Positions 1-64,000 of a stretch of DNA of 64,000 bases are shown in pieces; within the stretch, counting starts at the first letter, position 1; the number at the start of each line of letters is the position of its first letter. Location: NCBI GenBank assembly GCA_013619125.1, contig JABXKS010000012.1, forward strand, positions 1 to 64,000, in the 5' to 3' direction. The notes beneath the pieces are model-generated. The model made no database searches, was not told the DNA's origin, and was given only the letters and a program-made list of their open reading frames with translations. Made by a program: the position numbers and the translations under genes. The DNA is from Clostridiales bacterium (GTDB lineage: Bacteria > Bacillota > Clostridia > Tissierellales > GPF-1).

Positions 1-1
1 G

Positions 2-1564
2 CTTTGGATGGTTGGGGCAGTTATTGGATTCCCCATTTCCGCTTTGCGCGCGCTGGCGTTGATGAGTTTTATATTTGGCGTAGAACTGACACGGCTGCGG
101 GTGGATCGAATCAATCTTTTGTTTGCCGCGGTCTTCGTTCTTCTTTTGGTCGAACCCTTTTCGATCTATTCGTTGGGTTTCCAGCTTTCTGTTGCGGCTA
201 CTTTTTCTCTGTTGGCTTTTCCACGTTGGCTGCAAGCCATTTGTTTTCCACGCACGCCGACGATTGGAAGTTGGCTTGCGCCGATATTGGCGGTGCAGGT
301 TGGCGTGCTTCCTTTGTTGATGCGAGGATTTGGAGAAATGTCTCTCTTTGTTTTCTTTGGGAATTTATTGTTGGCTCCTCTTTTTGTGGGGGTTCTGGGC
401 ATCTTATTTCTTTGGGCTGTGTCGACGCTTCTGATTTCTGGGGCGTGGCTGGCGCCCTTGGCAGTTTGGCTGATCCACAGTTGGCTTGCGATTGTTGATT
501 TTTGCGCCGCTTCTTTTATGACTCTGATCCCTGTGGCTAAGCTGTCTTGGTGGACGGTGGCGAGTTATTACCTCTTGCTTGGATTCTTTTACGAGGCGTC
601 ATGGGGACGGATAAAAATCTCTTTGATGCAAGGGAGGCGGGTGATTGTTGCCTTGCTATTTGCACTCGTTTTGGGCCTTTTGTATCCGGTTCCTCTTCGG
701 CTCTGGGTATTGGACGTCGGACAGGGCGATGCCATTCTTCTAACAGCCCGGGATCAATCGATTTTGTGGGATGCGGGAGGCAGTCCGTTCTCTGATTGGG
801 AGGTGGGCCGAAATCGAGTAGAGCCAGCCTTGGACGTCTTGGGAATTCGACAGGTCGATTGGGGGATTGTAACACATTTTGATGCGGATCATGTGGAAGG
901 TATGGTAGAATTGGTAAAGGATCATCGGGTGAAGCGCCTCGTGATCGGTCCCCATCAGCCGAATAACCATTGGGTAGACGATCTGCAACTGGCAGATTCA
1001 ACGATTCCCATCATCACTTTGGAAAAAGAGTGGAAGCTGGGACGAGGGAATGCGGTGAGTATCCAATTGGATGCACCTCCTCTTCATAAAAAAGAGAATG
1101 AAAATTCTCTATTGAGTCGAATTCAAATTGGGAAGACACGGATTCTGTTGACAGGGGATATGGAGGCAGTCAATGAAAGGGATTGGCAGCGAAAAATGGA
1201 TCTGCGCGCCGATATCCTCAAGGTTGCTCATCATGGATCAAACACCTCGACGACGAAGGAATTTTTGAATGCAGTAAACCCGGAGATCGGTTTGATTTCC
1301 GTTGGAAAAAATACATATGGGCATCCGGCTCCAGTTGTGTTGCAGCGATTGACTGATCACAACATCGAAATTTATCGAACGGATCAGGCGGGAGCCATTG
1401 AGGTTGTCTTTACGAAAGCTGGATATCGGGTGATCCCGTTTCGACAGCCGAGAGTGCTGTTTTACCAGTGGAGCATGGCGCGTTGGCGCCTGTGGTGCTG
1501 GTGGGGAATTGCGATGCTGATGAGCGTTGGCATAGGAGTATGGAAGACAGAGGAGAAGCTATGA
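2..1564 (+). CDS. comEC: ComEC/Rec2 DNA uptake channel protein, 5' end cut by window
   Basis: C-terminal two thirds of the inner-membrane channel that passes single-stranded DNA into the cytoplasm during transformation. The visible part begins inside the hydrophobic competence domain (several membrane segments up to about residue 230) and ends with a metallo-beta-lactamase-like domain showing DVGQGDAIL, THFDADHVEGM, LLTGD and LKVAHHGSNTS motifs. The reading frame is already open at base 2, so the true start lies upstream of the window. Its stop overlaps the holA start (ATGA), a common arrangement in Firmicutes. The zinc/nuclease-type domain assignment is from family knowledge; whether this organism is competent cannot be told from here. 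Confidence 0.95.
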   Translation, partial: LWMVGAVIGFPISALRALALMSFIFGVELTRLRVDRINLLFAAVFVLLLVEPFSIYSLGFQLSVAATFSLLAFPRWLQAICFPRTPTIGSWLAPILAVQVGVLPLLMRGFGEMSLFVFFGNLLLAPLFVGVLGILFLWAVSTLLISGAWLAPLAVWLIHSWLAIVDFCAASFMTLIPVAKLSWWTVASYYLLLGFFYEASWGRIKISLMQGRRVIVALLFALVLGLLYPVPLRLWVLDVGQGDAILLTARDQSILWDAGGSPFSDWEVGRNRVEPALDVLGIRQVDWGIVTHFDADHVEGMVELVKDHRVKRLVIGPHQPNNHWVDDLQLADSTIPIITLEKEWKLGRGNAVSIQLDAPPLHKKENENSLLSRIQIGKTRILLTGDMEAVNERDWQRKMDLRADILKVAHHGSNTSTTKEFLNAVNPEIGLISVGKNTYGHPAPVVLQRLTDHNIEIYRTDQAGAIEVVFTKAGYRVIPFRQPRVLFYQWSMARWRLWCWWGIAMLMSVGIGVWKTEEKL

Positions 1565-2586
1565 GTTATCAAGTGGTGATGAAACAAATCAAAGCGGGAA
1601 ATCCACTGCCGGTTATGATATTTTACGGAGAAGAACGCTTTTTAATGAATTGGTCGGTGGAACAATTGGAAACGGCTATTATTGGAAAAGAGCATTTGGA
1701 ATTTAATCGCATTCGATTGGATGGTAAGACTTGCACGGAAGCCGAGATTGTCGGTCAATGTGAAACCTTTTCCTTCTTCGCGCAAAAGAAGATGGTGATC
1801 GTGGAAGATTATGAAGCACTAACAACCAAGGGAAAGGGAAAGTTGGAGAAGCTTGCAGCCTATGTGGCGGCGCCGGCGGAAGAAACCATACTAATTTTTC
1901 TTATTCGGGAAGGAAAGCCTGATGGACGCAAGGCATGTGTGAAAACCATCAAAAAGAATAGCGGCGTTCTCGAGTTTGCAAGAATCGATAGAAGAGCGTT
2001 GATGGGATGGATCACAAAACGGGTTCAGTCGGGGAAATGCCGTATCACCCCAGATGCCATGGAGGCGTTGATCAATATGACGGGGTATTTGGACCGCAAT
2101 AGCGAGTGGACGCTCTATGATATGGAGAATGAAATTAATAAGCTTTTGGATTATGGCGAGCGGAAAAGATGGATCACTCTGGAAGAGGTGGAAGCTGTTG
2201 GAATTCGTGGATTGGAAAATGATGTCTTTCGTATGGTGGATGCCATTACAAGAAATCAACCCAAAGCGGTCTTTCTTTTGGTCCATGATTTATTGGAATG
2301 CGGCGAGGCCGTTGAAAAGATTCTCTATATGATTGCCAGACAATTCCGGTTGCTGGCCTTGGCGAAACTTCATATTGACAAGGGATATGGTCCCTCGGAG
2401 CTAGCCAAACGCATCAAGGTGCAGCCATTTGTGGCGAAGCGCCTTGTGACCCAAGCAACGCCGATTTCTCAGCAGGCACTGGATGCCCATTTGGGTCAGT
2501 GCATTGATGCGGATCAAGCGATCAAAACGGGGCGGGACCGCAACCTAACATTGGAAATGCTTTTGGCACAATTGATGAGCAAATAG
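1561..2586 (+). CDS. holA: DNA polymerase III delta subunit
   Basis: Clamp-loader delta subunit, which opens the sliding clamp during replication. The protein is 341 residues, normal for HolA, and starts MSYQVVMKQIKAG with the typical early motif VMIFYGEERFLMNW. The start at 1561 was chosen because AGAGGAG sits 5-6 bases upstream and because the ATG overlaps the comEC stop as ATGA, indicating translational coupling; an upstream in-frame ATG at 1468 lies inside comEC and lacks such a site. A hairpin follows the stop codon, separating it from the convergent rpsT. Confidence 0.95.
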   Translation: MSYQVVMKQIKAGNPLPVMIFYGEERFLMNWSVEQLETAIIGKEHLEFNRIRLDGKTCTEAEIVGQCETFSFFAQKKMVIVEDYEALTTKGKGKLEKLAAYVAAPAEETILIFLIREGKPDGRKACVKTIKKNSGVLEFARIDRRALMGWITKRVQSGKCRITPDAMEALINMTGYLDRNSEWTLYDMENEINKLLDYGERKRWITLEEVEAVGIRGLENDVFRMVDAITRNQPKAVFLLVHDLLECGEAVEKILYMIARQFRLLALAKLHIDKGYGPSELAKRIKVQPFVAKRLVTQATPISQQALDAHLGQCIDADQAIKTGRDRNLTLEMLLAQLMSK

Positions 2587-2589
2587 GCA

Positions 2590-2624
2590 ATAAAAAAAAG
2601 CTTCCATATAGGAAGCTTCTTTGC
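2590..2624. terminator. Bidirectional terminator between holA and rpsT
   Basis: Inverted repeat AGCTTCC / GGAAGCT with a short ATATA loop, preceded by a run of A and followed by CTTCTTT. It lies between convergent genes and can serve both; the long A run gives the better U tract on the minus strand, for rpsT. Confidence 0.75.
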
Positions 2625-2634
2625 GCATCAAAAT

Positions 2635-2898
2635 CTATGATAACGTGTTTAGTCTTCGGTGAAGTCGACCGACTTTTCGAGATGTGGTTTCTTTTTTGAA
2701 TGTACCTTTAGAAGTAGCTTTGTCCATTGTTGATTCAACGTCACGCAACAATGCTTTTGCTTCTTCGATATTTTCAGCTTCTAAAGCCAACTCGAATTTT
2801 TTGATCAGCCCTTTAACTTCAGTTTTTCGGCTACGGTTTAACGCAGTTTTTGTTTGCGTTACCAGAACACGTTTTTTTGCAGATTTGATATTTGCCAT
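2635..2898 (-). CDS. rpsT: 30S ribosomal protein S20
   Basis: Small basic primary-binding protein of the 30S subunit, 87 residues, starting MANIKSAKKRVL as S20 proteins do and rich in Lys/Arg. A strong GGGAGGTG ribosome binding site precedes the ATG. The gene is transcribed alone, divergently from lepA, as in many Firmicutes. Confidence 0.97.
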   Translation of the reverse strand: MANIKSAKKRVLVTQTKTALNRSRKTEVKGLIKKFELALEAENIEEAKALLRDVESTMDKATSKGTFKKETTSRKVGRLHRRLNTLS

Positions 2899-2933
2899 GG
2901 ATTTTCACCTCCCTGATTAAAACAACACTCGTA

Positions 2934-2962
2934 ATTATACTATGAAGTAGTAGAAAAAGCAA
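2934..2962 (-). promoter_or_regulatory. Sigma-A promoter of rpsT
   Basis: On the minus strand TTGCTT (2962-2957) and a perfect TATAAT (2939-2934) are separated by 17 bases. It overlaps the region of the divergent lepA promoter. Confidence 0.7.
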
Positions 2963-2979
2963 GCGGTCAGTGGTATAAT
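2951..2979 (+). promoter_or_regulatory. Extended -10 promoter of lepA
   Basis: TATAAT at 2974-2979 is preceded by TG plus one base (TGGTATAAT, an extended -10). The -35 position (TAGAAA, 2951-2956) is weak but spaced 17 bases. Confidence 0.65.
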
Positions 2980-3026
2980 TTAGTGGTGCCATTTTAGAAA
3001 GAAATAGGAGCTCGATGGAGGAATAA

Positions 3027-4838
3027 ATGAATCGACAGCAACATATAAGAAACTTTTCGATTATCGCGCATATCGACCACGGGAAGTCCACCCTGGCGGA
3101 TCGCTTAATAGAAGAAACGGGTATGCTTGCCCAACGGGAAATGCAAAATCAAATTTTAGATAGCATGGATTTAGAGCGGGAGCGTGGTATCACCATTAAA
3201 TTGAACGCTACCCGTCTTGTGTATATGGCTGATGACGGGGACGAATATGTATTGAACTTAATCGATACTCCAGGCCACGTGGATTTCCATTATGAGGTAT
3301 CTCGATCCCTGGCTGCCTGTGAAGGCGCACTTTTGGTGGTGGATGCTGCTCAGGGAATTGAAGCCCAAACCTTGGCCAATGTCTATTTGGCTTTGGAACA
3401 AGATCTGGAAATTGTACCGGTGATCAACAAGATCGATCTACCTAGTGCAAGGCCGGAAGAGGTCAAGCATGAAATTGAAGACGTCATTGGCATAGACTGC
3501 GAGGATGCGCCATTGGTTTCAGCCAAGTCGGGATTAAATATCAGAGCTGTATTGGAGTCTTTGGTTAAAAATGTCCCAGCACCTACGGGAGATGAAGAGG
3601 CGCCATTGAAAGCCTTGATCTTTGATTCCTATTACGACAGCTACAAGGGTGTGGTAGTGGATATTCGTGTGATGGACGGGGCTGTGAAACGGGGCGATAA
3701 AATCCTGATGATGTCAACCAATACCGAATTGGAAGTGACTGAAGTCGGGGTGTTTATCCCGAGTATGATGCCGATTGACGAATTGCAGGCTGGCGATGTC
3801 GGGTATTTGGCTGCGAGCATCAAAGATGTTCGTTCGGCGCAAGTTGGCGACACAATTACCGAGGCTGCTCGTCCGACGACAGAGGCTTTGCCGGGCTATA
3901 AAAAAGCAACATCCATGGTATTCTGCGGAATCTATCCGGCAGAGGGTGAGGATTACAACAATGTACGCGACGCTTTAGAGAAATTGCAGGTCAACGATGC
4001 TGCGCTGTCCTTTGAGCCTGAAACATCGGTTGCCTTGGGATTTGGATTCCGATGTGGATTTTTGGGTCTTTTACATCTGGAGATTATTCAGGAACGTTTG
4101 GAGCGTGAGTTCGACTTGAATCTCGTGACGACGGCGCCGAGTGTTATTTACCGGATTACGCTGACTTCAGGCGATGTGGTTGAGATTCAAAACCCAACCA
4201 ATTTTCCTGAGACAACCTTGATTGAAACCATGGAAGAACCCATTGTGGAAGTAAATATCATGTCGCCATCCGATTATGTCGGGCAGATTATGGACTTGTG
4301 TCAGACCAGGCGCGCTGTTTTTAAGAATATGGAGTATTTGGAAGAGACCCGCGTGATGATCCATTATGATATGCCATTGAATGAAGTGATTTACGATTTC
4401 TTCGATGCATTGAAATCTCGAACCAAGGGCTACGCGTCCATGGACTATGAGATGAAGGGTTATCAGGTATCGAAATTAGTGAGGTTGGATATGCTGATCA
4501 ATGGGGAATTGGTGGATGCCTTTTCCATTATTGTTCATGAAGAGACGGCCTATCAGCGCGCGCGACAGATCGCGGAGCGCTTGAGAGAAGTGATTCCTCG
4601 CCATCAATTCACGGTGCCGATTCAAGCGACCATCGGTAGCAAGGTGATTGCCCGCGAGACGATTCGCGCCCTGCGCAAGGATGTCTTGGCCAAGTGTTAC
4701 GGCGGTGATATCTCGCGTAAGAAGAAATTATTGTCGAAACAAAAGGAAGGCAAGAAGCGGATGCGCCAGGTTGGATCCGTGTCGGTTCCGCAGGAAGCTT
4801 TCTTGGCGGTATTGAAATTTGATAGCACGAAAAAATAG
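3027..4838 (+). CDS. lepA: Elongation factor 4 (LepA), ribosome GTPase
   Basis: Translational GTPase that acts on stalled or immature ribosomes. Length (603 residues) is normal. The G1 motif AHIDHGKST is at residues 14-22, the G3 region reads DTPGHVDF, and NKIDLP is the G4 motif. EF-G-like domains follow and the LepA-specific C-terminus ends with [22 protein letters not shown] lies six bases before the ATG. A terminator hairpin follows immediately, yet hemW begins only 47 bases later. Confidence 0.97.
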
Positions 4839-4842
4839 ACAA

Positions 4843-4866
4843 AAGGTCCGATCTGGGCCTTTTTTC
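4843..4866 (+). terminator. Terminator after lepA
   Basis: Stem AAGGTCC / GGGCCTT (one G-U pair) with loop GATCT, followed by TTTT. Being short, it may allow readthrough into hemW, whose start is 20 bases further. Confidence 0.65.
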
Positions 4867-4885
4867 GACGAAAGAAGGGAACAAA

Positions 4886-6022
4886 ATGATAAAGAAACAG
4901 GGATACGCGATCTATGTTCATATTCCGTTTTGTGTTCGAAAATGTCGATATTGCGATTTTCTTTCTGTGCCCTGGGACGCGGGGAAGGCGGAGGCCTATA
5001 GTAAGGATTTATTGGCGGAAATCAGGCAAGCGGATTGGTCTCGGGTGGATGCGATTGAAAGCGTCTTTATTGGCGGGGGAACCCCGAGCTTGATGCAGCC
5101 CTCGGTCATAGGGGAGATCCTGAATGCCCTTCGCAGTCAAGCACCCTTTTTAGGCGGGTGCGAGATCACCATGGAAGCGAACCCAGGAACGGTGGATCTT
5201 GATCAACTGAAAGCGCTACGGAGATTTGGGATCAATCGGATCAGCTTGGGTGCTCAAAGTTTTCAGCCGGAAATTCTGAAACAGCTGGGGCGGATCCACG
5301 ATGACCTCACCATTGAAAAGACTGCGCGCGATGTGGTTGCGGCGGGATTTCGCAATTGGAATCTCGATCTGATGTTTGATCTGCCCGGTCAGGGAATGGA
5401 GGAAGTGGAGGCAAGCATGCGGCGTGCCATCGCTCTTGAACCGACTCATCTTTCCTTTTATAGTTTAATTGTCGAACCGGGAACGCCCTTCTATAAGGAA
5501 TGGGAGGAAGGGCGACTGCCTATGGCAACCGAAGAGGGGAATCGCGCCCTCTATCATTATGGACGGAGCCTGATGGAAGCGGCGGGATATCGACAATATG
5601 AGATTTCAAACTTTGCCAAACCGGGCATGGCTTGTCATCAGAATTTAGCCTATTGGCGCCGCCGTCCCTATTTGGGATTTGGTTTGGGCGCGGCATCTAT
5701 GGAAATGGAGTCTCGTTATGTCAATCCCCGAGATTTTCAAATCTATCACGACAAGGTAGCGAGTGGCGGCGTGGTGCGCGAGTGGGAAGAAACCATGGGG
5801 AAGCGCGACGCCCTGGCTGAGACGATGATTCTGGGGCTTCGATTGACTCATGGAATTTCCATGGCAGAATTGATTCGAGAATTTGGAGTGGAAGTCGATT
5901 TGATTCGTCCCTTGATTATCGAGCAGCAGCGCCAGGGTTTGTTGATTCCTAGCGAGGAGAGGATTGCCTTGACAAAAGCGGGGATGGATCTGGCCAACCA
6001 GGTAATGATAAATTTTTTGTAA
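4886..6022 (+). CDS. hemW: HemW, radical SAM heme chaperone family
   Basis: Member of the oxygen-independent coproporphyrinogen III oxidase-like family (HemW), now regarded as a heme-transfer chaperone rather than an oxidase. The radical-SAM cluster motif FCVRKCRYCDF is near residue 15 and is followed by IGGGTPSLM and a TIM-barrel core. The length (378 residues) fits HemW, and the long N-terminal extension of true HemN is absent. The gene lies between lepA and the hrcA operon, a standard Firmicutes order. Confidence 0.93.
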   Translation: MIKKQGYAIYVHIPFCVRKCRYCDFLSVPWDAGKAEAYSKDLLAEIRQADWSRVDAIESVFIGGGTPSLMQPSVIGEILNALRSQAPFLGGCEITMEANPGTVDLDQLKALRRFGINRISLGAQSFQPEILKQLGRIHDDLTIEKTARDVVAAGFRNWNLDLMFDLPGQGMEEVEASMRRAIALEPTHLSFYSLIVEPGTPFYKEWEEGRLPMATEEGNRALYHYGRSLMEAAGYRQYEISNFAKPGMACHQNLAYWRRRPYLGFGLGAASMEMESRYVNPRDFQIYHDKVASGGVVREWEETMGKRDALAETMILGLRLTHGISMAELIREFGVEVDLIRPLIIEQQRQGLLIPSEERIALTKAGMDLANQVMINFL

Positions 6023-6028
6023 AGTGTC

Positions 6029-6098
6029 TTGACAAGGATTTTGAATAGTGGTAGTTTTAGTACAGAAGGCATTAGCACTCCTCTCAAGTGAGTGCTAA
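6029..6098 (+). promoter_or_regulatory. Sigma-A promoter and CIRCE operator of the hrcA operon
   Basis: TTGACA (6029-6034) and TAGTTT (6052-6057) are spaced 17 bases. Downstream lies a perfect CIRCE element: TTAGCACTC (6072-6080), a 9-base spacer, and GAGTGCTAA (6090-6098). HrcA binds this operator and represses the operon at normal temperature. It is the only CIRCE copy seen in the window. Confidence 0.95.
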
Positions 6099-6119
6099 CA
6101 ATGGAAAAGGAGGGCTGAG

Positions 6120-7157
6120 ATGAAGAACTATGAACGCAAGTTGATGATCCTTCAAGCGATCATCCATAGTTATATCTCGAACCCGGAACCTGTGGGGTCG
6201 AGAACCATTCAAAAAAAATATGATCTCGGCGTCAGTCCTGCCACCATTCGAAATGAAATGTCTGATCTGGAAGAATTGGGATTTTTAATACAACCCCATA
6301 CCTCCGCAGGACGGATTCCTTCCGATAAAGCCTTTCGGCTCTATGTGGACCGCTTGATGGAATTGCAACAGATTGCCTTTGCGCAGCAGCGAAGCATTCA
6401 CAATTCATTACTCCATGATTTGTCAGAAGTGGAAAAATTGGTGGAAAACAGCGCGAAATTGCTGAGTCAATTGACGGAGTACACCACCTTTGCCATCTCG
6501 CCAAAGATTGAGCAAGACACCCTGAAGCGGATTCGCTTGATTCCTGTGGATAAAACCAAGACTTTGGTCGTCTTAATTACCACATCTGGCATCGTGAAGG
6601 ATTTTATCATCCGCAACGAGTCGGATATCGCGGAAAATCAATTGAATCTGATTTCTGAATTTTTGACGGAAAAGTTGGCAAATACGCCGATCTATCAATT
6701 GGGCTATATCATTGATCATGTATTGATGGAGGAGTTGGAGAATATGAGATTCTCTGCCCGATCCCTATTGCCTATGATCAACAACACCCTTTCGGAGATC
6801 AACGATACAAAGATCTTCGCCAACGGGGTTTTAAATATCTTTAATTTCCCCGAGTATCAGGATTTTGATCGGGCGCAATCATTGGTGAAGTTTATGCAGA
6901 CCAAGAGCAATGTTGCAGACATGCTTTTGAATGCCGGCGAAGACCATGATGTTCGCATCACCATCGGGAGAGAGAATCTCTACGATGTCCTGAGGGAATG
7001 TACCATGATCACAGCAACCTATACACTAAAAGGACAAACGGTTGGGAGATTGGCTCTTGTGGGTCCAACCAATATGGATTATGGGAGCGTGATTCCCTTG
7101 ATTCGATCCGTAGCAAGAGAGGTCAACGAAATTTTGATTGAGTATTATGAAACATAA
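6120..7157 (+). CDS. hrcA: Heat-inducible transcription repressor HrcA
   Basis: Repressor that binds CIRCE and auto-regulates this operon; its activity depends on GroEL in studied species. The protein is 345 residues with an N-terminal winged helix including PVGSRTIQKKYDLGVSPATIRNEM, and the family motif LGFLIQPHTSAGRIPS. AAGGAGGG precedes the ATG. It is the first gene of hrcA-grpE-dnaK-dnaJ and lies 21 bases after its own operator, so autoregulation is visible in the sequence. Confidence 0.97.
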   Translation: MKNYERKLMILQAIIHSYISNPEPVGSRTIQKKYDLGVSPATIRNEMSDLEELGFLIQPHTSAGRIPSDKAFRLYVDRLMELQQIAFAQQRSIHNSLLHDLSEVEKLVENSAKLLSQLTEYTTFAISPKIEQDTLKRIRLIPVDKTKTLVVLITTSGIVKDFIIRNESDIAENQLNLISEFLTEKLANTPIYQLGYIIDHVLMEELENMRFSARSLLPMINNTLSEINDTKIFANGVLNIFNFPEYQDFDRAQSLVKFMQTKSNVADMLLNAGEDHDVRITIGRENLYDVLRECTMITATYTLKGQTVGRLALVGPTNMDYGSVIPLIRSVAREVNEILIEYYET

Positions 7158-7173
7158 GAAAGAGGTGGATGGC

Positions 7174-7755
7174 TTGACAGAAGAGCTGAAGAAGGAAGAA
7201 ACGGTGCAACCAGAGGAAGAAGCAGTGCAACCAGAGGAAGCAATACAGGAAGAGCCGCTGGCGGAGCCGCAAGAAATTGAGGGCGAGGAAGAGGACGAAT
7301 TGAAGACGACGAAAAAGAAATTGGAAGAGATGAATGATCGGTATTTACGCGTTCAAGCGGAATATGCCAATTATCGAAATCGAACAGAGCGCGAGAAATC
7401 AGATATTTACCAGCGAGCTGGCGAGTCGATTATAAAAAACCTCTTAGAAGTCAAAGATAATTTTGAACGTGCCCTTTCATCCGTGACCGAGGATGAGAAG
7501 GAATTGAGTTTTTATCAAGGCATTGAAATGGTTGCCAGTCAATTTAATGAAATCTTGGGCGACAACGGACTAAAAGAAATTGAAGCCTTGGGCAGTCCAT
7601 TTGATCCAAATCAACATCAAGCCGTGATGCAAATGGCGGATGAAGAAGCAGAACCCAATCATGTGATTCAAGTCCTGCAGAAGGGCTATCAATATGGAAC
7701 AAAAGTATTGCGACCCAGCATGGTGGTCGTTTCAAAGCAGAAAGAGGAGGAGTAA
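7174..7755 (+). CDS. grpE: GrpE, nucleotide exchange factor for DnaK
   Basis: Co-chaperone that releases ADP from DnaK. An acidic N-terminal tail with tandem VQPEE repeats is followed by a long coiled coil (RVQAEYANYRNRTEREK) and the C-terminal beta domain ending GYQYGTKVLRPSMVVVS. The start is uncertain: TTG at 7174 has a good GAGGTG site seven bases upstream and was chosen, while ATG at 7147 inside the hrcA end has a poor site and would add nine residues. Confidence 0.93.
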   Translation: MTEELKKEETVQPEEEAVQPEEAIQEEPLAEPQEIEGEEEDELKTTKKKLEEMNDRYLRVQAEYANYRNRTEREKSDIYQRAGESIIKNLLEVKDNFERALSSVTEDEKELSFYQGIEMVASQFNEILGDNGLKEIEALGSPFDPNQHQAVMQMADEEAEPNHVIQVLQKGYQYGTKVLRPSMVVVSKQKEEE

Positions 7756-7758
7756 ATC

Positions 7759-9594
7759 ATGGGAAAAATTATTGGTATTGACTTAGGAACAACAAACTCA
7801 TGCGTATCGGTTATGGAGGGTGGTTCACCAGTTGTCATTCCGAACGCAGAAGGAAATAGAACTACACCATCCATCGTCGCATTTGCAAAAGACGGCGAGC
7901 GTCTCGTTGGCGAAACGGCGAAAAACCAAGCCATTACAAATCCAGACCGCACGATCGCTTCTATCAAGCGTGAGATGGGAACAGATTTTCATGTGAAGAT
8001 TGACGACAAAAACTATTCGCCGCAAGAAATTTCGGCCATGGTTTTGATGAAGATGAAAAAAGACGCAGAAAGTTACTTGGGAGAGCCGGTAACAGAAGCG
8101 GTTATTACGGTTCCTGCATACTTTACAGACAGCCAGCGTCAAGCGACGAAAGACGCGGGACGAATTGCCGGTTTGGTAGTCAAGCGAATTATCAACGAGC
8201 CGACTGCAGCCTCTTTAGCCTATGGAATGGACAAAGAAGACGAGCATCAAACCATTATGGTATTTGACTTGGGCGGCGGTACGTTTGACGTCTCTGTTCT
8301 GGAATTGGGCGACGGTGTATTCGAGGTATTGGCAACGAAGGGTGACAACCATTTGGGTGGCGATGATTTTGATGAAGCGGTGATCAACTACTTGGCGGAT
8401 GAATTCAAAAAAGACAACGGAATTGATCTTCGTGTCGACAAGATGAGCCATCAACGATTGAAAGACGCGGCGGAAAAGGCGAAAAAAGAATTGTCTTCAA
8501 AAATTCAATCAAATATTAATTTGCCGTTTATTACAGCCAATGCATCAGGACCTTTGCATATGAACATCGACTTGTCTCGTGCGAAGTTTAATGAATTGAC
8601 AGCACATTTGGTTGAGCGTACGGTTGGACCAACGAAAAACGCGTTGAAAGACGCTGGTCTTTCAGCAAGCGACATTGATCGTGTGATCTTGGTCGGCGGT
8701 TCTACAAGAACACCGGCTGTACAGGAAGCCGTGAAAAATATTACAGGCAAAGAACCGACAAAAGGGGTTAATCCGGATGAGGTTGTTGCATTGGGTGCTG
8801 CGATTCAAGGCGGCGTATTGAGTGGCGACGTGAAGGATGTTTTGTTGTTGGACGTTACACCATTGTCATTGGGCATCGAGACTTTGGGCGGCGTAAGCAC
8901 AATCTTGATCGAGCGAAACACAACGATTCCTACCAAGAAAAGCCAAGTGTTCTCAACAGCAGCGGACAGCCAAACGGCTGTGGACATTCATGTTGTTCAA
9001 GGCGAGCGAAAATTTGCGACTGACAATGTTACTTTGGGCCGTTTCCAATTGGATGGCATTGCACCGGCACCTCGTGGTGTTCCTCAAATCGAAGTAGCCT
9101 TTGATATTGATGCCAACGGAATTGTCAATGTATCTGCCAAGGACCTGGGAACAGGCAAAGAGCAACATATTACCTTGACAGCATCGTCCAATCTTTCTGA
9201 TGAAGATATCAAGAAGAAGGTACAGGAAGCGGAGCAGTTTTCAAAAGAAGATGAAACAAAAAAAGAAAAGGTTGAAGCACGAAATAATGCGGATGCTTTG
9301 ATCTATCAAACAGATAAAGCCGTTAAGGATTTGGGTGACAAGGTCACGGAAGAAGAGAAAACGGAGATCGAAGAGAAGAAAGAAGAGTTGAAGAAAGCTT
9401 TGGAATCTGATAATGTAGAGGAAATCAAAGCGAAGTCAGAAGCCCTTTCTCAAGCGTTCTACAAGGTGTCGGAGAAGATGTATCAACAAGCGGCGCAAGA
9501 GCAGCAAGCGCAACAAGGTGATGCGGACGCTGGAGCGGCAGGCGGAGATGATGATGTTGTTGACGCGGACTACGAGGTTGTAGACGACGAATAG
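7759..9594 (+). CDS. dnaK: Chaperone DnaK (Hsp70)
   Basis: ATP-driven chaperone. The ATPase domain begins [17 protein letters not shown] and contains [10 protein letters not shown] and [11 protein letters not shown]. The substrate-binding domain includes [16 protein letters not shown], and the tail is rich in Gln/Ala/Asp and ends [15 protein letters not shown]. The length (611 residues) is typical of Gram-positive DnaK. GAGGAG precedes the ATG and only three bases separate it from grpE. A GC-rich hairpin follows before dnaJ. Confidence 0.98.
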
Positions 9595-9607
9595 AAGATA
9601 GATCGAA

Positions 9608-9640
9608 TCCGCCCCTTGGGGGCGGACTTTGATCGTTTTT
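9608..9640 (+). terminator. Intra-operon hairpin between dnaK and dnaJ
   Basis: Stem TCCGCCCC / GGGGCGGA with a three-base loop (9608-9626). The T run (GTTTTT) comes about nine bases later, so it may be a partial terminator or an mRNA processing/stability element setting DnaK above DnaJ. Confidence 0.5.
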
Positions 9641-9656
9641 GGAAAGGGGTAATACT

Positions 9657-10790
9657 ATGGCGCAACGGGATTATTATGAAATCCTCGGTGTAGATCGTTC
9701 GGCGGACGAGAAACAGCTAAAAAGTGCATATCGAAAACTCGCAAAGGAATACCACCCGGATTTGAATCCCGATAACAAAGAGGCAGAGTCAAACTTCAAG
9801 GAGATTAATGAAGCCTATGAGGTGTTGAGCGACACGGACAAGCGGGCGCGTTACGATCGATTCGGCCATGCCGGCGTGAACGGTCAAGGCGGCGCTGGAG
9901 CCGGCGGTGCTGGACAAGGCGGATTTGAAGACATCTTTGGAGATATCTTTGGGGATATGTTCGGAGGCGGTTTTTCCGGCGGGCGACGACGCAGAACGGG
10001 TCCAAGAAAAGGCGCGGATTTGAAATATCGCGTGACCATTGAATTTACCGAAGCGGCTTTTGGAGTCGAAAAAGAGATAAAAATAACCAAAAATGATACC
10101 TGTCATGTTTGCAAGGGGACGGGAGCAAAGGCGGGAACGCAGAAGCGGACTTGTCCAACCTGTCACGGAACGGGAACCATGCAGCAGGTGCAAAATACGC
10201 CATTTGGGCAATTTGCCACACAGGCGACATGTACGACTTGTCGGGGTATCGGCAGCATTATTGAAGATCCATGCGGCAACTGTCATGGAAGCGGGATTGA
10301 ACGAAAGACACAAAAATTGAAAATTAAAATTCCTGCGGGTGTCGATAATGGTTCTGTGATTCCTCTTCGAGGACACGGAGAGCCAGGAGAACATGGCGGA
10401 CCAAAGGGTGATCTCTTCGTTTATCTGGAAGTACGACCGCATTCTCTTTTCGAGCGGGACGGCAATAATCTGCATTTGGAGTATCCGATTAACTTTGTAC
10501 AAGCAGCCTTGGGTGACGAGGTCAGTGTACCGACCCTTAATGGAAAGGTGAAGTACAAGATTCCCGAAGGGACGCAAACGGGCACTGTATTCCGATTGCG
10601 CGGCAAGGGCATCAAGGATGTGAATGGCAGAGGCGTTGGCGATCTTTATGTACATGTACATATTGAGGTGCCAAAACGCATGTCGAAGAAACAAAAGGAA
10701 GCCTTGCGCGCCTTTGGTGAGGTTACAGATGATTCGGTGTACGAAAAGAAAAAAGGATTTTTTGACAAACTAAAAGAAACATTTGAATAG
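9657..10790 (+). CDS. dnaJ: Chaperone DnaJ (Hsp40)
   Basis: Stimulates DnaK ATP hydrolysis and delivers substrates. The J domain carries the HPD triad (EYHPDLNP), then a Gly/Phe-rich linker ([13 protein letters not shown]), four zinc-binding repeats [24 protein letters not shown] and CGNCHGSG, and two C-terminal beta domains. The start at 9657 ([12 protein letters not shown]) matches the family and has AAAGGGG upstream; an earlier in-frame codon at 9639 would add an unlikely six-residue leader. Length is 377 residues. It is the last gene of the heat-shock operon and is followed by a terminator. Confidence 0.97.
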
Positions 10791-10795
10791 ACATC

Positions 10796-10835
10796 AAGAC
10801 CGTGATTCCCAATTAGAAGGAATGCGGTCTTTTTG
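10796..10835 (+). terminator. Terminator after dnaJ
   Basis: Stem AAGACCG / CGGTCTT with an inner partial pairing (ATTCC / GGAAT), followed by TTTTT. It ends the heat-shock operon. The remaining sequence to 11005 shows no gene. Confidence 0.8.
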
Positions 10836-11008
10836 GGTATGATGAATAGATCTTCGGTAAGTATTTGGCAGAGGGTTCAATCTGCCAATATGCTGTGAAG
10901 CGAAGATGGTCTGAAGTGGACGAAGTTCACGAAAGAATTCATTGGTTTTTTTTGGTTTTGACAGGGATGATAGAATAGGATAGCAGATTGATAGATGGAG
11001 GGAATATG

Positions 11009-11947
11009 ATGAATTGGACGGAGATAACCCTTCGATGCGCCACGGATTGCGAGGATCTCGCTGGCGAGTGGTTGCGGGAAATGGGATCAGATAGTTTGGT
11101 GATTCAGGATGCGCGGGATGTGAAAGCGTTGCGGGATGGGGACGCTAATTTTGATGAATTGACGGATCCACAGCCGCAAGAGGCCTTGCTGGACGTGGTC
11201 GTGATTCAAGCTTTTTTTGAAGGGGATTGTCGCGAGGAAAAGCGAAATGACTTGACGCTGCGTCAAAGGAAAGCAATACTACGGGATGAAAGGTTTGCCA
11301 GCCTGACATTTGAGGTTGGTTTGATTGAAGATCAGGACTGGAATCAAACATTCAAGTCTTCCATTGAAGCCTTTCGAATTGGCGAGAGATTTTGGATTCG
11401 CCCTACTTGGGATGAAGGGGAAGTGGATTCGTCTGATCTTGTGATTACCATTGATCCGGGCATGGCTTTTGGAACGGGCACGCATGAGACCACGACCCTA
11501 TGCGTAGAAGGATTGGAAACGACCCTTGAAGCGGGGGAGCGGGTTTTAGATATGGGAACCGGAACCGGAATCTTGGCCATTGCAGCTTGCCGATTGGGTG
11601 CGAGCCGAGTTGTGGGTATTGATGTAGATGAACAGGCCGTTTTGATTGCCAGAGAAAATATTGCAATCAATGGGGTAGCGGATCGAGTTGTGATTACAAA
11701 CCAACCCGTGTCGCTAGCCATTCAAGAGCCTGTTGACGGTGTAGTTGTGAATATTGTGGCAGAGGTTATTGAAACGGTATTGGATGAGATGGATCAGGCG
11801 CTTCGACCCGGTGGTTGGATTGTTGCTTCGGGGATCTTGGCAACCAAGAGAGAGAGAATGTTGAATCTTTGGAAGGCCAAGGGCATGACCTTGATTGGCG
11901 GCAGAATCATGGGAGAGTGGTGCTCACTGATCTTGAGAAAGGAGTAG
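11009..11947 (+). CDS. prmA: Ribosomal protein L11 methyltransferase
   Basis: SAM-dependent methylase that modifies lysines of L11. The SAM-binding motif LDMGTGTGILAIAACRLGA lies mid-protein, after the family sequence TIDPGMAFGTGTHETT. The start at 11009 gives MNWTEITL, matching the beginning of PrmA proteins, and places GGAGGG seven bases upstream; ATG at 11006 is also possible. The protein is 312 residues. It follows dnaJ and precedes rsmE, as in Bacillus. Confidence 0.94.
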   Translation: MNWTEITLRCATDCEDLAGEWLREMGSDSLVIQDARDVKALRDGDANFDELTDPQPQEALLDVVVIQAFFEGDCREEKRNDLTLRQRKAILRDERFASLTFEVGLIEDQDWNQTFKSSIEAFRIGERFWIRPTWDEGEVDSSDLVITIDPGMAFGTGTHETTTLCVEGLETTLEAGERVLDMGTGTGILAIAACRLGASRVVGIDVDEQAVLIARENIAINGVADRVVITNQPVSLAIQEPVDGVVVNIVAEVIETVLDEMDQALRPGGWIVASGILATKRERMLNLWKAKGMTLIGGRIMGEWCSLILRKE

Positions 11948-11949
11948 TC

Positions 11950-12693
11950 ATGCATCAGTTTTTTGTTGAATCAACGATTGAAGAGCCCAGCAAGGTTTGG
12001 ATCGAAGGGGAAGATGCGCATCATATTGAGCGTGTCCTTCGTATGCGAATCGGGGAGGAAGTGTTTATCGTCATCAATCGACGGAGCCAATGGCTTGGGG
12101 AGATTGACTTAATGACAGAGGGACGCGTTGAGGTGAGATTGATTACACGTCAAGAACGAACCGCGACGCGGTCAATCGACATTATTCTATATCAAGGGGT
12201 GCCGAAGTCGGACAAGATGGATTGGATTGTGCAAAAGGCGACGGAATTGGGCGTGATGGAGATCTGTCCCGTTCAGATGAAACGCTCTGTCTCTCGCATA
12301 GACAAGCCGGACAAGGCGGAGAAAAAACAGAGGCGTTGGCAGCGAATTTCTGATGAGGCTGCGAAACAATCCAAGCGGATGACGATTCCCGAGGTGAAAT
12401 TGCCCATGAGTTTTTCTGAGATGGCGAAAGAGATCTCAGAGGATGCACAGGTATTGGTCGCCTATGAGGACGAGAAAAAGCACGGATTGCATCATCATTT
12501 GAAGACCATGGATAAAACCAAGCCCATTGCCATTGTAATCGGCCCAGAAGGGGGATTTGAGCTCGAAGAGATTCAAACCCTGCGGGATCGAGGGGCTGTG
12601 ATTGTTGGATTGGGACCGCGAATTTTGCGAACCGAGACGGCGAGTCTTGCCTTGATTGCCCTCTTGCAATATGAATGCGGAGACTTTATGTAA
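11950..12693 (+). CDS. rsmE: 16S rRNA m3U1498 methyltransferase
   Basis: SPOUT-fold enzyme methylating U1498 of 16S rRNA. An N-terminal PUA-like part (EGEDAHHIERVLRMRIGEEV) is followed by the knotted SAM-binding region IGPEGGFELEEI and LGPRILRTETASLALIALL. The protein is 247 residues. The start at 11950 has AAAGGAG upstream and begins two bases after prmA ends. Its last four codons (GAC TTT ATG TAA) form the beginning of a 58-base tandem repeat running into the intergenic space. Confidence 0.95.
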   Translation: MHQFFVESTIEEPSKVWIEGEDAHHIERVLRMRIGEEVFIVINRRSQWLGEIDLMTEGRVEVRLITRQERTATRSIDIILYQGVPKSDKMDWIVQKATELGVMEICPVQMKRSVSRIDKPDKAEKKQRRWQRISDEAAKQSKRMTIPEVKLPMSFSEMAKEISEDAQVLVAYEDEKKHGLHHHLKTMDKTKPIAIVIGPEGGFELEEIQTLRDRGAVIVGLGPRILRTETASLALIALLQYECGDFM

Positions 12694-12815
12694 ATTAAGC
12701 AGTCAACTTGAATCGGTTTATGATGCAAGGTGATCAAAAGACTTTATGTAAATTAAGCAGTCAACTTGAATCGGTTTATGATGCAAGGTGATCAAAAGAC
12801 TTTATGTAAATGAAG
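12682..12815 (+). repeat. 58-bp tandem repeat, 2.3 copies, spanning the rsmE stop
   Basis: Units begin GACTTTATGTAAATTAAGCA at 12682 and 12740, with a partial third copy at 12798. The two full copies are identical. The unit includes the final codons and stop of rsmE. The third copy has T-to-G in AAATTAAGC, giving AAATGAAGC. The perfect identity implies a recent duplication. Confidence 0.95.
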
Positions 12816-12848
12816 CAAAGCGGAGCGAGTGATCTAGGAGGAAAGTAC

Positions 12849-14150
12849 GTGCAAAAAAAAGTGGCGTTTCATACCCTGGGATGTAAGGTGAACCAATATG
12901 AGACGGAAAGCATGAAGGAATTATTTGAACGAGCCGATTATCAAGTGGTCAGCGATCAAGAGCTGGCGGATATTTATGTGATTAATACCTGCACCGTAAC
13001 CAAGCTGAGCGATCGAAAGAGTCGACAGTTTATTCGTCGTGCAAAGCGGAAAAACCCCGATGCCAAGGTTGTTGCGGTTGGATGCTATGTCCAGGTTGCT
13101 GAAGACGAGGTTGCGGCGATTGAGGGGATAGATCTTCTTTTGGGAACAGGACACAAGCAAGAGATTGTGAATCAGGTGGAATCATTGACGGGGGAAGGAT
13201 TGCGTTCTGTAGTCACGGATGTGATGAAGCCTCATGCCTATGAAGGCATGACCATCGAGACCCTGAATGAGAAGACGCGAGCCTTTGTGAAGATTCAGGA
13301 TGGCTGCAATCAATTCTGCGCTTATTGCATCATTCCCTATGCCAGAGGGGCTATTCGGAGCCGCAATGCCTCCGAAGTGATTGAAGAGCTTAAACGGCTG
13401 ATTGCAGCCGGATATGAAGAGATTGTCTTAACAGGTATTCATCTTGCATCCTACGGATTGGACTGTAAGGAAAAGGATGCATTGATTCGTCTGATTGAGG
13501 AGGCGGATCGATTGCCGGGACTTCGCCGTTTGCGATTGGGATCATTGGAACCCAAATGGATCACGGAGGATGTGGCCAAACGATTGGGACAATTAAAAAC
13601 CATGACCCCGCATTTTCATCTTTCCTTGCAGAGTGGCTCGGATTCGGTACTAGCGCGCATGAATCGCCGCTATACAACCAGGGAATTCGCAGAAGCTGTG
13701 CGCATGCTTCGTGCTGCTATTGTCGATCCTCGATTTACGACGGATTTAATTGTTGGATTTCCTGGGGAAACGGAAACAGAGTTTCATGAAACCATGGCCT
13801 ATATGGAAAAAATTCGATTTGCAGATATCCATGTTTTCCCTTATTCGCCGAGGGAAGGAACCCCAGCAGCTGATTTCGTGGATCAGATCGATGGGAATAT
13901 CAAAGCGGAACGGGCACGTGTCTTGTCGGAACGGGTGCGAGCGCTTCGTGAGGAAATTTTCCAAAACTATCTGGATCAGACGAAAGAAGTTTTGCTGGAG
14001 AAACAATGGTTGCCTGACGGATCACGACTGGGGCATTTGGCTGACTATACGCCGGTTGCTGTATCGAATACCAATCCCGATGATCGTTGGGTTTTGGTGA
14101 GAATGGAACGCGCTGATGCGCAGCGTCTTTACGGAAGTGTAGAATTCTAA
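12849..14150 (+). CDS. mtaB: tRNA t6A37 methylthiotransferase MtaB
   Basis: Radical SAM enzyme that converts t6A to ms2t6A at position 37 of tRNAs. The N-terminal UPF0004 domain begins AFHTLGCKVNQYETE, the radical SAM cluster is CNQFCAYCIIPYARG, and a TRAM-like domain ends the protein (433 residues). GTG at 12849 is preferred because TAGGAGG lies seven bases upstream; an ATG at 12810 in the repeat remnant lacks a site. Neighbours prmA and rsmE are also translation-modification genes. Confidence 0.94.
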   Translation: MQKKVAFHTLGCKVNQYETESMKELFERADYQVVSDQELADIYVINTCTVTKLSDRKSRQFIRRAKRKNPDAKVVAVGCYVQVAEDEVAAIEGIDLLLGTGHKQEIVNQVESLTGEGLRSVVTDVMKPHAYEGMTIETLNEKTRAFVKIQDGCNQFCAYCIIPYARGAIRSRNASEVIEELKRLIAAGYEEIVLTGIHLASYGLDCKEKDALIRLIEEADRLPGLRRLRLGSLEPKWITEDVAKRLGQLKTMTPHFHLSLQSGSDSVLARMNRRYTTREFAEAVRMLRAAIVDPRFTTDLIVGFPGETETEFHETMAYMEKIRFADIHVFPYSPREGTPAADFVDQIDGNIKAERARVLSERVRALREEIFQNYLDQTKEVLLEKQWLPDGSRLGHLADYTPVAVSNTNPDDRWVLVRMERADAQRLYGSVEF

Positions 14151-14183
14151 GGGAAAGGCTTTTCTTTTTGACAGAATTCAGTG

Positions 14184-14189
14184 TATAAT
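14184..14189 (+). promoter_or_regulatory. -10 box upstream of the HIT gene
   Basis: A perfect TATAAT lies 23 bases before the start codon. The nearby TTGACA (14168-14173) is only 10 bases away, too close to act with it, so the -35 is unclear. Confidence 0.45.
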
Positions 14190-14211
14190 AGGAAAATAGG
14201 GAGGTGAAACC

Positions 14212-14556
14212 ATGGGAGATTGTATTTTTTGTAAAATTGCAAATCATGAAATTCCAACTGAAATCATCTATGAAGACGATCAAGTTTTGGCTTTTCGTGA
14301 TCTCAATCCGCAAGCTCCGGTTCATTTTCTTGTGATCCCTAAGATCCATATAGAAAGCGTCAACACGTTGGACGAATCCACGTTCCCGGTGGTCCAGGCG
14401 GTTTTTAAAGCCGTTCAGATCCTGGCGAAAGAGTTGGAATTTGATGCTGCGGGGTACCGTGTGGTAACCAATTGCGGTGTTGATGGGGGACAATCTGTAT
14501 CTCATTTGCATTATCACGTGTTGGCAGGCAGAAATTTAGCGTGGCCTCCGGGTTAA
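14212..14556 (+). CDS. HIT family purine nucleotide phosphoramidase
   Basis: Histidine-triad protein of the HinT type, hydrolysing AMP-lysine or AMP-N bonds. It starts MGDCIFCKIANHEIP, the zinc-type opening of the family, and ends with the triad HLHYHVLAGR followed by WPPG. The length (114 residues) is normal. GGGAGGTGA gives a strong ribosome binding site. It stands between mtaB and rpsU, the usual Clostridial place. Confidence 0.93.
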   Translation: MGDCIFCKIANHEIPTEIIYEDDQVLAFRDLNPQAPVHFLVIPKIHIESVNTLDESTFPVVQAVFKAVQILAKELEFDAAGYRVVTNCGVDGGQSVSHLHYHVLAGRNLAWPPG

Positions 14557-14561
14557 AGGGG

Positions 14562-14590
14562 TTGAATTTCTCCCAATAATCGTGTATAAT
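14562..14590 (+). promoter_or_regulatory. Sigma-A promoter of rpsU-yqeY
   Basis: TTGAAT (14562-14567) and TATAAT (14585-14590) are separated by exactly 17 bases. A small hairpin (ATCCC / GGGAT) lies in the leader just before the ribosome binding site. Confidence 0.85.
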
Positions 14591-14648
14591 AACTGAGTGC
14601 CTAATCTCTATCCCATGAGAGTGGGGGATCCAGAGGGGAGTGAACAAA

Positions 14649-14834
14649 ATGTCGGAAATCCGAGTCGGTCAAAATGAATCTATCGATAACGCCCTTAAGC
14701 GCTTTAAACGTGACTGCGCCAAAAGTGGCGTGCTTTCTGAAGTTCGTAAACGCGAACATTACGAAAAGCCGAGTGTAAAACGCAAGAAGAAGGCGGAAGC
14801 AGCACGTAGAAAAGCGAAAAAGAAGAACAAATAG
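14649..14834 (+). CDS. rpsU: 30S ribosomal protein S21
   Basis: Small 30S protein of 61 residues starting [20 protein letters not shown], with a very basic tail ([17 protein letters not shown]). The start at 14649 has GGGGAG eight bases upstream; an in-frame GTG at 14640 overlaps that site and is rejected. It is followed by yqeY, a conserved pair in Firmicutes. Confidence 0.96.
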
Positions 14835-14848
14835 TCGAGGTGAGTTGA

Positions 14849-15295
14849 TTGACCTTAAAAGAGAAGTTAATGGAAGACTTGAAGTCTGCAATGCGAAACA
14901 AGGAAAAGCGTCGTAAAGACACGATTACCATGTTACGCGCAGCGGTCAAACAAAGAGAAGTAGACGAACGCATTGAATTAGCGGACGAGGATGTCTTGGC
15001 GATTGTCGGAAAACAAGTCAAACAAAAGCGCGAATCGATCAAAGACTTTCAAAAGGCAGAACGGATTGATTTGGTGGAGCAAGCCGAAGAGGAGATTGAA
15101 ATCCTTATGGTATACTTGCCGGAACAATTGACAGAAGAAGAAATTGATGAGATTGTGCGTGAAGCAATTGCCGTAACTGGTGCCGCATCCATGCGTGATA
15201 TGGGCCGGATTATGGGCGTTGTTATGCCGAAGGTTAAAGGTAAAGCCGATGGCAGCCTAATTAGCCAGAGTGCAAAAAAACTGTTAAATCAGTAG
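14849..15295 (+). CDS. yqeY: GatB/YqeY domain protein
   Basis: Protein of 148 residues, related to the tRNA-binding tail domain of GatB, the glutamyl-tRNA amidotransferase subunit. Its exact role is not established. Visible family features are MLRAAVKQREVDER, a central helical part, LPEQLTEEEI and MGRIMGVVMPKVKGKADG. The start is TTG at 14849 with CGAGGTGA six bases upstream. It is co-transcribed with rpsU and closed by a strong terminator. Confidence 0.93.
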   Translation: MTLKEKLMEDLKSAMRNKEKRRKDTITMLRAAVKQREVDERIELADEDVLAIVGKQVKQKRESIKDFQKAERIDLVEQAEEEIEILMVYLPEQLTEEEIDEIVREAIAVTGAASMRDMGRIMGVVMPKVKGKADGSLISQSAKKLLNQ

Positions 15296-15299
15296 TAGA

Positions 15300-15329
15300 A
15301 ACCTGAATGGATTCCATTCAGGTTTTTTT
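15300..15329 (+). terminator. Terminator after yqeY
   Basis: Perfect stem CCTGAATGGA / TCCATTCAGG followed by TTTTTTT. Confidence 0.92.
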
Positions 15330-15392
15330 ATATCATATACACAGGGTTTGAGATTCGATATAATGGAGATAGATGTTCAGAAGGAGGAAAAG

Positions 15393-16358
15393 ATGGGAGA
15401 AGTTACCGATCTGCAGATTCCTGTAGAGGACCCTCGATTTATTGAAAAACTTTTTGGAAATTATGAAGAGAACGCAAAAATAATTGAAAAAACATTGGAT
15501 ATTCAATTGCGTATTGGCGATGGAGAAATTCGTGTTGTAGGTGAGGCGGATCCTGTACGAATCGGAGAACGAGCCTTGCGTCACCTGATGGAAACCACGA
15601 AGACAAAAGCGCCGATTCTTGCGCAGGAAGTGCGGTACGCGATTCATCTTTCCATGCAGAAGGGGGAAGTGGATCCCAAAATTTTGTTGCATGAGGTAGT
15701 GGCGCGCACTTATTCTGGGCGCGGCATCAAGCCGAAAACCCTGGGGCAAAAAACCTATCTTCAGTCCATCCATGATCATGATGTGGTCTTTGGAATTGGG
15801 CCGGCGGGAACGGGGAAAACATATTTGGCAGTTGCCAGTGCGGTGCAAGCCTTTCGGGACAGCAAGGTGCACAAAATCATTTTAACGCGGCCGGCTGTAG
15901 AGGCTGGGGAACGATTGGGATTTTTACCAGGAGATATGCAGGACAAGGTGGATCCATATTTACGCCCTTTGAACGATGCGCTCTTTGAAATACTGGGGCC
16001 CGATAAGATTTTGAAATATAAGGAAAAGGGATTGATTGAAATTGCGCCCTTGGCCTATATGCGGGGAAGGACATTGGATAATGCTTTTGTTATCTTGGAT
16101 GAAGCACAAAATACCACCCCGGAACAAATGAAGATGTTTTTAACGCGTTTGGGATTCGGTTCCAAGGCGATTATCACAGGCGATATCACGCAGATTGACT
16201 TGCCTGAAAAGAAAAAATCAGGATTGAAACAGGCAATTCCTATTTTGGAGCAGGTGAATGGCGTTGATTTTGTGTATTTTTCCAAGCATGATATTGTACG
16301 TCATAAATTGGTACAACGTATTGTTGAAGCCTATGAAAAGTATGAATCAAAGGAATAA
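15393..16358 (+). CDS. phoH: PhoH-like ATPase
   Basis: Cytoplasmic P-loop protein linked to RNA metabolism in the family literature. Walker A is GPAGTGKTYLA, Walker B is VILDEAQNTTPEQMK, and the KH-like N-terminal part precedes them. The protein is 321 residues. AAGGAGG lies six bases before the ATG at 15393, so earlier in-frame codons at 15348 and 15363 are rejected. It is followed 12 bases later by ybeY. The HD-domain gene pgpH, usual between phoH and ybeY in many Firmicutes, is absent here. Confidence 0.94.
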   Translation: MGEVTDLQIPVEDPRFIEKLFGNYEENAKIIEKTLDIQLRIGDGEIRVVGEADPVRIGERALRHLMETTKTKAPILAQEVRYAIHLSMQKGEVDPKILLHEVVARTYSGRGIKPKTLGQKTYLQSIHDHDVVFGIGPAGTGKTYLAVASAVQAFRDSKVHKIILTRPAVEAGERLGFLPGDMQDKVDPYLRPLNDALFEILGPDKILKYKEKGLIEIAPLAYMRGRTLDNAFVILDEAQNTTPEQMKMFLTRLGFGSKAIITGDITQIDLPEKKKSGLKQAIPILEQVNGVDFVYFSKHDIVRHKLVQRIVEAYEKYESKE

Positions 16359-16370
16359 AGGAGGGTCTCG

Positions 16371-16826
16371 ATGGAATTATGGATAGATAATCGGCAAGCG
16401 ATTCATCCAGTCGATGAAGCCTTAATGGAAGAAGTGGAGCGAGCTGTAAAAATGGCTTTGCAAATGGAGAAAAATAGTCTGGACTATGAGGTGAGCGTAT
16501 CCTTTGTCACCAATGAGGAGATTCATGGATTGAACCGCGACTACAGAGGCGTGGATCGTCCAACCGATGTGCTTTCCTTTCCTTTGGATGATGAGGACGA
16601 GGTCTTTGGCGAGATGGATATTCTCTTGGGTGATATCGTAATCGCCATGGAGATCGCGAAGGAACAGGCGGAAGAATTTGGACATTCCCTAATGCGGGAA
16701 GTCGTTTATTTAACCGTACACAGCATGTTCCATTTGATGGGCTATGACCATGAGACGGATGAGGAAAAACAAGTGATGCGCGGACGGGAAAAGGCAGTGC
16801 TTAAGGAGCTAGGGGTGTTTAAATGA
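16371..16826 (+). CDS. ybeY: Endoribonuclease YbeY, 16S rRNA maturation
   Basis: Zinc metallo-RNase needed for 16S 3' end processing. The metal site HSMFHLMGYDHETD is present and the family sequence RPTDVLSFPL precedes it. The protein is 151 residues. GGAGG precedes the ATG. Its stop overlaps the dgkA start (AATGA). Confidence 0.96.
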   Translation: MELWIDNRQAIHPVDEALMEEVERAVKMALQMEKNSLDYEVSVSFVTNEEIHGLNRDYRGVDRPTDVLSFPLDDEDEVFGEMDILLGDIVIAMEIAKEQAEEFGHSLMREVVYLTVHSMFHLMGYDHETDEEKQVMRGREKAVLKELGVFK

Positions 16827-17257
16827 AGCGGTTTATTTTAGCCTTTGTTTATGCCCTCTTGGGAATTACGCGAGGTCTGGCCGAAGAACGGAACTTGCGC
16901 ATTCATCTTGTGGCTGGAACCGTCGTGCTGGTAACTGCAGGCGTACAAGGATTGAGCGCAACTGCGATCTCGATCCTTGTTTTAACGATTGGATTCGTAA
17001 TCGCTATGGAGTTGGTGAACACGGCCATTGAACGAACGGTGGACTTGGTTACCCTGGAACAGCATCCCTTGGCGGGTGCTGCCAAGGATTTGGCGGCTGG
17101 GGCGGTTTTGGTGTCGGCGATCACGGCAGTGGGCGTAGGTGCGATTTTATTTTACGGCCGATTGCCTGGAAGTATTTATGCGGGGATCCTTGCCTTTATG
17201 GCAGTTTGGATTCTGATTGTCATTAATAATTGGATAGTGAAGAAACGGGAGGATTAG
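16823..17257 (+). CDS. dgkA: Undecaprenol/diacylglycerol kinase family membrane protein
   Basis: Small integral membrane kinase of 144 residues. The DagK-family sequence ELVNTAIERTVDL carries the conserved Glu/Asn residues, and AKDLAAGAVL follows. In Gram-positives this family mostly phosphorylates undecaprenol, feeding wall lipid carrier synthesis. The C-terminus has an extra hydrophobic stretch beyond the three expected membrane helices. It overlaps ybeY by four bases and precedes era by one base; cdd, often found here, is missing. Confidence 0.92.
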   Translation: MKRFILAFVYALLGITRGLAEERNLRIHLVAGTVVLVTAGVQGLSATAISILVLTIGFVIAMELVNTAIERTVDLVTLEQHPLAGAAKDLAAGAVLVSAITAVGVGAILFYGRLPGSIYAGILAFMAVWILIVINNWIVKKRED

Positions 17258-17258
17258 A

Positions 17259-18149
17259 ATGGGATTTAAGAGTGGGTATGTTGCCATTATTGGGCGACCC
17301 AATGTTGGAAAATCGACATTATTGAATGCAGTGATGGGAGAAAAGTTGGCGATCATTTCAGATAAGCCGCAAACAACACGTAACCGTATTCAATGTGTAC
17401 ACACGGATGAAAAATCACAAATCATATTTTTGGATACGCCAGGCATGCAAAAAGGAAGAAATAAGCTGGGCGATTATATGGAAAAAATAACACTCGACAC
17501 GGTCAAAGATGTAGATGTGGTCCTTTGGTTGCTTGACGAGAGCACAAGCATGGGAAAATGGGATCAATTCCTATTGGAAGAGCTGAAGAAACTGAAGAAA
17601 ACGCCCATCATCGCGGTCTTGAACAAATCGGATTTATTGACGGCGGAAGAGGGCATTCGCCTTTATGAGAAATTTTTGGCGATGGATGTTTTCGCTCAGG
17701 TTTGTCCCCTTTCGGCGAAGGAAAATCGAGGTGTTGATGAGCTGATCAAGGCAATTCAAGATTTATTGCCGGAAGGTCCGCAATACTTCCCAGAGGATAC
17801 CATTACGGATCAGCCGATACGATTTATTGCAGCCGAGATCATTCGAGAAAAAGCCCTTCATTATTTGGACCAAGAGATTCCTCATGGGATCGCGGTGGAG
17901 ATCAATGAGATGAAGGAAAGAAAGAAAGGCGAGATTATGTATGTCTCTGCCACGATTCATTGCGAGCGCGAAAGCCATAAGGGCATTATTATTGGCAAGG
18001 GCGGCCGCAAGTTAAAGGGAATCGGAAAGAGCGCGCGGATTGAAATTGAGAAATTAATAGGTACCCAAGTGCATTTGGAATTGTGGGTGAAGGTATCCAA
18101 GGATTGGCGAGACAAGGCAAGTGCGGTGCGTCGATTCGGATACAAATAG
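17259..18149 (+). CDS. era: GTPase Era
   Basis: Ribosome-associated GTPase that helps 16S maturation. G1 is GRPNVGKST, G3 is DTPGMQ and G4 is NKSD. The C-terminal KH domain includes IIIGKGGRKLKGIGKSARIEIE. The length (296 residues) is normal. It forms a run with ybeY, dgkA and recO. Confidence 0.97.
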   Translation: MGFKSGYVAIIGRPNVGKSTLLNAVMGEKLAIISDKPQTTRNRIQCVHTDEKSQIIFLDTPGMQKGRNKLGDYMEKITLDTVKDVDVVLWLLDESTSMGKWDQFLLEELKKLKKTPIIAVLNKSDLLTAEEGIRLYEKFLAMDVFAQVCPLSAKENRGVDELIKAIQDLLPEGPQYFPEDTITDQPIRFIAAEIIREKALHYLDQEIPHGIAVEINEMKERKKGEIMYVSATIHCERESHKGIIIGKGGRKLKGIGKSARIEIEKLIGTQVHLELWVKVSKDWRDKASAVRRFGYK

Positions 18150-18158
18150 GAGGCCATA

Positions 18159-18920
18159 GTGGTTGAGGAAGTCGAAGGCATCGTTATTCGTGAAGTCAAG
18201 TATCGGGATGCGGATCGAATTTTGACCCTGTATACCAAAGAGCATGGACGAATTACGGCTTCCGCCAACGGAGCGCGGAGGATGAAGAGTCCTTTGCACG
18301 GGGTGACCCTTCCCTTTGTGCGCGGGGAGTATTCGATCTTTTTCGGGCGCGGGATTAACCGCATTCAGAGCGGTCAGGTTCTGGCGTCTTATTATGGGAT
18401 TTCTGAAAATCTGGATCAATTGGCCTATGGGCAATATCTTTTTGAATTGGTTGCCTTGACGACCCCGGAGGGGGAAAGCAACGAGCGCGACTATGCTCTC
18501 TTGGCGAAGACGTTGGAAGTTTTACAAAGGGTGTCGGATGGCGCGTTAAAGAGTTTGGTCCATGCCTTTGAACTCAAACACCTTGCTTTTTTGGGGTTGC
18601 GGCCTCAATTGGGGGCTTGCGCGGTTTGTGGGAAGCAGGAGGCAGATTTTCATCATTTTCACGCCATGCACGGCGGTATTATTTGTTCTGATTGTGTACG
18701 CAAGACACGGGGCAGCATGCGGGTTTCCGATTCGGTGATTCCGACCATGCGCTTTTTATTGATGACGAGTTTTGAGGAAATTATTGCTCGTCCAATTTCA
18801 GAAGCCGTGCTCAAGGAGATTGAAACCTGCGTTCTGGAATTTATTTTTTTGCAAACCGATCGCCGGGACTTTCGGTCCTTGGCCTTTTTACGTCAAATAC
18901 AAGCATCCCCCCGCGATTGA
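18159..18920 (+). CDS. recO: DNA repair protein RecO
   Basis: Recombination mediator loading RecA with RecR. The N-terminal OB fold begins EGIVIREVKYRDADRILTLYTK. A zinc motif of CAVC and, 25 or so residues later, CSDC is present. The protein is 253 residues and uses a GTG start at 18159 with TAGGAGG upstream. Its stop codon lies inside a terminator hairpin. Confidence 0.94.
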   Translation: MVEEVEGIVIREVKYRDADRILTLYTKEHGRITASANGARRMKSPLHGVTLPFVRGEYSIFFGRGINRIQSGQVLASYYGISENLDQLAYGQYLFELVALTTPEGESNERDYALLAKTLEVLQRVSDGALKSLVHAFELKHLAFLGLRPQLGACAVCGKQEADFHHFHAMHGGIICSDCVRKTRGSMRVSDSVIPTMRFLLMTSFEEIIARPISEAVLKEIETCVLEFIFLQTDRRDFRSLAFLRQIQASPRD

Positions 18921-18937
18921 CAAGGCGTGGGGGTTTT
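18907..18937 (+). terminator. Terminator overlapping the recO stop
   Basis: CCCCC-CGC pairs with GCG-T-GGGGG (one bulged T), followed by TTTT. The recO stop codon is in the loop. Confidence 0.75.
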
Positions 18938-19000
18938 GCTACAGTATACATAACCTTCCTGTCGTAAACCAGCGATAGGAAAGAAAACGGAGGATTTAGT

Positions 19001-20392
19001 ATGGCAGATGTAACGATGGAAAAAATTGTATCACTATCGAAAACACGAGGATTTGTATTTCCGGGTTCCGATATTTATGGTGGTTTGGCAAATACCTGGG
19101 ATTACGGTCCTTTGGGTGTTGAACTGAAAAACAATGTCAAAAAAATGTGGTGGAAAAAATTCATCCAAGAGTCTCCTTACAATGTAGGGTTGGACGCCGC
19201 GATTTTGATGAACCCTCAAACTTGGGTGGCATCCGGTCATGTTGGTGGTTTTGCGGATCCATTGATGGATTGCCGCGCTTGTAAGTCTCGCTTTCGCGCC
19301 GATCAATTAATTGAAGAATTTGCTGCAAAGAAAGGCCTAGAGCTGGATGGTCCCGTGGATGCGTGGTCAAAAGAGCAGATGGAAGCCTATATCGCAGAGC
19401 AAGGCATTAAATGCCCTTCTTGTGGGAAAATTGACTTTACGAAAATTCGTCAATTTAATTTGATGTTTAAAACCTTTCAAGGTGTAACAGAAGATACAGC
19501 AAGCGAGATCTTCTTGCGACCGGAAACAGCGCAAGGAATCTTTGTAAATTTTAAAAATGTTCAAAGGTCATCGCGTTTGAAAATACCTTTTGGAATCGGA
19601 CAGGTCGGAAAGTCTTTCCGAAACGAGATCACGCCAGGTAACTTTACCTTTAGAACCCGTGAATTCGAGCAAATGGAATTGGAATTCTTCTGCAAGCCGG
19701 GAACTGATTTAGAGTGGTTCGCGTACTGGAAGCAATTCTGTATGGATTGGTTGAAAGAATTGGGTGTATCGGAAGAAAAATTGAAATTCCGTGACCACGA
19801 AGAAGACGAACTTTCGCATTACGCCAATGCAACAACGGATATCGAATATCTTTTCCCCTTTGGTTGGGGCGAGCTATGGGGCATTGCCGATCGTACGGAT
19901 TATGACCTGAAGCAGCATATGGAAACCTCTGGTTCCGATCTTAAATATCAAGATCCTATTACCAACGAAAAATATGTGCCATACTGCATCGAGCCGTCTT
20001 TGGGTGCGGATCGCGTGACCCTGGCTTTCTTGATCGACGCCTATACGGAAGAAATCTTGGAAGATGGATCAACAAGAAACTTGATGAAATTCCATCCGGC
20101 TTTGGCGCCGGTTAAAGCAACGGTCTTGCCATTGTCGAAAAAATTGGGTGAAGGCGCTATGGAAGTTTATCGTTTATTGGCAAAAAATTTCAATACGCAA
20201 TATGATGATGCTGGCAGCATCGGGAAACGATACCGTCGAAATGACGAAATTGGCACACCATTCTGCATCACCTATGATTTTGACTCGCAAGAAGATGGCG
20301 CAGTTACTGTTCGTCATCGCGATACGATGGAGCAGGAACGAATTCCGGTATCCGAGTTGGTTGCATACTTGCGGGAACGACTTGAATTTTAG
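19001..20392 (+). CDS. glyQS: Glycine--tRNA ligase, alpha2 type
   Basis: Class II synthetase of the homodimeric type, 463 residues. Visible features are [23 protein letters not shown] at the start, motif 2 around [25 protein letters not shown], and the class II ATP-binding [15 protein letters not shown] zinc-type CRAC...CPSC insertion is present. GGAGG precedes the ATG. No T-box leader is seen. A clear terminator follows. Confidence 0.97.
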
Positions 20393-20408
20393 TATAAAAA
20401 AACGGAGA

Positions 20409-20434
20409 GGAAGCCCTGAGGCTTCCTTTTTTTT
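20409..20434 (+). terminator. Terminator after glyQS
   Basis: Perfect stem GGAAGCC / GGCTTCC, loop CTGA, followed by eight T. Confidence 0.93.
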
Positions 20435-20503
20435 GGTTTATTTTTGGGATGAATTCATGTACAATAAGGGTGATTAAAATTGCGTTGCAATGAGGAGAAG
20501 AAG

Positions 20504-21322
20504 ATGAGTGATTCCATTTCGATCTATATCTTATCGAGTTCAATGGGCATAACGGCGGAACAATTGGCAAAGGCATCTATTGCTCAATTCGACCTGGGCC
20601 GATTTAAGATTCATCGAATCACCAATGTCATAACAAAAGAAGCGGTTGATCAAGCGATTGCCATGATTCCGCCTGAAAATAGCATGATTATTTTTACCCT
20701 GGTCTATGAAAAGGTAGCGGCTTATCTAGATGCTGAAGCCAGACGTCATGGGATTGAGGTATTTGATGCTATGAGTCCGGTCTTGAAGGCGTTGACTCGT
20801 TTGACGGGGGATTCGCCTAAAGAGATTCCCGGGGCGTACCGTGCGCTGAATGAAGATTATTTCGACCGGATTGATGCCATTGAATTTGCGATTCGCTGCG
20901 ATGATGGAAAGGATACACGGGGATTTTTGGAAGCCGATGTGGTTCTTTTGGGGATCTCGAGAACCTCAAAAACACCAACCAGCATGAGTTTGGCTCATCG
21001 CAATATCAAGGTTGCAAATCTGCCACTGGTACCGGAGGTGGCACCGCCGGAACTTCTATTTGAATTGGATCCGAGAAAAATTGTTGGATTGACAACGGAT
21101 ATTACCAAGTTGGAAGAGATTCGCAATGAGCGCTTAAAGGCTTTGGGACTTTCTCAAACGTCCAATTATGCTAAGGATGAACGGATTGTTACGGAAATCG
21201 AATATTCTAACAAGATCTATGAAAAGCTTGGGTGCATGGTAATCAATACAGCTGAGAAGTCTGTCGAAGAAACGGCGAGTTTGATTGCGGAGCATTTGAG
21301 AAAAGAAGGATTGATAGAATAG
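20504..21322 (+). CDS. Pyruvate phosphate dikinase regulatory protein family (DUF299)
   Basis: Bifunctional kinase/pyrophosphorylase of the PPSR/YqfL family, which switches pyruvate,phosphate dikinase or PEP synthase by ADP-dependent phosphorylation of a threonine. The P-loop-like motif GISRTSKTPTSMSLA and the family ending with EIEYSN are visible. The protein is 272 residues. The ATG at 20504 has GAGGAG upstream; a codon at 20480 is rejected. The dikinase target is not in this window. A -10 box TACAAT lies at 20460-20465. Confidence 0.92.
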   Translation: MSDSISIYILSSSMGITAEQLAKASIAQFDLGRFKIHRITNVITKEAVDQAIAMIPPENSMIIFTLVYEKVAAYLDAEARRHGIEVFDAMSPVLKALTRLTGDSPKEIPGAYRALNEDYFDRIDAIEFAIRCDDGKDTRGFLEADVVLLGISRTSKTPTSMSLAHRNIKVANLPLVPEVAPPELLFELDPRKIVGLTTDITKLEEIRNERLKALGLSQTSNYAKDERIVTEIEYSNKIYEKLGCMVINTAEKSVEETASLIAEHLRKEGLIE

Positions 21323-21471
21323 AAAAACGTCAAAGTACACGTTTTGAACCGAAATTAGAATGTATCATTAGAAAAAACGTCAAAGTATACGTTTTGAACC
21401 GAAATTAGAATGTATCATTAGAAAAAACGTCAAAGTATACGTTTTGAACCGAGACTAGAATGTATATATTA
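21322..21471 (+). repeat. Three 50-bp tandem repeats, each able to form a hairpin
   Basis: Three copies with an exact 50-base period, starting at the PPSR stop. Each contains AAAACGT and ACGTTTT separated by eight bases, a hairpin of seven pairs. The copies differ at a few positions only (TACAC against TATAC; GAAATT against GAGACT). The fourth iteration becomes the terminator at 21473. Confidence 0.92.
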
Positions 21472-21472
21472 G

Positions 21473-21508
21473 AAAAAACGTCCCAGTAAGTTTACTTGGA
21501 CGTTTTTT
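21473..21508. terminator. Strong bidirectional terminator
   Basis: AAAAAACGTCC pairs perfectly with GGACGTTTTTT, and the loop contains a further AGTAA / TTACT pairing. It serves the PPSR gene and, on the other strand, the HAD gene. Confidence 0.92.
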
Positions 21509-21540
21509 GAGTGAAGAAAGAGAAAATTTGGTAGAAAAGT

Positions 21541-22203
21541 CTACTTGGACGTTTTATTGAGCAATGGATGAAAATTTTCAAGGTAGTCATCGGCCAAGGC
21601 TTGAATTTCTGCCTTGCGATCATCATGAGCGGGTTCGTGGATAGCGATGACGGCCATGCCTGCACGTTTTGCCGCCTCAACGCCAGCTAGGGTGTCTTCA
21701 AAGACCAAGCAGTGCTCGGGGGCGACGCCCAGGTCCTCGGCGACCTTCAAAAAGATGGCCGGATTTGGTTTTCCAGCTTTCACTTCACAAGAGGTACGCA
21801 GGGTCGAGAAATACTGATCGATCTGATGATGGCTTAGAACGCCCTCCGCCAGTTCGCGGTTGCTGCTGGTGCCGATTCCCATAGGGATTTGTCGCGCGGC
21901 CAAGGAAGCTAGAAAGGGAAGAACGCCTTCCTTTAGTGCAACTTCTTCGGTATACTTTTGGTAGGACATGTCGATCCATTCTTGTTTGATGGCCTCAACG
22001 CTGTCTTCCAATTGGAAGTGTTCTTTAAAGTAGACGGCGGTTTCCGTAAAGCTCATTCCATCCAAGTCGGCCTGGAATTTGGGCGGAAAGTCAATCTGCT
22101 TTTTTGCTAAATAATCGATATCGATTTGTTTCCATACCCACATGGAATCAATCAGGGTGCCGTCCAAATCGAAAATGATGGCCCGAAAATCATGTATATT
22201 CAT
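21541..22203 (-). CDS. HAD superfamily hydrolase, beta-phosphoglucomutase-like
   Basis: Subfamily IA phosphatase or phosphomutase, 220 residues. Motif I is FDLDGTLIDS, motif II is GIGTSSN, the Lys region is KAGKPNPAIF and motif III is VFEDTLAGVEAAKRAGM. A helical cap follows motif I, so it could be a phosphatase or a beta-phosphoglucomutase. The substrate cannot be told. AAGGAG precedes the ATG. Its final codons (AAC AAA ACG TCC AAG TAG) resemble the GGACGTTTT repeat element just downstream. Confidence 0.88.
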   Translation of the reverse strand: MNIHDFRAIIFDLDGTLIDSMWVWKQIDIDYLAKKQIDFPPKFQADLDGMSFTETAVYFKEHFQLEDSVEAIKQEWIDMSYQKYTEEVALKEGVLPFLASLAARQIPMGIGTSSNRELAEGVLSHHQIDQYFSTLRTSCEVKAGKPNPAIFLKVAEDLGVAPEHCLVFEDTLAGVEAAKRAGMAVIAIHEPAHDDRKAEIQALADDYLENFHPLLNKTSK

Positions 22204-22398
22204 AGGTGGCTCCTTTCGTGTTCTTTTCCCATCATACTTGATTTTTCACACTTTGAAAAGGAGAGGTTCCTGTTTTTAACGCAAGGGTATAATCCCTTGT
22301 TGATGTGACAGTAGTGGATTTTTTGCGGGAAGAATGAAAAGAATATGGTATACTATTAAATATGAAATGAATCAGAATAGAAAGAAGCAGGTGAAGAA

Positions 22399-23847
22399 AT
22401 GTTAAGCAGAAATTTAACGATGTTGACTGATTTCTATGAATTGACGATGGGCAATGGATATTTTGAAGAGGGCTTGCATGAGCAGGTTGTTTATTTTGAT
22501 ATGTTCTTTCGTTCGGTGCCGGACAAGGGCGGATTTGCTATCATGGCCGGTGTCGAGCAGTTGATTCAGTATCTTGAAAACCTCAAATTTACCAAGAAAG
22601 ACATTGAGTTTTTACAAAAAAAAGAGACTTTTTCCGATGGCTTTCTTGACTACCTTGCGAATTTCAGGTTTGCCTGCGATGTTTGGGCGGTTCCAGAAGG
22701 AACGCCGATTTTTCCCAATGAACCAATTGTGAAGGTCAAAGGCCCTTTGCTGCAAGCACAGATGATTGAGACGATGGTCTTGCTGGCCATCAATCACCAG
22801 TCTTTGATTGCGACGAAAGCGAATCGTATTGTGCGAGCCGCGCAAGGGAAACCTGTAATTGAATTTGGTTCACGCCGAGCGCAAGGACCAGATGGTGCGG
22901 TACTTGGTGCTCGAGCAGCCTATATCGGTGGTGTTGTGGGAACTGCATGCGTGCTGGCGGATCAGCTTTACGGGGTGCCGTCGAGTGGAACCATGGCCCA
23001 TAGCTGGGTGCAGTTGTTTCCTTCCGAATATGAGGCTTTCAGGGTTTATGCAAAGCACTATCCAGATAAGTGCCTCCTTTTGATCGATACCTATCATGTA
23101 TTGAAATCGGGTATTGAGAATGCTATCAAGGTTTTTGATGATGTGTTGAAACCATTAGGGAAGCGTCCTGTTGGCATCCGAATTGATTCGGGTGATGTCG
23201 CGTATCTTTCTAAGAAAGTGCGGGCGCGGTTGGATGAAGCGGGCTATGAAGATTGTAAAATCTTTGTATCGAATTCTTTGGATGAAAATATTATTTCGGA
23301 TTTGGCTATACAGGGAGCGAAGATTGACGCCTATGGTGTGGGGGAACGATTAATCACCTCCAAGTCCGATCCGGTCTTTGGGGGCGTTTATAAGTTGGTT
23401 GCGGTTGAATCTGAAGGAAAAGTGATCCCGAAGATTAAGATCAGCGCTAATGTGGAGAAGATCACGACACCTGGTGTGAAGAAACTTGTGCGGTTCTACC
23501 GCAAGGAAAGCGGGAAAGCCATCGCTGATTTATTAACCCTGGAAGGGGAAATCATCGATACGAGCAAACCCTATTCCTTGTTCAATCCCTACTATACATG
23601 GAAACGAGTCACTGTGGAGAATTATGAAGTGCGCGATCTTCTAGTGCCGATCTTCGTGAAAGGCAAGCGGGTGTATGAATCTCCGAAGTTAGCGGATATT
23701 CGCGCTTATTGTATGGAGGAAATAGAGAAATTATGGGATGAGGTTCGTCGTTTGGAGAATCCGCACCGATATTTTGTTGACTTATCGGAGGATTTGTGGC
23801 AGATTAAACATACTCTCTTAGAAGAGTATTCTGAGGGCGATTATTAG
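22399..23847 (+). CDS. pncB: Nicotinate phosphoribosyltransferase
   Basis: NAD salvage enzyme joining nicotinate to PRPP. It starts with the family sequence LTMLTDFYELTMGNGY, and contains EFGSRRAQGPDGA and the phosphate-binding part GIRIDSGDVAYLSK. The length (482 residues) fits the Gram-positive type. A -10 box TATACT is at 22349-22354. An 80-residue unknown gene follows 16 bases later. Confidence 0.94.
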   Translation: MLSRNLTMLTDFYELTMGNGYFEEGLHEQVVYFDMFFRSVPDKGGFAIMAGVEQLIQYLENLKFTKKDIEFLQKKETFSDGFLDYLANFRFACDVWAVPEGTPIFPNEPIVKVKGPLLQAQMIETMVLLAINHQSLIATKANRIVRAAQGKPVIEFGSRRAQGPDGAVLGARAAYIGGVVGTACVLADQLYGVPSSGTMAHSWVQLFPSEYEAFRVYAKHYPDKCLLLIDTYHVLKSGIENAIKVFDDVLKPLGKRPVGIRIDSGDVAYLSKKVRARLDEAGYEDCKIFVSNSLDENIISDLAIQGAKIDAYGVGERLITSKSDPVFGGVYKLVAVESEGKVIPKIKISANVEKITTPGVKKLVRFYRKESGKAIADLLTLEGEIIDTSKPYSLFNPYYTWKRVTVENYEVRDLLVPIFVKGKRVYESPKLADIRAYCMEEIEKLWDEVRRLENPHRYFVDLSEDLWQIKHTLLEEYSEGDY

Positions 23848-23863
23848 GAGAGGGGGAAGGAAG

Positions 23864-24106
23864 ATGTTTGGATTCGAAATCGAGTTAAGCGAGAAACAAG
23901 TGGTATTGGCAAAAAAAATTGCGAAACGTTTAATTCAAGTAACAGAACTGGATCAGGATCAAGACGAGGAAGCGATCTTCCACTTCGCATGTCTTTTTGT
24001 AACGATGATGTCCGCTAAAAATGAAATTTGGTTGGATGACGACGTGGAAGCTGTTGAAAAACTTTACGAGCAGTTTATAAATGATCAAAACCGGTGGTTG
24101 AATTAA
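23864..24106 (+). CDS. Small protein of unknown function
   Basis: Protein of 80 residues (MFGFEIELSEKQVVLAKKIA...) that I do not recognise. It is acidic, predicted mostly helical and has no signal peptide or membrane segment; it contains a single Cys and an acidic DQDQDEE stretch. A GAGAGGGGGAAGG region precedes the ATG. It lies between pncB and a histidine phosphatase, with gaps of 16 and 10 bases, so all three are probably co-transcribed. Reading-frame quality and site strength support a real gene. Confidence 0.75.
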   Translation: MFGFEIELSEKQVVLAKKIAKRLIQVTELDQDQDEEAIFHFACLFVTMMSAKNEIWLDDDVEAVEKLYEQFINDQNRWLN

Positions 24107-24116
24107 GGGGAAAATA

Positions 24117-24725
24117 GTGGGAAAAATTTATATTACGCGACACGGCGAGACTGAGTATAATTTATTAAAGCGCATGCAGGGATCCATCGACACGCAGCTT
24201 TCGGAGCGTGGCATGGAACAAGCGGCACGGTTGAGAGACCGGTTGGCAGGCGTATCCTTCGACCGCGTTTTAGCAAGTCCTTTGCAGCGCGCCAGAGTAA
24301 CGGCGGAAACAATTTTGGAAAAACGTTCTGAAAAGCTGGAGTTCTTCGATGAACTGAAGGAAATGGATTTTGGTTTTATGCAAGGGAAAGACTATGAGTT
24401 TCTGGAAAGAGAATATCCGGAACTGTATCTTCAGTACTGCGAATCTCCAGCGGAGTTTCAAATTCCTGAAGGGGAAAGTTTTCGTGGATTTAGGGACCGT
24501 GTTGAACCGATCATGCGGGAAATTGAGGCGGTAAAAGAGACTGAAACGATGTTGATTGTTTGCCATGGCATTACGAAGTTAATTCTCGTGAATGAACTGA
24601 AGCGTATTCCATTGGAACGTCTTTGGGACACGGATGTTGCGGGCAATACAGCCTTGACTTTGTTTGAGCAAACCGACAAGGGCATGGTTCTACGTTATGA
24701 AAATGATCAATCTCATTTAGATTAA
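24117..24725 (+). CDS. Histidine phosphatase family protein
   Basis: Member of the phosphoglycerate-mutase-like branch, 202 residues. The catalytic RHGETEYN is at residues 8-15, followed by SPLQRARVTAE, the acid residue region ELKEMDFG, and the second His in VCHGITKLIL. The substrate is unknown; broad-specificity phosphatase or a cobalamin-pathway enzyme are options, but no cobalamin genes are nearby. GTG start at 24117 with AAGGGG upstream. Confidence 0.88.
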   Translation: MGKIYITRHGETEYNLLKRMQGSIDTQLSERGMEQAARLRDRLAGVSFDRVLASPLQRARVTAETILEKRSEKLEFFDELKEMDFGFMQGKDYEFLEREYPELYLQYCESPAEFQIPEGESFRGFRDRVEPIMREIEAVKETETMLIVCHGITKLILVNELKRIPLERLWDTDVAGNTALTLFEQTDKGMVLRYENDQSHLD

Positions 24726-24756
24726 AGCAGCGTATTTACGATGCGTATAAAGGATA

Positions 24757-24786
24757 AAAAAAGCGCTGCGAATGCAGCGCTTTTTA
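24757..24786. terminator. Bidirectional terminator
   Basis: AAAAAGCGCTGC and GCAGCGCTTTTT pair perfectly with loop GAAT. It lies between convergent genes. Confidence 0.92.
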
Positions 24787-24796
24787 GACAATTTGA

Positions 24797-25786
24797 CTAT
24801 AAAACTTTGCCCTTCAGCAAGAGATCGATATATTGCTCTCGTTCAAATGCATAAGGATCTCGAAGATTCTTTTTCGATAAAGAGCCGCGGAACGCTTCTA
24901 GAGAGCCGTATCCCTTTTGATCCATCCATTGGGTCATTTCTTCGATCAATGTTTCTAATACCTTGGGTGATTTTTTGTGAATCAGGCTGACCACTTGGAC
25001 GGCGCTTGCACCTGCCAATAGGACTTGTAGGATGGATTCGGTTGTGTGGAGACCACTGGTTGCGATTAGATCGCCCTTGACCGTTCCATACAAAAGTCCG
25101 ATTGTCTTCATGGCATGGGTATATTCAGTGCCATGGCTTAATCGGAGTGGGAAGGTCAGGACCTCTCGGTCCGTGTTGATCTCTTCTTCGAAAAAACGAT
25201 TGTAGAGCACATAGCCGTCAACACCAATTTCTTCGAGACGTTTAATGAAATGAAGGGTATTGGTGTAGAAAGGGCTGAGTTTGATGCTGATCGGGATTTG
25301 GATTTCCGAACGCAATTGTTGAACGATTTGCAATTGCTCCTGTTCAATGTCTTGGGAAGAACGATTGGGTTCTTTCGCGGTGTGATACAGGTTCAATTCC
25401 AATCCGTCAGCACCAGCTTCTTCAATTTTTTTTGCATAGTGGATCCAGGTGTCGGGGGTTAAGGCATTAAGACTGGCAAATACAGGAATATCTAGCGCGG
25501 CTTTTGCCAATTTGATAAAATGAAGATAGATGTGCGCACCTGCATAAGTTGTATCGGGATGCTGGGTGATCATTTCGGCATGCAAATCATCGAACTCATG
25601 CAGAAACTCTTGGTGCTTGTAATTCTCTAGATAAATTTTTTCTTCAAATAAAGAGGGGAGAACGACAGCGCTAGCACCAGCTGCTTCTAGTTCTTTTAGT
25701 TTGGAGATCTTGCCGGTCCAAGGATTTGCGCCAATAATAAATGGATTTTTTAGAGATAGCCCCATTAGGGTTGTTTCTAGTTTCAT
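24797..25786 (-). CDS. Dihydroorotate dehydrogenase-like flavoprotein
   Basis: FMN-binding TIM-barrel protein of 329 residues, similar to class 1 PyrD in its frame (LKNPFIIGANPWTG, IPISIKLSPFYTN, IATSGLHTTESILQVLLAGASAVQVVS). The active-site loop normally carrying Asn-x-Ser/Cys-Cys-Pro-Asn reads LELNLYHTAKEPN, so the usual catalytic Cys/Ser is absent. No other pyr genes are adjacent. This is probably the paralogous family found in many anaerobes rather than a true PyrD. GGAGGTGA precedes the ATG. Confidence 0.82.
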   Translation of the reverse strand: MKLETTLMGLSLKNPFIIGANPWTGKISKLKELEAAGASAVVLPSLFEEKIYLENYKHQEFLHEFDDLHAEMITQHPDTTYAGAHIYLHFIKLAKAALDIPVFASLNALTPDTWIHYAKKIEEAGADGLELNLYHTAKEPNRSSQDIEQEQLQIVQQLRSEIQIPISIKLSPFYTNTLHFIKRLEEIGVDGYVLYNRFFEEEINTDREVLTFPLRLSHGTEYTHAMKTIGLLYGTVKGDLIATSGLHTTESILQVLLAGASAVQVVSLIHKKSPKVLETLIEEMTQWMDQKGYGSLEAFRGSLSKKNLRDPYAFEREQYIDLLLKGKVL

Positions 25787-25847
25787 AATTCACCTCCGAG
25801 TGTAATTTCAATACATTGATACCCAAAGTTCAAGAAGGGAGTACGAT

Positions 25848-27134
25848 ATGCAGAAAATAGAAAATGGAAAGTTGGATAATGAAAAATTTGAAAATGAAAA
25901 GGTGGAAAACCATGTGCCGGAACGAATCTTGATCGTTGCTGTACAAAAAAAAGGCGGACCGCCTATTGACGCGGAATTGCGAGAATTGGAGCGATTGGTG
26001 GAGGCTGCTGGTGGAGAAACTGTTGCCGTGGCAACCCAGTCGCTGGAAAAATTCCACCCCAGAACCTATATTGGAAAAGGGAAAGTAGAAGAATTGGCGG
26101 CATTGTGCGATGCGGAAGAGATTGACGCCGTAGTACTAAATGATGAGTTGAGCGGAACGCAATTGAAAAATCTCGAGGATCAATTTCAAAGAAAGGTTAC
26201 AGACCGTACAGCGCTGATCTTGGAGATTTTCGCAAATCGTGCGACGAGTTCAGAAGGACGCTTGCAGGTTGAATTGGCAAGGCTTCGGTATCGATTGCCG
26301 CGATTAGTCGGCATGCGGTCTGATCTTTCCCGCGCCGGTGTGGGAATCAGCGGCCGTGGACCCGGGGAGAAACGTTCGGAATTGGATCGAAGATATCTTT
26401 TGAGGCGAATTGAAGAGATTGAGTCCAAGCTGAGGAAGCTGGAGATGACCCGCGAGGTGACTAGAAAGCGGCGAGTCAAGTCGGCGATGCCGATTGTTTT
26501 GATGGTGGGTTATACCAATGCGGGAAAATCGACATTGATGAACCGTTTGGTGGTGGATGAGGATAAGGCCGTATTCACCAAGGATATGTTGTTCGCGACC
26601 TTGGACACCGCTCTGCGCCAATGCACGCTGCCCTCGGGCCGAAGTTTTTTGCTTGGGGATACGGTCGGTTTTGTCAGTAAGTTGCCGACAACCCTTATAG
26701 AAGCCTTTAAAGGCACACTGGAAGAGGTTGTGGAGGCGGATCTGTTGCTGCATATTTTGGATGGCTCGAGCGATGATATCGAGATGCAATACCAGACGAC
26801 GATGTCCGTGCTGGAAACCCTCAAGGTGAAGGATAAGCCGATGATTGTGGTGTATAACAAGCAGGACTTGATGAATCGGGACGGGGCCATTCATATAGGG
26901 GATACCATTGCCCTCTCTGCAAAAACGGGTGAAGGCGTTGCCGAGCTTCTTGATAAATTGGAAGCTATGATCTATAAACCTCTAGAGGAGAAAGAATTGT
27001 TGTTGCCTCTGAGCGCGGGAAAATTGGTTAATCAATTGCATCAAGAGAAGCGAATTTTGGAAATGCGCTATGAAGAGGAAGGCATTTATGTACGGGCCAT
27101 GTGGAAAAAAGAAGAGCTGGAACGTTGGTCCTAA
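25848..27134 (+). CDS. hflX: GTPase HflX
   Basis: Ribosome-splitting GTPase of the stress response. The N-terminal HflX domain (TYIGKGKVEELAAL, VVLNDELSGTQLKNLED) and the family sequence GPGEKRSELDRR precede the G domain (GYTNAGKSTLMNRL, DTVGF, VYNKQD). The protein is 428 residues. The first 20 residues are a low-complexity Asn/Glu/Lys tail (ENGKLDNEKFENEKVEN). GGGAG precedes the ATG. A T-box leader begins about 75 bases downstream. Confidence 0.95.
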   Translation: MQKIENGKLDNEKFENEKVENHVPERILIVAVQKKGGPPIDAELRELERLVEAAGGETVAVATQSLEKFHPRTYIGKGKVEELAALCDAEEIDAVVLNDELSGTQLKNLEDQFQRKVTDRTALILEIFANRATSSEGRLQVELARLRYRLPRLVGMRSDLSRAGVGISGRGPGEKRSELDRRYLLRRIEEIESKLRKLEMTREVTRKRRVKSAMPIVLMVGYTNAGKSTLMNRLVVDEDKAVFTKDMLFATLDTALRQCTLPSGRSFLLGDTVGFVSKLPTTLIEAFKGTLEEVVEADLLLHILDGSSDDIEMQYQTTMSVLETLKVKDKPMIVVYNKQDLMNRDGAIHIGDTIALSAKTGEGVAELLDKLEAMIYKPLEEKELLLPLSAGKLVNQLHQEKRILEMRYEEEGIYVRAMWKKEELERWS

Positions 27135-27173
27135 GCGGATTGTAAGATTTCGAAAAGTATTTTAAAAAAAGCC

Positions 27174-27202
27174 TTGACTATTTATTCATAATTTCGTATA
27201 AT
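27174..27202 (+). promoter_or_regulatory. Sigma-A promoter of the first T-box operon
   Basis: TTGACT (27174-27179) and TATAAT (27197-27202) separated by 17 bases. The same promoter is found upstream of the second T-box. Confidence 0.88.
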
Positions 27203-27208
27203 CATACC

Positions 27209-27456
27209 AATAGTAAAGCGACGAACGAATGAAAATTCTTGTGGGTGTCCATAGCGAGCCGGAGATGGTGAAAGCCGGTGATTGAAGCAAGATGACGAGC
27301 TTTCGGGAGCTGTCGATTCAACCCTTTGGGGTCAAAATCGGACGACACCGCACGTTACGCGGCACGCATTCAGCGTGATAAGTGAGCAGATTCTTATGCT
27401 AATTAGGGTGGTACCGCGAAACCTTTCGTCCCTTTCAAGACGAGAGGTTTTTTTGT
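27209..27456 (+). ncRNA. T-box riboswitch 1, controlling an amino acid importer
   Basis: The invariant AGGGTGGTACCGCG is at 27405-27418. Stem I has the distal GATGGTG..AGCC loop (about 27261-27280), a mid helix TTCTTG / CAAGA, and a basal helix CGAATG / CTTTCG. A terminator stem (CCTTTCGTC / GACGAGAGG, then TTTTTTT, ending 27454) competes with the antiterminator. The specifier loop 3' strand is TGACGAG (27293-27299). Aligning with the glyQS T-box puts the specifier at CGA (Arg, 27296-27298), followed by a purine; GAC or GAG remain possible. Uncharged tRNA binding would allow transcription of the importer. Confidence 0.93.
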
Positions 27457-27481
27457 ACCCAAAAATCGAGGAGGAAACACA

Positions 27482-28264
27482 ATGAAAAAGGTAGCTTTAT
27501 TTTTAGCAATTCTAATGGTGGCAATGGCATTCGCGGGTTGCGGTGCAGAGGCTGAAACAAGCAAGGTAGCAGATATTAAAGAAGCAGGTCAATTGGTTTT
27601 GGGAACATCAGCGGATTACCCGCCATATGAATTCCACAAGATGATTGAAGGGGAAGACAAGGTTGTTGGATTTGATATTATGATCGCACAAAAAATTGCC
27701 GATGAAATGGGCGTTGAATTGGTGATCAAGGATATGGCGTTTGACGGATTGATTGCAGCACTTCAAGGTGGAAAAGTAGATATGGTCATCGCTGGTATGT
27801 CTGCGAAGCCGGAACGTGAAGAAGTAGTCGATTTCACGAACGAGTACTACTTTGAAACACAAACCATTTTGGTGAAAGCGGATATGGTAGATACCTACGA
27901 TTCAATAGAAGCCTTTGAAGGCGTTAAGATTGGTGCCCAAACTGCAACGGTCCAAGAAGGCTTGGCACAAGATTTGTTGCCCAATAGTCCTTTGACGTCA
28001 CTTCAAGATATTACGGCATTGATCTTGGAACTGAAAACTGGAAAAATCGAAGGATTGATCTTGGTTGCACCGGTAGCGAAAGCATACATCACACAGAATC
28101 CTGAGCTTGCAATGAGTATTGATTTAGATCAAGCGAAGGGTGTTTCTATCGCCGTAGAAGAAGGCAGCGATTTGGCGGATCCAATCAATGAGATCTTAGC
28201 TGTAATTATGGACAACGGTGAATTGGATCAATACGTTATGGACGCGACCTTATTGGTCGACTAG
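27482..28264 (+). CDS. Polar amino acid ABC transporter substrate-binding lipoprotein 1
   Basis: Periplasmic-binding-type lipoprotein of 260 residues, anchored outside the membrane. A signal peptide ends in the lipobox AFAGC (Cys about residue 20). The domain is SBP family 3 (GTSADYPPYEF, VGFDIMIAQKIADEMG). It heads a set with permease and ATPase, controlled by the T-box upstream. The ligand is probably the amino acid sensed by the T-box, perhaps arginine. It has a paralogue at 30018 sharing a 74-base identical stretch. Confidence 0.93.
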   Translation: MKKVALFLAILMVAMAFAGCGAEAETSKVADIKEAGQLVLGTSADYPPYEFHKMIEGEDKVVGFDIMIAQKIADEMGVELVIKDMAFDGLIAALQGGKVDMVIAGMSAKPEREEVVDFTNEYYFETQTILVKADMVDTYDSIEAFEGVKIGAQTATVQEGLAQDLLPNSPLTSLQDITALILELKTGKIEGLILVAPVAKAYITQNPELAMSIDLDQAKGVSIAVEEGSDLADPINEILAVIMDNGELDQYVMDATLLVD

Positions 28265-28280
28265 GAAGGACTGAGATCGA

Positions 28281-28925
28281 ATGGTCTATTGGAAATTATT
28301 GACAGAATACCGACATTACTTTTTGCAAGGCATTGGATATACCCTGTTTCTTTCGTTTTTCTCAGTGATACTGGGTTTGACGCTTGGGGTAATTATGGCA
28401 TTGTCCAAGATGTCGAAAAACAAAATTTTAAACTTCCTGGCAACAGGATATATTGAGATCATTCGTGGAACTCCGCTCTTGGTCCAAGTGTTTATTATTT
28501 ATTACAATGGAATCATCGACATGGGTCCCGTCGTCGCGGGAATTATCGCCCTCTCCCTCAACAGTTCCGCCTATACGGCAGAGATTGTTCGAGCGGGCAT
28601 TCAGGCGGTCGACAAGGGCCAGATGGAGGCGTCCCGATCTTTGGGCATGACATCAGGATTGGCGATGAGAGAAGTGATTTTGCCGCAGGCGATCAAGAAT
28701 ATCTTGCCGGCCTTGGGCAATGAGTTTATTGTTGTCATCAAAGAATCCGCTGTCATTTCTATTATCGGCGTCGGTGAATTGATGAGACAAACCAATATCG
28801 TGCGGGGGATTACCTTCCGTCAGATTGAACCATTGGTCTTGGTTGCGGGAATCTATTTTGTTTTGACCTATAGTCTTTCCAAGCTATTGGGAAGATTTGA
28901 AAGGAGGTTGAAGGAAAGTGATTAA
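28281..28925 (+). CDS. Polar amino acid ABC transporter permease
   Basis: Membrane subunit of 214 residues with about five hydrophobic segments, of the His/Glu/Gln/Arg family. The EAA loop reads [28 protein letters not shown], contacting the ATPase. It overlaps the ATPase gene by eight bases. Confidence 0.94.
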
Positions 28926-29640
28926 GACGGTGAATGTAACAAAAAACTTTGGTGATTTGAAGGTCTTAAAAGGGATTACAGAAACCATATCTCTGAGTGA
29001 AGTGGTAGCGGTCATCGGACCGTCCGGTTCTGGAAAGAGCACCTTTCTTCGTTGCCTGAATCAATTGGAAGAACCGACCTCTGGCGAAGTGTATTTGGAT
29101 GAGGTGCAACTCAATGATCCTGCAATAGATATTAATTTTCAACGAACGAAAATGGGGATGGTGTTTCAGCACTTCAACCTATTTCCTCATAAGACGATTC
29201 TTGAGAATATTACCTTATCGCCGATCAAGGTGAAAAAAGAAGATCCGAAAGAGGCGAAAGCTCGTGCTTTAAAATTGTTGGAGCGCATCGGTCTTTCTGA
29301 TAAGGCGAATGCATATCCGAAGCAATTGTCCGGAGGGCAAAAGCAAAGGGTGGCCATTGTACGTGCCCTGGCGATGCAACCGGAAGTCATGCTCTTTGAC
29401 GAACCTACTTCGGCACTGGATCCAGAAATGGTCGGTGAGGTTTTGGATTTGATGAAAAGCTTGGCAAAAGAAGGAATGACCATGGTCGTAGTCACCCATG
29501 AGATGGGATTCGCCCGTGAAGTAGCGGATCGTGTTCTCTTTATGGATGAGGGGCTCGTGGTGGAAGAAGGAGATCCAAAATCGATCTTCGATGCTCCGCA
29601 AGAAAAAAGAACCCAAGAATTCTTGGCGAAAATATTATAA
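28918..29640 (+). CDS. Polar amino acid ABC transporter ATP-binding protein
   Basis: ATPase of 240 residues that drives the importer. Walker A is GPSGSGKST, the signature is LSGGQKQR, Walker B is [14 protein letters not shown], and the H-loop is VVTHEMGFA. All are intact. GTG start at 28918 with AAGGAGG upstream. A terminator ends the transcript. Confidence 0.95.
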
Positions 29641-29644
29641 ATCG

Positions 29645-29670
29645 AGAGACGCGAGAGCGTCTCTTTTTTT
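29645..29670 (+). terminator. Terminator after the importer operon
   Basis: AGAGACGC pairs with GCGTCTCT, loop GAGA, followed by seven T. The same hairpin recurs after the second binding protein (30833), so the terminator was duplicated too. Confidence 0.93.
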
Positions 29671-29709
29671 GCTTGAAAGATCCTGCCTGAACTTTTTTTA
29701 AAAAAACAC

Positions 29710-29738
29710 TTGACTAATTATACATAACTTCGTATAAT
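29710..29738 (+). promoter_or_regulatory. Sigma-A promoter of the second T-box unit
   Basis: TTGACT (29710-29715) and TATAAT (29733-29738) with 17 bases between. It closely resembles the promoter at 27174. Confidence 0.88.
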
Positions 29739-29744
29739 TATACC

Positions 29745-29992
29745 AAGACAAAAGCGACGAACGAAAGAAAATTCTTGTGGGTGTCCATAGCGAGCCGGAG
29801 AAGGTGAAAGCCGGTGGCAGAAGCAAGATGACGAGCTTTCGGGAGCTGCCGATTCAACCCCTGGGGGTCAAAATCGGACGACACCGCACGTTACGCGGCA
29901 CGCAATCAGCGTGATGAGTGAGCAGAGTAATTATGCTAATTAGGGTGGTACCGCGAAATCTTTCGTCCCTTTAAGACGAGAGGTTTTTTTGT
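29745..29992 (+). ncRNA. T-box riboswitch 2, near copy of the first
   Basis: AGGGTGGTACCGCG is at 29942-29955. The specifier region GCAAGATGACGAGC is identical to copy 1, so both read the same tRNA; candidate specifier CGA at 29832-29834. The basal helix is here perfect (CGAAAG / CTTTCG). The terminator stem (CTTTCGTC / GACGAGAG, TTTTTTT) is retained. Differences from copy 1 are scattered and mostly in loops or compensated. Confidence 0.93.
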
Positions 29993-30017
29993 ACCCAAAA
30001 ATCGAGGAGGAAGAAAC

Positions 30018-30803
30018 ATGAAAAAGGTAGTTTTATTTTTAGCAGTTTTAATGGTGGCAATGGCATTCGCAGGTTGCGGTGCAGAGGCTGAAACAAGCAA
30101 GGTCGCTCAGATTAAGGAAGCGGGTCAATTGGTATTGGGTACTTCGGCGGATTACCCGCCATATGAATTCCACAAGATGATTGAAGGGGAAGACAAGGTT
30201 GTTGGATTTGATATTATGATTGCAGAAAGAATTGCCAAAGATCTTGGCGTTGAGTTGGTTATTAAGGATATGGCCTTTGATGGTTTGATTGCAGCTTTGC
30301 AGGGTGGTAAGGTGGATATTATTCTTGCAGGCATGTCAGATACACCAGAGCGTGCCGAGGTGGTCGACTTCAGTCAGCAGTATTACTATGATAAGCAAAC
30401 CTTGTTGATCAAGGAAGAAATGATGGAGACCTATACGGACATTTCATCGTTAGACGGTGTCAAGCTCGGTGTTCAGACCTCTTCCATTCAGGAAGCCTTG
30501 GCACAGGAACAATTGACAAACAGTACACTGACTTCTTTGCCGGATATTTCGGCTTTGGTTTTGGAATTGAAAACAGGCAAGGTTGAAGGTGTTATCTTGG
30601 TGAAGCCGGTGGCAAATGGCTATATTGCACAAAATCCTGAATTGGCGCTTTCAACCATTGATTTTGGTCAAGGCGATGGCGCATCAGCAGCGATTCAAAA
30701 AGGCAGCGACTTGGTAGAGCCTGTGAATAAAGTTTTGGCTGAGATTATTGAAAATGGCGAATTGGAGCAATTTGTATTCGAAGCGAACATGATGCTTGAA
30801 TAG
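30018..30803 (+). CDS. Polar amino acid ABC transporter substrate-binding lipoprotein 2 (orphan)
   Basis: Second binding protein of 261 residues with the same lipobox (AFAGC) and fold as the first. Residues 32-69 are identical to paralogue 1, after which the proteins diverge to roughly half identity. It has its own promoter, T-box and terminator but no permease or ATPase, so it probably docks on the importer encoded just upstream and broadens or retunes ligand range. The ligand is inferred only from the shared T-box. Confidence 0.93.
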   Translation: MKKVVLFLAVLMVAMAFAGCGAEAETSKVAQIKEAGQLVLGTSADYPPYEFHKMIEGEDKVVGFDIMIAERIAKDLGVELVIKDMAFDGLIAALQGGKVDIILAGMSDTPERAEVVDFSQQYYYDKQTLLIKEEMMETYTDISSLDGVKLGVQTSSIQEALAQEQLTNSTLTSLPDISALVLELKTGKVEGVILVKPVANGYIAQNPELALSTIDFGQGDGASAAIQKGSDLVEPVNKVLAEIIENGELEQFVFEANMMLE

Positions 30804-30832
30804 AAAAATCCAGAGTAAAAGCTTGGAAGATT

Positions 30833-30857
30833 GAGGGACGCGAAAGCGTCTCTTTTT
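30833..30857 (+). terminator. Terminator after the second binding protein
   Basis: GGGACGC pairs with GCGTCTC (G-U allowed), loop GAAA, followed by TTTTT; related to the hairpin at 29645. Confidence 0.85.
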
Positions 30858-30901
30858 GTTTGGAAAACCCATTGGGGGTATAGGTTAAAAAGGGAGGATT
30901 C

Positions 30902-31462
30902 ATGATGAGAAAAACGGACCGTAATATTATGTCAGAGTTTTTAACGCGCTATTCGACGCGCACCTTTTCCAATCAAATACCCAGTAGAGAGAATGTGCTA
31001 GATATTCTTGAAGCCGCAAGGTTTGCGCCATCGAGCGGGAATGAACAGCCTTGGCGTTTCGTGCTCGGTTGGAAAGGAACGGAATTGCATCGCCATATAC
31101 TTGAAACACTGACAGAGAAAAATCAAGCATGGAATGAGGGCACCCCGGTTTTTTTGGTGCTGATAGCGAAGCAGAGGTTTACTCGAGTGGATAGAGAAAA
31201 CCATTGGGCGAACTTTGATCTCGGTTCTGCCTGGGGTTTTATGCAGATCCAGGCACAGCGTCTTGGGATTGCCACTCATGCAATGGCGGGTTTTGATGCA
31301 GAGGCCATTTCGCGGCTTCTCGAGTTGAAGGAAGAGTTCCAGGCCGTGGTCGTTGTGGCTTTGGGATATTATGGGGACCCAGCGAATTTGTCTGAAAAGG
31401 ATCAGCTCCGCCACGGTCCCAAAGACCGACGATTGGTGGAGGATTCTATCTGGACGGAATAG
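30902..31462 (+). CDS. Nitroreductase family protein
   Basis: FMN-dependent oxidoreductase of 186 residues. The family opening is YSTRTFSNQIPSRENVLDILEAARFAPSSGNEQPWRF, and the C-terminal part holds the glycine-rich ALGYYGDP. The start could be 30902 or 30905; GGGAGG is upstream. The physiological substrate is unknown. A weak GGGAC / GTCCC hairpin follows at about 31463-31485. Confidence 0.9.
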   Translation: MMRKTDRNIMSEFLTRYSTRTFSNQIPSRENVLDILEAARFAPSSGNEQPWRFVLGWKGTELHRHILETLTEKNQAWNEGTPVFLVLIAKQRFTRVDRENHWANFDLGSAWGFMQIQAQRLGIATHAMAGFDAEAISRLLELKEEFQAVVVVALGYYGDPANLSEKDQLRHGPKDRRLVEDSIWTE

Positions 31463-31525
31463 GGACTGTACGAGAAAGCGTCCCTCTGCTACAATAAGGG
31501 AGAAGATTTTTTTAGGAGGATGAAT

Positions 31526-32044
31526 ATGAATACACCAGTTGTACAAATTAAAATGCAAGACGGCGGGTTAATTGAAGTGGAATTAAACCCTCGAGTTGCA
31601 CCGAATACAGTGAATAACTTTTTATCTCTTGTGAAAAAGGGATACTATGATGGACTGATTTTTCACCGTGTTATCTCTGGTTTTATGATTCAGGGCGGTT
31701 GTCCGGACGGAACAGGAACCGGTGGTCCAGGATATGGAATTTTGGGTGAATTTTCATCCAATGGTGTCAACAATCAAATGAAGCATGATCGTGGTGTGCT
31801 TTCCATGGCACGGGCGATGCAGCCGAATTCGGCGGGCTCTCAATTCTTTATCATGCATCAAAATTCACCACATCTAGACGGTAGCTATGCGGCCTTCGGA
31901 CGAGTGACAAAGGGAATTGAAGTAGTTGATCAAATTGCAGCCACAAAAAAAGGCATGCAAGATCGACCTAAAACACCGCAAGTCATTGAATCTATGACGG
32001 TTGTAACGGATTATGATGAGTATCAAGAGCCGGAAACCCTATAA
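31526..32044 (+). CDS. Cyclophilin-type peptidyl-prolyl isomerase
   Basis: Cytoplasmic PPIase of 172 residues without a signal peptide. Family motifs are FHRVISGFMIQGGCPDGTGTGGPGY, LSMARAMQPNSAGSQFFI and YAAFGRVTKGIEVVD. The catalytic Arg (FHRV) is present. The start at 31526 is spaced six bases from AGGAGG, while ATG at 31520 directly abuts it. A -10 box TACAAT is at 31490-31495. Confidence 0.93.
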   Translation: MNTPVVQIKMQDGGLIEVELNPRVAPNTVNNFLSLVKKGYYDGLIFHRVISGFMIQGGCPDGTGTGGPGYGILGEFSSNGVNNQMKHDRGVLSMARAMQPNSAGSQFFIMHQNSPHLDGSYAAFGRVTKGIEVVDQIAATKKGMQDRPKTPQVIESMTVVTDYDEYQEPETL

Positions 32045-32082
32045 GCAAAATATTACAAAATGATGACAAATAGAAAAATGAC

Positions 32083-32111
32083 TTGAAAAAAATGAACTCG
32101 TCCTGTAGGAT
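32083..32111 (+). promoter_or_regulatory. Sigma-A promoter of the leader peptide and ABC exporter
   Basis: TTGAAA (32083-32088) and TAGGAT (32106-32111), spaced 17 bases. A leader of about 55 bases would precede the small gene at 32172. Confidence 0.65.
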
Positions 32112-32171
32112 GATGTCAGGTTACGAAATTGCAACAATTGATTCACAAATTTTCGAGAGGAGGACAAAGAT

Positions 32172-32294
32172 ATGATGACAGCAATCAAGCATCAAATGAT
32201 TCGTAGTAACTCTGGTTACGATTGGAATGAAGCACAGGATACCTGTGTCCAAAAATCAAATATATGGATTGTCCTTCAGGAGAGCGAACGATAG
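32172..32294 (+). CDS. 40-residue leader peptide of the ABC exporter operon
   Basis: Small gene encoding MMTAIKHQMIRSNSGYDWN and 21 further residues ending IVLQESER, not recognised by sequence. AGGAGG lies eight bases before the first ATG, as strong as that of any large gene nearby. It has no signal peptide or membrane helix. Its TAG stop (32292-32294) lies inside the antiterminator arm of the adjoining attenuator, and the next genes encode a heterodimeric ABC exporter. By analogy with bmrB upstream of bmrCD in Bacillus subtilis, I infer that its translation controls exporter transcription. A free small protein is the alternative. Confidence 0.75.
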   Translation: MMTAIKHQMIRSNSGYDWNEAQDTCVQKSNIWIVLQESER

Positions 32295-32352
32295 AGTACA
32301 GATTTGTACAAGTACGCTGAAACCATAGGGCAATCTGCTCTATGGTTTTTTT
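32291..32352 (+). promoter_or_regulatory. Transcription attenuator upstream of the ABC exporter
   Basis: Terminator: AACCATAGGGC (32321-32331) pairs with GCTCTATGGTT (32337-32347), one G-U, loop AATCT, followed by T to 32352. Competing antiterminator: ATAGAG (32291-32296) and CAGATT (32299-32304) pair with CTCTAT (32338-32343) and AATCTG (32332-32337), 12 pairs with a two-base bulge. The upstream arm covers the leader stop codon, so a terminating ribosome would block it and allow termination, while a stalled ribosome would free it. Confidence 0.8.
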
Positions 32353-32396
32353 GCGGCCTACACTTGGTAATTAATGGTAGATTTTACTGTAATGCC

Positions 32397-32424
32397 CCCG
32401 CAGGGAAACTTGCGGGATTTTTTT
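32397..32424 (+). terminator. Second terminator-like hairpin before the exporter
   Basis: CCCGCA (32397-32402) pairs with TGCGGG (32411-32416), followed by A and seven T. It sits 24 bases before the exporter start codon. A possible promoter (TTGGTA 32364-32369, 18 bases, TGTAAT 32388-32393) would start right at this hairpin. Confidence 0.7.
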
Positions 32425-32447
32425 ATGCAAAAAAGGGGGGGATTAAC

Positions 32448-34246
32448 ATGAGCTTTTTTCAACAAATACGAGAACATACTCGAGGGTCGGAACGATATTT
32501 TTTGATCGCGATCGGATCGGTTCTGGTTGCAAGCTATCTATCAACATTAAGTCCATTAATTATTCAATTTACCATTGATCAATTGCTGGCGGGGCAGCCA
32601 CTGGAACAACATCATTGGCTCAGCAGGTTATTGACACAAGGGATGACGAGTTTGACCACAAACCAAGGGTTGTTTTTGATGGGGCTGGCCTTGACACTGG
32701 TGATGGCGGGGCGAGGGGTCTTTGATTTTTATAAGGGACGCCACGCGGCCTTAGCCGCGGAGACCACAGTGGAACGGATTCGAGACAAGCTTTACACCCA
32801 TCTCCAGCATCTGTTTTTTGCGGAGTTGGGGGATGCGAAGAGCGGCGAATGGATTCAACGATGTTCGTCAGACGTGGAAACGGTGAGAAAATTTCTAGCC
32901 AATCAAATGACGGAAGTGATACGAGCCATCTCATTATTCGGATTCACATTGTGGATGATGCTTCAGATTGATTGGCGTATGACGATTCTTTCGACTTTCT
33001 TGATTCCGCCGATATTTGGATTTGCCTTTTTCTTTTTCAAAAAGGTTCAAAAGCTCTTTCTCGATATGGATGAGACAGAAGGCGCCCTTTCGGCACTGCT
33101 TCAGGAAAATCTGACCGGAGTACGCGTGATTCGTGCCTTTGGTCGGGAAGCGACGGAGGCGGCCAAGTTTGATGAGAAGAGTCAAGAGTATCGAGACAAG
33201 ACGATGAAACTGGTGCGTGCGATTGCCGTATATTGGGGCAGTTCGGATTTTTTAGCCATGATGCAACGCACCCTGGTCATCCTTGTTGGGACCGTTTGGG
33301 CTGTGCAAGGACGCGTGAGTTTGGGGACGGTCGTCGCTTTCTTCACCTATATCAACATGATTCTCTGGCCTATTCGTCAGATGGGTCGAATTTTGACAGA
33401 CCTCAGCAAATGCAAGGTTTCTCTAGGCCGGATTGAAGAGCTTTTGGCTTTGCCGACAGAAAATTTTGATGATCATGAACCGATGAAAACCATCTTGGGA
33501 CGTGTGGAACTGAAAAATCTTACCTTCGCTTACCCGGGAGAAGAGCCGATCTTGGAGGATTTGAACCTGATCATTGAGAAAGGGGAAACAATTGGAATCG
33601 TCGGTCCTACGGGAGCGGGTAAAAGCACCCTGGCACATTTGATTGCAGGATTGATCCCGGTGGGGGCTGATCAAGTGTTGATAGAGGTGAAGACATTGGA
33701 AGTTTTCCAGCGAAATCGATCAGAAAGCAGATTGGGATCGTGATGCAGGAGCCATTCCTCTTCGCGAGGAATATTCGAAAGAACATTGCTATCAAAGACG
33801 AGAGTGTGAGTGAGCAAGAGGTGGTTGGAGCGACGGAAACTGCCTCCTTGCATCAGACAATTTTGGGTTTCAATGCAGGTTATGATACGGAAATTGGAGA
33901 ACGGGGCGTGTCATTGTCTGGCGGACAGAAGCAGAGAATGGCTATTGCCCGCACCATTATCGACGAGGTCCCGATTGTGATCTTTGACGATTCATTAAGT
34001 GCCGTTGACGCGGGAACGGATATTGAAATTCGTAACCGATTGAAAGAGCGAAAGCATCAGGCAACGACTCTGATTATCGCCCACCGATTGAACAGCGTTA
34101 TGCATGCGGATCGAATCATGGTGCTGCGGAATGGGAAAATTGAAGCCATCGGCACCCATGGAGAATTGGTCAAGGAAAAGGGATATTATCAACGCCTTTG
34201 GGAAATTCAAAGAGGAGATTGGAAGGAGGAGAATCGCTGTGGATAA
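32448..34246 (+). pseudogene. Heterodimeric ABC exporter, subunit 1 (single-base frameshift)
   Basis: Full-length exporter half (membrane domain plus ATPase) of the BmrC/YheI type, split by a one-base loss near 33687. Up to there one frame reads LIVGPTGAGKST-type Walker A (GPTGAGKSTLAHLIAGLI) and ...QVLIE; the other frame continues [48 protein letters not shown] and IIAHRLNS. Restoring one G in GAGGTGAAG rebuilds the sequence without gap. Walker B has Asp in place of the catalytic Glu (IFDD), the mark of a degenerate subunit in heterodimeric exporters. It is either a real mutation, a sequencing error, or frameshifting; I cannot separate these. ATG 32448 has AAAGGGGGG upstream. Its C-terminal frame overlaps subunit 2. 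Confidence 0.85.
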
Positions 34247-36023
34247 ACAACAAAAAAGCCAATGGACCATAATTAAAGAACTGGCACAATTTTTCAAGCC
34301 CCATCGCAAGCAAGTGATTCAACTCGCTGTATTGATGATCTTTGTGGGCATGATGGATGCCATCAGCCCTTACTTTTCCAAATACGCGATTGACACCTAT
34401 ATCGAAACCGGCAGTCTAGATCATTACGGCATCTTTGCTGGGATCTATCTGGCTCAGGTAGTCTTCTTGAGCATCAGCGTTTATGGCCTGATCTATTTGG
34501 CCGATTCCATCGGCACAAAGGTCAGCTATGACGTGCGAAAGCGTGGATTTGAAAATCTACAGGAGCTGTCCTTTTCCTACTACGACCGGACTCCGGTCGG
34601 TTGGATTATGGCGCGGATGACCTCGGATATCGGAAAGATTACAGAGGGCATTTCTTGGGCTTTGGTTGATATGGTATGGGGCATAACCATGATCATCGCG
34701 ATTCTCGGTATCATGCTGGTCACCAATTGGCGATTGACCATGATCATGATTGTCTTGATGCCAATCCTGATGGTTGTGAGTTATTTCTTTCAAAACCGCA
34801 TTTTGAAACAGCAACGCTTGGTGCGGAAAATGAATTCACGGATCACCGGTTCATTCAGCGAAGGGATCATGGGAGCGAGAACCACCAAGAGCCTGGTTCG
34901 GGAAGAGAAAAACATCGGAGAATTTGAAGACCTTGCAAGCAATATGCGCGGGGCAGCGGTACGATCCGCTACCTTCTCGGCAGGCTATATCCCTATCGTA
35001 TTTTTAATCAATGTAGTGGGACAAGCCTTTATCTTGATTCGAGGCGGGACTGGTGTGCTTGATGGCAGCATCAGCTATGGAACCTTGGTTGCATTTATCT
35101 CCTACGCGGTTTTGATGTTCGAACCTGTGCACCACTTTGCGGTGGTTATGGCACAGTTTCAAGCCACTCGGGCTTCAGCTGAGCGAGTGATCGCTCTCTT
35201 GGAAGAAAAGCCAGAGGTGCGGGATATCGAAGCAGTGGTGGCCGAATATGGTACGGCTTTAGCGCCAAAACGAGAAAACTGGCCATCCTTATTGGGCGCG
35301 ATTTCCTTTGACGATGTGAGTTTTGCCTATAACCCCAAGGAACCTGTGCTAGACCATTTTACCTTGGAAGTGAAAAAGGGCGAAACCATCGCTCTAGTTG
35401 GTGAAACTGGATCCGGAAAAAGCACCATCGTGAATCTTGCTTGCCGATTCTATGAACCGACGGAGGGAAAGATTCGAATTGATGGGGTGAATATTCAAGA
35501 ACGGTCGCAACTGTGGCTTCATGATCATCTGGGATATGTGCTGCAGCAACCCATGCTTTTTAGTGGAAGCATCCGGGATAATATTCATTTTGGCCGGGAA
35601 GACGCCACGGAAGAGGAAATTGTGGCGGCGGCAAAACAGGTTCACGCCCATGACTTTATTCAACGCCTGCCGGCTGGATATAACACGGAGGTCGGTGAAG
35701 GGGGCGCGAAGCTTTCAACAGGGCAAAAACAATTGATTTCATTTGCCCGTGCGATTTTAAAAAATCCGCAGATCTTTATTCTTGATGAAGCGACCTCGTC
35801 CATCGATTTGGAAACCGAGGTTCAAATTCAACGAGCAACCCAAGCCATCTTGGCTGGGCGGACCAGTTTTATTATTGCTCATCGCTTGTCGACCATTGTT
35901 CATGCGGACAAGATTCTGGTATTAAAGGATGGTCGCATTGCTGAGCAGGGCAATCATAACAGCTTGATGAAGGCGAAGGGCATTTATTATAAGTTGTATC
36001 GAAGTCAATTCGACGCGGCATAG
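34239..36023 (+). CDS. Heterodimeric ABC exporter, subunit 2 (BmrD-like)
   Basis: Half-transporter of 594 residues: six membrane helices, then an ATPase with Walker A GETGSGKST, Walker B IFILDEATSSID with the catalytic Glu, and H-loop IIAHRLST. The signature is LSTGQKQ, departing from LSGGQ, whereas subunit 1 keeps LSGGQKQ. The two subunits would therefore make one complete and one degenerate ATP site, typical of multidrug exporters such as BmrCD. GTG at 34239 with AAGGAGGAG upstream, overlapping subunit 1 by eight bases. Substrates are inferred to be drugs, lipids or peptides. Confidence 0.93.
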   Translation: MDKQQKSQWTIIKELAQFFKPHRKQVIQLAVLMIFVGMMDAISPYFSKYAIDTYIETGSLDHYGIFAGIYLAQVVFLSISVYGLIYLADSIGTKVSYDVRKRGFENLQELSFSYYDRTPVGWIMARMTSDIGKITEGISWALVDMVWGITMIIAILGIMLVTNWRLTMIMIVLMPILMVVSYFFQNRILKQQRLVRKMNSRITGSFSEGIMGARTTKSLVREEKNIGEFEDLASNMRGAAVRSATFSAGYIPIVFLINVVGQAFILIRGGTGVLDGSISYGTLVAFISYAVLMFEPVHHFAVVMAQFQATRASAERVIALLEEKPEVRDIEAVVAEYGTALAPKRENWPSLLGAISFDDVSFAYNPKEPVLDHFTLEVKKGETIALVGETGSGKSTIVNLACRFYEPTEGKIRIDGVNIQERSQLWLHDHLGYVLQQPMLFSGSIRDNIHFGREDATEEEIVAAAKQVHAHDFIQRLPAGYNTEVGEGGAKLSTGQKQLISFARAILKNPQIFILDEATSSIDLETEVQIQRATQAILAGRTSFIIAHRLSTIVHADKILVLKDGRIAEQGNHNSLMKAKGIYYKLYRSQFDAA

Positions 36024-36041
36024 CAACGAGAGATGCGACTA

Positions 36042-36294
36042 GCAGGAAGTGTTTACATTTCCTGCAGGATGCATCGATAGTTGCGAGGATCATATGGTTT
36101 ATATGATCCTAAAGGAAACCTAAGGAATCATATGGTTTATATGATCCTAAAGGAAACCCAAGGAGGGATCGTTGTACGATCCACGAACAGAACTAAAGAG
36201 CAGGGAGTGCTTGCATTCCTTGAGACGAGCATAATGTTTGTAAGGATCATAGATTTTTGATCCACAAAATAAATTAATAAGGATCAATCAATCC
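36042..36294 (+). repeat. Array of RNA hairpins downstream of the exporter
   Basis: At least six inverted repeats in 250 bases: GCAGGAAGTG / CATTTCCTGC (36042-36065), GGATCATAT / ATATGATCC (36087-36109), the same again with one mismatch (36124-36147, 38-base period), GGATCG / CGATCC (36166-36182), a second AGGGAGTG / CATTCCT (36202-36220) and GGATCA / TGATCC (36244-36263). The order of an AGCAGG-type hairpin followed by a GGATCAT hairpin occurs twice, so a unit of about 70 bases was duplicated. No T runs follow them, so they are not terminators. Confidence 0.85.
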
Positions 36295-36318
36295 TAATAA
36301 AAAACAGGAGGTAGAGAA

Positions 36319-36387
36319 ATGATTACAACTACAATTCAAACCGAAAAGAGAGTAAAGGACGACCAGGAATTGCGAAAACGGAGATAA
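36319..36387 (+). CDS. Microprotein A1, 22 residues, unknown function
   Basis: Encodes MITTTIQTEKRVKDDQELRK plus RR. ACAGGAGG lies six bases upstream of the ATG. The peptide is hydrophilic and basic at its end. Its tail (KDDQELRKRR) resembles the middle of the gene at 36537 (REDRFVRKRK), so these are probably duplicates. It is the first of four tiny genes. Confidence 0.55.
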   Translation: MITTTIQTEKRVKDDQELRKRR

Positions 36388-36408
36388 AAAAACAGGAGGA
36401 AGTAGACA

Positions 36409-36513
36409 ATGAGACGATTTAAATTTTTCCATTTCCCAGTTGAGCTGATGCATTTTAACTTTATGCGTCGGGTAGACGGGATGGAGCTCTACAGAAGAAT
36501 AGAGCGACTGTAA
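36409..36513 (+). CDS. Microprotein B1, 34 residues, unknown function
   Basis: Encodes a peptide starting MRRFKFFHFPVELMHFNF and ending RRVDGMELYRRIERL. AGGAGG lies nine bases upstream. It shares about half its residues, without gaps, with the gene at 36616, notably EL..FNF-type and VDGM-LYR-IER positions. The aromatic, basic N-terminus followed by a charged C-terminal half suggests an amphipathic or membrane-surface peptide; function unknown. Confidence 0.7.
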   Translation: MRRFKFFHFPVELMHFNFMRRVDGMELYRRIERL

Positions 36514-36536
36514 CATAAAAATGAGGAGGAAACAAG

Positions 36537-36650
36537 ATGATGACAGATCGAAAGACGGACCGGCGGAAGGCTTGGAGAGAGGATCGATTTGTCCGGAAAC
36601 GGAAAGGAGCACCAAATGAAACGATTATTTACATGGATTTATTCAAGTGA
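36537..36650 (+). CDS. Microprotein A2, 37 residues, unknown function
   Basis: Encodes a very basic peptide beginning MMTDRKTDRRKAWREDRF. GAGGAGG is upstream with usual spacing to 36537 or 36540. Its C-terminal codons overlap the B2 gene in another frame by 35 bases, and its coding sequence contains the B2 ribosome binding site (AAAGGAG). It pairs with B2 as A1 pairs with B1. The start MMT is shared with the leader peptide at 32172, perhaps by chance. Confidence 0.55.
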   Translation: MMTDRKTDRRKAWREDRFVRKRKGAPNETIIYMDLFK

Positions 36651-36723
36651 ACTGAACTTCTGGAATTTTGAGAAGAAGGTTGACGGAATGGATCTTTACC
36701 GTTCGATTGAACGGATTTCATAG
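36616..36723 (+). CDS. Microprotein B2, 35 residues, unknown function
   Basis: Encodes a peptide starting MKRLFTWIYSSELNFWNF and ending KKVDGMDLYRSIERIS. AAAGGAG lies six bases upstream of ATG 36616. Against B1, 16 of 34 aligned residues are identical and most others conservative, which supports both as true coding sequences. The codon differences at conserved residues are largely third-base changes, as expected for protein-level selection. It is followed by a bidirectional terminator. Confidence 0.7.
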   Translation: MKRLFTWIYSSELNFWNFEKKVDGMDLYRSIERIS

Positions 36724-36726
36724 AGA

Positions 36727-36754
36727 AGAGGAGAAGGCTGTGGCCTTCTCCTCT
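36727..36754. terminator. Bidirectional terminator
   Basis: AGAGGAGAAGGC and GCCTTCTCCTCT pair perfectly over 12 bases with loop TGTG. It lies between the microprotein genes and the convergent metallo-hydrolase gene. Confidence 0.85.
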
Positions 36755-36760
36755 TTCATA

Positions 36761-38386
36761 TTATTTGCCAAGCAAAAGATTTAGATTCAAGAGCTGTTGC
36801 TGCAGCTCCAAAAGACGCGAGTGAATCGCTTCGTAGTCTTTTTTTAGGGTTTTGTCATCTAGTATTTGACGCGTTTTGTGGGTGAGAGAATCGAATTGCA
36901 TATAAACAGCTTGCAATTCTTTTTCCAGGATCTCGCGCTTGCGAACAGGATCCAGCCATCGGCCTTCCGTGGATTTGGCGCCCTCGGCCAGGGTTGCTTC
37001 ATAGCCCAAATCTGGAATGGAAACCTTCCATTTTAGATCTTTTTCGATCGCCTCAGCCAAGGCGTGGGCTTGTGTTGGTTCACCATGAACCACAAATACC
37101 CGTTGCGGTTTCTTTTGGAAGCCGCGCAGCCACGACAAGAGTGTAGGCTGATCCGCATGACCAGAGAATCCGTCGATGGAATAGATTTGCGCTTCCACCT
37201 TGATAGTCTCGCCGAGAATGCTGACTATAGAGTGACCCTCTTTCAGCTTCCGCCCCAGGGTGCCTTCCGCTTGATAACCGACGAAGATTACACTGTTTTT
37301 CGCTTTCCACAAATTATGTTTCAAATGGTGGCGAATGCGACCCGCAGTGCACATGCCTGAAGCAGAAATAATGACCTTGGGGAATTCATAGGTGTTCAGC
37401 CGTTGCGATTCCGCCTGATCTCTGACGTAAAAGAGATTTTCAAATTGGAAGGGATCATCGCCGCTAAGGATCAGCTGGCGAGTCTCTTCATTAAAACAAG
37501 AGGCATTTCGTGCGTAAATTTCCGTGGCGGATACCGCCATGGGGCTGTCCACGTAGATCGGAATTTTCATAAATTGTTCCATTTCCCCGTTTTCATAGTA
37601 TTGATTAAGGGTGTAGATCAACTCTTGGGTTCGACTGACGGCAAAGGATGGAATAATGACGGTACCACCTTTACTGACGGTATCGTTGATAATTTGAATC
37701 AAGCGCTTTGACGCATCCTCGAGTGGGGGATGAGTGGTGTGGCCGTAGGTGGATTCAACGATGATATAATCCGCTTCTTGAATCTTGGAAAAGTTTCGAA
37801 GGAGCGGACGATTCGGCATGCCCAAGTCCCCTGAAAAAGCAAGCTTGGTGGTGTGTCCTTTTTCCGTTACCCAGAGTTCTAAAACGGAAGAACCAAGAAT
37901 ATGGCCCGCGTCCTGAAAGCGGAGGGTGACTTCTTCGTCGGCTTCAATTTTTTGATCATAGAGGGATCCTTCAAAATAGCGCAAGCTTTGTTCTGCGTCG
38001 GCAGTGGTGTATAGGGGCTCTCGCATTGGTTTTCCAGCTCGGGCACGTTTTTGGTTTTCCCATTGTATGTCGGCTTCTTGGATATGAGCACTGTCCAATA
38101 GCATGAGTTTTGATAGATCGTAGGTTGCTTTTGTGGTCAGAATGCGTCCGGAAAATCCGTCCTTTACCAGTTTTGGAATCCGTCCACTGTGATCGATATG
38201 GGCATGGGTCAAAATGAGATAATCGATGGTAGCTGGATCGAAGGAGAAGGCGCGCTCATTCAAACGCTCCAACTCGGGACTTCCTTGAAACATCCCGCAG
38301 TCCACCAATATTTTTTTCGTTTCTGTTGTCAACAAGTACATGGAACCCGTAACGACTTGCGAAGCACCTAAGAATTGTAGTTTCAT
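36761..38386 (-). CDS. MBL-fold metallo-hydrolase with beta-CASP and RMMBL domains
   Basis: Protein of 541 residues related to RNA-processing nucleases such as CPSF73 and RNase J. It shows HAHIDHSG (metal site), DAGHILGSS, FSGDLGM, the beta-CASP region (IYVDSPMAVSATEIYA), SASGMCTAGRIRHHL and FSGHADQ near the end. A helical tail of about 80 residues follows. It likely acts as an RNA nuclease, but this subgroup is poorly characterised. GGAGGTGA precedes the ATG. Confidence 0.9.
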   Translation of the reverse strand: MKLQFLGASQVVTGSMYLLTTETKKILVDCGMFQGSPELERLNERAFSFDPATIDYLILTHAHIDHSGRIPKLVKDGFSGRILTTKATYDLSKLMLLDSAHIQEADIQWENQKRARAGKPMREPLYTTADAEQSLRYFEGSLYDQKIEADEEVTLRFQDAGHILGSSVLELWVTEKGHTTKLAFSGDLGMPNRPLLRNFSKIQEADYIIVESTYGHTTHPPLEDASKRLIQIINDTVSKGGTVIIPSFAVSRTQELIYTLNQYYENGEMEQFMKIPIYVDSPMAVSATEIYARNASCFNEETRQLILSGDDPFQFENLFYVRDQAESQRLNTYEFPKVIISASGMCTAGRIRHHLKHNLWKAKNSVIFVGYQAEGTLGRKLKEGHSIVSILGETIKVEAQIYSIDGFSGHADQPTLLSWLRGFQKKPQRVFVVHGEPTQAHALAEAIEKDLKWKVSIPDLGYEATLAEGAKSTEGRWLDPVRKREILEKELQAVYMQFDSLTHKTRQILDDKTLKKDYEAIHSRLLELQQQLLNLNLLLGK

Positions 38387-38442
38387 GGCTTCACCTCCTT
38401 GGTACTTATATGATATCCATTTATTGTTATTGATAAACGAAA

Positions 38443-38487
38443 GACTCTATCAAGTCGCGACTCAAACGAGTCCGACATAATAGAGTC
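38443..38487. repeat. Nested palindrome between rsmF-like gene and metallo-hydrolase gene
   Basis: Outer arms GACTCTAT (38443-38450) and ATAGAGTC (38480-38487) enclose an inner GACTC / GAGTC pair (38459-38472). There is no T run, so terminator function is doubtful; it may be a binding site or an mRNA structure downstream of the RsmF-like gene. Confidence 0.6.
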
Positions 38488-38545
38488 CTAGCGAGTTGTT
38501 GCTCTGATTAAATTAAATCTAATGGAACCGCGTTCTAATCGTTTT

Positions 38546-39910
38546 TTAATCGTATTTCCATCCAGCTGGCATCTGATTCTTTAAATGCTCGCCGGTTTGC
38601 TTGGCCCAACCCACAGGGTGTTCATCGATGGTGATCAAGGTCCACCCCTTGTTGGGGGATCCTTGAAGGATTGTATCTCCCCGTAGATATTTCAGAGATT
38701 CCGGCATGGTAACGGCGAAGTCAACGGTTTGCTTTACTTGATTTTTCGAAAGACTCATGGCGAGGGCTTGACTGGGTTGAAACCGATTCTTTTTTAGATC
38801 CCCCAGATAAAGGCCGGGCATGGGCGAGCGAAGACCAAATTGTGCTCGGCTTGGCAATTGATCCGGGCAGAGATAAAGTTTGTCATTTTTCTGATGGAAA
38901 ACCCCACTTAGGGTATCGATCAGATTTTCAGCCTGCCAGGCCTGAAAAAGGGCAGGCGGATCAATCTTCGGTTCCGATTGTCTTGAATGTTTTTGAACGG
39001 GTCGCAGATCCTTTAATCGCGCGATAAAATGGCCATATCCCTTGATTCGATGAGGCCAAGCGCGTCTTGCGCCGGAGAGGCTTTCATCGCCCTTAATCCA
39101 AGCGGGTTCACTGGGGGAAAGCTCTGGGAATTCTGTCAGTGGATCAACCGCCATATGCGGATAGTGGTCCAGGATCCATTGAATGGTACCTTCGTTTTCT
39201 TCTGGTGAAAAAGTGCAGGTCGAATAGACCAAAATACCGCCGGGAGCCAGCATTAGCAAGGCATCCTTCAGGATCTTCCGCTGCAGGGTTGCGCATTCAT
39301 TCACATAAGCTGGTGACCATTGCTGAATTGAACGGGGATTCCTAGAAAACATGCCCTCGCCAGAGCAAGGGGCATCCACCAGAATGCGATCAAACTCACC
39401 CGGAAATACGGTTGCAAGGCGTTCAGGCGATTCGTGGGTCACAAAGGTGTTTGTGATGCCGAAAGCCTGTACTTTCTGGATCAAAGGAGCCAGGCGCTTG
39501 GGGCTGACATCGTTGGCGATCAACAAGCCGCTGTTTGCTAATTTTCCTGCGATCTGGGTGGACTTTCCACCTGGCGCAGCACAGAGATCCAGCACCCACT
39601 GATTGGGTTCAACCTGAAGGGCTTCAGCTGGGATCATGGCTGAGGGTTCTTGCACATAGCAAAGTCCCGCGTGATAGTAGGGATGTTTGGTTACGGTTGC
39701 CTTTTCTTCATGCAAAAAAAATCCGTCGCTACACCAGGAAATTGGACTTCCTTTGGCTGCGACGACTGAGAGAAAATCGTGTCGATTGGTCTTGATCGGA
39801 TTGGTTCGAATCCCGATGGGGGATTCGTCTTGAAGATGGGAAAAGAAACGATCGGATTCTTCTTCAAGCATGGTTTGTATCATTTTTGTAAATTCTATTG
39901 GTAAATCCAT
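38546..39910 (-). CDS. rsmF: RsmF/NSUN family rRNA cytosine-C5 methyltransferase
   Basis: SAM enzyme of 454 residues. The SAM site is VLDLCAAPGGKSTQIA, the two catalytic cysteines are in VDAPCSGEGMF and YSTCTFSPEENE. The C-terminal region has the RsmF-type PUA-like extension (GLYLGDLKKNRFQPSQALAMSL). The target is probably a 16S cytosine. The gene has a weakly placed CAGGAGG upstream of the ATG. Confidence 0.9.
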   Translation of the reverse strand: MDLPIEFTKMIQTMLEEESDRFFSHLQDESPIGIRTNPIKTNRHDFLSVVAAKGSPISWCSDGFFLHEEKATVTKHPYYHAGLCYVQEPSAMIPAEALQVEPNQWVLDLCAAPGGKSTQIAGKLANSGLLIANDVSPKRLAPLIQKVQAFGITNTFVTHESPERLATVFPGEFDRILVDAPCSGEGMFSRNPRSIQQWSPAYVNECATLQRKILKDALLMLAPGGILVYSTCTFSPEENEGTIQWILDHYPHMAVDPLTEFPELSPSEPAWIKGDESLSGARRAWPHRIKGYGHFIARLKDLRPVQKHSRQSEPKIDPPALFQAWQAENLIDTLSGVFHQKNDKLYLCPDQLPSRAQFGLRSPMPGLYLGDLKKNRFQPSQALAMSLSKNQVKQTVDFAVTMPESLKYLRGDTILQGSPNKGWTLITIDEHPVGWAKQTGEHLKNQMPAGWKYD

Positions 39911-39982
39911 ATAAACCTCCTGATGAAAACATCTCTCAAATATTATATAATGTAAGGGAATTCGTCAAGAGGATGGGGAGAA

Positions 39983-40408
39983 ATGATTGAAACTGGAGTC
40001 GATATCATAGAAATAGATCGGATTAAGCGAATGGTGGAACGTCATAAGAATCTCGACAGAATCTATACAAACCAGGAGCTGACGTATATAATGGGGAAAG
40101 GAAATAGTGTCGAAACCTACGCAGGAATCTTTGCTGCCAAAGAAGCTGTGGCGAAGGCCCTGGGAACCGGATTTCGAGGCATTGAATGGACCGAGATTGA
40201 GATTGATCATGATGCGATGGGAAAACCCATCGTTTTGACCCATGGAAAGGCGGCAAATCACGTCGCGGAACATGGGATTCGAGGAATCTCAGTTTCAATC
40301 AGCCATGACCGCATCCAGGCCATTGCCTTCGCAGTAGCATGGACGGAAGAGGACAACGAGGGAGAGCTGAAAGATGGAAAGTATATGGAGAACCTGGGCA
40401 GAAATTGA
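39983..40408 (+). CDS. acpS: Holo-[acyl-carrier-protein] synthase
   Basis: Transfers phosphopantetheine to acyl carrier protein. GVDIIEIDRI (metal-binding Asp), FAAKEAVAKALGTG and SISHDRIQAIAFA are the family motifs. The length (141 residues) is slightly above usual because of a charged tail that runs 35 bases into alr. GGGGAG precedes the ATG. Confidence 0.94.
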   Translation: MIETGVDIIEIDRIKRMVERHKNLDRIYTNQELTYIMGKGNSVETYAGIFAAKEAVAKALGTGFRGIEWTEIEIDHDAMGKPIVLTHGKAANHVAEHGIRGISVSISHDRIQAIAFAVAWTEEDNEGELKDGKYMENLGRN

Positions 40409-41534
40409 TTTGGACGCCCTTCAACATAATGTAGAAGAAATTCGAAAGCAGATCAAAAAAAGTACGAGGGTACTCGCGGTGATCAAGGCGGATGCTTATG
40501 GCCATGGCGCTGTGGGGATCGTGCAGGAACTATTGCGTTGCGGGGTCACGGATTTTGCCGTAGCCAGTTTGAATGAAGCGGCTCAATTGCGCCGGGCAGG
40601 AATTCAAGGGAACCTATTGATTTTGGGGTATACCCCGGATGAGAACCTGTCTTTGGTGGTGGAAACCAGGGTTCAGCAGACCCTCTATTCATTGAAGCAA
40701 GCAAAATTGTTGCAGGAGATTGCCGCGGCTCAGGGACGTGTTGTCGGCATTCATCTCAAGGTGGATACGGGTATGCATCGATTGGGCTTTGCTGACAATG
40801 AGCAATCGGTGATGGAGATCTGCAAAATCGCCGAGATGCCGAATCTGGCAATCGAAGGGATTTTCAGTCATTTCGCTGGAGCGGATCAGGAAGATTTAAC
40901 GGGAGCCGAGAAACAATTGAAACGGTTTCAGATTTTTTTAGAAAAGGTCAATGAAGAAGGGGTTTCGATTCCCTTGCGCCATATGGCCAACAGCGGTGCG
41001 ATTATTACAATGAAGGAAGCCGAGTATGATATGGTGCGGCCGGGACTTTTGCTCTTCGGACATTTTCCTTCGGAAGCGTGTCGATTGCCGGAATTGGATT
41101 TGAGGCCTGTGATGACCGTAAAATCACGGATCGCGCATCTTCATACGGTTCCTGCGGGAGAAGGGGTGAGTTACGGACCTGCTTATCGGGCGACGACTCC
41201 GGTACGCATTGCCACGGTTCCCATCGGATATGCAGATGGGTTTTCGAGAATCTTGAGCAACAAACCGTTAGGGCTGAAGATTCATGGCGAGATCGCTCCC
41301 TTGGTGGGAAATATCTGTATGGACTATTGCATGGTGGATGTTGGCCAAATTGCCGATGTGGCCGTTGGCGATGAGGTGATTATCTATGGGAAGGAACACC
41401 CGGTCGAGCAATTTGCCGAAGCCATGGGTACAATCAATTATGAGGTGTTGTGTCTTTTGCATAAGAGAATTCCCCGAGTTTATATCAAGTCGGGAGAAAC
41501 GATAGAAATCCAAGATTCATTATTGAGTGAATAG
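40374..41534 (+). CDS. alr: Alanine racemase
   Basis: PLP enzyme making D-alanine for peptidoglycan. The PLP lysine is in VLAVIKADAYGHG, the C-terminal catalytic Tyr region is GEGVSYGPAYRA, and GNICMDYCMVDV follows. The protein is 386 residues. The start at 40374 lies inside the acpS end, with GAGGGAG upstream. A MazEF pair follows 10 bases later, the conserved alr-ndoAI-ndoA order. Confidence 0.95.
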   Translation: MESIWRTWAEIDLDALQHNVEEIRKQIKKSTRVLAVIKADAYGHGAVGIVQELLRCGVTDFAVASLNEAAQLRRAGIQGNLLILGYTPDENLSLVVETRVQQTLYSLKQAKLLQEIAAAQGRVVGIHLKVDTGMHRLGFADNEQSVMEICKIAEMPNLAIEGIFSHFAGADQEDLTGAEKQLKRFQIFLEKVNEEGVSIPLRHMANSGAIITMKEAEYDMVRPGLLLFGHFPSEACRLPELDLRPVMTVKSRIAHLHTVPAGEGVSYGPAYRATTPVRIATVPIGYADGFSRILSNKPLGLKIHGEIAPLVGNICMDYCMVDVGQIADVAVGDEVIIYGKEHPVEQFAEAMGTINYEVLCLLHKRIPRVYIKSGETIEIQDSLLSE

Positions 41535-41544
41535 GAGGGAACGC

Positions 41545-41844
41545 ATGGCGGATGAAAGAAGAGAATTTGCAATTCGAATCGCCGAACATCTCGCGGAACA
41601 ATTGCAGGAAGTGTGCGATTGCGACGCATGTTCCGTGTCACATCTGGTGGAGGATGCGATCTGTCTCTATTTAAAGGATCGAAGACGCAGAAATATTAGC
41701 CAGTCCTTAATGGTGGGATATCAATCAATGAACGAATTCAACAAGGAATTAGCAGAAGAAGGGGTCAACTCCGATCAAGAAATGTTCGACCTTTACGAGA
41801 CACAATTGGAGTGTGATGATGAAGACACAGATGCAGATTCTTAG
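41545..41844 (+). CDS. MazE-type antitoxin (EndoAI-like)
   Basis: Ribbon-helix-helix-like antitoxin of 99 residues. The N-terminal part ([18 protein letters not shown] and the following helices) would bind DNA and the acidic C-terminus ([13 protein letters not shown]) would wrap the toxin. TAGGAGG precedes ATG 41545. The C-terminus is longer than in Bacillus EndoAI. It overlaps the toxin start by 26 bases, indicating coupled translation. Confidence 0.85.
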
Positions 41845-42175
41845 AGGAGACATTTATTTCGCGGACCTTAGCCCTGTTGTTGGATCGGAACAAGGCGGCT
41901 CAAGACCCGTATTAATTTTGCAGAATGATATTGGAAATAAGTATAGCACCACAACGATCGTCGCGGCCATTACATCGCGGATCAATAAAGCCAAATTGCC
42001 AACACATATTGAAATACCCGGCAAGCCTTTTGGCTTACATAAGGATTCAGTTATTTTATTGGAACAGATACGCACCATTGACAAGCGCCGATTGATTCGA
42101 AAGATCGGAATTTTGGGTTCACCTGAAATGGCACGGGTGGATAATGGATTGAAAATCAGTTTGGATTTGGTCTAG
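41819..42175 (+). CDS. MazF/NdoA-family endoribonuclease toxin
   Basis: mRNA interferase of 118 residues. [29 protein letters not shown] and [17 protein letters not shown] match NdoA of Bacillus closely. Start choice: ATG 41819 is seven bases after GGAG; 41816 and GTG 41813 are too close. The pair follows alr as in other Firmicutes, so it is likely chromosomal core rather than mobile. Confidence 0.93.
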
Positions 42176-42177
42176 CG

Positions 42178-42199
42178 GGCTGCGATGCAGCCTTTTTTT
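42178..42199 (+). terminator. Terminator after the toxin gene
   Basis: GGCTGC and GCAGCC with loop GAT, followed by seven T. Confidence 0.9.
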
Positions 42200-42216
42200 A
42201 CGGAGAAGGAGAACTC

Positions 42217-44358
42217 ATGGACAGAAAAAAGAATCGAGGCATAGCACTGCTTCTCATTGGTTTGATGATCAGCGCCGCTGCTTTGGCTGTGGCGGGGATG
42301 GGACGCATCAATTTAGAGGCAGAACATAAAACTATTAGTCTTGCTTTGGATTATGAAGAGATGGGGAAGATGGCAGATCAATCTTCGGATGATCTGGTAT
42401 CGATATTGGGCGCGTTTCGAGAGATGAACGCGAGCTTTGTCGGAGTTGAAGAGGAAAGTCTGAAGACGTATTTGGATGCGAATCCCGCCCTGCAAGGTCA
42501 GGTGGCTGAAGGTTTTTTTGGAACCGGAGGACCTGTTGGCGAGATTCCGTTGGAATTAAGTCTTGCTTATGAAGCAGGTCAGGTTAAGCCCTACGATTAT
42601 ATCGTTACCATTACGGATGAATCCTTTGCAGGTGATTTTTTTGAGCGAGCGCTGATGCGCTTTCATGAAGAGGAGCTGCAATCTTTTTGGGCGGAGCACA
42701 CAGAATATCTGGTGATTTCCGGGTCGCGTGAATTGGGGATCTTTGAACAAGGCAATTTGCTGATCGATGGACAGGGACGAAAATACTTTGGTGCAACGCC
42801 GATTGTCGGGTCGCGGATTGAAGACATCGGCTTCGGATTTGACCCGGAGGCAATGGAAACTATCCAGTTGGCCGGTTTGACGGTTATGCCAAAGGTGAGG
42901 AATAATCCTCTGAATCCAGAGATGGCGGTTGCGGCTTTAAAAATCGAATTTGAACGTTATGGATTGGGGAATTCTCCTTTGCTGCTGACCCAGGAAGCCC
43001 CGGGGTACCCGGTGGATCTTAACAGCTTTTCTCAGGAAATGCAGGATCGGAATCTCACCCTTGCTTTGATTGAAGCGGGAACACAGCGGGAGCATATTGT
43101 ACAAAAGGGGATGTTCTCCCTTATGAACGACTCTGGGAACAAGGCGATCCGTCTATTTTCGGTTTGGCCGTATATCCAGGAGCGTTATCAGTATTACAAT
43201 TATGATGGTGGGCAGGAAATCGGGAACGCCCTGTATCGGGCGGCAACGGAACGAAACATTCGAATTCTCTACTTTAAGCCTTTTAAATGGGCAAAGGAGA
43301 GCTATGTGACGGATCTGGACGAATATCGTCCTATCTTCAATGATTTAACCGATCGATTGGGATGGCATGATTTATCTTGGGGAGATGCCCCTAGCACTTT
43401 CCCGAATCGACAACTTTCGACGGGGCTTCTTTTCCTTTTGGGAATGGGACCTGTGTTAGCAGGTGTACTGCTGTTGCGCAAGGTTTTTGGTTTATCTGAG
43501 AATCGGGTATTCATGCTAGCCTTGGGACTTTTACCTGTGATGGGAGCAGGACTGCTGGTTAGTCGTGATTTAATGCAGAGTCTTCTTGCCTTTAGCGCCT
43601 CCTTTGTGTATTCAAGTTTGGCGGGGGTTTGGATGATGGATCGATTGGATCACGCGAGTCATTGTTTGGATGCAAGGCAGGGACCAGCCCTGTGGGAAGG
43701 CGCAAAGGGATTGATTCAATCGGTGGCTATCGCCATGATGGGCGGACTTTATGTCGGAACCATCTTGAGTGACACCACCTATTTGTTGGAGATGGAGATC
43801 TTCCGCGGGGTGAAAGCGAGCCTTGTCTTGCCACTCTTTGTGGTCGCACTTTACGCGTTGAGGGTATGGGGATATCGACGGGAGACGGAAGAGAGAGCCC
43901 TGATGCCGGATATGGAACGCTTGATGAAGGAACCTTTGCGAATTGGTCATTTGGCCGTTGCCGCTGTTTTTCTTGTTATTGCGTATGTGTATTTGGCGCG
44001 ATCGGGACACGAGACCAGTTTACAGCCCTTGAATATTGAGATGCTGATGCGCAATGGATTGGAGAACCTGATCCCGGCTCGACCGAGAACCAAGGAAATC
44101 CTGATGGCCTTTCCAGCGGTGATTCTCTCCTTTGCATTGGTGAAAAACGGATGGAAATGGGTGGGAATTCCATTGGGGATGATTGCGACCATCGGATTTA
44201 TTTCCGTAACCAATACCTTTAGTCATTTGCGGACACCCATGATTCTCTCTATGGAGAGAACGGCATACTCATTGAGCTTTGGTCTTATAATTGGCTGTAT
44301 CGGCACCTGGGTGATCATGACGATCATTCAAATGATTCGACATAGGAGACGCGTATGA
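42217..44358 (+). CDS. DUF5693-like membrane protein next to csaB
   Basis: Large membrane protein of 713 residues. An N-terminal signal/anchor (IALLLIGLMISAAALAVAGM) leads a roughly 370-residue extracellular part, then about eight membrane segments fill the C-terminal half. The domain family DUF5693 is recalled from its place upstream of csaB; its function is unknown. It overlaps csaB by four bases, implying joint work in wall polymer pyruvylation or S-layer anchoring, perhaps as a flippase-like or transferase-associated protein. AAGGAG precedes the ATG. Confidence 0.8.
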   Translation: MDRKKNRGIALLLIGLMISAAALAVAGMGRINLEAEHKTISLALDYEEMGKMADQSSDDLVSILGAFREMNASFVGVEEESLKTYLDANPALQGQVAEGFFGTGGPVGEIPLELSLAYEAGQVKPYDYIVTITDESFAGDFFERALMRFHEEELQSFWAEHTEYLVISGSRELGIFEQGNLLIDGQGRKYFGATPIVGSRIEDIGFGFDPEAMETIQLAGLTVMPKVRNNPLNPEMAVAALKIEFERYGLGNSPLLLTQEAPGYPVDLNSFSQEMQDRNLTLALIEAGTQREHIVQKGMFSLMNDSGNKAIRLFSVWPYIQERYQYYNYDGGQEIGNALYRAATERNIRILYFKPFKWAKESYVTDLDEYRPIFNDLTDRLGWHDLSWGDAPSTFPNRQLSTGLLFLLGMGPVLAGVLLLRKVFGLSENRVFMLALGLLPVMGAGLLVSRDLMQSLLAFSASFVYSSLAGVWMMDRLDHASHCLDARQGPALWEGAKGLIQSVAIAMMGGLYVGTILSDTTYLLEMEIFRGVKASLVLPLFVVALYALRVWGYRRETEERALMPDMERLMKEPLRIGHLAVAAVFLVIAYVYLARSGHETSLQPLNIEMLMRNGLENLIPARPRTKEILMAFPAVILSFALVKNGWKWVGIPLGMIATIGFISVTNTFSHLRTPMILSMERTAYSLSFGLIIGCIGTWVIMTIIQMIRHRRRV

Positions 44359-45419
44359 AGAAAATATTCATCTGTGGATATTATGGATTTGACAATCTAG
44401 GGGATGAAGCGATTCTTCGATCTTTGGTCGAAGGCATACGCAGCCAAGAACCGAGCGTTGAGCTAACGGTATTATCGGCCTCCCGTCATGAGACGGAAGA
44501 GGAATATGGGGTGAAAGCCATCAGCCGAAATGATTATCGCGCCTTGATGCACGCCATGAAATCCCAGGATGTAATTGTATTCGGCGGTGGCAGCCTTTTG
44601 CAGGATGTCACCAGTAGTCGGAGCATTCTTTATTATTTGGGCTTGATGTTTTTAGCGAAATTGCATGGTAAGCCATTGATGATGGTAGCCCAAGGCATCG
44701 GACCGATTCGGCGTCCGATTTTTCGGAAATTGACGAAGTGGATTTTCCGTTCAGCCAAGCATATTAGTGTGCGTGACCAGGTTTCCAAGGAGGAATTGGT
44801 TGCTATGGGGATCGCGCGCAACCGAATTGTATCTACCATGGATCCGGTCTGGGGATTCCATTCAGTTCCAGTGAGGGAAGACGCTGCGAAAAAAGAGAAG
44901 AAATCGATTGTTTTGTCTCTGCGTCCCTGGGGCAACCCAGCGGAAATGGAACGAAAATGGGTGGAGCTTGTCAATCGATTGCAAGTGGAATTGCTGGTGG
45001 ATGTGGAGCTTTTGACCTTTCATCAGGCGCAGGACGCTCCGCTGTCGAAACGGATCGCGGAGAAGACTGGCTGTGCGTGGATGTCTCACACAACCAGTGT
45101 GGAAACGGTTCTGCAGCGAATTGGAGAAGCAGACTTGCTGATTGGTGTGCGGTTGCATTCGCTGATTTTTTCAGCGATTATGGCAACACCGATGATTGGA
45201 TTGTCTTACGATCCCAAGGTGGACGCTTTTATGGACGCCATGGAAAGCGGCCCGATTTACGCGGTTGAGGCATTTTCGGTGGATCAAGTTATTCAGTTGG
45301 CGCAAGAGCGGATGAATGATTCTGTGTATCAAAACAAATTAAAGAATCGAAGCATGGAATTGAGCGCTCAGGCGAAGGCCGATCAAAAAATGATTATACA
45401 GGAGTTATTGCATGAATAA
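44355..45419 (+). CDS. csaB: Polysaccharide pyruvyl transferase CsaB
   Basis: Adds ketal pyruvate to secondary wall polymer, the ligand for SLH domains. The opening GYYGFDNLGDEAIL, VFGGGSLLQD and IGVRLHSLIFSAIMATPMIGLSYDPKV are characteristic. The protein is 354 residues and cytoplasmic. Start overlaps the DUF5693 gene stop; its end overlaps the glycosyltransferase gene. Confidence 0.92.
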   Translation: MKKIFICGYYGFDNLGDEAILRSLVEGIRSQEPSVELTVLSASRHETEEEYGVKAISRNDYRALMHAMKSQDVIVFGGGSLLQDVTSSRSILYYLGLMFLAKLHGKPLMMVAQGIGPIRRPIFRKLTKWIFRSAKHISVRDQVSKEELVAMGIARNRIVSTMDPVWGFHSVPVREDAAKKEKKSIVLSLRPWGNPAEMERKWVELVNRLQVELLVDVELLTFHQAQDAPLSKRIAEKTGCAWMSHTTSVETVLQRIGEADLLIGVRLHSLIFSAIMATPMIGLSYDPKVDAFMDAMESGPIYAVEAFSVDQVIQLAQERMNDSVYQNKLKNRSMELSAQAKADQKMIIQELLHE

Positions 45420-46197
45420 AGCGTATCAAGCCGTTCGCATTTTGGGGACGCGCGTGCAGAATACAAGCGAAGAGGAAACCTTGAACGTGTTGGAGACAGC
45501 CTTGGTTGAAAGTCGTCAAATGGCAGTCTTTACGCCCAACACGGAGATGATTATGGCGGCCTGGAAAGACGAGGCATTTCGTGAAATTTTGAATCGAGCG
45601 GAGTGGGTGATCCCCGATGGGATCGGTCTTCTTCATGCCGCGCGGATCCAGAAAAAACCCATTGAAAATCGGGTGACGGGGTTTGATACCTCGGTTTCCC
45701 TTTTGCAGATGGCGGAGAGATTGAACAAGAGTGTCTTCTTTTTGGGAGGGGCTGTCGGGGTAGCCGAAATGGCGGCCGAAGAAATAAAAAAAACACTGCC
45801 GAATCTCAAGATCGCCGGCACTCATCACGGTTACTTTCCCGGACTCCACATCGGCAAGGGCGGCAGTTCGGAGGAAAAGCTGGTGATCGAGAGCATCAAT
45901 GCCTCCGGGGCTGAGATCCTCTTTGTCGGTTTCGGCATGAAAAAGCAAGAAATCTGGATTGACACCTATCGGGATCAGTTGAAGCCGACGATTCTAATCG
46001 GGAACGGCGGCACCTTGGATGGTTTGGCCGGGTTGGTTCAGCGGGCTCCCGAGATCTATCAGCGACTGGGGCTGGAGTGGCTCTATCGCTTGGCAAAGCA
46101 GCCGAGTCGCATTGGTCGGCAATTAGTCTTGCCACATTTTTTATGGCTGGCTTTGGTCAAGCGGGGAATGGTGGAAATCGAAGAGAAAACAAATTAG
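45412..46197 (+). CDS. WecG/TagA/CpsF family glycosyltransferase
   Basis: Transferase of 261 residues that adds N-acetylmannosamine-type sugars to lipid-linked precursors in wall polymer synthesis. Motifs: TPNTEMIMAAWKDEAFREIL, DGIGLLHAAR, FFLGGAVGVAEMA, FVGFGMKKQEIW and the C-terminal QRAPEIYQRLGLEWLYRLAKQPSR. It is the last of the DUF5693-csaB cluster, and the combination suggests a pyruvylated secondary cell wall polymer. Confidence 0.9.
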   Translation: MNKAYQAVRILGTRVQNTSEEETLNVLETALVESRQMAVFTPNTEMIMAAWKDEAFREILNRAEWVIPDGIGLLHAARIQKKPIENRVTGFDTSVSLLQMAERLNKSVFFLGGAVGVAEMAAEEIKKTLPNLKIAGTHHGYFPGLHIGKGGSSEEKLVIESINASGAEILFVGFGMKKQEIWIDTYRDQLKPTILIGNGGTLDGLAGLVQRAPEIYQRLGLEWLYRLAKQPSRIGRQLVLPHFLWLALVKRGMVEIEEKTN

Positions 46198-46202
46198 AAA
46201 AA

Positions 46203-46249
46203 AATGGATGTCTCACCCGAATATTCTGGGTAGAGGCATTTTTTTTGCG
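46203..46249 (+). terminator. Terminator after the glycosyltransferase gene
   Basis: ATGTCTCACCC pairs, with a bulge and a G-U, to GGGTAGAGGCAT, followed by eight T. Confidence 0.8.
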
Positions 46250-46297
46250 TATATATGGTAATAAGAGGATTAGAAAAAAACATTGGAGGCGAGACAG

Positions 46298-48658
46298 ATG
46301 TATCAAGTTGAAACGAAGGACCTGAAAAGACGATGCGATCCAGAACTTTTTAAAGAAGTGGATGATTGCGGGGATATCTGTAAGGAGATCTTGGGTCAGT
46401 CCCGCGCGATAAAAGCGATTGAGACTGGGTTGTCCATCGATCGAAAGGGATACAATATCTTTGTGTCCGGCCGGCTGGGAACGGGACGAAATTCCAATAC
46501 CTATGCCTTGGCTTCGGAGGCAGCTGCCAGCCGAACCATCGAGTCGGATTGGTGTTATGGACATAATTTTCGGCAGCCTGACCACCCTAGAGCGATTGAG
46601 CTGCCTTTGGGGCAATCCATGGTGCTTAAGAGTAATTTGGAATGGCTGATACAGCGTTTGATCGTGGAGTTTCCGAAGCATTTTACATCGAAAGTCTATG
46701 ATGATCGACGCAAAAACATCATCAAGATCTATGCGCGGATGCGCAAGGAAGGGCTGGATAATCTGAATCGGATTGCTCATGAATATCAGTTCGAGTATCA
46801 GATTTCGGAGAAGGGATTGTTGTACTATCCCATGGTGGATGGGCATATTATGACCAACGAAGAGGCAGAGAAATTGTCTCCAGAACAAATGGAATCTCTT
46901 CAGGATCAATATTTGGAGATGAACAACCATACCATCGAAGAGATTCAAAAATTGAGAAAGACTGATGAAGATCAGATGGAAAAGCTCTTGGAACTTAGAG
47001 AGAAGGAAGCAAAAAAAGTAATTGATCTTTATTTGGACAAGATCCGAAACCGCTATACGGACAACAAACCGTTGATGACGTACTTTGCAGAAATGACAGA
47101 GGATATGATCAAGAATCTGGAGGAGTTTGTAAAGGCTTCTCAGCAGGGAAAAGAGCTGAATATTGGCGAATCTTTCTTCCTGCGCTATTTGATTAATCCC
47201 CTGATCTATCATGAATCTAATGAACATGCGGCGCCATTGATCCAGGAAGCGAATCCGACCTATGAAAATCTGTTCGGCACCGTGACCTATCGGCTACAAA
47301 ACAATCTGGTCTATACGGACCATATGCAGATTCGTATGGGTTCCATCCACGAGGCCAACGGCGGTTATCTCATTATTCAAGCCTATGATTTATTGAAAAA
47401 CCCCCATTCCTGGGAGGGATTGAAGCGGGTCTTGAAAAACGAAGTGATTGCGATTGAGCCGATCAACATGAATACGATGATTGCCCGGGTTTTAAAACCG
47501 CAGCCGATCCCTTTGAAGGTGAAGGTCATTTTAATTGGGGATCCACGGCTCTATTATCTGCTCCTGGAGAATGATCCGGATTTCGCGAAACTATTCAAGA
47601 TTCGAGCGGATTTTGAAGGGGATATGGAGCGAAGCATGGAGAATGTGGTGAAGATGGGCAAATTCGTTCATTTTCAATGCGAAGAGAACAACCTTTTGCC
47701 CTTTGATCATTCCGCCATGGCGGAGATCGTGGAGTTCAGTTCCCGCGCTGTGGAAAATCAAGATCGCTTGTCAACGGAATTTAATCTGATGACCGATCTG
47801 ATGATTCAGGCAGAAGCCCTTGCGGTGCAGGGAGAAAAGACGCTGGTGACCGCGAAAGAAATCGACGAAGCCATTGTGCAGCGCAATCAGCGGAACAATA
47901 AGTATGAGGAGCGATTGCTCAAGGCTTTTAATGACGGGGATTTGATCCTCGACACCCAGGGAGAAGTCGTGGGACAGATCAACGGTTTAACGGTTATGGA
48001 TTCTGGGGAATACCGGTTTGGGATGCCATCCCGCATCACGGTTTCCACCTATGCCGGTGAAGAGGGTGTTGTGAACATCGAGCGTGAGATTGAAAGGTCG
48101 GGTGCCATACATGACAAGGGTATTTTGATTATCGCGGGATTTTTGGGCTCGAAATTTGCGAACCATAATCCGCTAAACTTGTCATCCAGCATCACCTTTG
48201 AGCAGAGCTATTCCTATATCGATGGAGACAGCGCATCCAGCACTGAACTTTATGGCTTGATTTCCAGCTTGTCGGAAATGCCGATCAAGCAATACATCGC
48301 CGTAACGGGTTCCGTCAATCAAAAGGGAGAAATACAGCCCATTGGCGGCGTGAATGAAAAAATCGAAGGATTTTTCAAGGTCTGTAAGATCAAGGGATTC
48401 AAGGGTGGAGAAGGGGTCATGATCCCGATTCAAAACGTTAAAAACCTCATGCTTTCTGACGAAATTATTGAAGCGGTTGAAGCAGGCAAATTCACGATCT
48501 ATGCCGTGAGAACCATTGAGGAAGGAATCGCGATTGTGATGGGCGGCGAAGCGGGAACGGCCGATGAGAACGGCGAGTACCCGGAAGGAACCATCTTCGG
48601 GAAGGTACAGGAGCGCATCGATTACTTCGCGCAATTGATGAAAAGTCAGGATGACTAG
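46298..48658 (+). CDS. Lon-family ATP-dependent protease (LonB/YcbZ-like)
   Basis: Protease of 786 residues with an AAA-type region and a Lon C-terminal catalytic domain. The P-loop reads SGRLGTGRNSNTY, with Arg-Asn in place of Lys-Ser/Thr, so nucleotide hydrolysis may differ. A long helical insertion follows. The catalytic Ser is in DGDSASSTELYGLISSLSEMP and the Lys in GGVNEKIEGF. The start at 46298 has TTGGAGG upstream; a TTG at 46283 is rejected. It belongs to the AAA_32/LonC-type branch, whose substrates are mostly unknown. Confidence 0.88.
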   Translation: MYQVETKDLKRRCDPELFKEVDDCGDICKEILGQSRAIKAIETGLSIDRKGYNIFVSGRLGTGRNSNTYALASEAAASRTIESDWCYGHNFRQPDHPRAIELPLGQSMVLKSNLEWLIQRLIVEFPKHFTSKVYDDRRKNIIKIYARMRKEGLDNLNRIAHEYQFEYQISEKGLLYYPMVDGHIMTNEEAEKLSPEQMESLQDQYLEMNNHTIEEIQKLRKTDEDQMEKLLELREKEAKKVIDLYLDKIRNRYTDNKPLMTYFAEMTEDMIKNLEEFVKASQQGKELNIGESFFLRYLINPLIYHESNEHAAPLIQEANPTYENLFGTVTYRLQNNLVYTDHMQIRMGSIHEANGGYLIIQAYDLLKNPHSWEGLKRVLKNEVIAIEPINMNTMIARVLKPQPIPLKVKVILIGDPRLYYLLLENDPDFAKLFKIRADFEGDMERSMENVVKMGKFVHFQCEENNLLPFDHSAMAEIVEFSSRAVENQDRLSTEFNLMTDLMIQAEALAVQGEKTLVTAKEIDEAIVQRNQRNNKYEERLLKAFNDGDLILDTQGEVVGQINGLTVMDSGEYRFGMPSRITVSTYAGEEGVVNIEREIERSGAIHDKGILIIAGFLGSKFANHNPLNLSSSITFEQSYSYIDGDSASSTELYGLISSLSEMPIKQYIAVTGSVNQKGEIQPIGGVNEKIEGFFKVCKIKGFKGGEGVMIPIQNVKNLMLSDEIIEAVEAGKFTIYAVRTIEEGIAIVMGGEAGTADENGEYPEGTIFGKVQERIDYFAQLMKSQDD

Positions 48659-48701
48659 CAAGATGCACAATGCATGACTGAATATTTGGTAGAAAAGTCA
48701 A

Positions 48702-48730
48702 TGGAAAAAACCCTCTCGTTTCGCTACACT
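48702..48730 (+). promoter_or_regulatory. Promoter of the sugar ABC ATPase gene
   Basis: TGGAAA (48702-48707) and TACACT (48725-48730), spaced 17 bases; each hexamer keeps four of six consensus bases. Confidence 0.5.
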
Positions 48731-48765
48731 AAGAGTAGCTAAAAAAACGGGAGGGTTAATTTTTT

Positions 48766-49878
48766 ATGGCAAACTTATTATTGAAGCATCTTCAGAAGGT
48801 GTATCCAGGCGGTGTTCAGGCCGTTAAGGACTTTAATTTAGAGATCAAGGACAAGGAATTTATTGTTTTTGTTGGACCGTCAGGGTGCGGAAAGACAACG
48901 ACCTTACGCATGATTGCCGGGTTGGAAGAGATTTCAGGCGGGGAATTGTATATTGGTGATAAACTGGTCAATGATGTGGCTCCCAAGGATCGCGATATCG
49001 CGATGGTATTCCAGAACTACGCTTTGTATCCGCATATGACGGTATATGAAAATATGGCATTTGGTTTGAAATTGCGAAAATTGCCGAAGGCAGAAATTGA
49101 TGAAAAAGTAAAAAAAGCCGGCGCAATCCTTGGCTTGGACGATCTCTTAGACCGCAAGCCGAAGGCTCTTTCCGGCGGTCAGCGACAGCGGGTTGCCTTG
49201 GGTCGTGCGATTGTACGGAATCCAAAGGTGTTTTTGATGGATGAGCCGCTTTCCAACTTGGATGCGAAATTGCGCGTTCAAACCCGTACGGAGATTTCAA
49301 AATTGCATCAGCGTTTGCAAACAACCTTTGTCTACGTTACTCATGACCAAACGGAAGCGATGACCATGGGCGATCGAATCGTCATTATGAAGGACGGTAT
49401 TGTCCAGCAAGTGGGTACGCCGCATGACGTTTTCCATCAGCCGGATAATATGTTTGTTGCAGGATTTATTGGTAGCCCGCAAATGAACCTGTTTGATGTA
49501 ACCGTAAGTGGTGATGTGGAAGATTGCAAATTAATATTTAAAGATGGAACTTCCATTGCTTTTCCAAAGGGGAAAGCCATGCTCTTGGAAGAAAAAGGTT
49601 ACTTTGGCAAGACCTTGCGCATGGGCATCCGTCCAGACGATATATACAACGAGCGCGTCTTTATGGAGAGCTCGCCAGAGACTGCATTTGAAGCAGAGGT
49701 TGAGGTTACAGAGATGATGGGCAATGAAACGCATCTTTATTTAACTTTCAACGATACGCGATGCATCGCGACCATCGATTCTAGAAATCAAGTTAAGGTT
49801 GGTGATCGCATGAAATTGGCGATGGACCGCAACCGAATCCACTTATTCGATAGTGAAACGGAAGAAACAATCCGTTAA
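48766..49878 (+). CDS. Sugar ABC transporter ATP-binding protein (MsmX/UgpC type)
   Basis: ATPase of 370 residues shared by carbohydrate importers. Walker A is GPSGCGKTTTLRM, Q-loop VFQNYALYPHMTVYENMAFGLK, signature LSGGQRQR, Walker B VFLMDEPLSNLDAKLR and H-loop VTHDQTEAMTMGDR. A C-terminal TOBE/regulatory domain follows. No permease or binding protein is near, so this is probably a multi-purpose ATPase. GGGAGG precedes the ATG; a terminator follows. Confidence 0.94.
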   Translation: MANLLLKHLQKVYPGGVQAVKDFNLEIKDKEFIVFVGPSGCGKTTTLRMIAGLEEISGGELYIGDKLVNDVAPKDRDIAMVFQNYALYPHMTVYENMAFGLKLRKLPKAEIDEKVKKAGAILGLDDLLDRKPKALSGGQRQRVALGRAIVRNPKVFLMDEPLSNLDAKLRVQTRTEISKLHQRLQTTFVYVTHDQTEAMTMGDRIVIMKDGIVQQVGTPHDVFHQPDNMFVAGFIGSPQMNLFDVTVSGDVEDCKLIFKDGTSIAFPKGKAMLLEEKGYFGKTLRMGIRPDDIYNERVFMESSPETAFEAEVEVTEMMGNETHLYLTFNDTRCIATIDSRNQVKVGDRMKLAMDRNRIHLFDSETEETIR

Positions 49879-49896
49879 ACTTCCCCTTTTATTCTG

Positions 49897-49930
49897 AAAA
49901 AACAGCGAGGCTTTTGCTTCGCTGTTTTTT
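49897..49930. terminator. Terminator after the sugar ABC ATPase gene
   Basis: AAAAAACAGCGA pairs with TCGCTGTTTTTT across a 10-base loop. Confidence 0.92.
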
Positions 49931-50003
49931 CATATCCCTGTAATAGAAAAGGAAGGGTCTTTCTGGTAGAATAAGAGTAGTGCGAGGAAAGGCGGGGGCA
50001 GAC

Positions 50004-50963
50004 TTGCGTAGAATCGAAGAAAAGATCAAAGAATGGGAAAAAGAGAGTGGAATTCCCCTCCTTTTGGGAGCGGATGCGGAAGGAATATGGATTGATTCCT
50101 TTTATGACCGCGGTCGAGAGATTGTGGTTAAGGCTGCTGCCGATTTGACGGAGCGAGAGATCCGATTGGTGCGCTGGGGCGTGGAAGCTGCGTTGAAAAA
50201 TGAGGGAACAAGTGCACGCCATCCCTTATGGTCAATTTTATGCGGTGAATGCAGCCCAGAGGAACAACAGCAATGGTTGGAGGAATGGGGACTGAAGGGC
50301 GAGACCGGGTATCGGGTTGCCTGTTTTCATTTTCAATCCAGCTTGGATCAATGGCATCGCGACGCCTTGGGTGTCTTATTGGAAGAAGAAGGGGTTGTTG
50401 CCGCTGGAGCTGGACAAGAATTTCTTGTTTTGCTGAAGCGTGAGGACTGGTCTAAGTGGATTCACGACCGCCAGGGAACGGCAGAAGCGGAGTGGATGAT
50501 GCGTGTGATGGTAACGATTGGCTTGTCCGTTGAGGCGGATCAGATTGCGGTTTCCTATCGGGATGCTATTGATTTGATGCGGCTTTTGCAAAAGGATCCG
50601 TTGGAACGCAGGTGGATGACGGATGAAACCGCGGAACTTTCCGTGCTGATTCATCGTCTAACGCCAGAGGCGCGCGAGATTTTGCGCGTTCGAGCAGAAG
50701 CTTTCCACTTGGAAGAGTTGGACGAAGAGGAATGGCATACAGCCGCTTCTTTCTGGAATCATAACTTGCATGGCAGCCAGACGGCGAAGGCCTTGTTTAT
50801 TCATAGAAACACCTTGCAGTATCGATTGGAACGAATACGAAAGAAAACCGGGCTTGATCTGCGCGTGTACGAAGAAGCGCTGCGGTTTCAAATTGCCCGT
50901 GAAACTTGGGAGTTGGAGCAGTTGAGACAGAGGGGGAAGAGTGACAGCGATGATACGATTTGA
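50004..50963 (+). CDS. PucR/CdaR-type helix-turn-helix regulator
   Basis: Regulator of 319 residues. Its C-terminal PucR-type HTH reads LHGSQTAKALFIHRNTLQYRLERIRKKTGLDLR; the N-terminal and middle parts are not recognised. The start is uncertain: TTG 50004 is favoured because a probable -10 box (TAGAAT, 49967-49972) puts the transcript start at about 49980, where the alternative GTG lies. It overlaps ftsE by 23 bases, an unusual regulator in front of ftsEX. Confidence 0.8.
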   Translation: MRRIEEKIKEWEKESGIPLLLGADAEGIWIDSFYDRGREIVVKAAADLTEREIRLVRWGVEAALKNEGTSARHPLWSILCGECSPEEQQQWLEEWGLKGETGYRVACFHFQSSLDQWHRDALGVLLEEEGVVAAGAGQEFLVLLKREDWSKWIHDRQGTAEAEWMMRVMVTIGLSVEADQIAVSYRDAIDLMRLLQKDPLERRWMTDETAELSVLIHRLTPEAREILRVRAEAFHLEELDEEEWHTAASFWNHNLHGSQTAKALFIHRNTLQYRLERIRKKTGLDLRVYEEALRFQIARETWELEQLRQRGKSDSDDTI

Positions 50964-51639
50964 GAATGTGTCAAAGATTTATAAAAATGAAGTGGGCGCA
51001 TTGAGGAATTTGGATTTAGAAGTAGGGCGAGGCGAGTTTGTTTTCTTGGTGGGAGAGAGCGGCGCCGGTAAATCGACGATGATCAATCTTTTATTGAGGG
51101 AGATGAATCCTACCAGCGGGCGAATCTTTTTTGACGGCCAAGAGATTACGGAACTGAGTAATCGGAAGATCCCCTATCACAAGCGGGATATTGGTATTGT
51201 CTATCAAGATTTTAAGCTATTGAATCATAAAACCGTCTATGAAAATGTCGCCTTCGGCATGGAAGTAGTGGGAGCCAGCCGCAAGGAGATTCAACGGCAG
51301 GTGCCAGGGATTTTGTCGCTGGTCAATCTGAGCCGAAAATCCAGCCGTTATCCCCATGAATTATCCGGGGGGGAGCAGCAACGTGTTTCCATCGCCCGTG
51401 CCTTGGTCAACAATCCGAAATTGTTGATTGCCGATGAGCCGACAGGAAACCTGGATCCAACGACATCCATTGAATTGATGGAATACTTTATCCATATTTG
51501 CAACAAAGGAACGACCATTGTAATGTCTACCCATGACCATACCATTGTGGACCGTTATCGATTCCGTGTGGTGCGACTGTCTGAAGGCGAATTGGTAAGC
51601 GATATTCGCAGAAGGGGGGAGCGACATGAAGCAATCTAG
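50941..51639 (+). CDS. ftsE: Cell division ATP-binding protein FtsE
   Basis: ATPase of 232 residues paired with FtsX to activate wall hydrolases. Walker [13 protein letters not shown], signature LSGGEQQR, Walker [14 protein letters not shown] and H-loop STHDH are present. GTG 50941 has GAGGGGG upstream; ATG 50950 would drop three residues. Overlaps ftsX by 14 bases. Confidence 0.94.
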
Positions 51640-52534
51640 TGGTTTCCGTCAAATTCGGGAAGGCTTTGTCAGCGCGTGGCGACATAAAGCCATGAGCGTC
51701 GCGTCGGTAGGAGCGGTTTCCGTTGCCCTGCTGATTCTGGGGGTTGCCCTCTTAATTGTTTTGAACGTCAATGCGACAGTGGAAAAGACAAGAGAGAACT
51801 TTGATCAGATTCAAATATACTTAAGCGATGATTTGGGATACACGGATGTAGTTGCCATGGGCAGAGCCATTGAGGACTACCCAGAGGTGTTGTCTCTCCA
51901 ATTTATCAGCAAGGATGATGCTTTGGCTGAGATGCAGGCCAATTGGGGTGACCAGGCTGAACTCTTAGAGAACCTGGATACAAATCCGTTGCCTAATTCC
52001 TATATCATTCAATTAAACAGTATTTATTATGCGAAGAGCGCCCTATTGCGATTGTCTGGCTTGGGCGGAATTGAGAAAATTCGAAACTACAATCAGGATA
52101 TGATCAATCGATTGATTGATATGACGGAAGGACTGCGCACCTTTAGTGTGGGTCTGATTCTGGCATTGATTTTGGTTTCTGTATTTATTATCTCCAACAC
52201 CATCAAATTGGCTGTTGAAGGGCGGAAGGACGAAATATTTATTATGAAATCTGTCGGCGCGACCAATGGATTTATCCGGGGTCCCTTCGTGGTGGAAGGG
52301 ATTATCCTGGGAATCGTGGGCGCCGGCATTGCCTTTGGTGTTTTACTCCTAGGTTATATGAACATTGCAAATCTCTTGGAACAGGCGGGTATTTCCTTTA
52401 TCGCAGCCTACCTGATCCCAATTGAAGGAATTTTGCAGGATATTATTGTACTATTCGGTACCTTAGGCATTGGAATTGGTGCCGTGGGCAGCCTATCTGC
52501 TGTGAAAAAGCAATTAAGCCATAAGAAAGCGTAG
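51626..52534 (+). CDS. ftsX: Cell division protein FtsX
   Basis: Membrane partner of FtsE, 302 residues. The first membrane helix (about residues 23-47) is followed by an extracellular loop (QIYLSDDLG...IIQLNS) that would contact a hydrolase, then three C-terminal helices. The M23 hydrolase gene next door is the probable partner. Confidence 0.95.
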   Translation: MKQSSGFRQIREGFVSAWRHKAMSVASVGAVSVALLILGVALLIVLNVNATVEKTRENFDQIQIYLSDDLGYTDVVAMGRAIEDYPEVLSLQFISKDDALAEMQANWGDQAELLENLDTNPLPNSYIIQLNSIYYAKSALLRLSGLGGIEKIRNYNQDMINRLIDMTEGLRTFSVGLILALILVSVFIISNTIKLAVEGRKDEIFIMKSVGATNGFIRGPFVVEGIILGIVGAGIAFGVLLLGYMNIANLLEQAGISFIAAYLIPIEGILQDIIVLFGTLGIGIGAVGSLSAVKKQLSHKKA

Positions 52535-52541
52535 GTGAGCC

Positions 52542-53672
52542 GTGAAAAAATGGATAAGTTTTCTCTTGATTCTAACGTGTGTTTCCTCCTTGGCCTTTGC
52601 AGGCACTAATTATGATGAGCAAATCGATGATCTGGAAGGGGAAAAAGATCAATTAGAGGATCGGCTAGATGATATGCGCGATCAGAAAGACGACGTGAAA
52701 TCGAATATCTCTCAGAATCTAAAGGAAATACGCACCTTGGATGGCAAGATCCAAGAACGCGAAGGCGAGATCGATGAACTGGAAACGCGAATCCGCGGAT
52801 TGCTGACGCAGATTGATTATAAGAAAATGGAATTGTCGGACTCGGAGAATGAATACGAGGCATATATGGCGCTTTTCAACAAGCGCCTTCGCGCCATGTA
52901 TATGAATAGCGACATGGATTATATGGAATTGATGCTCACGGCACAAAGCATCAGTGAATTGGCCGTGCGACTGGACATGGTGTCTTATATCGCGGAAAAC
53001 GATCAAAAGCTTTTAAAGGATTTGAACAATACGAAAATCTTGATTCGACATCAAAAATACGAACTGGAATTGTCGGAACAGGAGATGCGCACCAAGATGC
53101 AAACGGTTGTAGATGCAAAGAAAGAGTTGATGGACTCCTCGTCACAAAAGCAGAGCATCTATGACAACCTTCAGGATCAGTACGAAGCTTTGAAAAAAGC
53201 GGTAGACGAGATTGAAGCTGAAGAGAAAGCGGTTAACGATGAAATCAAGCGATTGCAGATGGAACGGGACTATGTTGGCGGGGAAATGGCTTGGCCAGCA
53301 CCGGGTTACTATTATGTGACTTCTGAATTCGGGCAGCGGTTCCATCCGGTGTTGAAGCGCTGGAAACTGCATACGGGCATTGATTTGCGCGTGCCTTCCG
53401 GAAGCAAAATTGTTTCCGCCAATGACGGTGTTGTTTTGATCGCGAAGTATAATGTCGCTTACGGGAATTATATCGTCGTCGATCATGGGGGCGGAATTTC
53501 TACCCTCTATGCGCACAATAAGAAATTGCTGGTTTCAGCGGGACAAACCGTGAAACGCGGACAAGTGATCTCCTATTCCGGCAGTACGGGGTATTCTACG
53601 GGACCACATTTGCATTTTGAATATCGGATTAATGGGGAATACCAGAATCCATTGGAGTATCTGAAAAAATAA
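52542..53672 (+). CDS. Secreted M23 metallopeptidase with coiled-coil (EnvC-like)
   Basis: Wall hydrolase or hydrolase activator of 376 residues. A signal peptide (KKWISFLLILTCVSSLAFAG) precedes two coiled-coil stretches (residues about 25-125 and 150-235), then an M23 domain with FGQRFHPVLKRWKLHTGIDL and GPHLHFEYRINGEYQNP. The metal ligands His, Asp and His-x-His appear intact, so it may be active, unlike EnvC of E. coli. GTG start with AGGTGA upstream. Placed after ftsX, it is likely operated by FtsEX. Confidence 0.92.
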   Translation: MKKWISFLLILTCVSSLAFAGTNYDEQIDDLEGEKDQLEDRLDDMRDQKDDVKSNISQNLKEIRTLDGKIQEREGEIDELETRIRGLLTQIDYKKMELSDSENEYEAYMALFNKRLRAMYMNSDMDYMELMLTAQSISELAVRLDMVSYIAENDQKLLKDLNNTKILIRHQKYELELSEQEMRTKMQTVVDAKKELMDSSSQKQSIYDNLQDQYEALKKAVDEIEAEEKAVNDEIKRLQMERDYVGGEMAWPAPGYYYVTSEFGQRFHPVLKRWKLHTGIDLRVPSGSKIVSANDGVVLIAKYNVAYGNYIVVDHGGGISTLYAHNKKLLVSAGQTVKRGQVISYSGSTGYSTGPHLHFEYRINGEYQNPLEYLKK

Positions 53673-53687
53673 CGGCGGGGGGATGAC

Positions 53688-54902
53688 ATGAGAAGAATTG
53701 GAAAGATTGTGGGGGTATTGTTCCTGATGGCGATCAGCGGACTCGCTTCCGTCAGCCTTGTGTATCAGCAAGGAGTGACGATTGACGGAAAGAAAATGGT
53801 AGACGAGGCGGAGTGGAATCTGGTTCAGGAAGAAATGATGGCATTTTCCAAACTGAAGTATATGGAGAATTTTGTACACGAAGAATTCTTGTACGAGACG
53901 GATGAAGCGCGCTTGAAGGAATACGAGATCAAGGGAATGGTAGCGGGATTGGATGATCCATATTCCCATTACTACACACCGGAAGAATTTCAGCAATATG
54001 TGGAAGATCAGATCGGCAGTTTCTATGGGATCGGAGTTTATGTGGTACCTGCGGAGGACAATCTGATTACGGTGGTTTCCCCGATCGAAGGGACTCCGGG
54101 ATATGAAGCGGGCATTCAACCTGGCGATAAGATTATTCGGGTTAACGGTATTGATTTTACGGGAGAAACCCTGAATGACGCGGTGAAAGAGATGCGTGGT
54201 GATCTGGGAACTGAAGTAACCATCACCATTCTTCGCATCGCCGAAAACGGGGGACGGGAAATCTTTGATTTAACCTTGGTTCGAGCGGAGATCAACGAAC
54301 AGACCGTTTCTTCCGAGCTTTTGGAAGAAGGGGTTGGCTATATTCGTGTCTTCCAATTTATGGAACAAACATCGGAGGATTTTCAGACGGCCTACAAGGA
54401 GTTGAAAGATCAGGGAGCAAGCTCTATTTTGATCGACTTGCGATATAATCCGGGTGGACTGTTGGATTCGGCTGTTGAGATTGCGGACTTCCTTTTAGGG
54501 GAACAAAAGATCACCTATACGAAGACCAAGGCCGGCGAGGTGGAGGAATTTTATTCCGACATTCGAAAGATAGACTTGCCTTTTGCATTCTTGTCCAACG
54601 GCGGTAGCGCAAGCGCCTCTGAGGTCTTGATGGGGGCTTGTCAGGATACGGGCAAGGCATTGATTATCGGTGAGCAGAGCTTCGGCAAAGGCATTGTGCA
54701 GGAGATCGTTCCATTGAACGATGGATCTGGTATTACCTTGACCATCGCAGAGTACTTTACCCCAGCGGATCGCAATATCCATGGGATCGGCATCACACCG
54801 GATATTGAAGTGGCGACCCCGGAAGACTTTGGACGCATTGATCCGAAGGAACGGGAAGGCGATCCACAGTTAACAGAAGGTATACGTCAATTGATGAAGT
54901 AA
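53688..54902 (+). CDS. S41 family carboxy-terminal processing protease (CtpA)
   Basis: Membrane-anchored serine protease of 404 residues. A signal/anchor is followed by a PDZ domain (GIGVYVVPAEDNLITVVSPIEGTPGYEAGIQPGDKI) and the protease with the Ser in SNGGSASASEVL and Lys in GEQSFGKGIVQ. The ftsEX-M23-ctp order is common in Clostridia and suggests processing of wall hydrolases. Ends at a perfect terminator. Confidence 0.94.
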   Translation: MRRIGKIVGVLFLMAISGLASVSLVYQQGVTIDGKKMVDEAEWNLVQEEMMAFSKLKYMENFVHEEFLYETDEARLKEYEIKGMVAGLDDPYSHYYTPEEFQQYVEDQIGSFYGIGVYVVPAEDNLITVVSPIEGTPGYEAGIQPGDKIIRVNGIDFTGETLNDAVKEMRGDLGTEVTITILRIAENGGREIFDLTLVRAEINEQTVSSELLEEGVGYIRVFQFMEQTSEDFQTAYKELKDQGASSILIDLRYNPGGLLDSAVEIADFLLGEQKITYTKTKAGEVEEFYSDIRKIDLPFAFLSNGGSASASEVLMGACQDTGKALIIGEQSFGKGIVQEIVPLNDGSGITLTIAEYFTPADRNIHGIGITPDIEVATPEDFGRIDPKEREGDPQLTEGIRQLMK

Positions 54903-54956
54903 ATGGATAAAAGTGGTGCAAATGAATGCGGGATTGAGACGCAACTCATTGCATAA

Positions 54957-54990
54957 AAAAACCGGATAGCCCATGGGCTATCCGGTTTTC
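54957..54990. terminator. Bidirectional terminator
   Basis: AACCGGATAGCCC and GGGCTATCCGGTT pair perfectly, flanked by A and T runs, between two convergent genes. Confidence 0.93.
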
Positions 54991-55005
54991 TGTTATGCCA
55001 CTTGT

Positions 55006-56259
55006 TTATATGGCTGCTTCATTCGATTCCGGTTTGGAATCACTGCCATCCGTTTCGACTAATTGATCAACGATCAAGGCGCAAGTCGCGTCACCGGTGA
55101 CGTTGACGGCCGTTCGCATCATATCGAAGAGACGATCGACACCGAATAGGATTGGCAAACCGACGACCGGAATATTAGCTGCTAATAACACGGCAACAAC
55201 CAATAGAGACGGACCGGGAACACCGGCTTGGCCGATAGAGCCAATCGTCGCGGTTAGGATAATCGCAATAAACTCAGGGAGACCCAACTCGACTCCAAAC
55301 CATTGGGCAAAGAAGGTGGCTGCTAAAGCGTAATAGATGGCATTGCCGTCCATGTTAATGGTCGCACCCAAGGGAATAACAAAAGAGGTTGTTGTTTTCG
55401 ATACCCCAAGATCTTTTTGACAAGTTTCTTCATTTAATGGAACCGTGGCCATGGATGATGCGGTGGAAAGGGCGAAGGCCTGCACCTTTCCGAATTTCGC
55501 AAAGAACTCTCGTACCGGTGTCTTGGTAAAGAGTTTGATTAGCAGACCATAGAATCCGAAGGTGTGCACCACAAGGGCCACCGTATAGAGAATCAGCAGT
55601 TTGCTGACACTGAGTAGAACGCCCCATCCGAAGGTGCCGACTGCATCTGCCATTAAGGCGAATACGCCGATCGGTGCAATGATCATGATCTTAAGAATCA
55701 CGTAGACAAGGGCGTCTGTAACGCCGCCGATGATATTCAACAAGGGTTCCTTTTGTGAATCCTTCAGCGAGTTGATGCCAAAGCCAAAGAACAGGCTAAA
55801 GAATAGAATCTGTAGAATGTTTCCTTGCACCAGTGAATCGAAAGGATTCGTGGGTACAATGCCGATCAAAGTGTCCCAAAATCCTGGAACCGATCCGCGG
55901 GTCGCGTATTCGTCGGAGAACATGGTTTGAAAACTGTCCAACCCTTCTGTAACGCCGGGTTCGAAAACTTGACCCAAGATCAAAGCGAAGATTACCGCGA
56001 AGGCTGTTGTTCCCAAGTAAAAGGCGAAGGTAGTTGCTCCTACCTTTCCAGCGGAACTTGAGTTGCCAATTGCTGCGGCGCCGTTAATAATTGAGAAAAA
56101 TACCAGTGGAATGACAACCATTTTTATAAGGCTGACAAATAGTACGCCGATTGGAGCTAGCATGCTTGCATCTTCTTGCATGACACCTCCAGCAATGATC
56201 CCTGTAATCATTGCGAGAATGATCCAGGTGCCGAGACTGCCGAAAAAACTTTTTTTCAT
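55006..56259 (-). CDS. Dicarboxylate/amino acid:cation symporter
   Basis: Membrane transporter of 417 residues, DAACS family (GltP/GltT/DctA). Characteristic sequences: the serine-rich hairpin FALSTASSMATVP, GATINMDGNAIYYA and FDMMRTAVNVTGDATCA. The substrate is probably glutamate, aspartate or a dicarboxylate. AGAGGAA precedes the ATG. No neighbouring operon partners. Confidence 0.93.
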   Translation of the reverse strand: MKKSFFGSLGTWIILAMITGIIAGGVMQEDASMLAPIGVLFVSLIKMVVIPLVFFSIINGAAAIGNSSSAGKVGATTFAFYLGTTAFAVIFALILGQVFEPGVTEGLDSFQTMFSDEYATRGSVPGFWDTLIGIVPTNPFDSLVQGNILQILFFSLFFGFGINSLKDSQKEPLLNIIGGVTDALVYVILKIMIIAPIGVFALMADAVGTFGWGVLLSVSKLLILYTVALVVHTFGFYGLLIKLFTKTPVREFFAKFGKVQAFALSTASSMATVPLNEETCQKDLGVSKTTTSFVIPLGATINMDGNAIYYALAATFFAQWFGVELGLPEFIAIILTATIGSIGQAGVPGPSLLVVAVLLAANIPVVGLPILFGVDRLFDMMRTAVNVTGDATCALIVDQLVETDGSDSKPESNEAAI

Positions 56260-56460
56260 TCAATCTGTTCCTCTCATAATGAATTTATGTCTTTATCATG
56301 CAGACATGTTGTAAGTATATCAAAATTCAAAGAGATGTAAAGAATAATTCACAAAGTTGTGGCGTGCGAGTAATAAGTTTATGACAAACATGAAATAAAA
56401 TGATGATTTCTTGCAAGAAATTTCAGTTATAAATGAAAAATTCGTCTTTGTTTGGATTTG

Positions 56461-56502
56461 AAAAAAGAACCTCAAATCCCAATTTTTGGGGATTCTAGGT
56501 TC
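56461..56502 (-). terminator. Terminator downstream of the birA fragment
   Basis: AGGTTC / GAACCT with inner AATCCC / GGGATT. The minus-strand copy ends in six T (56466-56461), so it terminates leftward transcription. Confidence 0.85.
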
Positions 56503-56505
56503 TCT

Positions 56506-56700
56506 CTATTGTTTTTGAATGTTGACTTCGCCGGAAGATAGGGTTTGTACGTCGGAAGCTTTTTCGACGACCAAACGTCCTTCGGAATCGATCTGAATGG
56601 CGCGCGATTTATTCAAAAAAACATGGGTGTGGAAGTTGATTGTTTCATTTAACAGTATGAAATGTTCGCCTGTGACGGTCAATGCAACCTCGAAAGAGCG
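56506..56700 (-). pseudogene. Displaced birA 3' end (64 codons)
   Basis: On the minus strand the frame from 56700 to the TAG at 56506-56508 encodes RSFEVALTVTGEHF, then ETINFHT, SRAIQIDSEGRLVVE and LSSGEVNIQKQ. It aligns without gaps to the last 64 residues of BirA (57841), where SFESALDV, ETINIHT, ARAIQIDSDGRLVVE and LSSGEVSIRKA occur. Homology stops upstream of 56700 and an in-frame TAA appears about seven codons before. There is no start codon or ribosome site. It is the 3' end of a second or former birA, left on the far side of the CPBP gene. Confidence 0.88.
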
Positions 56701-56799
56701 GTTTTGATTCGAAGATTGTTATCAAGCCCAAGTTGATGATGGATAGATATCTATTGCAGGGTTATTGCGATCTGATCCATGTAATTGTTACTTGTGCAT

Positions 56800-57687
56800 T
56801 TATATGGTATCGATGAGACCGTGCAAAATAATACAGGGGGTCAACGATTTCGTAGATAAATAGATCTTGCCTATTAAATAGCCCAAATACATTTGCATGC
56901 TAGTGGATAAGATTGAAATGATTGTGAGTTCATTCGGTGGTAGAGCATGAATCAATCCAAATACAACGGCTTGAATCATATTGGCTTTGGATTCTCTGAT
57001 TCCAATGGAAAGCAATCCGCTTAATAAAAACCCGCGAAAGATCACTTCTTCAACAATGCTTGGATAGTAAATCTGTTGGAAAAAATTGCGGAAAAAATAA
57101 TCGACTGGCAAAGCCTTCAGCGAGTCGAAATCAGTCGCGACAATGTACGGAATCTTGAGAAGGATAAAAAGTGCAAAAATATAGAGTAAGGTTTTTGCGT
57201 TGATCGACCAATTGAAATCTCTGAGGCGGACCTTGAAGAGAGTACAGCTGGTTATGGTTAAAATAATCGGGAGCTGAATCAATCGATAGTCATGAATCGT
57301 ATTGGCTTTTTCCCATATGCCAAAGACTGTAAAACCATTTATGATCAAAAGATACAGTCCAAAAGCCAGAAAAAATGCGTGTAGTATTTTTTTGTTGTGC
57401 GGGATTGCCAGTTGATCGTTCTGGATATGATGCCGGAAGGCGATGATTGCATAGAATGAAAGAATCAATGGCACAATCATATGGATCGCATTAAAGATCA
57501 TGATAGACAGCAAGCATGCAATGGAGAATAACAGTTCCATACGGGAAATACCGTAGCGGTCTAACCATTTTGGAAAAGACAGTCTTCCTTGAGGCGATGT
57601 TTTATACAGCCCCCACGGCAAGAGCAGAAAAGAAAATAGAATTAAGAAAGAATAGGTGCATAGATAAAAAATAATTTCTGTTTGCAT
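56800..57687 (-). CDS. CPBP family intramembrane protease
   Basis: Membrane protein of 295 residues with about eight hydrophobic segments. The CPBP (Abi/Rce1-like) motifs are EEVIFRGFL, GLIHAL and HGLID near the end. The family includes prenyl-protein-type proteases and bacteriocin immunity proteins. AGGAG precedes the ATG. It is more A+T rich than its neighbours and lies between birA and the displaced birA 3' end, which suggests insertion. Function here is unknown. Confidence 0.88.
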   Translation of the reverse strand: MQTEIIFYLCTYSFLILFSFLLLPWGLYKTSPQGRLSFPKWLDRYGISRMELLFSIACLLSIMIFNAIHMIVPLILSFYAIIAFRHHIQNDQLAIPHNKKILHAFFLAFGLYLLIINGFTVFGIWEKANTIHDYRLIQLPIILTITSCTLFKVRLRDFNWSINAKTLLYIFALFILLKIPYIVATDFDSLKALPVDYFFRNFFQQIYYPSIVEEVIFRGFLLSGLLSIGIRESKANMIQAVVFGLIHALPPNELTIISILSTSMQMYLGYLIGKIYLSTKSLTPCIILHGLIDTI

Positions 57688-57795
57688 TTGTAAGACTCCT
57701 ATCCGAAAACCGTTGATTTATTCTGTCAACGAATTATAATCAGAAAAAGTATAACATAATTTCCCACATTTTTTCTTAAAAGAGTAACAATGGAT

Positions 57796-57837
57796 AAAAA
57801 AAGAGCCATGAATCCCGGAAGTTAGGGAATGGCTCTT
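57796..57837 (-). terminator. Terminator after birA
   Basis: AAGAGCCAT / ATGGCTCTT with an inner TCCC / GGGA. On the minus strand it is followed by seven T (57802-57796). Confidence 0.88.
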
Positions 57838-57840
57838 AAA

Positions 57841-58809
57841 CTATGCTTTGCGGATACTGACTTCGCCGGAAGAAAGGGCTTGCATGCCGGAAGCAGTTTC
57901 GACGACCAAGCGTCCATCGGAATCGATTTGAATGGCGCGTGCCGGTTCCACAGAATCGCGGGTATGGATGTTGATTGTTTCCCCTAAAAGATTGGAGTGT
58001 TTGCGACATACATCCAAGGCGGACTCGAAAGAGCCGGTTTGCATCACATGGTTGTAATGGCGAGCTACGCTTTCAATGACGCGGGCAGCCAGTTTCTGTC
58101 GAGACTGAACCGTGTCTGTTTCAATTCGCAGAGAACTCGCGATGGTTTGCAAATCTTCTGGAAAATCCGTTGTAACTGTATTGACATTGATGCCAATTCC
58201 AATCACCAGATAGTGGAGAGCATGCATCTCGCCGCTCATCTCTGTTAGGATTCCGCAGATCTTGCGGTTCTCAAACAACAAGTCGTTGGGCCATTTTATG
58301 GAAAGTCCTGGAAGAACGGGCTCCAAGGCTTCCCAAACGGCGGCGGCGGCCATCTGAGTGAACAATGGGACCTGTTGAATCGGCAGGTCGGGCTTTAATA
58401 TCATACTGAGATAGATGTTTTTATTTGCCGGAGAATGCCAATTGCGGCCTCGGCGACCTCGTCCTGTGGTTTGTTCGTCGGCAATAACAACGGTTCCTTC
58501 TTCGGCTTCCAAAGCGATAGACTTTGCGTAGTCGTTAGTCGATGATATACTGGCAAAGTGAATCATAGGATGGGCGGGAACGGAAGGTGTTAGATATGGC
58601 GCCAAGCAATCCGGAGACAGATGGTCCGGCTGATGAATCAGGCGATATCCTTTTCTGGAAACGGCTTCGATTTCATAGCCATTTTCCCGTAATTGATGAA
58701 TGACTTTCCATATAGCAGCTCGGCTGACACCGAGGCCTTCACTCATCGCTTCGCCGGAGAGATAGTCGGATCTATTATTTAGCAGTAATTCGAGTATTTT
58801 TGATTTCAT
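57841..58809 (-). CDS. birA: Biotin--protein ligase and biotin operon repressor BirA
   Basis: Bifunctional protein of 322 residues. The N-terminal winged helix (LSGEAMSEGLGVSRAAIWKVIHQL) would bind operators; the ligase domain has GRGRRGRNWHSP (ATP/biotin loop) and KWPNDLLFENRKICGIL. The C-terminal domain (residues about 265-322) is what is duplicated at 56506. GGAGGCGA precedes the ATG. No biotin synthesis genes are nearby; biotin use is inferred from this gene. Confidence 0.95.
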   Translation of the reverse strand: MKSKILELLLNNRSDYLSGEAMSEGLGVSRAAIWKVIHQLRENGYEIEAVSRKGYRLIHQPDHLSPDCLAPYLTPSVPAHPMIHFASISSTNDYAKSIALEAEEGTVVIADEQTTGRGRRGRNWHSPANKNIYLSMILKPDLPIQQVPLFTQMAAAAVWEALEPVLPGLSIKWPNDLLFENRKICGILTEMSGEMHALHYLVIGIGINVNTVTTDFPEDLQTIASSLRIETDTVQSRQKLAARVIESVARHYNHVMQTGSFESALDVCRKHSNLLGETINIHTRDSVEPARAIQIDSDGRLVVETASGMQALSSGEVSIRKA

Positions 58810-58874
58810 CTCTTCGCCTCCTTGGGATTATTATACCAGATTCCGGGGTATGAGGTTAAGCGTCAAACGAATAG

Positions 58875-58916
58875 TTGCACAGCAATGAAATTATGATATA
58901 ATCAGAACAAACGTTC
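58875..58916 (+). promoter_or_regulatory. uvrB promoter and SOS (LexA) box
   Basis: TTGCAC (58875-58880), 16 bases, then an extended -10 TGATATAAT (TATAAT 58897-58902). GAACAAACGTTC at 58905-58916 fits the Gram-positive LexA box GAAC-N4-GTTC exactly and overlaps the transcription start, so uvrBA is probably repressed by LexA. Confidence 0.9.
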
Positions 58917-58935
58917 TAATTAAGGAGGCGATCCC

Positions 58936-60912
58936 ATGTTCCAATTGCAATCGAATTATGTTCCACGGGGAGATCAGCCCGCAGCGATCGAACGGCTTAC
59001 GGAAGGACTCTTGGATGGGAAAAAACATCAGACTCTTTTGGGTGTAACAGGATCTGGAAAAACCTTCACGATGGCCAATATTATCCAAAATGTGCAACGT
59101 CCAACTCTGGTCATTGCCCATAATAAAACATTGGCGGCACAATTGGTAGCGGAGTTTAAGGAGTTTTTTCCAAATAATGCGGTCGAATACTTCGTTAGTT
59201 ACTACGATTATTATCAGCCAGAGGCTTATGTGGTGTCTTCTGACACCTTTATAGAAAAAGACGCATCCATTAATGAAGAGATCGATAAGCTGCGTCACTC
59301 GGCGACAGCGGCTCTTTTTGAGCGGCGGGATGTGATTATTGTCGCGTCTGTTTCCTGTATTTATGGATTGGGAAGTCCCATCGATTATGAAAACTTGGTG
59401 GTTTCTTTACGTCCTGGCATGCTACGGGATCGGGATGAGGTCATTCGAAAATTAATTGATATTCAATTTGCCCGCAATGACATTAATTTTATCCGCGGCA
59501 CTTTTCGGGTTCGTGGAGACTCTCTGGAGATTTTTCCGGCGGATAGTTCGGAGCGAGCCATCCGTGTGGAGTTTTTTGGAGATGAGATTGAACGGATTGT
59601 GGAAGTGAATGTTCTGACAGGGGAACTCCTGGCAGTGCGGAACCACATTTCCATCTTCCCGGCTTCTCATTATGTTACGACACCGGAAAAGATTGAGAAT
59701 GCAATCGGCAATATTCAGGCGGAGCTGGAGGCTCGACTGGAAGAGCTGAATCGAGAGACAAAACTGGTGGAAGCGCAGCGATTGGAGCAGCGGACCCGCT
59801 ATGATATCGAAATGATGAGAGAGATGGGCTATTGCAACGGGATTGAGAACTACTCCCGTCATATCAATGGCTTGGAGCCCGGGATGCGGCCTTATACGCT
59901 GATCGATTATTTCCCGGATGATTTTTTGATGATCGTCGATGAATCTCATGTGAGTTTACCTCAGGTACGGGGGATGTATGCGGGTGACCGTTCGAGAAAG
60001 GAAAACCTGGTCAAATATGGTTTTCGCCTGCCCTCCGCTTTGGATAACAGGCCTCTTCAGTTTACGGAATTCGAGGGCATGGTGAATCAAGCCGTCTATA
60101 TGAGTGCGACACCGGGTCCTTATGAACTGAGCCATTCTGAACGGATTGTCGAACAGGTGATTCGTCCAACTGGGCTTTTGGATCCAATTATAGAGGTTCG
60201 TCCTACAGAAGGACAGATCGATGATCTCTTGTCCGAGATCAAAAAACGGGTCAAACTGAAGGAACGAGTGTTGATTACGACCCTGACAAAACGAATGTCG
60301 GAAGACCTAACAGACTATTTGAAGCAGGCTGGTGTCAAGGTCAACTACCTGCATTCCGATGTAAAGACCATTGATCGAATGAAGATCATTCGAGATTTGC
60401 GAATCGGCGTCCATGATGTTTTGGTGGGGATCAATCTCCTCAGGGAAGGTCTGGATCTTCCGGAGGTGTCATTGGTTGCCATTCTCGATGCGGACAAGGA
60501 AGGCTTTTTACGGTCTGAAACCTCTATGGTGCAGACCATTGGCCGTGCGGCCCGTCACCTAAATGGCCGGGTTGTGATGTACGGGGATCGGATTACGAAC
60601 TCCATGGCAAGAGCCATTGACGAGACGGAACGCCGCCGCGTCATTCAGGAATCTTATAACAAAGCAAACGGGATTACCCCGCAATCGATACAAAAATCGG
60701 TTCGCGCCATTATCGAGGCAACCAAGGTGGCCGAGGATGGCACGGAATACAGATCTACTGGCAACAGCTTCAATGAGAAGCGATTGCTGCAAGAGATCGA
60801 AGCTTTGCGTCAGGCTATGTTGTCTGCTGCCGAGCGATTGGAATTTGAAGTGGCGGCGGAAATCCGCGACGAGCTTCAAATGTTGGAAAAAGAATTACAA
60901 TCAAGGAGTTAA
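58936..60912 (+). CDS. uvrB: Excinuclease ABC subunit B
   Basis: Damage-recognition helicase-like subunit of nucleotide excision repair, 658 residues. Walker A GVTGSGKT, the beta-hairpin region [35 protein letters not shown], the helicase motif [10 protein letters not shown], and the C-terminal UVR domain ([19 protein letters not shown]) that contacts UvrC. AAGGAGG precedes the ATG. Two bases separate it from uvrA. Confidence 0.98.
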
Positions 60913-60914
60913 TC

Positions 60915-63740
60915 ATGAAGGATAGAATCAAGATCAAAGGCGCCAAAGAAAACAATCTGAAGAATATAGACTTGGAGATCCCTCGCAATCAGATGGTGGT
61001 AATGACGGGGTTGTCGGGTTCCGGCAAGTCTTCCCTCGCTTTCGATACCATCTATGCAGAAGGACAGCGACGCTACGTGGAAAGTCTGTCCTCCTATGCG
61101 AGGCAATTTCTGGGTCAGATGGAAAAACCCGATGTGGAATTGATTGAGGGATTGTCCCCAGCCATTTCCATTGATCAAAAAACAACCAACCGGAATCCTC
61201 GCTCCACGGTGGGAACGGTGACCGAAATTTATGATTATCTGCGTCTTTTATTCGCACGGATCGGAAAACCGCATTGTCCGATTTGCGGAAAACCCATTGA
61301 ATCTCAGAATATTGATCAAATGGTGGATGCTGTTATGTCATTGCCCATGGACAGCAAGGCAAGGGTTTTATCCCCGATCATTCGTGGCGAAAAGGGCACC
61401 CATCAGAAGACCCTGGAAACCCTGAAAAAAGAGGGCTTTATTCGGATTATGGTAAACGGGGAAGAAATGCAATTGGAGGATGAAATTGTCCTTAATAAAA
61501 ATAAAAAACACAACCTGGAAGTGGTGGTGGATCGACTGGTGATTCGCAAGGGAATCACCAAGCGATTGACGGATTCCTTGGAAACCGCCCTGCATCTGGC
61601 AGAGGGAATGGCCATCGTGGAGGTTGTAAACGGGGAGCGTTTGACCTTTAGCGAAAAATATGCCTGCGATAGCTGCGGGATTGCCATGGATGAATTGGCG
61701 CCACGCATGTTCTCCTTCAATAGTCCTTTTGGGATGTGTCCAACCTGCAATGGGCTGGGAAACCATCGCAAAATTGATCCAGAACTTTTGATTCCCGACG
61801 AAGACAAATCAATCGCTGAGGGAGCCATTGAAATGTTCAATGGCGCCGAAGAAAACACCTATTATTACGAGATTTTTCGTGCCCTGACGGAGGCCTATAA
61901 TTTTGATATGAAGCGACCCATGAAGGAAGCGCCGAAAGCCTTCCGAAAAGCTTTGCTTCACGGCACGGGTAGGAAGTCGATCACCATTACTTTCCACAGC
62001 CATTTCGGGGGAGACCGGGAGCGCACTGCGCCTTTCGAAGGAATTATCCACAACCTGGAACGGCGATATAAGGACACTCATTCCGATTATATGCGGAATC
62101 GAATTGAGCAATATATGGCAGAGATTCCTTGTGAAGTATGTGGAGGGCGTCGATTGAATCCCACGAGCATGGCGGTTACGGTGCATGGGATGAATATTAT
62201 TGAGACGACAGAACTTCCCATTGGAGAGTCGAGAGCCTTCTTTGACAACTTGCCATTAACGGAACGAGAACAGATTATCTCTCGTCAGATCTTCAAGGAG
62301 ATTAAGGCGCGGTTGCAATTTTTAGAGGATGTTGGACTGGGTTATCTGACCCTGTCTCGAAGTGCATCCACTCTCTCTGGGGGCGAGTCGCAGCGTATAC
62401 GGTTGGCTACGCAGATCGGATCTCAATTGGTGGGGGTTCTCTACGTACTGGATGAGCCGAGCATCGGTCTTCATCAGCGAGACAACGCGCGATTGCTGCG
62501 TGCGCTTCGCGGGCTGACAAACCTGGGAAACACCCTGATTATCGTCGAGCATGACGAGGAAACCATGCGGGAGGCGGATCATATCGTGGATATCGGTCCC
62601 GGCGCCGGAATTCATGGCGGCGAGGTGCTTTGCCAAGGCACCATAGAAGATATTATGGCATGCAAGGAGTCCATCACAGGTCAATACCTGTCAGGTATCA
62701 AGTCGATACCCATTCCTGAAATGAGACGCAAGGGAAGTGGGGAGGTGCTTCGCATTGAAGGGGCGCAAGAGAACAATCTGAGAAATATTGACGTTGATTT
62801 TCCTTTGGGAACCTTCACCTGCGTGACCGGGGTTTCGGGTTCTGGAAAGAGCAGTCTGGTCAATGAGATTCTCTACAAGGGAGCCGCTCGCCATCTCTAT
62901 CGCTCCATTGCCCATCCGGGCAAGCATAAAAAAATTGAAGGGCTAGATCAGATTGACAAGGTCATCGACATTGATCAGAGTCCAATCGGACGGACGCCTA
63001 GGTCCAATCCAGCGACCTATACGGGTGTCTTTAACGCCATTCGCGATCTATTTGCCATGACGCCGGATGCGAGAGAGCGCGGTTACAAGAAAGGTCGATT
63101 CAGCTTTAATGTGAAGGGTGGCCGCTGTGAAGCCTGCAAGGGCGACGGCGTAATCAAGATTGAAATGCACTTTCTGCCTGATGTCTATGTGCCTTGCGAA
63201 ACCTGCAAGGGCAAGCGTTATAACCGAGAAACTCTGGAAGTTCTCTACAAGGGCAAGACCATTGCTGATGTTTTGGCTTTGAGTGTTGAGGAAGCCCTAG
63301 AGTTTTTCTATGCGATTCCAACGATTCGACGAAAATTGCAGACCCTTTTTGATGTGGGTCTTGGCTATATTCGCTTGGGACAACCGTCCACCCAATTATC
63401 CGGTGGGGAGGCGCAACGGATTAAGCTGGCCTCGGAACTGAGCAAGAAAAGCACGGGGAGAACCTTGTATATTCTTGACGAGCCCACAACGGGCTTGCAT
63501 ATCGCCGATGTCGACAAGCTGATTCATGTCTTGGACCGATTGGCGGATGCCGGGAATACCGTGGTGGTCATCGAGCATAACTTGGATGTGATCAAGGTAG
63601 CGGATCATATTATTGATTTAGGACCCGAAGGTGGCGCTGGCGGGGGCAAGATATTAACCACGGGCACCCCGGAAAAGGTGGCACGTTCGAAAAAATCCCA
63701 TACGGGACAGTATTTAAAAGCGATCTTGGCGCGTGGATAA
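60915..63740 (+). CDS. uvrA: Excinuclease ABC subunit A
   Basis: Damage-sensing ATPase of 941 residues with two ABC modules. Walker A sites [14 protein letters not shown] and [14 protein letters not shown], signatures [12 protein letters not shown] and [12 protein letters not shown], and zinc motifs CPICGKP...CDSC and CEVCGGRR are all visible. CAAGGAG precedes the ATG. It is transcribed with uvrB under the SOS box. uvrC is not in this window. Confidence 0.98.
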
Positions 63741-63760
63741 ATAAACCCACAAAAATTTGT

Positions 63761-63804
63761 ACCCCCTTGCTTTCTCTGATAGAGTAAAGAAAAGGGGGTT
63801 TTTT
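63761..63804 (+). terminator. Terminator hairpin after uvrA, carrying the next gene's ribosome site
   Basis: ACCCCCTT (63761-63768) pairs with AAGGGGGT (63792-63799), an inner TTTCTCT / AGAGTAAAG pairing adds stability, and six T follow. The GGGGG of the 3' arm is also the only Shine-Dalgarno-like sequence of the gene at 63807. Confidence 0.82.
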
Positions 63805-63806
63805 CC

Positions 63807-64000
63807 ATGCGACTCAAATCTATATTCTTTCTTGCCTTGATCGTGGCTGTGGGATATTTCGGCATGCATTATTTGATCGGCAACGAGGGCGGTGATTATA
63901 CTGTCGTGAATCCTATTAGTAGCAACATGGGCAGTCAGATGAAGCAGTCCTACGAGAGCTTTGAGGGAACCAAATACCGCACCATCGCTATTTTAGCGGG
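63807..64000 (+). CDS. Exported or membrane-anchored protein of unknown function, 3' end cut by window
   Basis: The frame is open from ATG 63807 to the window end, giving 64 residues starting MRLKSIFFLALIVAVGYFGMH. A short basic N-terminus and one hydrophobic stretch (residues about 5-22) make a signal peptide or anchor; the following part has GNEGGDYTVVNPISSNMGSQ and SFEGTKYRTIAILAG. The Shine-Dalgarno match is GGGGG, eight bases upstream, inside the terminator stem. No family is recognised. The start is fairly but not fully certain. Confidence 0.65.
   Translation, partial: MRLKSIFFLALIVAVGYFGMHYLIGNEGGDYTVVNPISSNMGSQMKQSYESFEGTKYRTIAILA

Follow-up and report, generated by a model that had tools for sequence, protein, structure and literature searches.

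The closest described systems come from Bacillus subtilis and Listeria. The B. subtilis bmrB leader requires translation, and it is induced by inhibitors of the 50S subunit (Reilman 2014, PMC4191407). Blocking its translation lowered expression and abolished induction by lincomycin. A terminator, an antiterminator and an anti-antiterminator are predicted inside the ORF, at nucleotides 60 to 162 (PMC4191407). The B. subtilis gene vmlR encodes an ABC-F resistance factor, and early stalling on its upstream ORF (uORF) prevents the anti-antiterminator from forming. That uORF, located within SL-1, encodes just a tripeptide, and the Shine-Dalgarno sequence in front of it is predicted to be single-stranded (PMC9226507). 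At Rli59/lmo1652 of Listeria, lincomycin, erythromycin and chloramphenicol relieve premature termination. Detail on the Rli59 pairing mechanism is described as lacking in the source (PMC8079631).

Here we describe a leader in front of an ABC exporter in a 64,000-nucleotide stretch of a Clostridiales genome (the window). Like bmrB-bmrCD, it combines a translated leader ORF, a three-way set of hairpins and a downstream heterodimeric ABC multidrug exporter (PMC4191407). An earlier sequence-only reading had called it bmrB-like. That label suits the principle and not the anatomy: unlike in the published bmrB layout, terminator T1 lies after the stop codon, a second terminator (T2) follows T1, and the Shine-Dalgarno sequence serves as the anti-antiterminator arm. 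The locus resembles vmlR (PMC9226507) and Rli53/lmo0919 (PMC8079631) as a uORF-controlled switch between anti-antiterminator, antiterminator and terminator in which very early stalling would free the antiterminator. It differs from that type in having leaders of 21 to 60 codons among relatives rather than a tripeptide, and an exporter rather than an ABC-F gene downstream. Listeria lmo0919 also encodes an ABC-F protein. The likeness to Rli59/lmo1652, where a cis RNA carrying a small ORF precedes an ABC transporter gene, is one of description only (PMC8079631).

The leader and exporter locus

Features of the locus. All positions are those of the window.
Feature	Position	Strand	Description
Candidate sigma-70-type promoter, TTGAAA, 17 nt, TAGGAT	32083..32111	+	9/12 consensus matches
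Segment A, GGAGGACAA	32159..32167	+	Leader Shine-Dalgarno and spacer; predicted arm of the A:B anti-antiterminator
Leader ORF	32172..32294	+	40 codons; start 32172 or 32175; MMTAIKHQMIRSNSGYDWNEAQDTCVQKSNIWIVLQESER
Segment B, GGATTGTCCTTC	32266..32277	+	3' end of leader ORF; predicted partner of A or C1
Hairpin around leader stop codon, AGCG...CGCT	32283..32318	+	Within the B:C1 antiterminator; RNAalifold, three genomes
Terminator T1	32320..32352	+	C1 5' arm, loop, D1 3' arm, T-run tail
T1 tail, TTTTTTTGCGG	32346..32356	+	Complementary to T2 5' arm, 32398-32408
Terminator T2, CCCGCAGGGAAACTTGCGGG + ATTTTTTTAT	32397..32426	+	Terminator-like hairpin; kept in both sisters
ABC exporter subunit 1	32448..34246	+	Frame broken near 33686; intact, 599 aa, in both sisters
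ABC exporter subunit 2	34239..36023	+	594 aa, intact

The leader ORF is as the sequence-only reading had it. It has AGGAGG at 32158-32163, 8 nt before the ATG, and a TAG stop at 32292-32294. Its length, start and stop position are the same in both congeneric genomes. The terminator with a T run is also present. It consists of the stem-loop AAACCATAGGGCAATCTGCTCTATGGTTT (32320-32348) followed by the T run, and it begins 25 nt after the leader stop. The region 32280-32355 folds at -27 kcal/mol (z = -4.26), which was equalled by 0 of 200 shuffles. T1, like T2, is kept in both sisters.

Folding the three genomes of the genus gave two further pairings, which together with T2 and a frameshift in subunit 1 go beyond the earlier reading. 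GGAGGACAA in A pairs with TTGTCCTTC in B, and GGATTGTCCT in B pairs with AGGGCAATCT in C1. A forms 9 bp with 32269-32277, and the portion of C1 that pairs with B is 32327-32336. About 20 nt separate B from the leader stop, and its CC is 22 nt from the end of the stop codon. Among the three genomes, the bases of A and B that pair are invariant. B:C1 is weak in one of them, G002 (-11.1 kcal/mol, p = 0.10). The hairpin around the stop codon has altered outer pairs in the sisters that are mostly retained. As modelled, A:B, B:C1 and C1:D1 are mutually exclusive, and B:C1 and C1:D1 both use C1. C1 and its loop resemble A (AGGGCAA and AGGACAA in the window; AGGCGTG and AGGTCGTG in relatives), and one B can serve both A and C1 because C1 and its loop imitate A.

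The sequence-only reading had proposed a ribosome-controlled attenuator, and its general terms, a translated ORF, an exclusive antiterminator and terminator and a downstream ABC exporter, are well supported by comparison with relatives. The antiterminator it chose did not hold up. It had placed a 12-bp antiterminator with its upstream arm at 32291-32304, overlapping the stop codon, so that the terminating ribosome alone would matter. This pairing does exist in the window genome, at -13.4 kcal/mol. It is not conserved: the best equivalents in the sister genomes reach -8.7 and -7.1 kcal/mol. A 9-nt insertion between the leader stop and T1 is found in the window genome and is absent from both sisters, and part of the arm falls inside it. 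The arm is 3' of B and did not appear as an element common to relatives. Judged by the covariation in relatives that the reading itself had asked for, this arm fails and a different set of arms, described below, passes. We regard an antiterminator at 32291-32304 as very unlikely.

The gene downstream of the leader encodes an ABC exporter with a transmembrane domain and not an ABC-F protein. ABC_membrane and ABC_tran domains (Pfam) were found in the intact G001 copy of subunit 1. The window copy has a one-base deletion near 33686 (33680-33690), between the Walker A motif and the Q loop; this is either a true pseudogene or a sequencing or assembly error. As read from the sequence, subunit 1 has FDDSLSAVD in place of the usual FDEATSALD, and subunit 2 has LSTGQ in place of LSGGQ. 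This combination is expected of heterodimeric exporters in which one ATP site is degenerate. Bacterial heterodimers matched among PDB sequences include TM287/288, TmrAB and YheI/YheH. TM287/288 and TmrAB score about as high as BmrCD or higher, and by these sequence matches the exporter is no specific counterpart of BmrCD. PADLOC matches to the exporter are weak and partial, and are probably caused by the ATPase domain.

Two T-box leaders (Rfam RF00230) lie elsewhere in the window, at 27212-27436 and 29748-29973. They stand upstream of two near-duplicate genes, each for the substrate-binding protein of an ABC importer of the amino-acid type. At 36084-36270, between the exporter and two similar small ORFs located 3' of it, short palindromes are repeated (GGATCATATGGTTTATATGATCC and variants). 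These ORFs (36409-36513 and 36616-36723) end in ...RRVDGMELYRRIERL and ...KKVDGMDLYRSIERIS. They have Shine-Dalgarno sequences, are kept in G001 and gave no Pfam match.

The candidate promoter ahead of the leader is the sole promoter-like site at 31900-32500 on both strands; shuffles average 1.3 such sites, and it is weak evidence alone. All three genus members have an identical -10 box here, and the -35 box retains TTGA. The leader ORF might be an independent small gene with an ordinary terminator, in front of an exporter that has its own promoter. Its conservation within the genus, with a dN/dS of about 0.5 between the two sister genomes, fits that arrangement. The part of this interval that separates T1 from the exporter yielded no promoter-like site, and across the order a leader and tandem terminators with covarying arms stand at the exporter. 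We give the independent-gene arrangement hardly any credence.

Conservation of the pairing segments across the order

Of 249 genomes of the order, 92 have an ortholog of subunit 1 at E <= 1e-110, mostly with 42-48% identity. We examined 67 upstream regions of relatives. From these, 58 leaders were modelled, which with the three genus members gave 61. A core stem, ACCATAGG..CCTATGG, recurs before exporter orthologs across the order. The upstream regions repeatedly contain two terminators with the stem ACCATAGG...CCTATGGT and, ahead of them, a leader ORF marked by AAGGAGGTCGTGAAGATG ... CACGACCTATG. An ORF with a translatable layout is present in all 61 modelled leaders. The A:B pairing joins CACGACCT to its exact complement, AGGTCGTG, and the B:C1 pairing joins CCTATG to its complement, CATAGG. 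Separate ORFs of 16 to 24 codons with their own Shine-Dalgarno sequences lie between T2 and the exporter at seven loci (L101, L107, L109, L119, L127, L134 and L147).

A:B paired better than shuffles (p<0.05) in 57 of 61 leaders and B:C1 in 43 of 59, with single p-values that are inflated because the best-pairing ORF at each locus was chosen during annotation. The same choice inflates the re-dealing test, in which 4.74 of 5 A:B positions were paired with their own partners and 3.67 (maximum 4.07) with partners re-dealt. Each of the first five A:B positions uses at least three standard pair types, and the first two are standard in all 54 distinct A/B pairs. With its own partner, A:B had an energy of -14.0 kcal/mol; partners taken from other sequence groups gave -8.4 kcal/mol. 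The corresponding values for B:C1 were -13.7 and -8.7 kcal/mol. Compensatory changes in the arms include AGGCCATG with TATGGCCT (L111, L114), TCGTA with TACGA (L118, L135), TTGCG with CGCAA (L148), GGTAAT with GTTACC (L150) and AGGAGGA with ATCCTCC plus a CCGTAGG stem (L140, L143). The genus of the window has GGACAA with TTGTCC.

The leader peptide gave no family match, and a search of the 249 genomes returned it in three genomes, all of one genus. Weak matches elsewhere (E 0.04 and worse) were set aside; those inspected do not precede this exporter. Segment B is read in all three frames of the leader ORF (40, 10 and 11 leaders), which indicates that the RNA is conserved and not the peptide. 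The distance from B to the end of the stop codon is nearly fixed, at 18-23 nt (quartiles), where a terminating ribosome would cover B. Together, the covariation tests, the use of all frames and this near-fixed distance argue that the RNA is under selection and that the position of the ribosome at the end of the ORF matters.

These data bear on two other ways in which the leader could act. In the first, a drug and the nascent peptide would together stall the ribosome at a fixed leader codon, in the style of ErmCL or ErmDL. Members of the genus share a conserved C-terminal half of the peptide, and near the N terminus +X+ motifs are a little more frequent than in shuffles (29% versus 18%, reached by 13 of 1,000 shuffles). 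The peptides of relatives, on the other hand, have no obvious common sequence beyond what segment B imposes, and B is not tied to one frame. Arrest by a specific peptide is unlikely. In the second, charged tRNA would be sensed through control codons, as in trp or his attenuators. A leader peptide with alternative hairpins is the classical layout for this. The leaders share no run of a single amino acid, their composition varies freely, and the gene downstream is an exporter. Amino-acid attenuation is very unlikely.

Proposed switch

We consider it highly probable that the leader is a ribosome-mediated transcription attenuator in which four RNA segments compete and B is freed, letting polymerase pass, when a ribosome is held at the start of the leader. 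In the OFF state, A would pair with B, or a ribosome completing the ORF would occupy B. C1 would then pair with D1, T1 would form, and the exporter would not be transcribed. In the ON state, a ribosome stopped at the ribosome-binding site or the first codons would cover A and leave B bare. B would pair with C1, T1 would be blocked, and transcription would go on. The variable sensed would be the location of the ribosome on the leader and not the sequence of the peptide. This logic agrees with the published bmrB and vmlR data.

Predicted folds were compared with parts of the leader masked. With the start region masked, 93% of 58 leaders are predicted to favour B:C1 before D1 has been synthesized. 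When B is masked instead, A:B and B:C1 are both impossible and T1 is predicted to be free to form. Once T1 is complete, free-energy models always favour the terminator, and full-length folding cannot separate ON from OFF; the switch must therefore be kinetic. With no ribosome, G000 is predicted to prefer B:C1 as C1 emerges (0.88-0.94), as are about 40% of leaders.

If ribosome location is what is sensed, inhibitors that halt ribosomes at or just after initiation are likely inducers. The sequence-only reading had also proposed induction by translation inhibitors; our prediction is for drugs that hold the ribosome on the first codons. The presence of this design at the same pump in dozens of related bacteria suggests that slowed protein synthesis is their cue to switch on the pump. 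If the proposal is right, it provides a rule, visible in the sequence, for exporter induction under disturbed translation in poorly studied Clostridia. The leader's own ribosome-binding site would be the sensor strand, and almost any leader peptide would suffice. Homology searches with leader peptides would fail because the peptide is nearly free. The A, B, C1 and D1 arms are a ready set for compensatory mutants.

Second terminator and distribution

Two terminators were found in 47 of the 61 leaders. T2 would be a second barrier to transcription. In relatives with two terminators, D1-spacer-C2 folds are closed by D1:C2, mostly with 8-14 pairs, and the spacer often forms its own hairpin. When B takes C1 in these relatives, D1 would be released and could pair with the 5' arm of T2, so that T2 would be opened too. 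D1:C2 energies were -15.7 kcal/mol with own partners versus -11.4 kcal/mol with foreign partners overall, and the value within divergent groups was 0.51. We treat this relay as conjecture because D1:C2 does not discriminate within divergent groups. The similar stems of T1 and T2 could stem from duplication of a terminator.

D1:C2 is weak in the genus of the window (-8.9 kcal/mol), where the T2 sequence differs. There, the T1 tail and the T2 5' arm can form 11 contiguous pairs, three of them G-U, as read from the sequence. This pairing forms only partly in the D1-spacer-C2 fold. It is possible that the T1 tail is a T2 antiterminator in this genus. An uncatalogued family of clostridial attenuators may exist with two terminators in series, in which one decision on ribosome position at the leader Shine-Dalgarno opens both and failed antitermination closes both. 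The link would have been lost, or replaced by the T1 tail, in the genus of the window. We put this reading at somewhat under an even chance. The serial terminators offer a testable design for tight control.

No Rfam match at the gathering score was obtained at 32083-32450 or in 11 relatives. No published description of the leader design was found in the openly accessible papers searched, which does not prove that none exists. The principle of the attenuator is already known; the anatomy with a Shine-Dalgarno arm appears to be new and is present in dozens of genomes.

Across the order's 249 genomes there are 35 sites with the exact motif AGGAGGTCGTGNNNATG, and about 30 lie no more than a few hundred nucleotides from the exporter. 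A search for AGGAGGTCGTGNNNATG in 391 genomes drawn from the class retrieved leaders of the same design in families outside the order as well, and several of these precede the same exporter. Some members of one family have the leader and terminators in front of small ORFs, and in some of these a gene encoding a Schlafen AlbA_2 domain lies further on. At L159, L161, L162 and L176, small ORFs and a Schlafen AlbA_2-like gene replace the exporter about 230-1500 nt after the leader start. The small ORFs of L159 and L162 contain a LYQSLEY-like motif. Genes for two-component systems lie upstream of the leader in L159, L162 and L176.

Follow-up and report, generated by a model that had tools for sequence, protein, structure and literature searches.

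Several described systems invite comparison with the small genes analyzed here. Phenol-soluble modulins are tandem leaderless peptides that form amphipathic helices, the precursors of the RRNPP pheromones (SHP, Phr and AimP) are short, have a conserved C-terminus and are encoded by duplicated genes, and SpoVM is a very short protein with a proline at position 9 in its N-terminal amphipathic stretch. SR1/SR1P and RNAIII are dual-function RNAs, and orphan small-protein families are, as a type, common. The leaderless multi-peptide bacteriocins of the aureocin A70 type comprise several short and highly cationic peptides, encoded in tandem near an ABC transporter (PMC6131525). In Bacillus subtilis the small protein SR1P is encoded in the dual-function RNA SR1 and exerts its effect within the cell by binding the enzyme GapA (PMC8501984).

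We have analyzed a window of 64,000 nucleotides from a Clostridiales bacterium (contig JABXKS010000012.1; genome G000, 3.4 Mb in 130 contigs) and compared it with two congeneric genomes, G001 and G002. One locus in the window, which we have referred to as the B locus, shares with the aureocin A70 type the presence of leaderless short tandem peptides near an ABC transporter. However, in the family to which these peptides belong conservation lies in the C-terminal motif and not in the charge, and most of the copies are located away from any exporter. The phenol-soluble modulins and their Pmt system differ in that we found no Pmt-like operon and no sequence relation, and in the conserved polar C-terminal motif of the present family. 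Short length, a conserved C-terminus and duplicated genes are shared with the RRNPP precursors, but here the overall length is fixed, there is no Sec-type leader and no adjacent receptor gene was recognised (no TPR/HTH receptor beside the family loci among the neighbours scanned). The very short length and a proline near position 9 are reminiscent of SpoVM, a candidate that was rejected; no member matched its profile (PF08183) and SpoVM itself is absent from all three genomes of the genus. As in SR1P/SR1 (PMC8501984), small proteins are encoded on an RNA that may itself act, this action being putative in our case. Unlike SR1P, which is a single-copy protein of different sequence, they form a multigene family with three loci, and the RNA is missing from two of these.

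Layout of the locus

The four short frames with AGGAGG-like sites listed in an earlier note on this DNA are all present, with ATG starts at 36319 (A1), 36409 (B1), 36537 (A2) and 36616 (B2) and a good purine-rich Shine-Dalgarno site at each of them (Table 1). Their location between an ABC exporter (stop at 36023) and a terminator (36725-36756), also given there, is correct. Beyond the terminator lies the gene of a beta-CASP metallo-nuclease, convergent with the small genes, and the order exporter, leader, A1, B1, A2, B2, terminator and nuclease was the same in G000, G001 and G002. The feature extends beyond the span 36319-36723 given in that note, with a structured RNA at 36023-36310 and members of the same family at two further loci of the genome.

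Table 1. Coordinates of the features discussed, in the window or in the contig named.
Feature	Position	Strand	Description
Second subunit, heterodimeric ABC exporter	34104..36023	+	Pfam ABC_membrane and ABC_tran; true start probably near 34215
Tandem structured RNA	36023..36310	+	Separates the exporter from the small genes; consists of module a and a weaker module b
Module a	36023-36187	+	Hairpins CAGGAAGUG/CAUUUCCUG, GGAUCAUAU/AUAUGAUCC (duplicated) and GGAUCGU/ACGAUCC
Module b	36190-36303	+	Weaker module
Structured RNA counterparts in congeneric genomes	L028 6212-6540; L030 1504-1784 (minus)		
A1	36319..36387	+	Basic frame of 22 aa (MITTTIQTEKRVKDDQELRKRR); probably a small gene or a leader that is translated; SD AGGAGG
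B1	36409..36513	+	34 aa microprotein; DLYRxIE family, canonical type FPVELMHFNF...DGMELYRRIERL
A2	36537..36650	+	37 aa basic frame; overlaps B2 and carries B2 SD; open in 3/3 species
B2	36616..36723	+	35 aa microprotein; local duplicate of B1
Terminator-like hairpin, intrinsic, 14-bp	36725..36756	+	Precedes convergent beta-CASP nuclease gene; kept in three species
Locus D	L027 7476-6842	minus	G000 array; counterparts on L029 and L031; 5, 3 and 3 genes

Conservation and origin of the small genes

Aligned without gaps, B1 and B2 have 16 of 34 residues in common, exactly the count of the earlier note, and the alignment score of 80 was far above that of shuffled controls (mean 18, maximum 37 in 5000 shuffles). 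Among the three congeneric species pN/pS was 0-0.08 for B1 and 0.18-0.25 for B2. The excess of synonymous changes in B1 (P 0.0015) appeared in the proposed frame only, the other two frames having none. When five intact loci were pooled for the pair G000-G001, pS was 0.35 and pN 0.075 (ratio 0.21), with a synonymous excess of P 1.7e-9. As judged from the sequences, B1 and B2 are real genes. An alternative TTG start of B2 at 36589, giving 44 aa, was rejected because in G001 a stop is located directly upstream of the ATG, which fixes the start at 36616. B1 and B2 group together in the family tree (support 85/82) and, being each other's nearest relatives, most likely originated by local duplication. 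An ancestral pair in which the first gene was canonical and the last diverged found no support in the tree.

The small genes have also changed little at the nucleotide level. Between G000 and G001, 6% of the sites in B1 and B2 differ, as compared with 16% over the final 624 nt of the exporter, 22% for the nuclease gene and 35% for the leader. Only 8 of the 69 third codon positions of B1 and B2 had changed, versus 83 of 207 at the 3' end of the exporter (p 6.5e-6) and 100 of 213 in the nuclease gene (p 4e-8), indicating a constraint on the nucleotides as well as on the protein. The source of this constraint could be RNA structure, regulation or codon bias.

The idea of an A-B cassette that was duplicated and kept at the protein level holds for B1 and B2 (pN/pS 0-0.25, synonymous excess) but not for the A frames. 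The basic tail that A1 and A2 were said to share did not exceed the similarity of shuffled basic peptides (p = 0.06, or 0.14 with the longer A1 of G001), and we found no paralogues of either frame outside the B locus. Neither does A2 end at REDRFVRKRK, since its frame stays open as far as 36650 and has 35 nt in common with the start of B2. A1 is 22, 30 and 31 aa long in the three species, with a variable start and end in G001 and G002, an in-frame 6-nt indel and a pN/pS of 0.05-0.34 over its core. For A2 the value upstream of B2 was 0.5-0.7, and the 44 nt leading to the B2 Shine-Dalgarno site were almost invariant among the three species. Conservation supports A1 weakly, and A2 less. Both frames are rich in Arg and Lys. 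A1 ends at the B1 ribosome site or immediately upstream of it, and A2 contains the ribosome site of B2 and runs across its start. The two frames may encode leader peptides with a coupling or slowing effect on translation, or else small proteins of basic character.

A family of microproteins in one genus

Searching its own genome with B1 gave two more loci, and a profile built from 20 members brought the family to 22 copies (21 intact and one decayed) in the three genomes of the genus, i.e., nine in G000, six in G001 and seven in G002. With this profile no further copies appeared in the three genomes up to E 10. All intact members are 33-35 aa long, and the chain ends two or three residues past the IE of [G/A]MDLYRxIE. 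Over the family alignment M1, I31 and E32 are invariant, and M25 and R29 are conserved in at least 90%. The C-terminal consensus [GA]-M-D-L-Y-R-x-I-E-x-L corresponds to an amphipathic helix. The N-terminal half is short, hydrophobic and variable, with a motif [FY]P[AV]EL.H[FY]N[YF] common to B1, C1 and D1.

Each genome has three loci: the B locus, the D array with three to five copies, and locus C, where one or two copies lie close to an ECF-sigma operon or at another place. The D array stands alone and has its own consensus promoter (TTGACA-17-TATACT). It adjoins an M42 peptidase gene, and in G000 it is flanked on the opposite side by the gene for an MscS-type channel. Some 250 nt preceding the array (L027 7500-7750, minus; also on L029 and L031) are A+T-rich and contain the palindromes TTAATATATATATTAA. 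Together with a conserved block ahead of the promoter, TATTGGGG...ATCAATATATCTAG, these are candidate regulator sites. In G000, C1 is located directly 3' of the genes for an ECF sigma factor and a 392-aa protein without Pfam match. This succession of sigma factor and 392-aa protein is kept in G000 and G002 (L026 2228-3867; L065 12890-14526). C2 is solitary in G000, with its own terminator directly after the gene and before biotin synthase, and it is the sole locus C copy recovered from G001, where its surroundings differ. A conserved block AACATAG...GTGGGTATATAAA upstream of C2 in the three species (L026 about 4010-4050; L032; L064 6600-6650) is possibly an alternative-sigma promoter.

The C1 copy of G002 provides a natural control. 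Here the ribosome site and the start codon are gone, and DLYQ in the motif has become ALSQ, as expected if the motif is selected only in working copies. The orthologues of C2 evolve faster (pN/pS 0.35-0.59), as could be expected of peptides involved in signalling or conflict as well.

Outside the genus the searches returned nothing convincing. At a threshold of E 0.001, neither the 246 further genomes searched for the order nor the 390 further ones in a sample of the class contained a relative. Weaker matches elsewhere in the order (E 0.02-1) were short, several with stops or inside other frames, and were taken as chance. A motif scan of 84,980 GTDB species genomes, carried out with one short pattern that could miss distant relatives, gave only the contigs of G002 itself and one chance match, lying within the reading frame of an AMP-ligase in the Actinomycetes (L060). 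Neither viral contigs nor plasmids or phages contained family members. Small proteins of the type VDGM-x-LYR-x-IER, which had been suggested as a search in Clostridia, were not found outside the genus in these searches. Among described families, the 20 members gave a best Pfam match below the cut-off (Prok-E2_A, E 0.18) and none in NCBIfam; PHROG 3686 matched one of the 20 members (E 0.0016) over the N-terminal half only and was discarded as chance, and a PDB profile search with the family retrieved nothing relevant. As far as these collections extend, the family is known so far from one genus only and is without a described relative.

The structured RNA upstream of the small genes

The region 36024-36318 folds at -98.5 kcal/mol, whereas its dinucleotide shuffles gave -59 +/- 4.7 (z -8.4); by the same measure the corresponding leader region has z -7.4 in G001 and -8.1 in G002. 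A module of three hairpins is present about twice per species, its copy number differing between species. In the four modules that were aligned, five pairs have compensatory changes and 95.8% of the cells are paired, versus 31-43% with slid partners. The covariance model detected the module only at the B locus in each of the three genomes, without a convincing match among 28 further genomes of the order, and no Rfam family matched the RNA at the gathering score. CsrA is a common partner of GGA-rich hairpin RNAs, and the 7-12 AGGA motifs present here suggested a sponge of the CsrB/RsmZ type that titrates it. This candidate was rejected because CsrA (PF02599) is absent from all three genomes, the control genomes being positive.

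Very stable tandem hairpins with compensatory changes, together with the extra constraint at the third positions of B1 and B2, are what one would find if the transcript 36023-36756 were mainly a regulatory RNA and the two microproteins its second function. We consider this distinctly unlikely, in view of the variation in hairpin number between species, the lack of CsrA and the fact that high expression with codon bias could explain the low synonymous change. Above all, related proteins are kept at the D and C loci, where there is no RNA, and the synonymous divergence of D5 is not low (pS 0.69), indicating that for the family the protein is primary. In the reading that we favour for the B locus, the structured RNA and the basic A1 and A2 would be a leader that tunes the translation of B1 and B2, i.e., a case of translational coupling, for which the end of A1 at the B1 ribosome site, or just before it, and the position of A2 across the B2 start would be the basis.

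The exporter and the question of export

The relatives of the neighbouring exporter in the PDB are TM287/288, TmrAB and BmrCD (BmrD/YheH), i.e., the common heterodimeric drug type, and no peptidase domain (C39) accompanies its ABC_membrane and ABC_tran domains. The first subunit (32304-34246) is in two frames owing to a one-base deletion with respect to G001, where it is intact (623 aa); this could be either a real lesion or an assembly error. A T-box leader (29748-29973) lies upstream of a gene resembling the solute-binding protein of an amino-acid ABC transporter.

The earlier note saw no double-glycine leader in the four frames, and none of the family members has the GG motif. No signal peptide-like or transmembrane stretch was found in the family either. 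Seven of the nine members in G000, including the D array with its own promoter, are away from any recognised ABC exporter, and none was recognised at the C and D loci, so that exporter linkage as a general property was discarded. The earlier note had left open whether these were exported or exporter-linked peptides or regulatory microproteins; regulation comes out as the best option and the link with the exporter is weakened. Given an exporter without peptidase, the lack of one at C and D and members without export signals, a role as exported peptides is not favoured, and the neighbouring exporter is probably not key to the function of the family.

Two forms of export deserve separate consideration. 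The members could be secreted signalling peptides of which only the C-terminal ten residues are active, the N-terminal half being discarded and export provided by the neighbour or by a PptAB-like ABC exporter. Conservation does peak at the very C-terminal end, which invariably lies two or three residues beyond IE, the gene copies multiply and decay, an exporter is adjacent at one locus, and there is a precedent in the SHP/Rgg peptides exported by PptAB (PMC7564271). Still, we consider this unlikely, as neither an exporter nor an obvious receptor gene was recognised at the C and D loci, there is no cleavage-type leader, and the fixed length of 33-35 aa and the N-terminal motif of B1, C1 and D1 exceed the needs of a discarded pro-region. 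The other form would be leaderless bacteriocins or amphipathic peptides like the phenol-soluble modulins, exported by the neighbouring ABC transporter. Tandem leaderless genes of this size, with an amphipathic helix and an adjoining exporter, are in agreement with it. However, leaderless bacteriocins are highly cationic (PMC6131525), and here the net charge goes from -4 to +4 across 21 members; a dedicated ABC transporter beside the genes would be expected, yet an exporter is present at only one of the three loci, the B locus, there is no immunity-like gene, and the conserved polar R29 and E32 are not needed for membrane lysis. This makes such a function very unlikely.

Proposed role of the family

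Across the 21 members the hydrophobic moment of the C-terminal helix is kept at 0.4-0.8, and the maximum Kyte-Doolittle value over 15 residues (-0.4 to 1.3) indicates a low to moderate hydrophobicity. AF2 models of B1 and D1 have a C-terminal helix, predicted with low confidence (pLDDT 63-65). A helix that is kept while the charge varies is more readily reconciled with specific binding than with membrane lysis of a general kind. In addition, the fixed length, the invariant polar residues of this helix, the variable charge and the separate transcription units fit intracellular regulators. We propose tentatively, as a possibility that falls somewhat short of probable, that microproteins of the B1/B2 type work inside the cell, where their C-terminal helix would dock on a partner common to them all. 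The conserved C-terminal end, seen also in pheromone precursors, counts against docking. Under the docking proposal the family members would be small regulators inside the cell, with one common partner (a protein or a membrane-bound complex) contacted by the C-terminal helix, and their diverged N-terminal halves and separate transcription units would provide different timing or specificity. The exporter would probably be only an upstream neighbour in the operon.

A location at the membrane surface has been considered as well, with the members as peripheral amphipathic helices, similar to SpoVM, that mark or modulate a membrane or envelope complex. The short hydrophobic stretch at the N-terminus, the proline at position 9 or 10 in B1, C1, D1 and D5, and the neighbouring MscS-type channel gene (D locus) and exporter (B locus) point in this direction, but with a hydrophobicity that is at most moderate and without a match to the SpoVM profile we regard it as improbable. 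The intracellular docking proposal can be enlarged to a new genus-specific class of multi-copy proteins with a shared docking helix and one partner, in which the B locus would be a dual-function RNA of tandem hairpins encoding up to four microproteins. Reading the sequences this far is speculative, and we think it quite unlikely that the whole of it holds.

What is new is the family itself, for which no described relative was found, although the kind of thing is common. It is an unannotated family at the lower limit of size, with codon-level selection in three species and paralogues at three loci, and it is open to genetic tests in any member of the genus that can be cultured. Its B locus joins very small proteins to a new structured RNA. 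With an array of three to five copies and one decayed copy, the family would be a clean case of a lineage that invents, multiplies and loses very small proteins.
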